A stretch of 37,040 nt of DNA, from contig NZ_JAQCNJ010000009.1 in the NCBI RefSeq assembly GCF_028275055.1, positions 1 to 37,040 on the forward strand. Direction: 5' to 3'. The notes beneath the pieces are model-generated. The model was not told the DNA's origin. It worked only from the letters and a program-made list of their open reading frames with translations, and ran no database searches. The translations under genes and the position numbers were made by a program. Source of the stretch: Haloplanus sp. (GTDB lineage: Archaea > Halobacteriota > Halobacteria > Halobacteriales > Haloferacaceae). Numbering within the stretch: the first letter of the stretch is position 1; each line of letters opens with the position of its first letter. Below are positions 1 through 37,040 of this stretch, piece after piece.

Positions 1-1369
1 AGAGGTGCTGCAGGACGTTGTCAAGCGTCCGTGATGGTGATGACAATGCCTTGGCGTACTGGTTGGCGAACGGGGCCCAGAACCCGTAGAGGAACGCCTC
101 GTACATCTGCGCCATCACTGCGGTCTCGGATTGCGTGTGGCCGTGGTTCTGGACGGTCTCGATGTAGTCTTCGATGGTTTCGAGGCAATGATCCAGGACT
201 TCGGGGGTCGGCTCGTCGGTGGCGACGAGAATCATCTCGTCGTCCTCACCGATCACGACTTGCTCTGCCTCTGGGAGGACAGACATCGTCGGGATGGACG
301 TCGATTCCTTGACCTGGTTGTTGTACGCGCTCAGCGGCGCGGTGATACTGTGGTCCTCAACGGTCGCACCACGGTCGCGGAGCCCGGCCCCGAACTCGTC
401 GGCAGTGTCTTTGTCCACCTTGCTGGTTCCCATCCGTATCTTCTCGTCGGGCGCACGAACCCGCGGCCGGTCGAGTCCATCCGTCAACCCCGTCTCGTGA
501 TCTGACTCAACGAGTCCAACATCCGGAGAATCGTCCTCGTCCGGAGCATTAGGTGAGTCGTCCTCGTCCGAAGAGTCCTCTGATTCGATGACGTTTCGGT
601 CGGCGTTCTCGGGGTCTTCGACAAACGCGACTGTCTCCTCGGCCTCCTCAGGGTCGTCAACAACGGCGGTGACTTGGTCGGCGACGTCTTTCAGGTCCTC
701 AACAGCGTCCTGATTCAGGGCAGCAGTGTCGCTCACATCAAGATCACCGGCACCAACCCAGTACTCGATGCGGTTCTCTCGCTCTTCTGGTGAATCAGCC
801 TCCTCCAGCGCTTCGACAAGCCCTTCAAGGAGCGTCTGGTCGCTGTACCCGTCACGGTACTCGTCGATGAACCGCTCGAACTCCTCGTCCAGTTCGGTCC
901 CGACATCGGTCGTAATGACGGAGATCTGGTTCGTGTGGTACTCCCAAGAGTTCCGTGAGAGGTTCGCTGACCCTTGGACGAGCTTCACCGTGTCGTCCGG
1001 CATCACGATTCGGTAAATCTTCGAGTGGACTGTCTTCCGGTTCTTCAATCGAATCGTGAGTCGGTCGTCCTGTCGCAGTCGCACGAGCGACCTCGCTGTC
1101 GATACTTCGCTCACCTGGTCAGCGTAGTCTTCGGCGTTCCCGATGAGTACGTCCAGTGAACCAATGTCGTACTCGGTCAGCATCTTCACCATCAGATCGG
1201 GCGTTTCCGCGTACGTCACGGCATCCACGTGACGAGCGCCTGCGAACAGATCAAGAAAGTCAGCGCGCTCTTTCACCATCGCCAGTCGGTATTCCGCAGC
1301 ACCCGAGCCGTAGAATTCCGGCATATCTGCGAATCGGTCGAACGAGATATTCGCTGTCAGTTCGTCCAT
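1..1369 (-). CDS. Phospholipase-D-like (HKD) domain protein, C-terminus cut by window
   Basis: An open frame starts at ATG 1369 and runs off the left edge, giving 456 residues with no stop. A HKD-type half site is visible: H115 and K117 in HSKIY, acidic residues D125/D126, then GSANLS at 133-138. PLD-superfamily members use HxK...GSxN for phosphodiester cleavage of lipids or nucleic acids. Only one HKD is in view, so the protein would have to dimerise or carry a second half site in the missing part. Residues about 240-290 form a very acidic linker rich in E, D, S and P. A second region (about 300-385) and a helical aromatic segment (about 395-440) follow, and I do not recognise either. A TATA-like ATAAAA element centred 27 nt upstream supports this start and a leaderless transcript. 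The gene lies downstream of the wHTH-nucleotidyltransferase pair on the same strand, 287 bp away, in the AT-richer island. A nuclease role in defence or mobile-element biology is inference only. Confidence 0.72.
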   Translation of the reverse strand, partial: MDELTANISFDRFADMPEFYGSGAAEYRLAMVKERADFLDLFAGARHVDAVTYAETPDLMVKMLTEYDIGSLDVLIGNAEDYADQVSEVSTARSLVRLRQDDRLTIRLKNRKTVHSKIYRIVMPDDTVKLVQGSANLSRNSWEYHTNQISVITTDVGTELDEEFERFIDEYRDGYSDQTLLEGLVEALEEADSPEERENRIEYWVGAGDLDVSDTAALNQDAVEDLKDVADQVTAVVDDPEEAEETVAFVEDPENADRNVIESEDSSDEDDSPNAPDEDDSPDVGLVESDHETGLTDGLDRPRVRAPDEKIRMGTSKVDKDTADEFGAGLRDRGATVEDHSITAPLSAYNNQVKESTSIPTMSVLPEAEQVVIGEDDEMILVATDEPTPEVLDHCLETIEDYIETVQNHGHTQSETAVMAQMYEAFLYGFWAPFANQYAKALSSPSRTLDNVLQHL

Positions 1370-1391
1370 ACACACGGCAGCAGTCTGAAAC

Positions 1392-1400
1392 GAATAAAAC
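1392..1400 (-). promoter_or_regulatory. TATA-like element of the PLD-like gene
   Basis: Read on the minus strand, the element GTTTTATTC has its centre about 27 nt before ATG 1369. That is the spacing expected for a leaderless haloarchaeal transcript. It separates this gene from the upstream nucleotidyltransferase as its own transcription unit. Confidence 0.45.
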
Positions 1401-1656
1401 CGTGCCGCAGGGCGGTAGTAGAATATACGTAGCCGACACTTGGTGACACTTCGACAGCGATGAACGAGACGGACATATTCCCCCGTCCGGAGACGAGGAA
1501 ATCCCACGGCACTACACCGCTGGATTGGATTGTTAATACGTAGGTTGGTTCTGGTCGCGTTCCGTCCATGATCGCTATCAGTACCTCGATATCGGATCTC
1601 CGCTGGGAGTACTAACGTTCGGCAGAATGTACGTACACACGTACTTCTGGACGTAC
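1401..1656. other. Intergenic stretch between PLD-like gene and nucleotidyltransferase
   Basis: I see no convincing gene here. A 70-codon minus-strand frame (1357-1569) is basic and aromatic, overlaps the start of the PLD-like gene and has no family resemblance. The right end holds the first half of the 12-bp-periodic GTAC array described separately. Confidence 0.5.
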
Positions 1657-1700
1657 TCATGGATGTACACGAGTACGTACCCAGAGACGTACTGCCAAAC
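1627..1700. repeat. 12-bp-periodic A(C/T)GTAC array, six units
   Basis: GTAC occurs at 1629, 1641, 1653, 1665, 1677 and 1689, exactly 12 bp apart. Each is preceded by AC or AT, and extra copies sit at 1633 and 1673. The six bases between copies vary. GTAC is self-complementary, so the array reads the same on both strands. It straddles the stop codon of the nucleotidyltransferase (1657-1659). Read on the minus strand in another frame it would encode a (x)Y(V/I)(x) tetrapeptide repeat, so a decayed coding repeat is an alternative to a protein-binding array. Confidence 0.7.
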
Positions 1701-2625
1701 GCTTGCCGTCCCCTCCCTGTGCCGCCATTGAGACGATCCGAACGCGCCGAGCTAGTTGGACGAGGGGTGAACCATCCCCATTTCGGTCAAGGATTTGTTT
1801 TTCGACGAGACGATCGATCCCAGCAGACACCGCCTCCTCGTCGCCAACGGAGAGCTCTCGGACGTTCGAAAGAACACGTTCGCTGATCGCGCGTGGACTC
1901 CGAAGGCCCTCATCGACCGCTTCCAAGATACCGTACTCAACTTCGAATTCGGTTGCGAACTCCGACACGCGATCCGTAAACGAGGATGGCAGCCCGGAAA
2001 GCGACTGTACAGCCACCTCGATAGTAAACAACGGGTGAGATTGATTACGGATATGCGTCGCTTCAATTGACCCCGTATTGAACGGGCGCTGTTCCTCAAT
2101 CTCGTTGAGAATCACTTCGTAGGCGAGTCCACGCTGCGCGTACGTCCGCATATCTTCAATGTCGCGTCGTCTGCCAGCCCCTAAGTCGCCGCCGGACACT
2201 GCCTTCAACAAGAACAAATCCTCGTCAGCGAGCACGTACGCCGTTGCATACTCCCCTGTCCAGAACTCGTCCGCCCGGTCGTGCATGCTCTCTGTGATCC
2301 AGACTTTCCCGACAACCTGTTGCTCAAACAAGTCAACCCGAAACCCGCGGCCAGGATGGTAGAGCTCAACCGTTTTCCCAACCCCGTCGAATGACGCGGT
2401 CGGCTCACCCGTCACCTGAAACCCTTGTTCTCGAAGGGCGTGATAGACGTGTTCGAATTCGGTTGGCACGCCGAGGGCCAAGTCGATATCTTCGGTTTGG
2501 TCTTTCAGCCCGCGAACTGTCATTGCAGACCCGCCAAGGAGGTACACGTCCACCGATTCTGAGATCCACTCGTCAAACTCGGCAAGAAACGTCTTGATGG
2601 CCTCCTCGCCGCTGAAGACGGTCAT
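1657..2625 (-). CDS. Nucleotidyltransferase, AbiEii/MNT-like, putative toxin of a two-gene module
   Basis: The 322-residue protein has the DNA polymerase beta-type nucleotidyltransferase signature. LGGSAM at 30-35 is the GGS loop, D46 and D48 lie in EDIDL, and D98 in RVDLF would complete the metal-binding triad. A second block around 118-140 (DLFLLKAVSG...RRRDIEDM) matches the lysine and RDxED region typical of AbiEii and related toxins. The C-terminal third (about 225-290) looks like a winged helix. The ATG at 2625 directly follows the TAA of the upstream regulator (2626-2628), so the two are almost certainly translationally coupled. AbiEii toxins transfer nucleotides to target RNAs; the substrate of this protein is unknown. 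The last 25 or so residues are basic, and the stop falls inside the GTAC repeat array, so the original C-terminus may have been changed there. Haloarchaeal relatives are generally annotated only as nucleotidyltransferases. Confidence 0.82.
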   Translation of the reverse strand: MTVFSGEEAIKTFLAEFDEWISESVDVYLLGGSAMTVRGLKDQTEDIDLALGVPTEFEHVYHALREQGFQVTGEPTASFDGVGKTVELYHPGRGFRVDLFEQQVVGKVWITESMHDRADEFWTGEYATAYVLADEDLFLLKAVSGGDLGAGRRRDIEDMRTYAQRGLAYEVILNEIEEQRPFNTGSIEATHIRNQSHPLFTIEVAVQSLSGLPSSFTDRVSEFATEFEVEYGILEAVDEGLRSPRAISERVLSNVRELSVGDEEAVSAGIDRLVEKQILDRNGDGSPLVQLARRVRIVSMAAQGGDGKRLAVRLWVRTRVHP

Positions 2626-3582
2626 TTATACGACTCCATACTGATCTTTCAGCGCCGCGTATTCTTGAGCACTCGGCAAGGGACTTCCCGCCTCCATCTC
2701 ATCGGCGGCGTCAGTGCCTTCGTCTATAAGACGATACATCCGGGGTATCATTGAGTCCAGACCGTACCAAGTCGCAGTCTCGGTGAGTGTTTCCTGTTCG
2801 ATTCGTTCCTGTTCGATGAGCAGCATCGCGTAGCTCACGCGTCGGGAGTCAGTGTTGAGGACGAGTGTATGGCAAACGATGTCTGCAAGGGTGAGATCGT
2901 CGTCTGGCGCGTACCAGAAGGCGGGTTCTCCTGCAAGGAAGAACTGCAGGCCGTACGCTTGGAATTCCGCTAATCCAGTCACGTCCCAGTCGTCGGCGTT
3001 CTGGAGTTTCTCCGTGTCTTCGGAGGTTTGTACTTGGACGAGCGCGCGTTTCGGGTCATACCACGCAATTGTGGCACTGGGCGCGAGTCGCCGAACACGG
3101 TTGCGATGGCCATGCCTGACGACGGTGTTGGCGAATTCGAGTAAGGGGTGAAGGTCGTCGGCGAGTGCGTACTCTGGGCCGGCGGGAGCGAGCATCGCTC
3201 GGTTCTTCAACGGGGATAACGCCTTGTGGACAGCCTGTCGCGTAATTCCTAATCGGTCAGCGATTGTGGTGATGCGGCGTGGTTCATCAAGGTACCAGCA
3301 GACCTGTATCGTGGCCGGTGAGAGGAGGTCCGCCCAGTCCACGTGCCCGAGGTTCGATGTCAGGTCCCGGTACGCTTCGACAATCGGGTCGTCAGAGGCG
3401 CGCAGGACACGCTGGTTGTGCTGCGCTCGGGACTCGTCCAGTACCCCTTTGTCGAGTAAGTCGTCAACGACGCGGTAGACCTGCTTGCGACTATACCCGG
3501 TTTCTGCGGCCAGCTCTTGTGCGGTTGCGTCCGCCCCGGAACTCAGCACGTCTAGAATAGCGAGCCCGGCCTTCGTAAGCAT
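2626..3582 (-). CDS. Winged-helix regulator, putative antitoxin paired with the nucleotidyltransferase
   Basis: The 318-residue protein contains two helix-turn-helix segments. One is near residues 20-48 (QELAAETGYSRKQVYRVVD) and one near 103-131 (TTIADRLGITRQAVHKALS), each followed by a wing-like turn. The remaining roughly 190 residues form an alpha/beta domain starting around ATIAWYDPKRALVQVQ that I cannot assign. The arrangement of DNA-binding N-terminus, unassigned C-terminal domain and an abutting nucleotidyltransferase gene parallels AbiEi-AbiEii. In those systems the first protein represses its own promoter through inverted repeats and neutralises the toxin. The promoter here does carry such repeats (3585-3638). 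ATG 3582 is preceded by a TATA element about 30 nt upstream. The size and the second HTH are larger than a minimal AbiEi, so homology needs a profile search. It could also be a MarR-like regulator co-opted as an antitoxin. Confidence 0.78.
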   Translation of the reverse strand: MLTKAGLAILDVLSSGADATAQELAAETGYSRKQVYRVVDDLLDKGVLDESRAQHNQRVLRASDDPIVEAYRDLTSNLGHVDWADLLSPATIQVCWYLDEPRRITTIADRLGITRQAVHKALSPLKNRAMLAPAGPEYALADDLHPLLEFANTVVRHGHRNRVRRLAPSATIAWYDPKRALVQVQTSEDTEKLQNADDWDVTGLAEFQAYGLQFFLAGEPAFWYAPDDDLTLADIVCHTLVLNTDSRRVSYAMLLIEQERIEQETLTETATWYGLDSMIPRMYRLIDEGTDAADEMEAGSPLPSAQEYAALKDQYGVV

Positions 3583-3584
3583 CC

Positions 3585-3638
3585 TTGTAAACTATATTGT
3601 CTTAACAGTTAAAAGAGTTTCCGCATTTTAGTTTACAA
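3585..3638 (-). promoter_or_regulatory. Promoter and symmetric operator of the wHTH-nucleotidyltransferase operon
   Basis: Two perfect 10-bp inverted arms, TTGTAAACTA (3585-3594) and TAGTTTACAA (3629-3638), face each other across 34 bp. Between them lie the TATA-like TTTTAA (minus strand, 3610-3615) and a nested palindrome TTAACAGTTAA (3602-3612). The near arm ends 2 bp before the start codon at 3582, so binding to both arms would enclose the promoter. This geometry suits autorepression by the first gene product. Confidence 0.65.
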
Positions 3639-3825
3639 CCAGCCTCTATACCGTCGGAATCCCCCCGGGTGAAGGATTGTGACTTCCAGCCTCTTCTCAG
3701 TTGGAACACAGACGAGAATCCGCGCGGGACGCGAAGAGTACCGAGTCGAGTTTATCGAATTGGTCGTGAGGAAATCCGAGGGGGTCGCCCACGCACCGCT
3801 CCGTGGGCATTTGAACCGTGAGTAT
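3639..3825 (-). pseudogene. Possible decayed coding remnant between island operon and partial tRNA
   Basis: No intact gene fits this stretch. On the minus strand one frame reads MPTERCVGDPLGFPHDQF and continues protein-like to about 3735. A neighbouring frame then continues with ILVCVPTEKRLEVTILHPG to a stop at 3633, as if one frameshift had split a short C-terminal coding segment. I cannot name the parent family. A short hairpin with GCCCACG and CGTGGGC arms lies near 3787-3808. The end of this remnant overlaps the operator of the wHTH gene. Confidence 0.22.
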
Positions 3826-3934
3826 GATGCCGCCTCCCCGATTTGAACTCGCCGAAAGACTCGCTGGCGCTCGTCTTTCGACTTCCCGCTCACTCCGTTC
3901 GCGGGAAGGGGGACAGCTCGATCTTCAGTCGAGT
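3826..3934 (-). repeat. Partial tRNA-Phe copy, interrupted; probable attachment-site remnant
   Basis: Bases 3826-3848 are identical to 3971-3993 (the 3' end of tRNA-Phe plus two flanking bases). Bases 3908-3934 are identical to 3994-4020 (variable region through anticodon arm). The two blocks are adjacent in the real gene but separated here by 59 bp. The copy stops within the anticodon arm, so it is the 3' portion that tRNA-targeting integrases typically duplicate. It lies 145 bp from the intact gene, on the side where an integrated element would sit, and so marks an island boundary or the scar of an earlier insertion. Confidence 0.75.
3849..3907. repeat. 59-bp double-hairpin insert within the partial tRNA
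   Basis: The insert holds two perfect stems. The first is CGAAAGAC (3853-3860) with GTCTTTCG (3873-3880). The second is TTCCCGC (3883-3889) with GCGGGAA (3901-3907). It splits the tRNA copy exactly between the T-loop sequence TTGAAC and the following GGGGG, with no obvious target duplication. It could be a miniature palindromic element or an extragenic repeat; its inner words look like short repeats I associate with haloarchaeal intergenic DNA. Confidence 0.6.
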
Positions 3935-3972
3935 ACGAACGTTTTTCGAATGAAAACCGCGTAGAAGCCGGA

Positions 3973-4046
3973 TGCCGCCTCCCCGATTTGAACGGGGGAC
4001 AGCTCGATCTTCAGTCGAGTGCTCTCCCAGTCTGAGCTAAGGCGGC
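3973..4046 (-). tRNA. tRNA-Phe (anticodon GAA)
   Basis: The minus strand folds into a standard 74-nt cloverleaf including discriminator A. The acceptor stem is GCCGCCT with AGGCGGC. The D arm begins AGCTCAGACTGGGAGAGC. The anticodon stem is CTCGA/TCGAG around CTGAAGA, giving anticodon GAA. The T arm carries GTTCAAATC. There is no intron and no encoded CCA. A partial copy lies 145 bp downstream of its 3' end, so this gene has served as an integration target. Confidence 0.95.
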
Positions 4047-4124
4047 GCAGTTTCGACGAGGAGGAAAGCGGGCAAAAGGATTTCGGAACACGGCGGTGCG
4101 GTGTCGTCACACCGTGGGCGTCGC

Positions 4125-5234
4125 CTACGACCCGAGCAGGTCGTCGACCAGTTCCTCGGGGTCGAACGGGGCGAGGTCGTCGTACCCTTGCCCGGTGCCG
4201 AGAAAGAGAACGGGCTTGCCGGTGACGTAGGCCACCGAAATGGCCGCGCCACCCTGTGAGTCGGCGTCGGCCTTGGTCAGTACCGCACCGTCGATTTCGG
4301 CGGCGTCGTCGAACTGCTGGGCGCGTTCGACGGCGTCTTGCCCGGCCACCGCCTCGTCGACAAACAGCGTCAGATCGGGGTCGACCACGCGGTCGATCTT
4401 TTCGAGTTGGGCCATCAGATCGCTCGAGGTGTGGAGCCGACCGGCGGTATCACCGAGCACCACGTCGACGCCGTTGGCCTCGGCGTACTCGACGCCGTCG
4501 TAGACGACCGCGGCGGGGTCGCCGCCCTGTTCGTGGGCGATCAGGCGTTTGTCCAGCGCCTCGGCGTGTTCGCGGATCTGTTCGTTCGCGCCCGCGCGGT
4601 ATGTATCGCCGTTTGCGAGAACGGAGGAGTACCCTCGCTCGTCGAAGTACCGCGCCATCTTGGCGATGGTCGTCGTCTTGCCGACGCCGTTGACACCGGT
4701 GAAGACGATGGTGACCGGCTTCTCGGCGTCGGCGATGCGTTCTTCGAAGTCGAACTGCCCGACACTGATGACCGACAGGAGGGCGTCGGCGAGGGCGTCC
4801 TCAACGAGGTCACCCGTACTCGCCATCTGGGATTTTGTCTCGCCGATCAGGTTCGAGCGGAGGTCATCGAGAATGGCCTCCGCGACGCCCATCTCGACGT
4901 CGCTTTCGAGCAGTGCCATTTCGAGGTTCCAAAGGGGGTCCTCTAGATCCTCGGCTTCGAGGACGACCTTGCCGGTGGCGAAGGCCTTGGCCCGCCGGAG
5001 TCGGCCGGGACCGTCGGCGTTGTCTGCCCCCGGGTCCGGGTCCGCATCCGGGTCGGTGGCAACCGGCGGTTCGTCGGAGCCGCGTTCGGCAGGGGGCTCC
5101 GCGTCGGGGTCCGTATCGGCGTCGGGGTCGGCTCCGACCTCAGCCTCGGTCTCGGTCTCGGTCTCGGCCTCCGCGGCCTCCTCCTCGACGTCGCTCCGGA
5201 AGCTGTCCAGCTTGTCTTTCAGTCCGTCGAACAT
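4125..5234 (-). CDS. ftsY: Signal recognition particle receptor FtsY
   Basis: The 369-residue SRP-family GTPase docks SRP-ribosome complexes at the membrane for co-translational export. The NG domain occupies about 90-369: P-loop GVNGVGKTTTIAK (180-192), DTYRAGANEQ (210-219), DTAGRLH (262-268) and the guanine-specificity motif TKADADSQGG (320-329). Residues 15-75 form an acidic, low-complexity A region with tandem E/T and D/P/A repeats, as in haloarchaeal FtsY. ATG 5234 lies six bases beyond the stop of pfdA. It is the last gene of a conserved archaeal operon rpl39e-rpl31e-tif6-rpl18a-pfdA-ftsY. The family assignment is secure. Confidence 0.97.
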   Translation of the reverse strand: MFDGLKDKLDSFRSDVEEEAAEAETETETEAEVGADPDADTDPDAEPPAERGSDEPPVATDPDADPDPGADNADGPGRLRRAKAFATGKVVLEAEDLEDPLWNLEMALLESDVEMGVAEAILDDLRSNLIGETKSQMASTGDLVEDALADALLSVISVGQFDFEERIADAEKPVTIVFTGVNGVGKTTTIAKMARYFDERGYSSVLANGDTYRAGANEQIREHAEALDKRLIAHEQGGDPAAVVYDGVEYAEANGVDVVLGDTAGRLHTSSDLMAQLEKIDRVVDPDLTLFVDEAVAGQDAVERAQQFDDAAEIDGAVLTKADADSQGGAAISVAYVTGKPVLFLGTGQGYDDLAPFDPEELVDDLLGS

Positions 5235-5240
5235 CGCCGG

Positions 5241-5705
5241 CTACTCGTCGTCGCCCTGTTGTTGCTGGAGTTGCTGCATCTGTTGTTGTTGCATCTGTTG
5301 TTGCATCTGCTGGGCCTGCTCCTCGAGTTCGTCGCTCTCGGACTCGAGTTCGTCGATCTCCGCCTGGGTCTCGTCGATCCGGTCATCGAGGATGTCGCGC
5401 TTGCGGTCGAGGGCCTCGACCGCGTCGTCCTGGTCCTGTTCGGCCGCGTAGCCGCCGCCCAAGTCGACGATCACCTCGTCGATATCCTGCACTTCGGCCC
5501 GGAGGTACGCGCCGCCGCCGAGGGGCACCTGCACCGTCGCCCCGCTGTCGAGGGTTTCGACCGCCTCGATCGCCTCGTCGATCTCGGTTTGCTGGTCGCG
5601 GAGATCCTGAATCTCGTTTTCGAGCGCCTCGATCTCCTCGTCGATGGCCTCGATCTCCTGGGAGAGCTGTTGAAGTTGCTGCTGACCGCCACCACCACCC
5701 ATCAT
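5241..5705 (-). CDS. pfdA: Prefoldin subunit alpha
   Basis: The 154-residue protein is a prefoldin alpha subunit. These subunits assemble with beta subunits into the hexameric holdase that passes unfolded proteins to the thermosome, which is also encoded in this window. Two long coiled-coil helices (about 8-50 and 95-145) flank a central beta-hairpin segment (GATVQVPLGGGAYLRAEV, about 53-70). The N-terminus starts with a short Gly run and the C-terminus is a Gln/Met-rich tail (QQMQQQMQ). Its ATG overlaps the TGA of rpl18a by four bases (ATGA), indicating coupled translation. Confidence 0.95.
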   Translation of the reverse strand: MMGGGGGQQQLQQLSQEIEAIDEEIEALENEIQDLRDQQTEIDEAIEAVETLDSGATVQVPLGGGAYLRAEVQDIDEVIVDLGGGYAAEQDQDDAVEALDRKRDILDDRIDETQAEIDELESESDELEEQAQQMQQQMQQQQMQQLQQQQGDDE

Positions 5706-5878
5706 GCCGCGGTCACCCCCTCGATTTCGACCTGGGTGCGCTTGAGGCCGTGCTCGCTCCCGAGCTGGGAGAGCACGTGCTCTCGCGCGACGTTCTCGTT
5801 GGGGGCATCGATCGTCTTCTCGAAGTCCCGGTGGCCGATTCGGTCCTGAAAGCGTCCGCTGACGACGAACTGACTCAT
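5702..5878 (-). CDS. rpl18a: Large-subunit ribosomal protein L18Ae (LX)
   Basis: This short gene encodes 58 residues beginning MSQFVVSGRF and ending VEIEGVTAA. It matches the archaeal LX/L18Ae protein, which starts with a beta strand and carries an NVAREHVLSQLGSEHGLKR helix-turn region. It overlaps pfdA by four bases and follows tif6 after a 36-bp gap. Length and position between tif6 and pfdA are those seen in other haloarchaea. Confidence 0.9.
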   Translation of the reverse strand: MSQFVVSGRFQDRIGHRDFEKTIDAPNENVAREHVLSQLGSEHGLKRTQVEIEGVTAA

Positions 5879-5914
5879 GTACAGTACAGACGTGAGGAAG
5901 CGGGAAGTATCTTC

Positions 5915-6586
5915 CTACTGCGGGTCGATGTAGCCGAGCGTCTCCTCGACGCGGCCGAGTTCCGGTCCCGTGGTGTCGGGGCCGACGACGTAGCCGGCGG
6001 CGTTGGCGATGAGACCGGAGCCGACCAGCGGCGCGCCGTAGTTGATCGTGCCGATATCGGCCCGCACGCCCAAGGTTTCCTCGACGGCCTCCAGTTCCGG
6101 TTCGCGGGACTTCGGGTGACAGAGAACGCCCTCGTTGGTTGCGATGGCCGCGGTGCCGACGGTGTGGACATCGGCGAGCCCGCCGCGTTCGACGGGAACG
6201 TCGAGCGCGGAACCCACCGTCCGGATCGCCTCGCGGTCCAGATCCGGGTGGACGTACGCCCCGTAATCGTTGGCGAGAATCACGTTGCCGGCGGCGTTGA
6301 TCCGGCCGGGAAGCTCCGTCACCTCGCGGCCGGTCGCCTCCTCGATGGTCGATATCTCGCGGTCCGTTGCCCGGCTCGACACCAGGAGCCCCTCCTCGTT
6401 GCCTGCCACGAGCGAACCGATCGTTCCGGAACCACCGACGGTGGTCGCCACTGGCTCGACATCGAGTTCCGCCGCGATGTCGGCGACGGTGTCGGCGTCG
6501 GCATCGGAACGCACGAGCAGGTGGTCGTCCGTCGTCCGGGCGAAGACGCCGACGTACGACGATCCTGCAAAGGAGGCGCGTAACAC
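5915..6586 (-). CDS. Translation initiation factor aIF6
   Basis: The 223-residue anti-association factor binds the large ribosomal subunit and keeps it from joining the small subunit prematurely. The repeated five-fold pseudo-symmetric units of the family are visible, for example [27 protein letters not shown] and [14 protein letters not shown] place the start at GTG 6586, giving [17 protein letters not shown], the expected N-terminus. An upstream ATG would add 20 basic residues overlapping rpl31e and foreign to the family. The GTG lies one base after the TAG of rpl31e, so translation is probably coupled. Confidence 0.93.
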
Positions 6587-6587
6587 G

Positions 6588-6866
6588 CTAGTCGGCGATC
6601 TCGGCTTCGACGATCGGTTCGCCGTCCTCGACGAAACGCGCGGCACGAACCCGGAGCTTGCTCGGCGGGTTGTTCCGGCCCTGCTCCCAGATGGCCTCGT
6701 TGATGCCCGGATCGAGGCGCACCTCGTTCCCCTCGACCTTGAAGTGTTTCGCGAGGTGTTCGCGGACGATTTTCATCGCGCGGTCGGCACGCTCGTTTGA
6801 CGGGGCGGCCTTCGCATCGCGGAGCGGGACGGTGACGACGCGTTCCTCAAAGTCGTTGGCGCTCAT
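6588..6866 (-). CDS. rpl31e: Large-subunit ribosomal protein L31e
   Basis: The 92-residue protein has the L31e pattern: [33 protein letters not shown], then the basic segment [14 protein letters not shown] and an acidic end. Its ATG immediately follows the TAG of rpl39e (6867-6869) with no gap. It binds near the peptide exit of the large subunit together with L39e. Homology and operon position agree. Confidence 0.96.
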
Positions 6867-7019
6867 CTACTCGTCCGTGTCGTTCCGACGCCAGTTGCGT
6901 CGCTTGGGGTTGCGCGTGACCTGCCGGTCCGTCTTGAGCATGACCCATGCGGGGACGCGGCTGTTCTGGTTTTCGAGTTTGGCGAGTCGCTTCTTTTTTG
7001 CCTTCGACTTCTTGCCCAT
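6867..7019 (-). CDS. rpl39e: Large-subunit ribosomal protein L39e
   Basis: A 50-residue, very basic protein beginning [19 protein letters not shown] with the diagnostic VPAWVMLKT and [10 protein letters not shown] segments. L39e lines the nascent-peptide exit tunnel. It is the first gene of the operon ending in ftsY. A TATA-like element (7045-7053) lies about 30 nt upstream of ATG 7019. Its basic composition contrasts with the acidic proteome, as expected for an rRNA-embedded protein. Confidence 0.96.
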
Positions 7020-7044
7020 AGTGCCCTCCACTACCCAGTCGCCG

Positions 7045-7053
7045 CATAAAATC
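7045..7053 (-). promoter_or_regulatory. TATA-like element of the rpl39e-ftsY operon
   Basis: GATTTTATG on the minus strand is centred 30 nt before the rpl39e start. It is the only good candidate upstream of the six-gene operon, whose internal junctions leave no room for other strong promoters. Confidence 0.5.
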
Positions 7054-7944
7054 CTGTTCTTTCCGGTGGCGCGAGACTCGGTGGTTACCGAGCGCGTGTC
7101 ACGGCGTCCACTCGAACGGGTGAGATGGGGGTGACTGCCATGCGTGCGGCCGTCCGGAGGTCGGAGATCCGCCTACGCCTGCTTGTTGCGGGCCCCACCG
7201 CCGGCGTCGACCGCACACGTCGCGGCGGTATCGCGGAACCGTGGCCCGTCTCCGTTGTATCCCGCACCGTTCCTGACCGCCCCTCGGGCGGACGGTTGAC
7301 CCTCCGTGTCCATGTTGCAGATCTCCGTCGCTCGCCCGGCGTGTCGGCCACGGCCGGAAGCATCTCCGGATTGTCGGTAAGCCGGAGCCTCACTCCGCCT
7401 GTGTGCTGTTTCGTACGCGAGCGACCACCGGTGACCACGTTGATCGCCCACGGTCGGGCGTTCGTCGGGTGTCTCCGAGAGGGTTGGCAACTCGGCGGTG
7501 TGAGAGCCGGTAGGTGGGGCCGTTCGGGGCTACGTGTCGGCCGAGACCGAGTTCGATATAGCGATATAAACTGTATCACTGCGGTTGTGGCGTTCCACCG
7601 GGCGTGTCGGGGAGAAAGCAGCAGACTCCGTCAGCCCGATCGGTCTCGTCGGTTGCTCCCGTCGCGGAGACGTCACGACGCCGACCGGATGCTCGCTGAG
7701 ACGGCGGCCCCCTGTGAACCGACGCGACCGGGCTTTTCACGCCGTCCCCTCCGGGACCCGCGGCAGTTCTCACCACCGATGGCCACGGGCACGATGCCTG
7801 CGCGTCCGCCGTGCGCCGTGGGCTGACGGCACCCACGTCGACGCCGGCACACACGACCCCCGGTTCGTTCTCGCCGCCTCGGATCGGGAGCGCTCTGGAT
7901 AAATCGTATGTCGCGATATCGAACCGACGTGGCCGGGATCGGGA
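7054..7944. other. Gene-poor stretch between rpl39e and thpR
   Basis: About 890 bp has no convincing protein gene. The open frames present are Arg/Pro-rich and not acidic, unlike every real protein here. Structure that can be seen: a perfect hairpin CCGCCC-CTC-GGGCGG (7277-7291), a TATA-like ATATAAAC (7563-7570) reading rightward, and a diverged inverted-repeat pair at 7551-7568 and 7907-7924. It might host a non-coding RNA, a small mobile-element scar or decayed genes. I looked for SRP RNA and RNase P core motifs by eye and did not find them. Confidence 0.5.
7551..7924. repeat. Segment bounded by an 18-bp imperfect inverted repeat
   Basis: GTTCGATATAGCGATATA at 7551-7568 matches the reverse complement of 7907-7924 (GTTCGATATCGCGACATA) at 16 of 18 positions. 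The 374-bp interval has no transposase and no clear gene. It could be a miniature inverted-repeat element, or two copies of a regulator site serving rightward and leftward transcripts; the left copy overlaps a TATA-like element. Confidence 0.4.
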
Positions 7945-8496
7945 TTAGAGCCGGACCCGTGTGACGGTGTCGTACTCGGGGCCGGTCTCGGTGAGCGTGC
8001 TCTCGGTCAGACGGATCTCACTCACCTCGACGCTCCCGACCGTCGGGTCGGCCTCGCGGACGAGTCGCTGGACCGCCGCTTTCCCGCGGGCGTCGTCCAT
8101 CCGAGCGAGGGTGACGTGGGGGGTGAACCCGTGGTCCGCGGCGTCGACCCCGAGCGCCGTCGTCTCGTGTTCGACCGCCTCATGGAGGCGGGTAAGTTCC
8201 CGGCCGCCCGCCCGGACGCCCGCCCAGACGACGCTGATATACTGCATCGAGGGGAAGACGCCGTACCCTCCCACGGTGAGTCGGAAGGGGTCGACGCCGG
8301 CGTCGTTGACGGCGGTCGCGAGGGCGTTCTCGACCTCGTCGCGCCGGTCGGGAGCGACCTCGCCGAGGAATGTGAGGGTGACGTGGGCGTTCTCGGGGGC
8401 GATACGGCGGAGCCCACCGGTGTCGGGGAGTCGAGCCTGTGTGTTTGCGATCGAATCGGCCAGTCCGTCGAGGTCGACGCCGACGAACAGTCGCAT
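7945..8496 (-). CDS. thpR: RNA 2',3'-cyclic phosphodiesterase (2'-5' RNA ligase family)
   Basis: The 183-residue protein is of the 2H phosphoesterase superfamily, with both signature motifs: HVTLTFLG (near 38-45) and HVTLARM (near 123-129). The family hydrolyses 2',3'-cyclic phosphates on RNA ends and can join tRNA halves in vitro. The start MRLFVGVDL is the standard one, and a GTTTATG element is centred 26 nt upstream of ATG 8496. A much longer frame extends upstream across the opposite-strand TPR gene, but it is antisense to that gene and I disregard it. Confidence 0.93.
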   Translation of the reverse strand: MRLFVGVDLDGLADSIANTQARLPDTGGLRRIAPENAHVTLTFLGEVAPDRRDEVENALATAVNDAGVDPFRLTVGGYGVFPSMQYISVVWAGVRAGGRELTRLHEAVEHETTALGVDAADHGFTPHVTLARMDDARGKAAVQRLVREADPTVGSVEVSEIRLTESTLTETGPEYDTVTRVRL

Positions 8497-8580
8497 ACCG
8501 GGTGTCGGGTCGCCCGGATCATAAACCGCCGCCCCTCCCGGTGACGGAGGCCTTAACCCACCAGCCGTACAAGTGTCTGT

Positions 8581-9318
8581 ATGGAAGACGACCGTCCGCA
8601 CCGCTTCTCGGAGGGACAAGGGTTCGACGAGGAGTACGAGGAGTTCTCGCTCGACCCGCCGGAACTGTCCGTCGACCCCGGCGAGGTCGACCCCGTCGAC
8701 TCGCGGGTGTTGACCGACCTCCTCGACGAACGGGACGTCGGAAGCGACCAGGTGGATGCCGAGCAGTTGCTCGACGTCGGCCTCTCGTATATGGGGATCA
8801 ATCGCTTCGAGGAGGCGACCGAGACGTTCGAACGGGCCGCCGAGTTCGCCGGAACCGAGTTGGTGCAACAGGAGGCATGGGTGAACAAGGGGGCCGCCCA
8901 CGCCCAACTCGAGGAGTACGACGCCGCGGTTGGAGCCTACGAGGAGGCGCTGTCGATCGACGAGGACTCCGAACACGCCGCATCGGCACACACCAACCTC
9001 GCGTACGCGCTCTGGGAGTGGGGACGGACGGAGCAGGCACTCGACCACGCCGAACGCGCGGTCGAGGTCGACCCGCGCTTCGCGGAGGGCTGGTACAACC
9101 GGGGCTTTTTTCTTGCCGAGCGCGGCCTCTACGAGGACGCGGTGAACGCCCTCGACAACGCCATCCGGTTGGGAATGCGTACCGCGCCGGTGTTGGAAGA
9201 AAAGGCGCGAGCACTGGAAGAACTGGGTCAAGAGGAGGAGGCCGAGCGCACCCAAGAGCGGGCGGCGGAACTCCGCGAGGAGGCCGAACGCGAACTCCTC
9301 GAGGAGCAGGAGCGGTAG
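8581..9318 (+). CDS. Tetratricopeptide-repeat protein
   Basis: The 245-residue, strongly acidic protein has an extended N-terminus (1-60) followed by about four TPR units. Examples are LLDVGLSYMGINRFEEATETFERAAEF, AWVNKGAAHAQLEEYDAAVGAYEEAL and NLAYALWEWGRTEQALDHAERAVEVDPR. A charged helical tail rich in EEAER ends the protein. TPRs form scaffolds for protein contacts; the partner is unknown. The TAG is followed without a gap by the ATG of the DUF424 gene, so the two form an operon. A CTTAAC element is centred about 27 nt upstream of ATG 8581. Confidence 0.85.
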   Translation: MEDDRPHRFSEGQGFDEEYEEFSLDPPELSVDPGEVDPVDSRVLTDLLDERDVGSDQVDAEQLLDVGLSYMGINRFEEATETFERAAEFAGTELVQQEAWVNKGAAHAQLEEYDAAVGAYEEALSIDEDSEHAASAHTNLAYALWEWGRTEQALDHAERAVEVDPRFAEGWYNRGFFLAERGLYEDAVNALDNAIRLGMRTAPVLEEKARALEELGQEEEAERTQERAAELREEAERELLEEQER

Positions 9319-9609
9319 ATGCTACTCCGGGAGCGCGAGACGCCGGAGGGGCTGCTGGTGGCCGTCTGTGACGAGGAGTGTCTCGGCGAAACCTACGAAC
9401 ACGAGGCAGGGTCACTAACCGTAACCGAGGAGTTTTACGGCGGAAACGAGGCCGACGCCGACGACGTGGTCGACGCGCTGACGCGGGCGTCGGTCGCGAA
9501 CCTCGTCGGTGACCGTTGTGTCGGCGTTGCCGTCGGTGCGGGTCTCATCGACGAGGAGCGCATTCTCCACCTGGACGGCGCACGCCACGCCCAACTGCTC
9601 TGGTTGTAG
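9319..9609 (+). CDS. DUF424 family protein
   Basis: The 96-residue protein resembles the archaeal DUF424 family (starts MLLRERETPEGLLVAVCDEE, contains LGETYEHEAGSLTVTEEFYGG and an ANLVGDRCVGVAVGAGLI block). The function is not known to me; the family occurs widely in archaea. The ATG directly abuts the TAG of the TPR gene, so the two proteins are made from one message and may act together. Confidence 0.85.
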   Translation: MLLRERETPEGLLVAVCDEECLGETYEHEAGSLTVTEEFYGGNEADADDVVDALTRASVANLVGDRCVGVAVGAGLIDEERILHLDGARHAQLLWL

Positions 9610-9610
9610 C

Positions 9611-10270
9611 CTACACGATCGACCCTTCGAGTTCCTGGATCTCGGATATCGGGCCGATGTCCACGTAGTGTGTTTCCCCCGAGTCGCCGGTGGGAAGCAG
9701 TCGGAGGCGGTATGAGCGGTCGGGATCGACGTCGAAAAGAACGGCACCGGTCTTCGATTCTCCGCTAAGGACCGTCGTCGTGGCGAGTGGCTCGGTGTCG
9801 ATCCGGTCGTCGTCGTTGATCTTCGGCGTCGCTAGGGGGTCGACGTACCGGATCTGTTCCTCGTTGCCGACGATGAACTCGTTTCGCGGAAACGAGATCG
9901 AATCGTTCTGTGGGTTGCTGAGTTCCACCACGATGATCAGAAAGGTGCCATCGGCGGTCGAACTGTTTGCACTGTTGCCGATCTCGTCGGTCCGAAAGAG
10001 GTCGATAATCCGGTATCCGATCTCGTTCCCGCCGGTGCCGACGGTGAACGCCTCGTCAACGTCGTGGGTCGGGGGGGACGGCGTTGCCGTCGCCGTGGGG
10101 GCCGGTGTCTCTGTCGCCGTTTCCGTCGGCGCCGTCGCCTCCGTGGCCGTTGACGTCTCGGTCGCCGTTGTTCCCGTCGCCGTTGCTCCGTCGCCACCGC
10201 CGCCGCCACATCCCGCGAGCAACCCCGAGACCATCGCTCCACAGACAGTGAGTACCCTCCGGCGTTCCAT
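9611..10270 (-). CDS. Secreted lipoprotein with DUF4352-like domain
   Basis: The 219-residue protein has an N-terminal RRR, a hydrophobic stretch and a lipobox LLAGC with Cys21, so it is probably a membrane-anchored lipoprotein facing outward. A Thr/Ala/Glu/Pro-rich linker (about 30-75), likely glycosylated or extended, leads to an immunoglobulin-like domain (about 75-215). That domain has FLIIVVELSNPQNDSISFPR and SGESKTGAVLFDV strands typical of DUF4352/telokin-like domains. No partner is evident. It converges with the DUF424 gene, leaving one base between stops. A TAATAAAG element lies about 24 nt upstream of ATG 10270. Confidence 0.8.
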   Translation of the reverse strand: MERRRVLTVCGAMVSGLLAGCGGGGGDGATATGTTATETSTATEATAPTETATETPAPTATATPSPPTHDVDEAFTVGTGGNEIGYRIIDLFRTDEIGNSANSSTADGTFLIIVVELSNPQNDSISFPRNEFIVGNEEQIRYVDPLATPKINDDDRIDTEPLATTTVLSGESKTGAVLFDVDPDRSYRLRLLPTGDSGETHYVDIGPISEIQELEGSIV

Positions 10271-10402
10271 ACCACACAACTCGCCCGTCGTAATAAAGAA
10301 TGTGTCGGGAGGCCGACCGACCGCAACGACGAAACCGAAACCGGTTGCCCGGGCGACAGGACACCGAAGGGGTGTTATCCGTTCGGTTCGTATCAGCCTG
10401 CA

Positions 10403-11680
10403 ATGGGAGTTCAGGAGTCGTATCCGATCGATGTAGAGGGCATCCGGGCCGATTTCCCGATCCTCGACCGGAACGTCGGGGGGAACGTGGAGACACCCGG
10501 CGAGGGTCCCGAGGACGACACGCCGCTGTACTATCTGGATAACGCCGCGACGAGTCACACGCCGAATCAGGTGGTCGACACCATCACCGACTACTACCGC
10601 AACTACAACGCAAACGTCCACCGCGGCATCCACCAGTTGAGTCAAGAAGCCTCGGTCGCCTACGAGGAGGCCCACGACACCGTGGCCGACTTTATCGGTG
10701 CGGACGGGCGTGAGGAGATCGTCTTCACCAAAAACACCACCGAAGCCGAGAACCTCATCGCCTACGCGTGGGGGCTCGCGGAACTCGGCCCCGGCGACGC
10801 CGTTGTCCTCACCGAGATGGAACACCACGCGTCGCTCGTGACGTGGCAACAGATCGCAAAGCGGACCGGCGCCGAGGTACGGTTCATCCGTGTCGACGAG
10901 GAGGGCTACCTCGATATGGACCACGCCGCCGACCTGATCGATGACGACGTCGAGATGGTGTCGGTCGTCCACGTCTCGAACACGCTGGGGACGGTCAACC
11001 CCGTCTCGGAGTTGGCCGACATGGCCCACGACCACGACTCGTTGATCTTTGTCGACGGCGCACAGTCGGCGCCCACCCGGCCGGTGGACGTGGCGGCGAT
11101 GGACACCGACTTTTTCGCGTTTTCGGCGCACAAGATGTGTGGCCCGACCGGTATCGGCGCGCTCTACGGTAAAGAGGAGATACTGGAGTCGATGCAGCCG
11201 TACCTCTACGGCGGCGACATGATCCGGCGGGTCACCTTCGACGACTCGACGTGGGAGGACCTCCCGTGGAAGTTCGAGGCCGGCACACCCTCAATCTCGG
11301 AGGGCATCGCCTTCGCCGCCGCCGTCGACTACATGGAGGACATCGGGATGGAGGCCGTCCAAGCCCACGAGGAGCTCCTCGCGGAGTACGCATACGACCG
11401 ACTGACCGAGTTTGACGATGTGACCGTCTACGGCCCACCTGGCGACGACCGCGGGGGGCTTGTCGCGTTCAACGTCGAAGGCGTCCACGCCCACGATCTT
11501 TCGAGCATCGTCAACGACTACGGTGTGGCGATCCGGGCGGGCGATCACTGCACACAGCCCCTCCACGACAAACTGGGTGCCGCGGCCTCCGCGCGAGGCT
11601 CGTTCTACATTTATAACACCCGCGAGGAGATCGACGCCCTCGTCGATGCGGTCAACGAGGCCCGGGAGCTGTTCGGGTAG
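10403..11680 (+). CDS. sufS: Cysteine desulfurase SufS
   Basis: The 425-residue PLP enzyme releases sulfur from cysteine for Fe-S cluster assembly. Visible residues: the N-terminal substrate loop [10 protein letters not shown] (71-80), D218 and Q221 that hold PLP in FVDGAQS, the Schiff-base Lys244 in [10 protein letters not shown], and the catalytic Cys383 in [11 protein letters not shown]. Residues 25-40 hold a short acidic insertion before YYLDNAAT that bacterial SufS lacks. No other suf gene is adjacent. A GTTATCC element is centred about 27 nt upstream of ATG 10403. It could act with SufBCD encoded elsewhere. Confidence 0.95.
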
Positions 11681-11748
11681 CGGCCGAAGTTATCGCCGCT
11701 GATACTTTCGGGGGCGGAGTTATTATTCGCCGTTCGGAGATTCATCCA

Positions 11749-13440
11749 ATGAGCTCCCTCGTCAACGGAGAGTCCATCGGAATCGACAAAACGACCGAAG
11801 AGCTCGCAACGGAGATCGGGCTGACCGACTCGGAGATCGCGTGGCGCAAGGAGTTCGTCGACTTCACCGCCAAGGATGCCAAACGGTTGACCGAGCTTCG
11901 ATCACTGGTCGACAGGCGAGAGGAGGAACTCGTCGACGCCTTTCTCGCACCGATCTACGAACACGACCGAACCCGGGAGATCCTCGATCGGTCGCCACGG
12001 GACGGGGACGCGTTCAGACGCATCGTCTCGAAGTACTTCCGGACGCTCACGGGGGGACAGTACGACCGCGAGTATTTCAAACACCGGACGCGGATCGGGA
12101 GCCTCCACAATCAGCTAGACATGCCGCTTCATTACTTCGGCGGGATGTTCGGCAACCTGCTCACTACGATCCTCGATGAACTCGCAACGGCCACCGTCGA
12201 GAACGCGACGGCGAACCTCCCGGAGAAACACCGCGACGAGGTGGCCGAAGCCATCGAAAACGGGTTCGAGAACGGGAAATCGGCCGTTCGAGGGGTGAAC
12301 CTCGACATGCAGGTGGTCAACGACACGTACCTCCAGTCGTACGCCGACGAACTCCACGAGGAGATCGAGCGGTCCCGAGAGATGCGCGGAGAGATCGCCG
12401 ACTCGATCGACGATGTCCAGACCGAAGCCGCAAGCGTCACCAAGCGGATGACAAACGTCGACCGACTCATCTCCGAGCAGTCGGAGCGGACGGCCGACCT
12501 GTCGGCCGAGATTTCGGACCTGAGCGCCACCATCGAGGAGATCGCGGCGACGACCGACGACGTGGCAACCACCAGTGAGGATGCCCTCGATGCCGCCACC
12601 ACGGGAGACGAGGCCGCCACCGAGGCGATGGCGGCGATGGAACGTGTCGAGACGAGACAAGCGGAGATCGGGTCCGACGTGGAGGCACTGGTCGACGCGA
12701 TCGACGAGGTGGAGGGGATCGTCGAGGTGATCAACGAGATCGCGGACCAGACGAACATCCTTGCGCTGAACGCCTCCATCGAGGCGGCGCGAGCGGGGGA
12801 GGCCGGCGACGGGTTTGCCGTCGTCGCGGACGAGGTCAAGAGTCTCGCGGAGGATACACAAAAACAGGCGAGTCGGGTCGAGGAGATCATCGGCGACGTG
12901 ACCGATCACATCGACGACACCGCCCGGAGCCTCGACGAGGCCGACGAGGCCATCGACAGAGGCACCGACCGGGTCGACCGGACACAGGCGGCCATAGAAC
13001 GCATCGTCGACTCCGTCGAATCGGTTGCGACCGGGATCGAGGAGGTGGCGACGGCCACCGACGAGCAGGCGGCGTCGAGTTCGGAACTGTCGAACATGGT
13101 CGACGACGTGGCGTCACGGGCCGACGAGGTGAACGAGGAAGCCGAGAGCATTCTCGAAAGTGTCCGGTCACAGTCCCGACAGATCACGGTCATCGACGAC
13201 GCGGTCGGGGATTTGGGGTCGGCCGGTGGGACGGAGGTGACGGCCGTGACCGACGCGAGTCGGGGCGGCGACGGACGGTCGGCGGCCGACGGCGGCCACC
13301 GGACCGACGGCGGATCCGTCCCCGTACCCGCGGACGTCCGCGACGACGTTCCCGACGAGATCCCGGACGCGGTGCTTGGGGGGATGGACGAGGAAACGAT
13401 CCGATCGATCGCCCGCGGCGAGGCTGACGGGCCGTTCTGA
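11749..13440 (+). CDS. HemAT-type globin-coupled aerotaxis transducer
   Basis: The 563-residue soluble transducer has an N-terminal protoglobin-like sensor (about 20-185) with the proximal haem ligand His120 in [19 protein letters not shown] coiled linker and a methyl-accepting chemotaxis signalling domain follow, with the hairpin-tip signature [20 protein letters not shown] near residues 333-352. I see no transmembrane segment, matching HemAT, which senses oxygen in the cytoplasm and signals through CheA. The C-terminal 70 residues are a Gly/Asp-rich tail ending in a short [20 protein letters not shown] helix. A TTATTATTC element lies about 25 nt upstream of ATG 11749, suggesting a leaderless message. 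It is monocistronic in this window. Confidence 0.93.
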
Positions 13441-13452
13441 GCGGGTCGGAGC

Positions 13453-13459
13453 AAAAAAA
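13453..13459 (-). terminator. Oligo-T terminator downstream of the thermosome gene
   Basis: Seven consecutive T on the minus strand lie about 66 nt past the thermosome stop, in the short convergent gap between it and the transducer gene. T-rich runs terminate archaeal transcription, so this is a plausible stop for the thermosome message. Confidence 0.45.
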
Positions 13460-13524
13460 TCTGGATCGATCGGTCGGGCGATGCGGTGTGGCGGTGGCTC
13501 GGAGTGGGTGGGCGTGGGCCTACG

Positions 13525-15219
13525 TCACATCGCGCCGCCCATGCCACCCATACCGCCCATGCCGCCGCCCATGCCGCCGCCCATGCCGCCGCCGGGGCCG
13601 CCGGGCGCGTCGTCGCCGTCGTCGTCGCTGCCGCCGCCTTTGAGGTCGCCGGCCGCGATAACGTCGTCGATACGGAGGATCATGACGGCCGCCTCGGTGG
13701 CGGACTCGATGGCCTGGGTCTTCACTCGGAGGGGTTCGACGACGCCCTCGTCCTCCATGTCGATGATGTCGCCCGTGTAAGCGTCCAGTCCGGCGGAGAG
13801 GTCGCCACCGTCGTGTTGGGCACGCAGGTCGACCAGCGAGTCGATGGGGTCGAGACCCGCGTTCTCGGCGAGCGTGCGCGGAATGATGTCGAGTGCCTCT
13901 GCAAAGGCCTCGACGGCGAGTTGTTCGCGCCCCCCGACGGAGTCGGCGTAGTCACGCAGACCGAGAGCGAGTTCCGCCTCGGGTGCGCCACCGCCAGGCA
14001 GAACCTGTCCGTCCTCAAGCGTCGTCCGGACGACGCCGAGCGAGTCCTCAACGGCTCGCTCGACCTCGTCGACGACGTGTTCGGTCCCGCCACGGAGGAC
14101 AAGCGTCACGGACTTGGCCTCGGCCACGTCCTCGACGAAGATGCGCTCGTCGCCGCCGATATCTTTCTGGGCGACCGACCCGGCGAAGCCGAGGTCGTCC
14201 TCGGTGATGTCGTCGACGGCACCGACGACCGTGCCGCCCGTCGACCGGGCGAGGCTCGAAAGATCGCTGTCCTTTGCGCGGCGGACGGCGAGAATGCCCT
14301 CCTGTGCGAGGTAGTGTTGTGCCATGTCGTCGATGCCGCTACCGACGAAAACGACGTCGGCGCCGACGTCGACGAGCTGGTCGACCATCTCCTGCAGCTG
14401 TTTTTCCTCCTGATCGAGGAACTGCTGGAGCTGGTCGGGGTCGGTGACGTTGACCTCGGCGTCGATTTCAGTCTCCTTGACCTCGAGTTCGCCGTCGATC
14501 AGCGCGATGTTTGCGTCCTCGACCGCGTAAGGCATGCTGTCGCTGACGCGTTCCTTGTCGACGATAACGCCCTCGATGAGTTCGGAGTTGTTGATCGAGC
14601 CACCGACGACCTTCTCGATGGAGACGTTGTCGGTGTCGACGTTGCCGTCGTCGTCACGCACGGCGAGTACGGCATCGACCAGCAGATCGGCGAGCTGGCC
14701 TTTGGCGCTTTCGGCGCCCTTGCCGGTCATCGCGGTGGAAGCGATTTTGACGAGCGTCTCGCGGTCGTCCGCGGAGACGTCGATGGAGTTGTCCTCGAGG
14801 ATCTCCTTTGCCTTTTCCGCGGCCCGGCGGTACCCTTGGGCCAGCGTCGTCGGGTGGATGTCCTGGTCGATGAGTTCCTCGGCCTCTTCGAGGAGTTCGC
14901 CCGCGATAACGACGGCCGTCGTGGTCCCGTCTCCCACCTCGTCCTCCTGGGTTTCGGACACCTCGACGATCATGTTCGCTGCGGGGTGGTCGATGTCCAT
15001 CTCTTTCAGGATCGTGACGCCGTCGTTCGTGACGACGACGCTCCCACCGGAGTCGACCAGCATCTTGTCCATGCCCTTCGGACCGAGTGTGGTCCGTACG
15101 GCCTCCGCGACGGCTTTGCCGGCCGTGATGTTCATCGTCTGGGCGTCCTTACCCTGGGTTCGCTGGGAATCCTCGCCGAGAATGATCATCGGCTGTCCCT
15201 GCTGCATTCGTTGAGACAT
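13525..15219 (-). CDS. Thermosome subunit (group II chaperonin)
   Basis: The 564-residue ATP-dependent chaperonin forms the double-ring folding chamber of archaea. Seen motifs: [32 protein letters not shown] in the ATP site, [11 protein letters not shown] in the second equatorial half, and a C-terminal GGM repeat tail (about the last 25 residues). I choose ATG 15219 ([14 protein letters not shown]); an in-frame TTG two codons earlier is less likely. A TATAAAAA box and a palindrome overlapping the start region lie upstream. Prefoldin alpha, its usual partner, is also in this window. Which paralogue (alpha, beta or gamma) it is cannot be told by eye. Confidence 0.96.
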
Positions 15220-15253
15220 AATCAACCGTTGATTGATTGTGATTCTATAAAAA
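15220..15253 (-). promoter_or_regulatory. Thermosome promoter with start-site palindrome
   Basis: TTTTTATA (15246-15253, read on minus) is a strong TATA box whose expected transcription start falls near 15224. A perfect palindrome AATCAAC-C-GTTGATT (15220-15234) covers that point, next to repeated GATTGATT words. A repressor bound there would block initiation, which would suit a stress-regulated chaperonin gene. Confidence 0.6.
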
Positions 15254-15386
15254 TGTTTTGTTACGGTGTGTGCAACACCGTGTCGCGGTCAGGCGATTAT
15301 CGGAATCGACCGGCGGCAACTAATCGGGGGAATACCGTTACTCGTTACCGTGGCCCGGAGAACGGGAGACGAGGGGGTGGACGGGG

Positions 15387-15929
15387 TTAGTCGGACTGTT
15401 GGAGGTCGATGCCGCGGGTGAGTTCGTTGTGTTTGCGTTCGAGAAAGCCGTACACCGCGCCGTGGGGTGCGCCGTCGAGCAACATCTCGGCGGCCCGGCG
15501 GACGGCCTGCACCTCCTCGGGGCCGCCGATGATACCGAGGGTGGTGCCGTAGATGACCACCTCGGCTCCCGTGAGTTCCTCCATCAGTTCGCGGGTCCGG
15601 CCGTTCTCGCCGATGAGCCGGCCCTTCTGTCGCTGGAGGTCGTTTTTGTTGCGGGTGGCGTCTTGGATGTCGATCAGATCGAACATCCGCATCTCGTCGT
15701 CGAGAAGGGAGAGCGCCGCGTCGGGTTTGAATCCACGGCCGATGGCCCGCACGATATCGGGAGCGACCATCGCGGTGACTGGGTCGCCCGTGGCGTCGAT
15801 GGCAACGCTCCCGCTTTCGGAGTCGATGTCGAGGCGAACCTCTGCGCGATCCTCGATCTCGCGCATGGTCTCGCCGCCCTCGCCGATGAGGACGCCGAGT
15901 CGGTCCTGCGGAACCTTCACGTGCTGCAT
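15387..15929 (-). CDS. KH-domain rRNA-processing protein (Krr1/Pno1-like)
   Basis: The 180-residue protein carries two KH domains. The first has a GEGGETMREIE loop (about 14-24) and the second RLIGENGRTRELMEELTGAEV (about 108-128) with the GxxG element. It is the archaeal counterpart of Dim2/Pno1, a pre-40S assembly factor that binds the 3' end of small-subunit rRNA and works with RIO1, encoded just upstream. I prefer ATG 15929 (MQHVKVPQDR), which sits about 24 nt after a CTTAAAC element; ATG 15935 two codons earlier is also possible. The RIO1 gene lies 237 bp upstream on the same strand. Confidence 0.9.
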   Translation of the reverse strand: MQHVKVPQDRLGVLIGEGGETMREIEDRAEVRLDIDSESGSVAIDATGDPVTAMVAPDIVRAIGRGFKPDAALSLLDDEMRMFDLIDIQDATRNKNDLQRQKGRLIGENGRTRELMEELTGAEVVIYGTTLGIIGGPEEVQAVRRAAEMLLDGAPHGAVYGFLERKHNELTRGIDLQQSD

Positions 15930-16166
15930 ACCCATCGATATCGTGCGTAGCCGTTTAAGCGTTCGCGCTTGGCCACCGGGCGCATTCGCGTCGGTCCCGT
16001 GAACCGCTCGACCCTCGCCGGAGACGGATCGATGGGGAACCGGCTGCCATCGCGGCACTCGTCGGCACACGGGTGGTCACGCCACACACCGACGGGATGG
16101 CGATGGCGACCGATCCTGTCACGCGGGGCGTGGCAGTCGAAAGATCGTCGCTCGTCACCGGTGGCG

Positions 16167-17024
16167 TCAGTCGGCCGCCGGAGCGGTCACGAACGCCCGG
16201 AGATCGGCCGGGTCGACGTCGATCCCCTGTCGGGAGAAAAAGGCGGCCACGTTTTCGCAGTCCCGGTCTAAAAAGTCGTCTGCGTTGGGGTGGTGGACCG
16301 TCGCCGCCTGCCCGAGGTCGATAACGACGAGTTCGCCGTCGTGGATGATCAGGTTGTACTCCGAGAGATCGCCGTGGACGAGGCCGGCCCGGTAGAGACG
16401 GCGCATATACTCCCGGACCACCTCGAACGCCGTCTCGGGGTTCTCCACGTCCACCTCCGCGAGGCGACGGGCGCGCTCCTCAACCAGTCCCACGAGTTCC
16501 ATCACCAGAACGTTTCGCTCGACGGCGATGGGTCGTGGAACCCGGACACCCGCCGACCGCGCCCGTCGCAGGTTGGCGAACTCCTTTTTCGTCCACGCCA
16601 GAACCACCTTCTTTTTATCGGAGCCGATCCCCTCGAACCGCGGGTCGCCTTCGAGATACTCCCGCATCTGCTGGAAGTTCGAGGCGTTGATGCGGTAGAT
16701 CTTCACCGCCACGTCGCCCGCCTCGCCCAGCGCCTCGTAGACGTTTGCCTCCTTGCCGGTCGAGATGGGGCCGCCGAAAGCCTCGATGTGGCCGTCTTGG
16801 ACGAGTTTGTAGATGGCCGCAAAGGTGGCGTCGTCGAACACCGACTGTTCGACCTTGAACTGGTCGGCGTCTTTCAGACGCTTGCGGAACTCGGCGAACT
16901 CGCGGTCGCGTTTTCTGGCGATCCGGTCCGCCTCGGTGTCGGAGACATCGATCTCCTCCCACTCGTCGCCGAAGTCCTCACCCTCGCCCTCCTCGGGGTT
17001 CAGGAGGCCGTACTCCTCTGTCAT
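16167..17024 (-). CDS. rio1: RIO1 family serine kinase
   Basis: The 285-residue atypical kinase is needed for late small-subunit maturation. Features: acidic N-terminus (1-35), P-loop GPISTGKEANVYEA (85-98), catalytic Lys108 in AVKIY, hinge VLVMELVG (172-179), catalytic loop HGDLSEYN with Asp219 and Asn224, and metal-binding Asp236 in VIDLGQA. The start is ATG 17024 (MTEEYGLLNP); a TTG two codons earlier is unlikely. The short flexible loop DKKKVVLAW is typical of RIO1. It lies between a KH-domain protein and, past a hemoglobin gene, aIF1A. That order recalls the archaeal aIF1A-RIO1-KH cluster with one gene inserted. Confidence 0.95.
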   Translation of the reverse strand: MTEEYGLLNPEEGEGEDFGDEWEEIDVSDTEADRIARKRDREFAEFRKRLKDADQFKVEQSVFDDATFAAIYKLVQDGHIEAFGGPISTGKEANVYEALGEAGDVAVKIYRINASNFQQMREYLEGDPRFEGIGSDKKKVVLAWTKKEFANLRRARSAGVRVPRPIAVERNVLVMELVGLVEERARRLAEVDVENPETAFEVVREYMRRLYRAGLVHGDLSEYNLIIHDGELVVIDLGQAATVHHPNADDFLDRDCENVAAFFSRQGIDVDPADLRAFVTAPAAD

Positions 17025-17075
17025 CTGCAACCTGCTACGCGGGCGAGGGTGAAAAGGGTGGGTATCGGGCCGTCG

Positions 17076-17552
17076 CTACGGGGCTTCCCAACTCTCGTCG
17101 CGGTGCTTGTCGGCCACCACCTTGTCTCGGAACATGTCGATGATGTTCATGAACTCCGTCATCTCCTGATGTGGGACGCCCACGTGATAGAGCGTGTTCT
17201 TGATCTCCGTGCGTACCACGTCGAACCCTCGTTCGGTCACCTCCAGATCATCGTGCGCGTCCTGCATCCCGCGGCCCGGGTAGACCGCCGGACCGCCGGA
17301 GTATTCGATGGACCAGGCGGTGACGAGATACTTGAATCCCTCCTTACCGTAGGTGTTGTGAAACTCCTGAACCGCGGGGTTCTCGTTTGCCGCGTCGTTT
17401 TCGTACAGTCGGTCGACCAACACGTCCACCGCACCGGCGATACCGTACACGCCGCCGAGACGTTCAAACAGCGTCTCCCCCTCGTAGTCGGGGATCTGAT
17501 CCTCGTCGCCGGTCGGCTTTGTGTCGTATGTGACCTCATCATCGTCTGCCAT
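17076..17552 (-). CDS. Truncated (2/2) hemoglobin
   Basis: The 158-residue globin has a roughly 28-residue disordered acidic N-terminus. It is followed by the family start TLFERLGGVYGIAGAVDVLVDRLY and the F-helix region YPGRGMQDAHDDLEVTERGFDVV, with the proximal haem ligand at His100. The protein probably binds O2 or NO in the cytoplasm. I start it at ATG 17552 (MADDDEV), about 23 nt after a TTTATTTTA element; an ATG three codons earlier is possible. It interrupts the aIF1A-RIO1 order and has its own promoter region with an upstream palindrome, suggesting separate control, perhaps by oxygen or redox state. Confidence 0.88.
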   Translation of the reverse strand: MADDDEVTYDTKPTGDEDQIPDYEGETLFERLGGVYGIAGAVDVLVDRLYENDAANENPAVQEFHNTYGKEGFKYLVTAWSIEYSGGPAVYPGRGMQDAHDDLEVTERGFDVVRTEIKNTLYHVGVPHQEMTEFMNIIDMFRDKVVADKHRDESWEAP

Positions 17553-17570
17553 ACACCGCATCTTATCGCA

Positions 17571-17609
17571 CGGTAAAATAAACCGAGTGGAAAATATCGT
17601 AACCGATAT
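17571..17609 (-). promoter_or_regulatory. Promoter region of truncated hemoglobin gene with upstream palindrome
   Basis: A TATA-like TTTATTTTA (about 17571-17579) stands about 23 nt from ATG 17552. Just upstream, ATATCG-TAAC-CGATAT (17594-17609) is a perfect 6-bp inverted repeat with a 4-bp spacer. A second TATA-like word (TTTATGTTTA, about 17611-17620) flanks the palindrome on the far side. An activator or repressor site is therefore possible, depending on which box is used. Confidence 0.55.
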
Positions 17610-17665
17610 CCTAAACATAAATCGCTCGCGGTTCGCCCGTTACCGGCAGGTGTCGGGGCGTGTGG

Positions 17666-17956
17666 CTACTCGATATGCCCTTCACGCCGCAACTGGTCGG
17701 CCTCGGATTTCTCGTAGCGCCACGAGATATCCGCCTTCTCGTCCTGCCAGTCCCACGGTTCGACGAGGACGACGTCGTCTTCACGAATCCAGATACGCTT
17801 TTGCATCCGGCCGGGGATGCGTGCGGTCCGTTCGACGCCGTCGGCACAACGCACCGTCACCCGGTTGGCGCCGAGCATATCTGTCACGACGGCGAACACC
17901 TCGTCGTCGTCGGGCATCCGGAGGTCCGTCCGCCCGCCGTTCTCGTTCTCGCTCAT
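17666..17956 (-). CDS. Translation initiation factor aIF1A
   Basis: The 96-residue protein matches archaeal/eukaryotic IF1A, with the OB fold [48 protein letters not shown] and a charged C-terminal helix. The factor occupies the ribosomal A site during initiation. ATG 17956 is about 29 nt beyond a GTTTAAC element; a longer upstream reading is basic and overlaps the TyrRS gene end, so I reject it. It follows tyrS on the same strand. Confidence 0.95.
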
Positions 17957-18008
17957 GACCGCGGGTTTGGGGTGACGAGAGTTAAACCCGCCGACGTGTC
18001 CTCGGCGG

Positions 18009-19004
18009 TCAGGAGCGACGCTCTCGCAGTTTCGCCCGTCCCGGCGCGACGAGGTCATCGAGGTATGTCGCGAGCGCCCCCTTCGCGTCCGCGGGGTGAA
18101 GGTCGCCAGCCTCCAGATCCGCCGCCAGCGACTCGTAGTCGTCGTATGTCAGGTCGCCGCCGTACTCCTCGGGACGCTCGACGACCACCGTCTCGAACCG
18201 CGGGAAGACGTGGTACTCGAAGATCTGGAGCACCGGATTCTCCCGTTCTCGTCCGTGGTCGTCCGGGTCTGGATCCCGGGTCGGCGGACAGAACGCGCCG
18301 GTTATTTTCTTCTCGATCCCCGCTGTCGAGTCCTCCATCGAGATGGAGACCCCCTCGCTCGTGGACATCTTGCCGACCCCGGTGTCGAGGTCGGCGATCA
18401 ACGGCGTGTGCAGGCAGGTCGGGGACGACTCACCGATCTGTGGCAGGGTATCGCGGGCGAGCATGTGGACCTTGCGTTGTTCCATCCCGCCGACCGCGAG
18501 GTCGACGTCGAGGTAGACGATATCGAGTGCCTGCATCAAGGGGTAGACGGCCTGTGAGACCGTCACCGAGTCGCCGCTCTTGATGTCGGCCATCGCCCGT
18601 TCGGCCCGCGAGAGCGTCGTTTCCAACTCCAAGGCGTGCAGATCGAGAACGTACTCACGGTCGAACTGGAACTCCGAGCCGAGAACGAACTCGGTTCGCC
18701 CCTCGTCAAGGCCGTAGGCGAGAAACTGTTCTTTCATTCGGTCGGCCGTTTCGCGGATCTCCTCGAACGAGCCCTTGTCGTTGAGATAGGCGTGGACGTC
18801 CGCGAGCAGGACCGTCACCTCGAAACCGGCCTCCTGTAGGTCGATCAGTTTCGTCGCGGTGAGCATGTGACCGATGTGGAGCACACCCGAGGGCTCGTAG
18901 CCGACGTAGGCGCGCTTCCCGTCCGGCGCTTCGGCCAACTCTCGCCCCTCCGTCTCGGTGACCACCTCGGTCGCGTTCCGGGTGACCCGCTCGTAGGTGT
19001 CCAT
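18009..19004 (-). CDS. tyrS: Tyrosyl-tRNA synthetase
   Basis: The 331-residue class I aminoacyl-tRNA synthetase is of archaeal TyrRS type. Visible: YVGYEPSG (33-40), HIGH (43-46), [13 protein letters not shown] around 166-178 in the tyrosine/adenylate site, and KMSTS (212-216). It charges tRNA-Tyr. ATG 19004 lies about 25 nt from an ATATTTT element. Its length is near that of other archaeal TyrRS enzymes, which lack the bacterial S4 tail. A TrpRS assignment is less likely given the GYEPSG motif and overall length. Confidence 0.95.
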
Positions 19005-19128
19005 ACCCTACACCGTGGAAGCGGGAAAATATGGCTTCCGCTTACACCGTGATGGATCACCGGTCGGCGTCGGTAGCGGGGGCCGACGGGCCACGCGGTG
19101 ACGGCCGGCACGACGGGCCAGGACGGGG

Positions 19129-19710
19129 CTACGACCCCGGAAGCAGGTCACCCAGCGCCGCGCCGATGCTCATGGGGACGAACGCGACGACGACGTTGGC
19201 GACGGCGACGGACGGCTCCGCCCAGTCGATCCGCCCCCAACCGGTCAGCAGGAGGGCCGCGGTCAGAAACGAGACGCCGACCACGCCGGCGAGACGCCAC
19301 GGGATCAGCCCGAAGATGGGTTCGTGAACGCGCACATCTTGGATGTCCGCAACGTAGATGATCCCGATGACGAGCAAAACAGCAGAGACGGCGGTGCCGC
19401 CGAGATACAAGGGCCGCGGGGCGAGAAAGGTGCCCACTTCCTGCGTGCCGCCTTCGACGGCCATCGGGATGCCGAACAGGAGGCTCCCGAGCAACGCTTC
19501 GGCGAGGTCGCCCCGGTCGTAGCCACGGATCACGCGTCCGAACGGACTCGCCGCCGCGCTGGCCACCATCGCCACACGCATCGTCTCCCGGACCTGTTCG
19601 CGGGCGTCCTCGGTTTCGACCATCTCTTCTAACTCCTCGAGTTCGTCGAAGAGGTCGCCCATGTCGGACGACTCCCCAGCCGTGTGACCCTCGGTGTCGG
19701 CCTCACTCAT
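19129..19710 (-). CDS. DUF2391-type integral membrane protein
   Basis: The 193-residue protein has an acidic cytoplasmic N-terminus (DELEELEEMVETEDAREQV, about 23-41). About five hydrophobic segments follow, including ALLGSLLFGIPMAVEG, YLGGTAVSAVLLVIGIIYVA, GVVGVSFLTAALLLTGW and VANVVVAFVPMSIGAALG. I recognise it as the DUF2391 family of putative membrane proteins, with no known function. I use ATG 19710 (MSEADTEG); an ATG three codons upstream adds MGG. The promoter is not obvious. Confidence 0.78.
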   Translation of the reverse strand: MSEADTEGHTAGESSDMGDLFDELEELEEMVETEDAREQVRETMRVAMVASAAASPFGRVIRGYDRGDLAEALLGSLLFGIPMAVEGGTQEVGTFLAPRPLYLGGTAVSAVLLVIGIIYVADIQDVRVHEPIFGLIPWRLAGVVGVSFLTAALLLTGWGRIDWAEPSVAVANVVVAFVPMSIGAALGDLLPGS

Positions 19711-19767
19711 ACCCCCCACTCACACCCGACGATCAAAGCCGTGGGGGCGGGCCGTCACGGGTCAGTG

Positions 19768-21735
19768 TCAGTCCCCGCCCTCGGCGCGGTGTTCGCTGAT
19801 GATCTGGTCGACCATCTCCGATTTCCGTTCCTTGGACCGTTCGTCCGCGCGACGCTCCCAGTCGTCCACCGCCGCCTCGACCTCGCTTCCCCGGGCCACC
19901 GCGAGTTCGTCCACCTCCTGAATGGTCACGTCGGCCGCAGGAGCGACGGGGATGTCGTGGTCAAACAGAACCTCGTCGGCGGCCTCGGAGAGGTTGCCGT
20001 CGCGGAGAACGACCCGCGGATCGGTCGCCACCAGACGTTCGGCGGTCGAGCGACCCGCACCGCTTGCGTCCCGGAGGTAGATTACGTCACCAGAGGCGAG
20101 TCCGTACGCCTCCTCGGCGTCGCCGATGGCGTCGCAGGTGAACTGCTCGACCACCTTCACCGGAACGAGGTCTTTGCCCTCGGAAACGTCGGCGAAGTCG
20201 GAGTGGTCGAGTTTCCACAACGTCTTCAACCGTTCCAACTTGGCTTCGAGTTCGTCGGCACGGTCACGTTCCTCGTCGCGTTCCCGTTCCAGTCGCGTCG
20301 TCTCGCGTTCCAGCCGGTTGATCTCGCGGCGCTCGCGTGCCTCGCGGCGCTCCTCGCGGCGGGCCTCCGACAGTTCCTCCTCGTACTCGGCGATCCGTTC
20401 GTCCTTCCGTTCCACCTCCGATTCGAGGTCGTCGACCTGGTTCTCCAGTCGGTCGACCTGTCGTTCGAGGCGCTTGATGCGCCGTTCCTCCGGGGAGAGT
20501 TCGCGCGGCTCGTGGGCCGACTCCTCGTTTTTTTCGTCGTCGTCGTCGGACAGGTCGTCGATAACCGCCTCGACGGACGCCTCGCCGGTGACGACGCGGC
20601 CGATCACCTCGCCACGGTCGAACTGCGGGGGCACCTTCCGGGTGATTCGGTCGAACTGGTCCTCGTAGTCGTCGAACGCGAACAACGCAGCGGCGAGGGC
20701 GTCCCGTTCGTGGTCGTTGTCGTATGTCAGGTCGCGGGTGCGGTGGAGTTTCTCGTCGACCGGCAGGTCCGCGGTGGGTTCCCAGCCCGCGGCGTCGAAG
20801 CTCCGGCGGAACTTCTCGACGGTTTCGGGCATCGGTTCCACGTCCGCCGCGACGACGACCGGACGGCCACGCTCGACCAGCCACTCGATCACCCCCGCCG
20901 TGTCCGCGGTCCGTGTGGAGAACACATCGAGCACCTCACCGTCAAGCGAGACGACGGCCGCGGCCGTCGTCGTCCCGGGATCGATCCCCACGAGCACGCG
21001 GTCGCGGCGCTGGACCAGCGGTTCGAACTCGATGCCGTCGCGGCGCTCGCGTTCGATTTCGATGCGGGTATCGCCGGACCGCGACCGCGACACCGGGAGG
21101 TCGTCCGGCGCGGCCTCGACGGTGAAGACGGCGTTGGCGTAGCCGCCGTACTTCTCGGTCACCTCGCGGTCGTAGTCGAGGTTCGCCGAGTCGAGCGCCT
21201 CGCCGACCTCGCGTGCGCGTTTTTTGACGTTGCCGTGGATGCGCCGGGTGTAGCGGTCCTGGCTCCACCCGCCGGATCCCGTCGAGCGCCCGCGGGACAC
21301 CTTCACCGTCGTCGTGTCGGCAAAGGCCGTCACCTCGTGGCCGACGTTGGCGGCCGCGAGGCGGGCGGCGGCCTCTGCCTCCTGCATCGGATCCTTGCCG
21401 TACGGGACGCCGTGCCGGGAGGCGACCCGCGAGAGAGGTTCCGGCCGCTCGGCGCCCGTCACCTGCACGAGCCGGGTCGAATCCGGGAGCCACCGGAGAA
21501 AGCGCACGAGGTCGTCGTGGTCGGTGGCGAGTTCGTAGACGTTGTCGGTGGCGACGATGGAGGGTTCCTCGCGTTCGATCAGTCGTCGGAGCTTCCGGTA
21601 GGAGACCACATCCCGGTCGAAGTGTTCCCCGTCGTATGCGACCGTCGCGTAGGAGGGCGCGTCCCCGCGAACGTCGCCGCTCTGTACGTCGACGCCGAAC
21701 ACCAGCGCGTCGAGCGCACTCGTCCGGGCGTTCAC
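19768..21735 (-). CDS. DUF460 family protein with RNase H-like domain and coiled coil
   Basis: The 655-residue protein belongs to the archaeal DUF460 group. The N-terminal half (1-370) has actin/RNase H-like strands, including LVFGVDVQSGDV near 11-22 and RVLVGIDPGTTTAAAVVSLDG near 247-267. The second looks like a nuclease-fold first strand with an acidic residue. Residues about 415-510 form a very charged, heptad-rich coiled coil (LERQVDRLENQVDDLESEVE). The C-terminus is a compact alpha/beta region. The start is GTG 21735 with a TATA-like GTATTTATC about 27 nt upstream. The family is conserved in archaea without an agreed function; a role in nucleic-acid handling is inference. Confidence 0.85.
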   Translation of the reverse strand: MNARTSALDALVFGVDVQSGDVRGDAPSYATVAYDGEHFDRDVVSYRKLRRLIEREEPSIVATDNVYELATDHDDLVRFLRWLPDSTRLVQVTGAERPEPLSRVASRHGVPYGKDPMQEAEAAARLAAANVGHEVTAFADTTTVKVSRGRSTGSGGWSQDRYTRRIHGNVKKRAREVGEALDSANLDYDREVTEKYGGYANAVFTVEAAPDDLPVSRSRSGDTRIEIERERRDGIEFEPLVQRRDRVLVGIDPGTTTAAAVVSLDGEVLDVFSTRTADTAGVIEWLVERGRPVVVAADVEPMPETVEKFRRSFDAAGWEPTADLPVDEKLHRTRDLTYDNDHERDALAAALFAFDDYEDQFDRITRKVPPQFDRGEVIGRVVTGEASVEAVIDDLSDDDDEKNEESAHEPRELSPEERRIKRLERQVDRLENQVDDLESEVERKDERIAEYEEELSEARREERREARERREINRLERETTRLERERDEERDRADELEAKLERLKTLWKLDHSDFADVSEGKDLVPVKVVEQFTCDAIGDAEEAYGLASGDVIYLRDASGAGRSTAERLVATDPRVVLRDGNLSEAADEVLFDHDIPVAPAADVTIQEVDELAVARGSEVEAAVDDWERRADERSKERKSEMVDQIISEHRAEGGD

Positions 21736-21757
21736 GACTGGGGGTTAGCAGTCGTGA

Positions 21758-21766
21758 GATAAATAC
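21758..21766 (-). promoter_or_regulatory. TATA-like element of the DUF460 gene
   Basis: GTATTTATC on the minus strand is centred about 27 nt before GTG 21735. It supports the unusual start codon and a leaderless message. Confidence 0.5.
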
Positions 21767-21866
21767 TCCACGGCGAGTGCAAGGCCGTGTGAGACCGCGA
21801 GGGCCGACGCCGCCACGGTGTCCGGCCCGGCCCCGGTCGGCTCGGGCCGACGAACGACCGGCGTTC

Positions 21867-22796
21867 TCACTCCGCGTCCGGAAAGGGGACCTCGATCGTC
21901 TGACCGTCGCTGGCGACGAAACACTCGCCGCCGAAGGCCTCGCGGGCCTCGCGTTCGAGGCGGTCGACCCGACCGGCATATCGGGAGGAGATGTGGGTCA
22001 ACGCGAGGCGGTCGGCGCCGGCGCGGGCGGCCACCGTCGCCGCCTCGCGGGCGGTGGAGTGACCGGTGTGGCGGGCCCGTTCGGCCTCGTCGTCGGCGAA
22101 GGTGGCGTCGTGGATCAGCAGGTCGGTGTCGGCGGCGACATCGACGACAGCGTCGGCGGGGCGGGTGTCGCCGGTGTAGACGAACCGTCGGCCGGGGCGG
22201 GGGTCGCCGACCACCTGCTCGGGGTCGATCACCCGCCCGTCGTCGAGTTCGACCGATTCGCCGTCGTGGAGGCGGCCGAACTTCGGTCCAACCGGAATCC
22301 CCAGTTCCTCGGCGCGTTCGCGGTCGAACCGTCCCGGCCGGTCGTTCTCGATGAGCGCGTAGCCTATCGAACGGGTGCGGTGGTCGGTTTCGACGGTCCG
22401 GACCGAGAAGTCGGCAGCGTCGTACGCGACGGCGCCGGGGGCGACCTCGTTGATCCGGATCGGGTACCCGGGCTGGTGGCCGCCGGCGTGGACCAGGTCG
22501 GAGACGTGCCCACGGGAGCGGGGCGGGACGTGGATCGCCAGCGGGTCGGTGCGGTCGTTGAAATCGAGCGACTGGATCAGCCCGGGAATCCCGAGGATGT
22601 GGTCGCCGTGGAGATGTGTGACGAAGATATGAGAAACGTCGAACCCGGTCCCGAACCGCATCATCTGGCGCTGTGTGCCCTCGCCGCAGTCGAACAGGAA
22701 CCGCTCGCCTTCGCGGTTCACGAGAACGGCGCTCGGGGCGCGCTGGGTCGTCGGGATGGCACCGCTCGTGCCGAGAAACGTCACGCGCATCGACAT
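21867..22796 (-). CDS. rnz: Ribonuclease Z (tRNA 3' endonuclease)
   Basis: The 309-residue metallo-beta-lactamase-fold enzyme removes tRNA 3' trailers; CCA is then added. The zinc motif HLHGDH is at 61-66. Further ligands are visible in VETDHRTRSIGYAL and YTGDTRPAD, and a final histidine in ALTHISSRY. The N-terminus RVTFLGTSGAIPTT is standard. ATG 22796 is about 27 nt downstream of a GGTTTACC element and gives MSMRVTF; ATG 22790 is the alternative. A longer upstream frame runs into the opposite-strand RFC gene and is rejected. It is divergent from rfcC. Confidence 0.95.
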   Translation of the reverse strand: MSMRVTFLGTSGAIPTTQRAPSAVLVNREGERFLFDCGEGTQRQMMRFGTGFDVSHIFVTHLHGDHILGIPGLIQSLDFNDRTDPLAIHVPPRSRGHVSDLVHAGGHQPGYPIRINEVAPGAVAYDAADFSVRTVETDHRTRSIGYALIENDRPGRFDRERAEELGIPVGPKFGRLHDGESVELDDGRVIDPEQVVGDPRPGRRFVYTGDTRPADAVVDVAADTDLLIHDATFADDEAERARHTGHSTAREAATVAARAGADRLALTHISSRYAGRVDRLEREAREAFGGECFVASDGQTIEVPFPDAE

Positions 22797-22918
22797 ACCG
22801 ACCGGTCCGAGCGGGGACGGTAAACCCGTGTCGGTGTCGCCCGAGGTGGGCGGCCGGCGGCGTCGTGTCGCGGCCGAGACGGCGGGATTCTTATCCGACG
22901 ACACGTTATGGTCGACCG

Positions 22919-23938
22919 ATGAACGCTCCCCTGTGGACGGACACACACGCCCCGGACATCGAAGACCTGCCACAGGCGGCGGTGCGCGACCGGCTTTGGC
23001 GCGCGGTCGATGAGCCGATGAACCTCGTCGTGCAGGGACCGCCCGGTGCGGGCAAAACCGCCGCCGTCCGGGCACTCGCCGACGCGGCCCACAACGACGC
23101 GAACGACCTCGTGGAACTCAACGTCGCCGACTTCTTCGACCGGACTAAAAAGGAGATCCGGAACGACCCACGCTTTGAGAGCTTTCTCACCGGTCGGTCC
23201 CGGATGGCGAAACGCGATATGATCAACCGAATTCTGAAGGAGTCGGCGAGTTACGCGCCCGTCTCGGGCGAGTACAAGACGATCGTTCTCGACAACGCCG
23301 AGGCGATCCGCGAGGACTTTCAACAGGCGCTCCGACGGGTGATGGAAAAACACCACCGTACCACCCAGTTCGTGATCGTCACCCGCCAGCCGTCGACGCT
23401 CATCGCCCCCGTCCGCTCGCGGTGTTTCCCGGTGCCGGTCCGGGCCCCGACAGCCGACGAGGTCGAGGCCGTCGTCGGCGGGGTCCTCAAGGCCGAGGAG
23501 GTCGAGTACGACGACGACGGCCTTGAGTTTCTCGCCGGCTACGCCGACGGCGACCTCCGTCGAGGGCTTCTCGGAGCACAGACGACGGCCAGACAGGCAG
23601 ACGAGGTGACGATGAGCGCGGTCCACGAGACGCTGCAAGATATCGGGTACGACGACGAACTGCGATCGGTGCTGGCGGCCACGGAAGCCGGCGACGTTGC
23701 CGAGGCACGGAAGACCGTCGGGACGTTGTTGGACGACGAGGGGTACGACGGGCAGTCGCTGCTCATCGATCTGCTCTCTGCGGCGCGAAAACGGTACGAC
23801 GGCGACGACCTCGCACGCCTGCACCGCCTCGCCGGGGAGGTCGACCTCGACGTGGTGACCGGGACGAACGACCGACTGCATCTCACACACCTGCTTTCGG
23901 CGTGGAGTGAACGGAACACGGAGGCCCAAGGGGCGTGA
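22919..23938 (+). CDS. rfcC: Replication factor C small subunit (RfcC-type)
   Basis: The 339-residue AAA+ clamp-loader subunit loads PCNA onto primed DNA. The Walker A motif GPPGAGKT is at 40-47. The Walker B region reads IVLDNAEAI rather than LDEAD, and the SRC motif appears as RSRCF with the arginine finger. The divergent Walker B and sequence resemble the second haloarchaeal small subunit (RfcC) rather than the canonical RfcA. It may therefore bind but poorly hydrolyse ATP. An ATG upstream of 22919 would add about 80 basic residues antisense to rnz, so it is rejected. The TGA overlaps the GTG of the next gene. Confidence 0.92.
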   Translation: MNAPLWTDTHAPDIEDLPQAAVRDRLWRAVDEPMNLVVQGPPGAGKTAAVRALADAAHNDANDLVELNVADFFDRTKKEIRNDPRFESFLTGRSRMAKRDMINRILKESASYAPVSGEYKTIVLDNAEAIREDFQQALRRVMEKHHRTTQFVIVTRQPSTLIAPVRSRCFPVPVRAPTADEVEAVVGGVLKAEEVEYDDDGLEFLAGYADGDLRRGLLGAQTTARQADEVTMSAVHETLQDIGYDDELRSVLAATEAGDVAEARKTVGTLLDDEGYDGQSLLIDLLSAARKRYDGDDLARLHRLAGEVDLDVVTGTNDRLHLTHLLSAWSERNTEAQGA

Positions 23939-24531
23939 CCGGACTCGCCCCCGGTTCGCGGCGGTTCGCTCTCCCGCCGCTTATCGCCGCCGTCCCCTTG
24001 GCCGTCGCCGCGCCGCCTCTTGGCGCACTCGCGGTCGCGGTCGGTCTCTTCGTGATCTACTTTTTTCGCGACCCCGATCGGTCGCCGCCACCGGGAGGCG
24101 TCGTCGCTCCCGCCGACGGCCGCGTCTCAGTCGTTCGCGAGGAGAACGGCCGCGTCCGCGTCGGCGTGTTCCTGAACGTCACCGATGTCCACGTGCTCCG
24201 GGCACCTCTCGACGGGGCGGTCGAGTCACGGACCCACCGACCGGGCGCACATCGCCCCGCCTTCTCCAAGGACTCGGACCGCAACGAGCGGGTTGACGTG
24301 ACGCTTGACTCGTGTGAACTGTCGATGATCGCCGGGTGGTTCGCTCGGCGGATCTACCCCTACGTCGACGCCGGCGACGAGGTAGCGCGCGGCGACCGAA
24401 TCGGCCACATCGCCTTCGGGAGTCGGACGGACGTGCTTCTTCCGGCCGAGTACGACCGCGACGACCTGCTCGTCGCCGAAGGTGACACCGTACGCGCCGC
24501 GGAGACGGTGGTGGCCCTGCGGAACCCATAG
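23935..24531 (+). CDS. Phosphatidylserine decarboxylase-like, archaetidylserine decarboxylase
   Basis: The 198-residue protein has an N-terminal hydrophobic hairpin (about 12-44) and the short-form decarboxylase core. It shows APADGRV (58-64), FLNVTDVHVLRAPLDG (79-94) and FGSRTDVLLP (161-170). Self-cleavage at Gly162-Ser163 would create the pyruvoyl cofactor. In archaea the likely substrate is archaetidylserine, giving archaetidylethanolamine; that is inferred from lipid type. The start is GTG 23935 overlapping the TGA of rfcC by four bases, so the two genes are coupled. Their functions are unrelated, so only the operon is shared. Confidence 0.9.
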   Translation: MTGLAPGSRRFALPPLIAAVPLAVAAPPLGALAVAVGLFVIYFFRDPDRSPPPGGVVAPADGRVSVVREENGRVRVGVFLNVTDVHVLRAPLDGAVESRTHRPGAHRPAFSKDSDRNERVDVTLDSCELSMIAGWFARRIYPYVDAGDEVARGDRIGHIAFGSRTDVLLPAEYDRDDLLVAEGDTVRAAETVVALRNP

Positions 24532-24560
24532 ACCCGGCTCCGTCCCCCCGTTCGAGGGCG

Positions 24561-24573
24561 GATATTTATTTAC
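24561..24573 (+). promoter_or_regulatory. TATA-like element of the TAXI-TRAP operon
   Basis: GATATTTATTTA ends about 23 nt before ATG 24596 and is centred about 29 nt from it. It is the only AT-rich stretch between the decarboxylase stop and this gene, so the three transporter genes probably form their own transcript. Confidence 0.55.
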
Positions 24574-24595
24574 CGGCCGACCATTTGTTAACTGT

Positions 24596-25582
24596 ATGAC
24601 AGACGATTCGAGCCGACGACGGTTCATTCGAGCGGCCGGACTGACTGGCGTCGCCACACTCGCCGGCTGTAGCGGTGGTGGTGGCGGCGGTGACGGCGGC
24701 GATGGCGGCGACGGCGGTGGCGGCTCCGACACCCGCCTCTCGTGGCACGCCGGCGGCACCGGCGGGACGTACTTCCCGCTCTCGAACGAGTTCAAGTCAG
24801 TTGTCGAGGAGAACACGGACTTCACGCTGAACGTCCAGTCGACGGGGGCCAGCGTCGAGAACGTCGGGAACCTCGCCAGCGGCGACGCCGACTTTGCGCT
24901 GATTCAGAACGACGTCGCCTTCTTCGGCAAGAACGGCACGGGCATCGAGGCGTTCATGGACAACGCCGTCGGGAGTCTGATGGGCGTCGCGACGCTGTAC
25001 CCCGAAACCATCACCATCGTCACGCTCCAGAGCACGGACGTCGAGACGCTGTCGGACCTAGAAGGAGCGACCATCAACACGGGCGATTTGGGGTCGGGCA
25101 CGCAGGTCAACGCGCTCCAGATTCTGGAGGCCGTCGGCATCGAGGACTTCGAGGAACAGAACGCCTCGTTCTCGCAGGCGGCCGACCAGTTGCGGAACGG
25201 CGACATCGCGGCCGCGTTCGTCGTCGGCGGGTGGCCCGTCGGCGCCATCGAGGACCTCGCGACCACGAACGACATCCACATCGTGCCCATCATGGGCGAG
25301 AACCGCGAAGGCGTCAAGGACGCGGCCTCCTGGTTCGCGGACGACACCATCCCCTCCGGCACCTACAGCGGCGTCTCCGGCGCCGTCGAGACGGTGGCGG
25401 TTCAGGCGATGATCGCCACCCGGTCCGGTGTCCCCGAGGCCACCGTCGAGGCGGTCACCGCCGCCATCTTCGACAACGTTGGCGACCTCACCCTCAAGAC
25501 CGACTTCATCGGGCGAGACTCCGCACAGGACGGCATGTCCATCGAACTCCACCCCGGCGCCGCCGCGTACCTCGAGGGGTAA
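24596..25582 (+). CDS. TAXI-family TRAP transporter substrate-binding lipoprotein
   Basis: The 328-residue protein has a Tat-type N-terminus (SSRRRFIRAAG, 5-15), a lipobox LAGC with Cys25 and a Gly/Asp linker (26-44). A periplasmic-binding-protein-like fold follows, with the TAXI hallmarks WHAGGTGGTYFPLSNEF near the start, GDADFALIQNDVAF and VVGGWPVGAIEDLA. It would capture a small solute outside the cell and deliver it to the fused permease encoded two genes downstream. The solute cannot be read from the sequence. It is followed by the DUF1850 gene 21 bp after its stop. Confidence 0.93.
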   Translation: MTDDSSRRRFIRAAGLTGVATLAGCSGGGGGGDGGDGGDGGGGSDTRLSWHAGGTGGTYFPLSNEFKSVVEENTDFTLNVQSTGASVENVGNLASGDADFALIQNDVAFFGKNGTGIEAFMDNAVGSLMGVATLYPETITIVTLQSTDVETLSDLEGATINTGDLGSGTQVNALQILEAVGIEDFEEQNASFSQAADQLRNGDIAAAFVVGGWPVGAIEDLATTNDIHIVPIMGENREGVKDAASWFADDTIPSGTYSGVSGAVETVAVQAMIATRSGVPEATVEAVTAAIFDNVGDLTLKTDFIGRDSAQDGMSIELHPGAAAYLEG

Positions 25583-25603
25583 TGGATCGCTCGCCGTCGA
25601 TAG

Positions 25604-26086
25604 ATGAACACGACCCATGGGGGCCTCGTCGCTCTCGCGGTGTTCGTCGCTGTGCTCGGAAGCGCCGCGGCCGTCCCCGGCGGGGCAGTCCTCGTCGTCG
25701 AGGACGCGGAGACGGGCGAGACGTATCTCGACACCCCAGTAGCGAACGGCTCCACCGTCGCGCTGGAGTACACCCACAGCGTCGAGAAGACCCGCGTCTA
25801 CGAGGCGTACACCGTCCGCGACGACCGTCTCGAGATGACTCGCATGGAGTTCGAATCATACGGTTGGGGGCTACCGAGCGGTGCGAACGTCACCCGAACG
25901 AACGGGACGTTCGCCTACGACCCACCGGGGAGTTACGAGCGACTGACCGTCGCCCCCGGTGCCGTCGCCGGGCACCGCCTGCACGTCGACGACCGAACGT
26001 ACGACTTGGTAGCCCTCTCCGACGGCCGGTCGGTGACCCTCTCGGTTCGCCACCGGTCCGCGCTGACGACGCTACTCGACCCATGA
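25604..26086 (+). CDS. DUF1850 protein of the TAXI-TRAP locus
   Basis: The 160-residue protein has a hydrophobic N-terminal segment (about 7-25) that is probably a signal or anchor. The DUF1850 domain follows, including ALEYTHSVEKTRVYEAYTV (about 53-71) and FESYGWGLPSG. DUF1850 proteins are recurrent in TAXI-TRAP loci, but their role is unknown to me. An accessory part in transport is inferred from position. Its TGA overlaps an ATG (ATGA, 26083-26086) opening a seven-codon frame that ends four bases before the permease start. Confidence 0.85.
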   Translation: MNTTHGGLVALAVFVAVLGSAAAVPGGAVLVVEDAETGETYLDTPVANGSTVALEYTHSVEKTRVYEAYTVRDDRLEMTRMEFESYGWGLPSGANVTRTNGTFAYDPPGSYERLTVAPGAVAGHRLHVDDRTYDLVALSDGRSVTLSVRHRSALTTLLDP

Positions 26087-26106
26087 CCGATTCGCCGGCC
26101 GACTGA
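26083..26106 (+). other. Seven-codon frame resembling a duplicated permease start
   Basis: ATG 26083 overlaps the DUF1850 stop and encodes MTDSPAD before a TGA. The permease begins MTNDSPAD at 26110. The two stretches also match in the flanking CCC and most codons, so one looks like an imperfect tandem copy of the other. The frame may be a relic of an earlier start or may help coupled re-initiation. Confidence 0.4.
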
Positions 26107-26109
26107 CCC

Positions 26110-28863
26110 ATGACCAACGACTCACCCGCCGACGAGGAGAGTTCGGCGCCCGACCGGATGCCGGACGACCCGGACGACATCATCAACGAAATCGAGCGCC
26201 GGCGCTCGCTGAGCGGCGCGGCGGCCGTCGCCGTCGCCGCCGTCGGCATCACGTTCTCCCTGTTCCAGACGTGGCTTGCCGCCAAGGGGTTCTCGCTCTC
26301 GCTGTCGATACCCCTCGTCGGCGAGGTGGAGTTCGTCTCGCTCCAGTTGCTCCAAATAAACGCCGTCCACGTCACCTTCGGCCTCATTCTGGCGTTCCTG
26401 CTGTATCCGGCCAGCACCGGCGACGGCCCCGTCTCGCGTCGGGTCATCGCGTTCGGCCGACTACTCGATGCCCGTCTCGGCCGCGAGCACCCCCTCACTC
26501 GCCTGACCCACCGCGTCGGCGGCGTGCTCCGGTGGGCGTTCGTCGACCCCGACCTCGACCGCGTGACGCCGTTCGACCTCGCCCTAATCCCCATCGCGAC
26601 GCTGTCGGCGGCGTATTTCATCACCGACTTCGACGAGATCCAACGGATGCGTGCGCTGGGCCTCGAGGCCGGCCGCCCGATACACGAGGTGTTCACGTTT
26701 CTCGACCCGGTCGTGGGACTGCTCGGCCCCCTCACGGGGACGTCGTACGCCATGATACTCGGCGTCGTCGGCGTCCTTCTCGTCCTCGAAGCGACCCGCC
26801 GGGCGATCAGCCTCTGGTTGATGCTCATCGTCGCGGGGTTTATCATCTACGCCCGTTTCGGCGTGCTCATTCCCCAAAACGCCGCCTACGTCGGCGTGCT
26901 CTCCATCCCCGAACTCTCGTGGCCCTCCATCATCCAGAACCTCTGGTACAACACCGAAAACGGCGTGTTCGGCATCCCGGTCACCGTCTCCGTGCAGTTC
27001 ATCTACATCTTCATCCTCTTCGGCGCGTTTCTGGAGATGTCCGGTGCCGGGCAGTGGTTCATCGACCTCGCGTACGCGGTGACGGGGAAACGCAAGGGCG
27101 GCCCGGCCAAGGCCTCTATCCTCGCCTCCGGATTCATGGGGACCATCTCGGGGTCTTCCATCGCCAACACCGTCACGACGGGGGCGTTTACCATCCCGCT
27201 GATGAAAAAATCGGGGTACAGCCCCGAATTCGCGGGCGGCGTCGAGGCGTCGGCGTCGTCGGGCGGGCAGATCCTCCCGCCGGTGATGGGGGCGGCGGCC
27301 TTCCTCATCGTCCAGTACACCGGGACGCCGTTCGCGAGCGTCATCGTCGCCGCCACCATCCCCGCCATCGTCTTCTTTTTCGGCGTCTGGGTGATGGTCC
27401 ACTTCGAGGCGTCGCGGCTCGGTATCGGGGGACTGGACGCCGACGAACTCGTCGAGAAGTGGCCACATTTCAAGCGCGGGTGGTTCTACCTCGTCCCAGT
27501 CGGCCTGTTACTTTACTACCTCATCGTCGCCCGCCTCTCGGTCGCTCGGTCGGCGTGGTTCACGCTCATCGCTATCGCCGCGCTCATCACGCTCGTGGCG
27601 GCCTACAGCGACGAGACACGGGCCCGACTCGGCGCCGTCTTCTCCAGCCTGTTTCTGGTGATGCTCGCGTCACAGTACCTCGCCGGCGCCGGCCCCATCG
27701 TCGCCGTCGCGGGCGGCGGGCCGGGCGGCCGGTCGCTCCGGGCCGCGTTCGCCGCCACCATCGGCCGTCTCGGCATGATAAGCCTCCTTTCGGGCGTGCT
27801 CACGCTGGCGATGCGGCCGTTGCTCGAATCGCCGCTACTGGAGTTCGACGACGCCGTCGACGAGGCCGCCGGAACCACCGCGAGCGCCATCGGCCGATCC
27901 ACCCTCGGCCGGAACGGCCTCTATCGGCTCGGCGTCTTCGTCGGCAAATCGATGGATGGCGGCGCACGCACCGCGGTTCCGGTCGTCGTCGCCGTCGCCG
28001 CCGCGGGCATCATCCCCGGCGTCATCAGCGTCTCCGGCCTCGGGCCGAACCTGGTCGCGCTGATCAAGGCCGTCGCCGGCGGGTCGCTCGTCCTCTTGCT
28101 CGTCGTCACCGCCATCTCCTCCATCCTACTCGGGATGGGGATGCCGACGACGGTGACCTACATCATCCTCGTCTCGCTACTGGCACCGGCGCTCACCGCG
28201 TTCGGCGTGCCCGAACTCGCGGCCCACCTCTACATCCTCTATTTCGGCGTCATCGCCGACATCACACCGCCGGTGGCCGTCGCCGCCTACGCCGCCGCCG
28301 GCGTCGCCAAGTCCGACGCCTTCCAGACCGGTATCGAGGCGTTCTCGCTCTCCCTGAACAAAGCCATCGTCCCCTTCGCGTTCGTGCTGACGCCGGGAAT
28401 CGTTCTGCTCCGGCGGAACCCGAACGCCGCCGACCTCGAAGTGGGCGAGAAGTACCACGTCGTCGGTCCGGCGGACCTGCTCGACGTCGGCTACCTGCTC
28501 TCGGAGGTGGTCATCCCCGTCGCCGGGGTGTTCCTCGGCGTCATCGCACTCGCGGCGACGGTGATCGGCTTCGTCTACACGACCGTCTCGTGGGGCGAGC
28601 GCGCCGCGTTCGCGGTCAGTTCGCTCCTCCTAATGGCGCCCGCTCTCGGCGTTCGGGCCGGACTCGATGTCCTCGGGCTGGTCGGGATCGGAACTGGCGG
28701 CGGCGACGAGGTGTCGATAACCGCCGATGTCGCCCTCCGCAGCGTCGGCCTCGTGCTGTTCGCCGTGTTGCTCGTCTGGAACCGGCGGCGCGGGGGAGCG
28801 GGCGCGCCCGCAACCCCCGAGGCGGGGGCGGAGGCGGACGAGCGCGGGCCCGAAACCGCCTGA
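26110..28863 (+). CDS. TAXI-type TRAP transporter fused permease (DctQM fusion)
   Basis: The 917-residue polytopic protein has an acidic N-terminus. The small-subunit-like membrane segments come first (about 35-200). The 12-helix large-subunit part follows, with signatures VSVQFIYIFILFGAFLEMSGA, GFMGTISGSSIANTVTTGAF and GGQILPPVMGAAAFLI. A second half carries ISSILLGMGMPTTVTYIILVSLLAPAL and FGVIADITPPVAVAAYAAAG. An extra region of about 170 residues (roughly 460-630), partly hydrophobic, separates the halves. A C-terminal hydrophobic pair follows, then an Ala/Glu-rich tail. It uses an ion gradient to import what the upstream lipoprotein binds. It is probably cotranscribed with the two upstream genes. 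Confidence 0.93.
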   Translation: MTNDSPADEESSAPDRMPDDPDDIINEIERRRSLSGAAAVAVAAVGITFSLFQTWLAAKGFSLSLSIPLVGEVEFVSLQLLQINAVHVTFGLILAFLLYPASTGDGPVSRRVIAFGRLLDARLGREHPLTRLTHRVGGVLRWAFVDPDLDRVTPFDLALIPIATLSAAYFITDFDEIQRMRALGLEAGRPIHEVFTFLDPVVGLLGPLTGTSYAMILGVVGVLLVLEATRRAISLWLMLIVAGFIIYARFGVLIPQNAAYVGVLSIPELSWPSIIQNLWYNTENGVFGIPVTVSVQFIYIFILFGAFLEMSGAGQWFIDLAYAVTGKRKGGPAKASILASGFMGTISGSSIANTVTTGAFTIPLMKKSGYSPEFAGGVEASASSGGQILPPVMGAAAFLIVQYTGTPFASVIVAATIPAIVFFFGVWVMVHFEASRLGIGGLDADELVEKWPHFKRGWFYLVPVGLLLYYLIVARLSVARSAWFTLIAIAALITLVAAYSDETRARLGAVFSSLFLVMLASQYLAGAGPIVAVAGGGPGGRSLRAAFAATIGRLGMISLLSGVLTLAMRPLLESPLLEFDDAVDEAAGTTASAIGRSTLGRNGLYRLGVFVGKSMDGGARTAVPVVVAVAAAGIIPGVISVSGLGPNLVALIKAVAGGSLVLLLVVTAISSILLGMGMPTTVTYIILVSLLAPALTAFGVPELAAHLYILYFGVIADITPPVAVAAYAAAGVAKSDAFQTGIEAFSLSLNKAIVPFAFVLTPGIVLLRRNPNAADLEVGEKYHVVGPADLLDVGYLLSEVVIPVAGVFLGVIALAATVIGFVYTTVSWGERAAFAVSSLLLMAPALGVRAGLDVLGLVGIGTGGGDEVSITADVALRSVGLVLFAVLLVWNRRRGGAGAPATPEAGAEADERGPETA

Positions 28864-28869
28864 CCCCGC

Positions 28870-29838
28870 TCACCGGGTCAGCAGGTGGACGTGACGGGTG
28901 AGCGAGGCGTGAACCCGCCGTTGGAACGTTGTGTCAACGGTCCACCCTTCCGTTTTGGCGGCCTCAGCCCACGACCGGTCGGCAACGACGACCGCGCGCG
29001 GCGCCACCCGGCGGGCCTCACCGAGTGCCCCCGCCACGAGGTCGGACAGGTCGTGGCGTGCGATCTTGGACTGCCGGCCGTAGGGGGCGTCAAAAACGAC
29101 GCCGTCGACCGCGTCGTCGACGAGGGGGAGTCTGGTCGCGTCGCCCCGCAGGAGAACGAAGTCGTCGTCGAGGTACGCACGGAGGTTCTCACCCGCCCCC
29201 CGCACCATCTTCCGTTGGGCGTCGACACCGACCGGGCGGGCCCCGGCCAGTCCCGCCTCGATCAGGGTGCCTCCCGTCCCACACATCGGGTCGAGGATCG
29301 TTCGCCCGGGGGCTGCGCCGGCGAGGTTGGCGAGCGCTCGGGCGTCGAGGGGGGCCATGCTTCCGGGCTGGAAAAACGGGCGGTCTGTGGGGCGACGGTC
29401 GCCGTACTCGCGGACGCTCTCGGCGGCCAACCAGCCGACGAGACAGGTGTCGGCGGAAAAACAGGCCCGGAGTTCGTGATCCGGGTCGTCCAGGTCGATC
29501 GCGAAGCCGCGGTCAACGAGCGTCGATCCCAACACCCGCTCGGCCCGCCGAGTGTCGGTTCCGGCGGTCGAGCGAACGTCGCGGGCCCGGACGGCGACGC
29601 TCCCCGAACGGTCGAAGTCGGCCGCGGCGACGAGCGTTTGGGCGGCCGAGACGTCTGCCTCGCACCGGCCGAGAAGGCTGATCGCCCGGTGGGTGTACGC
29701 GAGCGTCCGGAGGCGGTCGGTGTCGACGCCACGTGCGGTCGCGAGGCCGGGCCCGACCACGTCAACTGCCGTCGCCGCACACGCCGCCTCCCGGGCCGCG
29801 AAAACGTCGTCCTCACCCGCGAGTTCGAGACCGTACAC
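28870..29838 (-). CDS. trmG10: tRNA (guanine10-N2)-dimethyltransferase
   Basis: The 322-residue protein has an N-terminal THUMP-type RNA-binding part and a Rossmann methyltransferase domain. The SAM motif DPMCGTGGTLIEAG is at 183-196 and the catalytic motif DAPYGRQSK at 250-258 (N-methyltransferase D/N-PPY type, here DAPY). It would methylate G10 of tRNAs. No ATG fits the N-terminus; GTG 29838 gives MYGLELAGEDDVFAARE, as expected for the family. It converges on the TRAP permease with a six-base gap and diverges from the TBP gene. Confidence 0.92.
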   Translation of the reverse strand: MYGLELAGEDDVFAAREAACAATAVDVVGPGLATARGVDTDRLRTLAYTHRAISLLGRCEADVSAAQTLVAAADFDRSGSVAVRARDVRSTAGTDTRRAERVLGSTLVDRGFAIDLDDPDHELRACFSADTCLVGWLAAESVREYGDRRPTDRPFFQPGSMAPLDARALANLAGAAPGRTILDPMCGTGGTLIEAGLAGARPVGVDAQRKMVRGAGENLRAYLDDDFVLLRGDATRLPLVDDAVDGVVFDAPYGRQSKIARHDLSDLVAGALGEARRVAPRAVVVADRSWAEAAKTEGWTVDTTFQRRVHASLTRHVHLLTR

Positions 29839-29904
29839 GCCGCGTGCTCCGCGGGCCGGGGGTATGAGGATGTCGGAGCGGACGTATCAGCATATCGCAC
29901 CAAC

Positions 29905-29934
29905 CTTTTTAAACCTTAAATACGACACTTAAGT
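29905..29934 (+). promoter_or_regulatory. TBP gene promoter with two TATA-like words and an ACTTAAGT palindrome
   Basis: CTTTTTAAACC (29905-29915) and CCTTAAATA (29914-29922) are two overlapping candidates, about 31 and 22 nt before ATG 29941. ACTTAAGT (29927-29934) is a perfect palindrome near the expected transcription start. TBP could bind its own promoter here, allowing autoregulation. Confidence 0.5.
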
Positions 29935-29940
29935 CGATAC

Positions 29941-30501
29941 ATGACGGATCCAAAGGGGACGATCAACATCGAGAACGTGGTGGCGTCGACCGGCATCGGA
30001 CAGGAACTCGATCTTCAGAGCGTCGCGATGGATCTAGAAGGAGCGGACTACGATCCCGAGCAGTTCCCCGGTCTCGTCTACCGGACACAGGACCCCAAGT
30101 CCGCGGCGCTGATCTTCCGTTCGGGAAAGATCGTCTGCACCGGCGCGAAGTCGACCGCGGACGTCCACGAGAGCCTCCATATCGTCTTCGACGAACTCCG
30201 GGCCCTGCAGATCCCCGTCGAGGACGACCCGGAGATCACGGTCCAGAACATCGTCACGAGCGCGGATCTGGGTCGGACCCTCAACCTGAACGCCATCGCC
30301 ATCGGCCTGGGGCTGGAAAACATCGAGTACGAACCCGAACAGTTCCCCGGCCTCGTCTACCGTCTCGACGACCCCGACGTGGTCGCGCTCCTTTTCGGCT
30401 CCGGCAAACTCGTTATCACGGGCGGAAAACAGCCCGAGGACGCAAAGAACGCCGTCGACGTCATCGTCACTCGGCTCGAAGAACTGGGCCTTCTCGAGTA
30501 G
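29941..30501 (+). CDS. tbp: TATA-box-binding protein
   Basis: The 186-residue transcription factor consists of the two direct repeats that build the saddle. The first begins NIENVVASTGIGQELDLQSVAM and the second TVQNIVTSADLGRTLNLNAIAI. Each contains FPGLVYR and a SGKxVxTG strand. It recruits TFB and RNA polymerase to promoters. A short acidic tail follows. Haloarchaea often carry several TBP genes; whether this is the main one cannot be decided from this window. Its stop is 15 bases from the next gene. Confidence 0.97.
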   Translation: MTDPKGTINIENVVASTGIGQELDLQSVAMDLEGADYDPEQFPGLVYRTQDPKSAALIFRSGKIVCTGAKSTADVHESLHIVFDELRALQIPVEDDPEITVQNIVTSADLGRTLNLNAIAIGLGLENIEYEPEQFPGLVYRLDDPDVVALLFGSGKLVITGGKQPEDAKNAVDVIVTRLEELGLLE

Positions 30502-30516
30502 CGGGTCGACCGACCG

Positions 30517-30885
30517 ATGGTCCCGCTCCAAGTCGGGTCGGCGACACCCCTCGCCGTCGCCGGCACCGCCGCGCTGTTCGCGTTGTTCCTGTCGCTGACC
30601 GCACACCTCGCCGCGCGGAACGTCCTCGGCGACGTGCCGGTCCGGAGCGCCTTTGTGGTCGGCCCCCTCCCGGCGGCCATCGCCGTCGTCGCCGCGGCGC
30701 TTGAACTCCCCTCGATTCCGGCCGTCGTCGTCGCCATCGCCGTCGACGCGGCGCTCGTTCGGTTCGCATACGACATCGACCGACGCCTGACCGTAGGCGT
30801 CACCGCCATCCACGCCGTCGTCAGCGTTATTCTCGGAAGCATCATCTTCAGCCTCTACGTGCTTATCCTGTCGGCGCCGGGGTAG
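30517..30885 (+). CDS. Small haloarchaeal membrane protein of unknown function
   Basis: The 122-residue protein has about four hydrophobic segments (near 8-30, 42-60, 62-78 and 95-120), separated by a short basic and acidic loop (RFAYDIDRRL). I do not recognise a characterised family, though similar small haloarchaeal membrane proteins are annotated as conserved. It follows tbp by 15 bp on the same strand and may be cotranscribed with it. Confidence 0.7.
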   Translation: MVPLQVGSATPLAVAGTAALFALFLSLTAHLAARNVLGDVPVRSAFVVGPLPAAIAVVAAALELPSIPAVVVAIAVDAALVRFAYDIDRRLTVGVTAIHAVVSVILGSIIFSLYVLILSAPG

Positions 30886-31195
30886 CCGGCCGCCCGGACG
30901 CTCCGAACCGGGGGCGTCGCGACGACACGACCAACACCGAGCGGTACCACCCCGGCGTCGCCGAGGAGCGGTCCCCCGGCCCGAACGGGTCCCCGAGTGT
31001 GTCGATCGGTGACTCTAGGGGAGACGGGAGGCGGTCGGCGGTGGCGGGGTTCACATCGTGTGTAGTGGGCTCTACCCGCACCTAACTCGCGCATACGCTC
31101 GTTATGTTTTTGCCCGTTATCCTGTCGGCCCGGACCGCGGCCGGGCGTCGGAACACACCGGGGTTGATATGCGACGACCCGGAATTGGGTGACGA
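30886..31195. other. Gene-free stretch before the ZIP-like gene
   Basis: I see no gene in about 310 bp. Near the right end an AT-rich stretch (GTTATGTTTTTG, about 31102-31113) and a GATATGC word about 29 nt before ATG 31196 may form the downstream promoter. I compared the GC-rich left part by eye with haloarchaeal SRP RNA and found no match. Confidence 0.5.
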
Positions 31196-31918
31196 ATGGC
31201 TGGGACACTCGTTCAGGCACTGTCGTACACGTCGCTAGCTGTCGTCGCCGCGATGATCGGTGGCGTCGTCGCGGTGTATCGCGCGCCGGGGCCACAGATG
31301 GAAAGCAACGTCCAACACTTCGCGGCCGGCGTCGTCACCGCCGCCGTCGCCGCCGAACTGTTGCCGAACATTCACGACCGCGCGCCGGTGGTTGTCGTCG
31401 TCGGCTTCGCCGTCGGCGTCGCGGCGATGCTCGGTGTCCACCGCCTCAGTAGGCGCTTGGAAAAGCGAAACGTCGGTGGGAGCCTCGCCGGCGCGGCCGG
31501 ACTCCTCATCACCGTCGGCATCGATATGCTCATCGACGGGGTGCTCATCGGCGTCACCTTTCTCGCGGAGCCGTCGACGGGGGTTATCATCGCCGTGGCG
31601 CTGGCAATCGAGGTGTTGTTTCTCGGTGTCGCCGGCGTCGTCGCCCTCCCGGACGGTATGAGTGCGCCCCGAAAGCTCGCTGTCCCGGCGGCGTTCGGTC
31701 TCCTCCTGACGACGGGTGTCACCGTCGGCATTCTCGCACTGGACGGTGTGACCGGTCCACCCATCGCGGTGATTCTCGCCTTCGGGGCGGCGGCGCTGCT
31801 GTATCTGGTCACTGAGGAACTGCTGGTCAAGGCACAGAAGGTACCCGAGACGCCGGTGTCGACGACGCTGTTTTTCGTCGGCTTTCTCTCGATTTTCCTG
31901 CTTGACATGCTACACTGA
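31196..31918 (+). CDS. ZIP-family-like metal transporter
   Basis: The 240-residue protein has about seven or eight hydrophobic helices. It resembles ZIP permeases: HFAAGVVTAAVAAELLP (41-57) recalls the helix ending in a conserved E-L-P, GIDMLIDGVLIGVTF fits the metal-binding helix IV (with Asp in place of the usual His-Asn pair), and a later helix has YLVTEELL. It lacks a His-rich loop. A divalent-metal substrate is expected from the family but unproven here. The next gene starts 45 bp after its stop. Confidence 0.78.
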   Translation: MAGTLVQALSYTSLAVVAAMIGGVVAVYRAPGPQMESNVQHFAAGVVTAAVAAELLPNIHDRAPVVVVVGFAVGVAAMLGVHRLSRRLEKRNVGGSLAGAAGLLITVGIDMLIDGVLIGVTFLAEPSTGVIIAVALAIEVLFLGVAGVVALPDGMSAPRKLAVPAAFGLLLTTGVTVGILALDGVTGPPIAVILAFGAAALLYLVTEELLVKAQKVPETPVSTTLFFVGFLSIFLLDMLH

Positions 31919-31962
31919 GAACGGACCCAACCCCTATTACCGCCGCCACACACCTGCCAGCC

Positions 31963-32976
31963 ATGCGTCGCCTCGTGTGGAACGACGCCGAGCGTCGACC
32001 TCGTGCCCCGTTCCGTGTGGTTCTGTTCGTCGTTGTGACGGCGCTTCTCGCCGGCGGGACGAGCGCCGGAGCGAGCGTCGGACTCGGGCTCCGGGCACGC
32101 CTTGCGGCCATCGCTGGCGAAGCCGTCGCGGCGGCCACAAGCGCCGTCGCGGGCATCGCGCTCGTCGGCGGGACGGTGACGGTGGCGATACTGATCGCCG
32201 GACGGTATATCGACCGTCGCCGCCTGCGGGACTTCGGCCTCCGGCTGGACAGAGGCTGGTGGATCGACTGCGGGTTCGGTCTCGCGCTCGGCGCCGCGTT
32301 GCTCACGGTGGTGTTTGCCGCCGGTGTCGGTGCCGGCTGGGTCCGCGTGACGGGGACCGCTCGCCCGGGAGCCGGCGTCGTCGTCCGGTTTCTCGGTCTC
32401 GTCGCAACGTTCGTGATCGTCGGCGTCTACGAGGAACTGTTGCTCCGGGGGTATCTCCTGACGAACGCCGCGGAGGGACTCGTCGGTTGGATCGGTGATC
32501 GCGGGGCCGCGGCGGGCGCGGTCACCGTCTCCTCGCTCGTTTTCGGACTCGCACACGCCAACAACCCGAATGCCACGCTCGTCAGCACCGTCGCCATCGT
32601 TCTCGCGGGTGGAATGCTGGCCGCGGGCTACGTGTTGACGGGGGAACTCGCGGTTCCGATCGGTCTCCATACGACGTGGAACCTGTTTCAGGGCGGGGTG
32701 TACGGCTTCCCCGTTTCGGGGCTCGGTGTCGACGTGACCCTGATCGCAGTCGAGATAACGGGGCCACGACGGGTCACCGGCGGCGCGTTCGGCCCCGAGG
32801 CCGGACTGCTCGGGGTGGGCGCGATGCTTCTCGGAACCGGCGCCATCGTCGCGTGGGTCCGGTGGCGAACCGGGCGGGTGGCCCTCGCGCCGGCGGTGGT
32901 GAGACCGGACCTGCGCGACCCGAAAAACGAGGACGGGGACGACGTGAACCCGGACCGGTGGGAGCCGGCGCCGTAG
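31963..32976 (+). CDS. CPBP (CAAX-type) intramembrane metalloprotease
   Basis: The 337-residue membrane protein carries the CPBP motifs. EExxxR appears as E157-E158 and R162 in VYEELLLRGY, followed by FGLAHANNP with His198 and GLHTTWN with His236 and Asn240. These residues coordinate a metal and the catalytic water inside the membrane. Eight or so hydrophobic segments surround them. Family members process prenylated or other membrane proteins, or mature bacteriocin-like peptides; the target here is unknown. A CTATTACC element is about 27 nt upstream of ATG 31963. It converges with hisG. Confidence 0.88.
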   Translation: MRRLVWNDAERRPRAPFRVVLFVVVTALLAGGTSAGASVGLGLRARLAAIAGEAVAAATSAVAGIALVGGTVTVAILIAGRYIDRRRLRDFGLRLDRGWWIDCGFGLALGAALLTVVFAAGVGAGWVRVTGTARPGAGVVVRFLGLVATFVIVGVYEELLLRGYLLTNAAEGLVGWIGDRGAAAGAVTVSSLVFGLAHANNPNATLVSTVAIVLAGGMLAAGYVLTGELAVPIGLHTTWNLFQGGVYGFPVSGLGVDVTLIAVEITGPRRVTGGAFGPEAGLLGVGAMLLGTGAIVAWVRWRTGRVALAPAVVRPDLRDPKNEDGDDVNPDRWEPAP

Positions 32977-32991
32977 TCGCTCGGCCGTTCG

Positions 32992-33837
32992 TTACTCGAC
33001 CAGTCGCTCGATTTCGGTGACGAGAACGTCGCTTGCACCTATCGCTTTGAGGTCGTTGATCACGCCGAAGACCGCCCGCTCCGCGACAACGGCGTGGACC
33101 GCCACGTCGTCGGTTCCCGCCACGTCCATCACGGTCGGGCCGCCCATCCCCGGCAACACGTCGCGCACGTCCTCAAGCCGGTCTTCTGGGACGTTCAGCA
33201 TGACGTATCGCCTGTCCTCGGCGGCGAGAACGGACCGGAAGGCCGTCACCAGTTGCTGGACCTTCCCGTCGGCAGCGGCGTCGGGATGGGCGAACAAACG
33301 GACGGAACTCGCAAGCACCTCCTCGAGTTCGGCCAGGCGGTTCACCCGCAGTGTCGTTCCCGTCGACGTGATGTCGACGATGGCGTCGGCCATATCGACG
33401 TGGGGCGTGAGTTCTGTCGCACCCGTCACCTCGACCACGTCGGCGTCGACGCCCCGACCGGCGAAGAAGTCACGAGTGATCCCCGGAAACTCGGTGGCGA
33501 CGGTCCCACCGTCTAGATCCGCCACCGACGCGATTGCGCCGTCCTCGGGCGCGGCGACGACGAGACGACAGCGGCCAAAGTCCAGATCCAGCAGTTCGAC
33601 CAGATCGTGCTCCGATTCCCGGACCTGATCCAGTCCGGTGATGCCGACCGCGGCCGCGCCGTCGGCGACGTACTCCGGGATGTCGGCGGCGCGGGCAAAA
33701 AGCGCCGTCACGTCCGGGTCGACCGTGTCGGCGTAGAGTTTCCGGTCCGCGCCGCCTTCGAGGTGGAGTCCGGCGCGTTCGAGCAGGTCGATCGACGGGT
33801 CGTGCAGGCGACCCTTGTTGGGGACGGCGATGCGCAT
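32992..33837 (-). CDS. hisG: ATP phosphoribosyltransferase HisG
   Basis: The 281-residue enzyme catalyses the first step of histidine synthesis from ATP and PRPP. It is a long-form HisG: the catalytic part begins [16 protein letters not shown] and includes the PRPP-site loop [20 protein letters not shown]-terminal ACT-like regulatory domain (about 205-281) follows, so the enzyme should be histidine-sensitive and independent of HisZ. The frame stays open far upstream of ATG 33837 into antisense of the deaminase gene; that extension is rejected. No other his gene is adjacent. Confidence 0.95.
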
Positions 33838-34158
33838 TGTCGAACTGTCGCGGGCAGGCGGCAACTGTTTTTCGGGGGCGAGGTCGTACGGCCGCGGTGG
33901 TCTAGGGCACCGTCGCTCCCGACCGCGGTGGGTCGGGGGGCGGTCGCCAGGCGGACCGGCGGATCGGCTCGGGGTCGGCATCGTGGTGGCTGTGCGACGC
34001 CGGATCGAAGGCAACAGCACGTGGTTCCGGGCGGAGGGTTCGGCGTTGGCGGCGCGTCGTGACGGCCGGCGAGGGATCCCGGACCGGTTCCGTGGTGACT
34101 GATAACTGCCTGTCCGCCGACCCCCCGTTCTTAACCCGCCCGGGACGCGAGTTGGCGT
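33838..34158. other. Intergenic stretch between hisG and the deaminase gene
   Basis: About 320 bp has no supported gene. Near the right end a CTTAAC element (34129-34134) lies about 27 nt before ATG 34159 and is likely the deaminase promoter. A tRNA-like beginning (GGTGGTCTAG, about 33896) does not fold into a cloverleaf. The hisG promoter is not obvious. Confidence 0.5.
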
Positions 34159-35451
34159 ATGGCGACGCTTTCGATCCGTGATGGTCGCGTCCTGCGCCCG
34201 GACATGACCGTCGTCGGCGCGGACGTACTGGTGGACCGCGACGCCGGTGAGATTCTCGATATCGGACCGGATCTCGGCGGCGACGACGAACTCGACGCCG
34301 AGGGCGGACTGGTGATGCCGGGGCTGGTGAACGCCCACACCCACGTCGCGATGACGCTCCTTCGGGGCCACGCCGACGACAAGCCCCTCGATCGGTGGCT
34401 CCGAGAGGATATCTGGCCCGTCGAGGCGGCCCTCGAACCGGCTGACGTCGAGGCCGGCGCGGCGCTTGGCGTCCTCGAGATGATCAAGGCGGGGACGACC
34501 GCGTTTGCCGATATGTATTTCGAGATCGACCGGACCGCCGAGGTGGTCGATCGGGCGGGGCTGCGGGCCGTTCTCGGCCACGGGGCCATTTCGGCCGGAA
34601 AGAACGAGAACGCGGCCCGCGCCGATATCGAGGAGAGTGTGGCGATGGCCCGCGAACTCGACGGGAGCGCTGAGGGTCGGATCTCGACGGCCGTGATGCC
34701 CCACAGCCTCACCACCGTCACGCCCGACCTGTTGGAACTGGCAGCCGAGAAAGCGAGCGAGGCGGGCGTCCCCGTGCACTACCACGCCAACGAGACGGTC
34801 GACGAGGTCGATCCGATCGTCGAGGAACGGGGCGTACGTCCGTTGGTGTGGGCGCGGGACCTCGGTCTCTGTGGCGAGACGGACTTTCTCGCCCACGGCG
34901 TCCACCTCGAGGAGGCAGAGGTCGACCTCCTCACGGAGACGGGGACGGGCGTCGTCCACTGCCCGGCATCGAACATGAAACTCGCGTCGGGGATGGCACC
35001 GATCCAACGACTGCTCGACGCCGGCGTCGCGGTCGGGCTGGGCACCGACGGCGCGGCCTCGAACAACGATCTCGACCCCTTCGACGAGCTGCGCGACGCG
35101 GCCATGCTCGGCAAACTCGCCGCAGGCGACGCGAGCGCGGTCGCCGCCCCCGACGCGGTCCGGATGGCGACCGCCGGTGGGGCCGAGGTGTTGGGACTCG
35201 ACACCGGGCGGATCGAAGCCGGCGCGGCCGCGGACCTCGCGGTCGTCGATCTGGACGCACCACACCTGACCCCGGATCACGACCCCGTGAGCCACCTCGC
35301 ATACGCCGCCCGCGGGGGAGACGTTCGTCACACCGTCTGTGACGGCGAGGTGCTCATGCGGGACCGCGAGGTGGTGACGTTGGACGAAACCCGGGTGCTG
35401 GCGCGAGCCGAGGAGCGCGCCGCCGCCTTGCTTTCGCGGGCGGATGGGTAG
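34159..35451 (+). CDS. Amidohydrolase, 5'-methylthioadenosine/S-adenosylhomocysteine deaminase-like
   Basis: The 430-residue TIM-barrel metal hydrolase has the metal ligands His60 and His62 in [14 protein letters not shown] further histidine lies in HYHANET, a substrate-site HGVHL follows, and the metal Asp is in [11 protein letters not shown]. The [15 protein letters not shown] segment is typical of the MtaD/DadD group. That group deaminates methylthioadenosine, S-adenosylhomocysteine or 5'-deoxyadenosine. The neighbouring gene encodes S-adenosylhomocysteine hydrolase, so a role in recycling adenosyl by-products is well supported. Exact substrate preference cannot be read from the sequence. 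Confidence 0.9.
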
Positions 35452-35526
35452 GTCGCGGGGCCGAGTCGACGGTCTCGGCGCGTCGCGAGACGGTAGCGTT
35501 TTGCCCCGCCTCCGCGTATAACTCGT

Positions 35527-36804
35527 ATGAGCATCACGATAGACGAGCGTCTCGACGACCCCGCGGCCGCACGGGCCGAAGGGCGTCGGAAGATGGACTG
35601 GGCCGAAGCCCACATGCCCATTCTTTCGGAGCTTCGGGACAGCTTCGCTGCCGCCGAACCGCTGGCCGGCGAGCGAATCGCGATGGCGATGCACGTCGAG
35701 GCCAAGACCGCCGTTCTCGTCGAACTCCTCGCGGTCGGCGGCGCGGACGTGTCCATCGCCGGCTGTAACCCCCTCTCGACCCAGGATGACGTGAGCGCGG
35801 CGTTACACGCCGTCGACGGAGTCACCTCATACGCCGCCCACGGCGTCGACACCGACGAATACTACGACGCCATCGAGGCGGTCGTCGGCGTCGACCCCAC
35901 GATCACCGTCGACGACGGAGCCGACATGGTGACGCATATCCACGACGAACATCCGGACCTGATCCCCCAGCTCAAGGGTGGCTGTGAGGAGACGACGACG
36001 GGCGTCCACCGTCTGCGGTCGATGGCCGACGACGGGGCGTTGGAGTACCCCGTGTTCGCGGTCAACGACACACCGATGAAGACGTTGTTCGACAACGTCC
36101 ACGGCACCGGTGAGTCGGTGCTCACGAACATCGCGATGACCACCAACCTCTCCATCGCCGGTAAGACGGTCGTTGTCGCCGGCTACGGCTACTGTGGCCG
36201 CGGCGTCGCCAAAAAGGCCGCGGGCATGAACGCCGACGTGATCGTCGCCGAGGTTGACCCCCGCAGGGCGCTCGAAGCCCACATGGAGGGCCACGATGTG
36301 ATGCCGATAACCGAAGCCGCGAGCGAGGGCGACGTGTTCGTGACGACGACGGGCAACCGCGACGTCATCACGCGCGAGGATTTCGAACGGATGGCCGACG
36401 GTGCGTTGCTGGCGAACGCCGGCCACTTCGACGTGGAGATCAACCTCGAACAGCTCGGCGAACTCGCTACCTCCCACCGCGAGGTTCGGGAGGGTGTCGA
36501 GGAGTACGAACTCCCGGATGGCCGCCGGCTGAACGTGCTCGCCGAGGGACGGCTGGTCAACCTCGCCGGGCCGTTGTCGATGGGCCACCCTGTCGAGGTG
36601 ATGGACCAGAGCTTCGGCATCCAAGCCGTCTGTGTCCGCGAACTCGCCGCTAACGCCGAGACCTACGGCGCCGGCGTCCACGACGTGCCCGACCGCCTCG
36701 ACCGCGACGTCGCCGAGGTGAAACTCGCCGCAGAGGGCATCGCCATCGACGACCTGAGCGACGAGCAACGCGAGTACATGGACTCGTGGGACCACGGAAC
36801 CTGA
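35527..36804 (+). CDS. ahcY: Adenosylhomocysteinase
   Basis: The 425-residue NAD-dependent enzyme splits S-adenosylhomocysteine to adenosine and homocysteine, clearing the inhibitor left by methyltransferases. The NAD-binding glycine loop is [14 protein letters not shown]. Catalytic and substrate residues lie in [19 protein letters not shown] and [12 protein letters not shown]. The DNVHGTGES segment differs from the DNxYGxxxS form of bacterial and eukaryotic enzymes. It follows the deaminase by 75 bp on the same strand and may share its transcript, although the gap leaves room for its own promoter. Confidence 0.95.
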
Positions 36805-36939
36805 GACACCGGGTCGAGCGGACGGCTCGTCGGTTGAATCCTGCCCGGTGTCGGGAGAGACCGGCGATACGGGTGGGGTAGATCACCGACCCACGCTGTG
36901 GGCCGGCAACTTAAGAACTGCCGCCGCCGAGTCGGAAGC

Positions 36940-37040
36940 ATGTCCGCGAACCGCAAGGGTGACCGCCGAGAACGCGAACTCGTCAACGAACTCGACGCGG
37001 CCGGCTTTGCCGTCATGCGCGCTCCGGCAAGCGGGAGCGC
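36940..37040 (+). CDS. hjc: Holliday junction resolvase Hjc, N-terminus only
   Basis: The frame from ATG 36940 ([19 protein letters not shown], then [15 protein letters not shown]) is cut by the right edge after about 33 codons. Archaeal Hjc begins with this K/R-rich helix containing the catalytic Glu (here in RERELV) and continues GF-AV-RAPASGSG. The missing part should hold the D and ExK of the nuclease core. A CTTAAGA element (about 36910-36916) lies about 27 nt upstream. It resolves recombination junctions in archaea. Confidence 0.85.

Follow-up and report, generated by a model that had tools for sequence, protein, structure and literature searches.

The 59-nt insert at 3849-3907 of the window, the whole 37,040-nucleotide stretch of Haloplanus DNA analysed here, is the two-hairpin core of a tRNA-tail cassette. 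Such a cassette consists of hairpins together with sequence copied from the 3' part of the tRNA gene beside it, and lies just downstream of that gene in the same direction. Tied to tRNA genes, the cassettes occur widely across the class, and what they copy agrees with the local tRNA. At orthologous tRNA ends there may be no unit, one unit or a tandem array. We tentatively favour the reading that they are DNA-level, non-autonomous units of the tRNA 3' end that are converted, recombining and template-switched. They are not classed here as a MITE, an att site or attC, because none of these kinds is borne out in all its defining features, and we know of no enzyme that mobilizes them. No description of such cassettes was found in the titles and abstract openings of the open-access papers that our searches listed.

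The features of the window locus, in the order of the tRNA strand, are as follows.

3973-4046, minus strand: tRNA-Phe(GAA), the parent gene (ARAGORN; Rfam RF00005, 61.3 bits)
3935-3972, minus strand: spacer of 38 nt from the tRNA 3' end to the copy (CATCC..TTCTAC.CG, also in other genera)
3908-3934, minus strand: copy block 1, with anticodon arm, variable region and T-stem 5' strand (27/27 identical to 3994-4020)
3849-3907, minus strand: insert of 59 nt with both hairpins
3882-3908, minus strand: hairpin A (arms CTTCCCGC/GCGGGAAG in plus-strand letters; loop on the tRNA strand GAACGGAGTGA)
3853-3880, minus strand: hairpin B (arms CGAAAGAC/GTCTTTCG; loop on the tRNA strand GAGCGCCAGCGA)
3826-3848, minus strand: copy block 2, with T-loop, T-stem 3' strand, acceptor 3' strand, discriminator and 2 further nt (23/23 identical to 3971-3993)

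An earlier note on this DNA had described a 59-bp double hairpin that splits a tRNA copy in the T arm, and the exact repeats that flank 3849-3907 (27/27 and 23/23) confirm it. The split falls between the T-stem 5' strand and the T-loop side (G-TTCAAAT), and two of the 23 nt of block 2 run past the tRNA end. Both stems are perfect, as had been said, and are 8 bp long: hairpin A has arms at 3882-3889 and 3901-3908 and an 11-nt loop, and hairpin B has arms at 3853-3860 and 3873-3880 and a 12-nt loop. The final base of hairpin A, 3908, is part of the tRNA block and lies outside the insert. By eye, no target duplication is visible at either end of the insert, again in agreement with the note. The loop motif GA-RC-GN(1-2)A-GY-GA has two matches in the window, which are hairpins A and B; together with the recurrence of the structure at tRNA-Phe in other genera, this speaks against a chance arrangement. 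When the source genome (79% complete) was searched with 3780-3960, it returned only this locus and two matching tRNA-Phe parts. There was no match to the window cassette in phage records, and one plasmid record gave a partial 42-nt match (E limit 1e-5 for both).

Did the double hairpin land in a tRNA copy that was already there, as an independent miniature palindromic element in the lineage of the window? Or, are hairpins and copy a single unit? Among 12 genomes of the genus, the unit was found downstream of tRNA-Phe in G001, where two lie in tandem with a 266-bp period, and as a single unit in G007. With the insert and its edges as query, matches were found in 52 of 170 genomes of the family; five candidates were scored per genome, so that copy numbers are lower bounds. 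From this search 29 loci (L325-L353) were inspected. Thirteen are cassettes beside tRNA-Phe, from the window and 12 other genomes, and they fall in six genera including that of the window (g1, g2, g3, g10, g16 and g19). Locus L336 has a cassette with a tRNA-Phe 3' copy and no tRNA within 1.5 kb, two loci are near tRNA-Pro, and the other 13 are not tRNA cassettes (4 of these have some tRNA gene within 1.5 kb). The non-cassette loci match one hairpin or an imperfect pair, and some of their matches are multi-copy within one genus, e.g. in G020, G180 and G019.

The position of the split is identical in all 14 tRNA-Phe cassettes inspected, across the six genera. The copy is interrupted at the same point in a tRNA-Tyr cassette of G002, whose layout is like that of the window, so the cut at this point recurs both at tRNA-Phe in other genera and at another tRNA. 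Copy and hairpins are therefore one shared unit. The earlier suggestion of a miniature palindromic element is supported as regards the palindromic nature of the unit and its bond to tRNA sequence; it is not supported as regards a free-standing element that entered a copy already present at this locus. That reading has in its favour the similar hairpins in repeats away from tRNA cassettes (13/29 loci). Set against these, the split and order are the same in 14 cassettes of six genera, the spacer is common to several of them, there is no target duplication, and no uninterrupted version of the window's copy was seen among the cassettes inspected. We consider it extremely improbable. A local insertion event is rejected, with the same split present in six genera, and an archaeal tRNA intron within the copy was dropped, as the copy is without the D arm and the acceptor 5' strand.

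The earlier note had also held that a common extragenic repeat at random sites would undo its interpretation. Single hairpins, and a similar pair in one genus, do occur away from tRNA cassettes. However, among the matches scored, all 12 that reach at least 60 of the 67 query positions are at tRNA-Phe cassettes, and a random extragenic repeat is rejected for the whole unit, not for single hairpins. From the 29-locus survey we conclude that the hairpins belong to a wider haloarchaeal repertoire and that their arrangement is bound to tRNA-Phe. Five of the loci (L339, L343, L346, L347 and L350, in G339, G180, G026, G213 and G019) contain a non-tRNA repeat with a window-like hairpin pair (GATTCCCGCGA..GCGGGAAGTCGAGAGACG..), and in several of these genomes there was more than a single match. 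Other hairpin clusters, near e.g. GTGGGACTGAAAGGGGC or GACGCAAGCACCGCAG, lie outside tRNA cassettes at L332, L333, L335, L338 and L035.

The copy follows the gene that it stands beside. Among these genomes the T-stem of tRNA-Phe has two forms, ..CCCCCGTTCAAATCGGGG.. and ..CCCCGGTTCAAATCCGGG.., and at 13/13 loci with a tRNA both T-stem strands of the copy are of the local form (8 the first form, 5 the second; the copy at L331 was read from the printed flank). Smaller departures are an additional base in the T-loop of the copy at L330, an inner duplication in the cassette at L340, and an inverted loop of hairpin A in G007. Mean identity among 14 sequences is 0.81 for the cassette and 0.49 for the preceding 55 nt, which are not one shared spacer; at the 7 loci that do share a spacer it is 0.85 for the insert and 0.64 for the spacer.

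The tRNA-Phe unit is one form of a larger family. RF00005 has 47 matches in G001 and 44 in G008; among the matches listed, 38 and 37 loci were examined, and a copy of the tRNA's own 3' end follows the tRNA at 17/38 and 14/37 of them, usually past hairpins. When the same tRNA end was sought after other tRNAs, it was found in 3/359 cases in G001 and 2/349 in G008, and the shuffled control gave 0/38 and 0/37. Some of the loci without a counted copy contain decayed copies, as judged by eye. Dense clusters of tRNA matches were seen on a contig other than the main one at G005:C3:5153-8630, G004:C1:401628-403110 and G002:C3:89218-91183.

Three forms of cassette can be described. In type I, the short form, only about the last 14 nt of the tRNA are copied. 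In type II, the common form, hairpin I is followed by an inverted copy of the local tRNA's own T-loop and T-stem 3' strand; CAGGGAG, the variable hairpin and CGACCGTG come next, and then T-loop through 3' end. In type III, the form in the window, the copy begins at the anticodon arm.

Within the class, the type II consensus was found in 187 of 391 genomes and in 68 of 86 genera; the reversed pattern had no occurrence among the matches listed. Of 30 loci from this search, 27 follow a tRNA at a distance below 400 nt, and in 22 the 3' end of that tRNA is copied with no more than 2 mismatches. In a draw from the phylum, type II was present in 23/53 genomes of the window's family and order and in 0/241 others, a split counted from the kinship of each genome to the window. 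A scan of GTDB contigs gave at least 127 type II matches in at least 119 stretches, and the 80 record titles listed read as haloarchaea or archaeal bins. Among the GTDB matches listed, 120/127 have a tRNA on the same strand less than 400 nt upstream and none is flipped. The other 7 have neither arrangement, and 5 of these begin at most 180 nt from the start of the stretch. The matches listed span 31 isoacceptors, and the 15-nt 3' end of the local tRNA recurs exactly in 73/120 and with at most 2 mismatches in 101/120. In 115/127 of them the Y/R pair formed by anti-T-loop and T-loop is a matching one. The outer pairing is 2.72; when the partners are shuffled it is 1.43, and at most 1.72 in 1000 shuffles.

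In 12 genomes of the genus, a search with just the inner boxes (CAGGGAG..CGACCGTGG) gave 76 matches vs 3 when reversed. Of 30 inner-box loci, some of them overlapping, 24 are at most 600 nt after a tRNA and 5 are cassettes without a nearby tRNA; the remaining one, L300, appears to be a chance match. The density of the loop motif in G008 is 13.9 per 10 kb on the tRNA strand and 5.4 on the other strand in the 350 nt after tRNAs, vs 0.45 and 0.35 in a background of 400 kb. If a stem of at least 4 bp is required, the counts are 5 and 2 after tRNAs vs 0 and 0 in the background, and by the strict loop definition there are none among 402 background hairpins. Many of the tRNA-strand loops are GA-RC-G(N)NA-GY-GA, while the short variable cores (44/107) have a mostly pyrimidine-rich loop. 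GNA loops, e.g. in d(GCGAAGC), form very stable DNA mini-hairpins. The form of these loops fits folding as single-stranded DNA, and does not prove it.

The layout of type II brings to mind a folded single-stranded recombination site, such as the attC of integrons. Here, folding of the hairpin on the tRNA strand would bring back a double-stranded T-arm site whose terminal structure varies, and this site would be swapped with the tRNA 3' end by a tyrosine recombinase. Type II resembles attC in its paired boxes, its variable terminal hairpin, its single orientation and its arrays beside one fixed site; the outer boxes, anti-T-loop and T-loop, are matched, and the inner ones, CAGGGAG and CGACCGTG, are conserved. 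Integrons with attC have been reported in Archaea, and the passages on them in PMC9668308 mention neither tRNA nor haloarchaea. Unlike attC, the cassettes have units of 65-266 bp, which by their length would be too short for ordinary genes, and their outer boxes are the tRNA's own T-loop sequence. In addition, identical tandem units look like duplication. We regard an attC-like site as unlikely, and quite unlikely the broader proposal of a class-wide haloarchaeal machinery of this kind, with folded single-strand sites at tRNA 3' ends and the T-arm site rebuilt for each tRNA. If such a machinery did exist, tRNA genes would be fixed entry points for small non-coding cassettes.

The number of units differs between genomes at the same tRNA. 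At the tRNA-Phe locus, no type II unit precedes the type III cassette and its spacer in G000, G119, G352 and G206, one does in G167, G185 and G657, and three of 122 nt each do in G024. Within genus g2, G206 has no unit and G185 has one, with similar flanks. Arrays of 2-7 copies are present at Met, Gly, Leu, His and Glu tRNAs, with tandem units of 65-266 bp, and in the one wide cassette pair inspected, in G001, a second tRNA-Asp precedes the second cassette. Because tRNA ends flank each unit, precise recombinational loss explains an absence as well as insertion explains a presence.

The variable cores differ less at the same tRNA across genomes than by chance (0.399 vs 0.480, 0/2000 permutations, 107 cassettes), a comparison that includes the effect of genome relatedness. 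Much of the inheritance is therefore vertical, and the cassettes are largely inherited in place. Within genomes the cores are also more alike than by chance (0.457 vs 0.525), and 8 identical core pairs were found at separate loci vs 0.89 expected; this test covers 94 cassettes from 33 genomes, a subset among the matches listed, and takes no account of tRNA identity. Cores thus seem to spread or convert within genomes. Some segments have been flipped as well. Between the tRNA-Met cassettes L071 (G001) and L109 (G008), an inner segment of 34 nt that sits between the inverted T-arm copies is 32/34 identical when flipped and 16/34 in direct orientation. Together with the loop flip in G007, this suits palindrome-driven template switching, which is a plausible source of both the flips and the perfect stems.

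Integrative elements use the same tRNA ends. Could the cassettes be leftover or decoy attachment sites of such elements, i.e. attR remnants? In archaea, tRNA 3' ends are a main doorway for mobile DNA, and the stretch from anticodon arm to 3' end, which is the extent of the window's copy, is a usual size of an att site (passages of PMC8371274). The att sites of the SSV, pNOB8 and SNJ2 integrase families are like the cassettes in having a tRNA 3' copy downstream of an intact gene (same passages); the target region is common to both, and such elements occur at the same tRNAs. Seven cassettes without a nearby tRNA could be examined (five from the genus, L193 and L280), and 7/7 have a partial copy of the same tRNA end 57-183 nt upstream with 0-2 mismatches. 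An attR would be preceded in this way, and the arrangement fits an integrative element that had inserted at the tRNA and so displaced the cassette; the site that elements use would thus seem to be the tRNA end proper. In G005, a tRNA gene sized like tRNA-Arg(TCT) lies 5.7 kb upstream of the cassette in the same direction. An 8.2-kb integrated element was also seen at tRNA-Phe in G011 (C3, about 298.7-307.1 kb; L288), with a Phage_integrase gene beside the distal tRNA 3' copy.

Against attR remnants, the att copy of the G011 element is shorter, its T arm is uninterrupted and the hairpin boxes are missing from it. No attR-like distant copy of the 3' end was seen beyond the cassettes at 113 loci, over a mean of 3.3 kb downstream; the two matches were a coding-like one at 943 nt (L191) and one inside another tRNA gene (L256). 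The type II pattern was found in 0 contigs of IMG/VR, and the window cassette has no phage match. An attR does not need an inverted T-arm copy. Further, the window differs from an attL-element-attR arrangement in that only the 38-nt spacer, with no element or integrase, lies between gene and copy, and the cassettes differ from att sites in the hairpins inside the copy and in their tandem arrays. We hold this origin to be very unlikely.

A role at the RNA level is possible, if rather improbable in our judgement. The cassettes would then be transcribed, structured tRNA trailers with stems under RNA selection, e.g. a terminator, a processing signal or a small RNA, in which the anti-T-arm segment is masked by its own T-loop copy. 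Wherever a tRNA is found, the cassettes are always on the tRNA strand, and this fixed orientation suits an RNA or single-strand role. Copy and insert together, on the minus strand, fold as RNA at -50.9 kcal/mol with z -3.7 (as DNA, z is -1.8 and 13/200 shuffles are equally good), and the conservation of the insert above the spacer at 7 loci points the same way. The stems of the tRNA-Phe cassettes covary: in 13 aligned cassettes 94.0% of the stem cells are paired vs 91.1% when shuffled, and 13 cells, which count sequences and not events, are changed on both sides vs 4.3, at 5 pairs vs 2.7 (4 in hairpin A and 1 in hairpin B). However, further pair types are not in excess of shuffles (9 vs 9.7), whole units are lost or multiplied between species, and tRNA was the sole family matched up to E 1 when Rfam covariance models were run on the window and L022-L025.

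Mismatches within stems bear on the same question. If RNA pairing were under selection, G.U should exceed A.C. The G.T : A.C ratio is 23 : 24 for single stem mismatches in all cassette regions (shuffled 10 : 11), 12 : 19, 3 : 6 and 3 : 5 in longer stems, 3 : 3 in the variable cores and 6 : 6 in the T-arm pair, vs 17 : 0 in tRNA acceptor stems. It is 24 : 15 in hairpin I (shuffled 10-12 : 6-8) and 8 : 2, counted in cells, in the tRNA-Phe set. The generic scan gave only 16 : 7 and 178 : 125 when run on tRNAs, so the mismatch test is not a clean one. The evidence from these sequences is mixed: most mismatch sets appear unlike RNA, and the tRNA-Phe set leans the other way. The excess of G.T over A.C in the tRNA-Phe set and hairpin I is the reason for which we keep an RNA role in play.

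Under our preferred reading of a non-autonomous, DNA-level unit, the unit would belong to the 3' end of its tRNA. Units would be multiplied or lost when the repeated tRNA ends recombine or slip, with the tRNA itself left intact. Gene conversion would keep the copies in step with the gene, and template switching at palindromes would perfect the stems and at times flip them. For the first arrival at a new tRNA, one candidate is a tyrosine integrase whose att sites are these same 3' ends. Several points weigh against this reading, among them the largely vertical inheritance and the mixed mismatch test. Presence and absence could be loss alone, through the direct repeats that flank each unit, and a simple two-way palindrome process does not predict an orientation of 120 : 0.

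Other repeats are also found beside tRNA genes. Downstream of the E. coli tyrT gene there are tandem repeats (rtT RNA), each with part of the tRNA 3' end, at one locus. The cassettes differ from these in their presence at 31/75 tRNA loci in two genomes and in their tailored hairpins, and no match to RtT up to E 1 was obtained in the Rfam search of the window and L022-L025. The mitochondrial tRNA genes of Neurospora are flanked by GC-rich palindromes of one fixed sequence, which are not known to contain a tRNA copy; the likeness to the cassettes is in the position of palindromes beside tRNA genes. Within the haloarchaea, the PATEs, MITEs and SMRs of Haloquadratum walsbyi are short elements with no room for a transposase, and PATEs and SMRs make no target duplication (passages of PMC3119063). 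The cassettes share with PATEs and SMRs, as described there, the short length, the haloarchaeal host and, at the window locus, the lack of a visible target duplication. Unlike PATEs, MITEs and SMRs as those passages present them, nearly all copies that the type II pattern picked out are placed at the 3' end of a tRNA and contain sequence of that same tRNA.

A large share of the tRNA genes in one class has tailored, self-similar tails, which could be explained by a new kind of element bound to tRNAs, by a new type of recombination site or by a new feature at the RNA level. The cassettes also make it harder to annotate haloarchaeal att sites, tRNA fragments and proviral ends. They are present in named strains, several with DSM or JCM numbers, so that the readings given here are open to experiment.

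Some further features of the window locus may be added. The ORF that adjoins tRNA-Phe is, judged from its translation, presumably ftsY. Downstream of the copy, two adjacent ORFs lie at 1657-3582 on the minus strand. One encodes an HTH protein that matches HVO_2833_C (PF24271), and the other, without a Pfam match, is presumably a nucleotidyltransferase; the pair is possibly toxin-antitoxin-like. Directly past the tRNA-Phe copy, at 3786-3820, there is a second T-loop-like stretch (GTTCAAATGCC) followed by a hairpin. A T-loop-like stretch and hairpin are likewise present downstream of the copy at L336, and a stretch resembling GTTCAAATGCC follows the cassette in G041.
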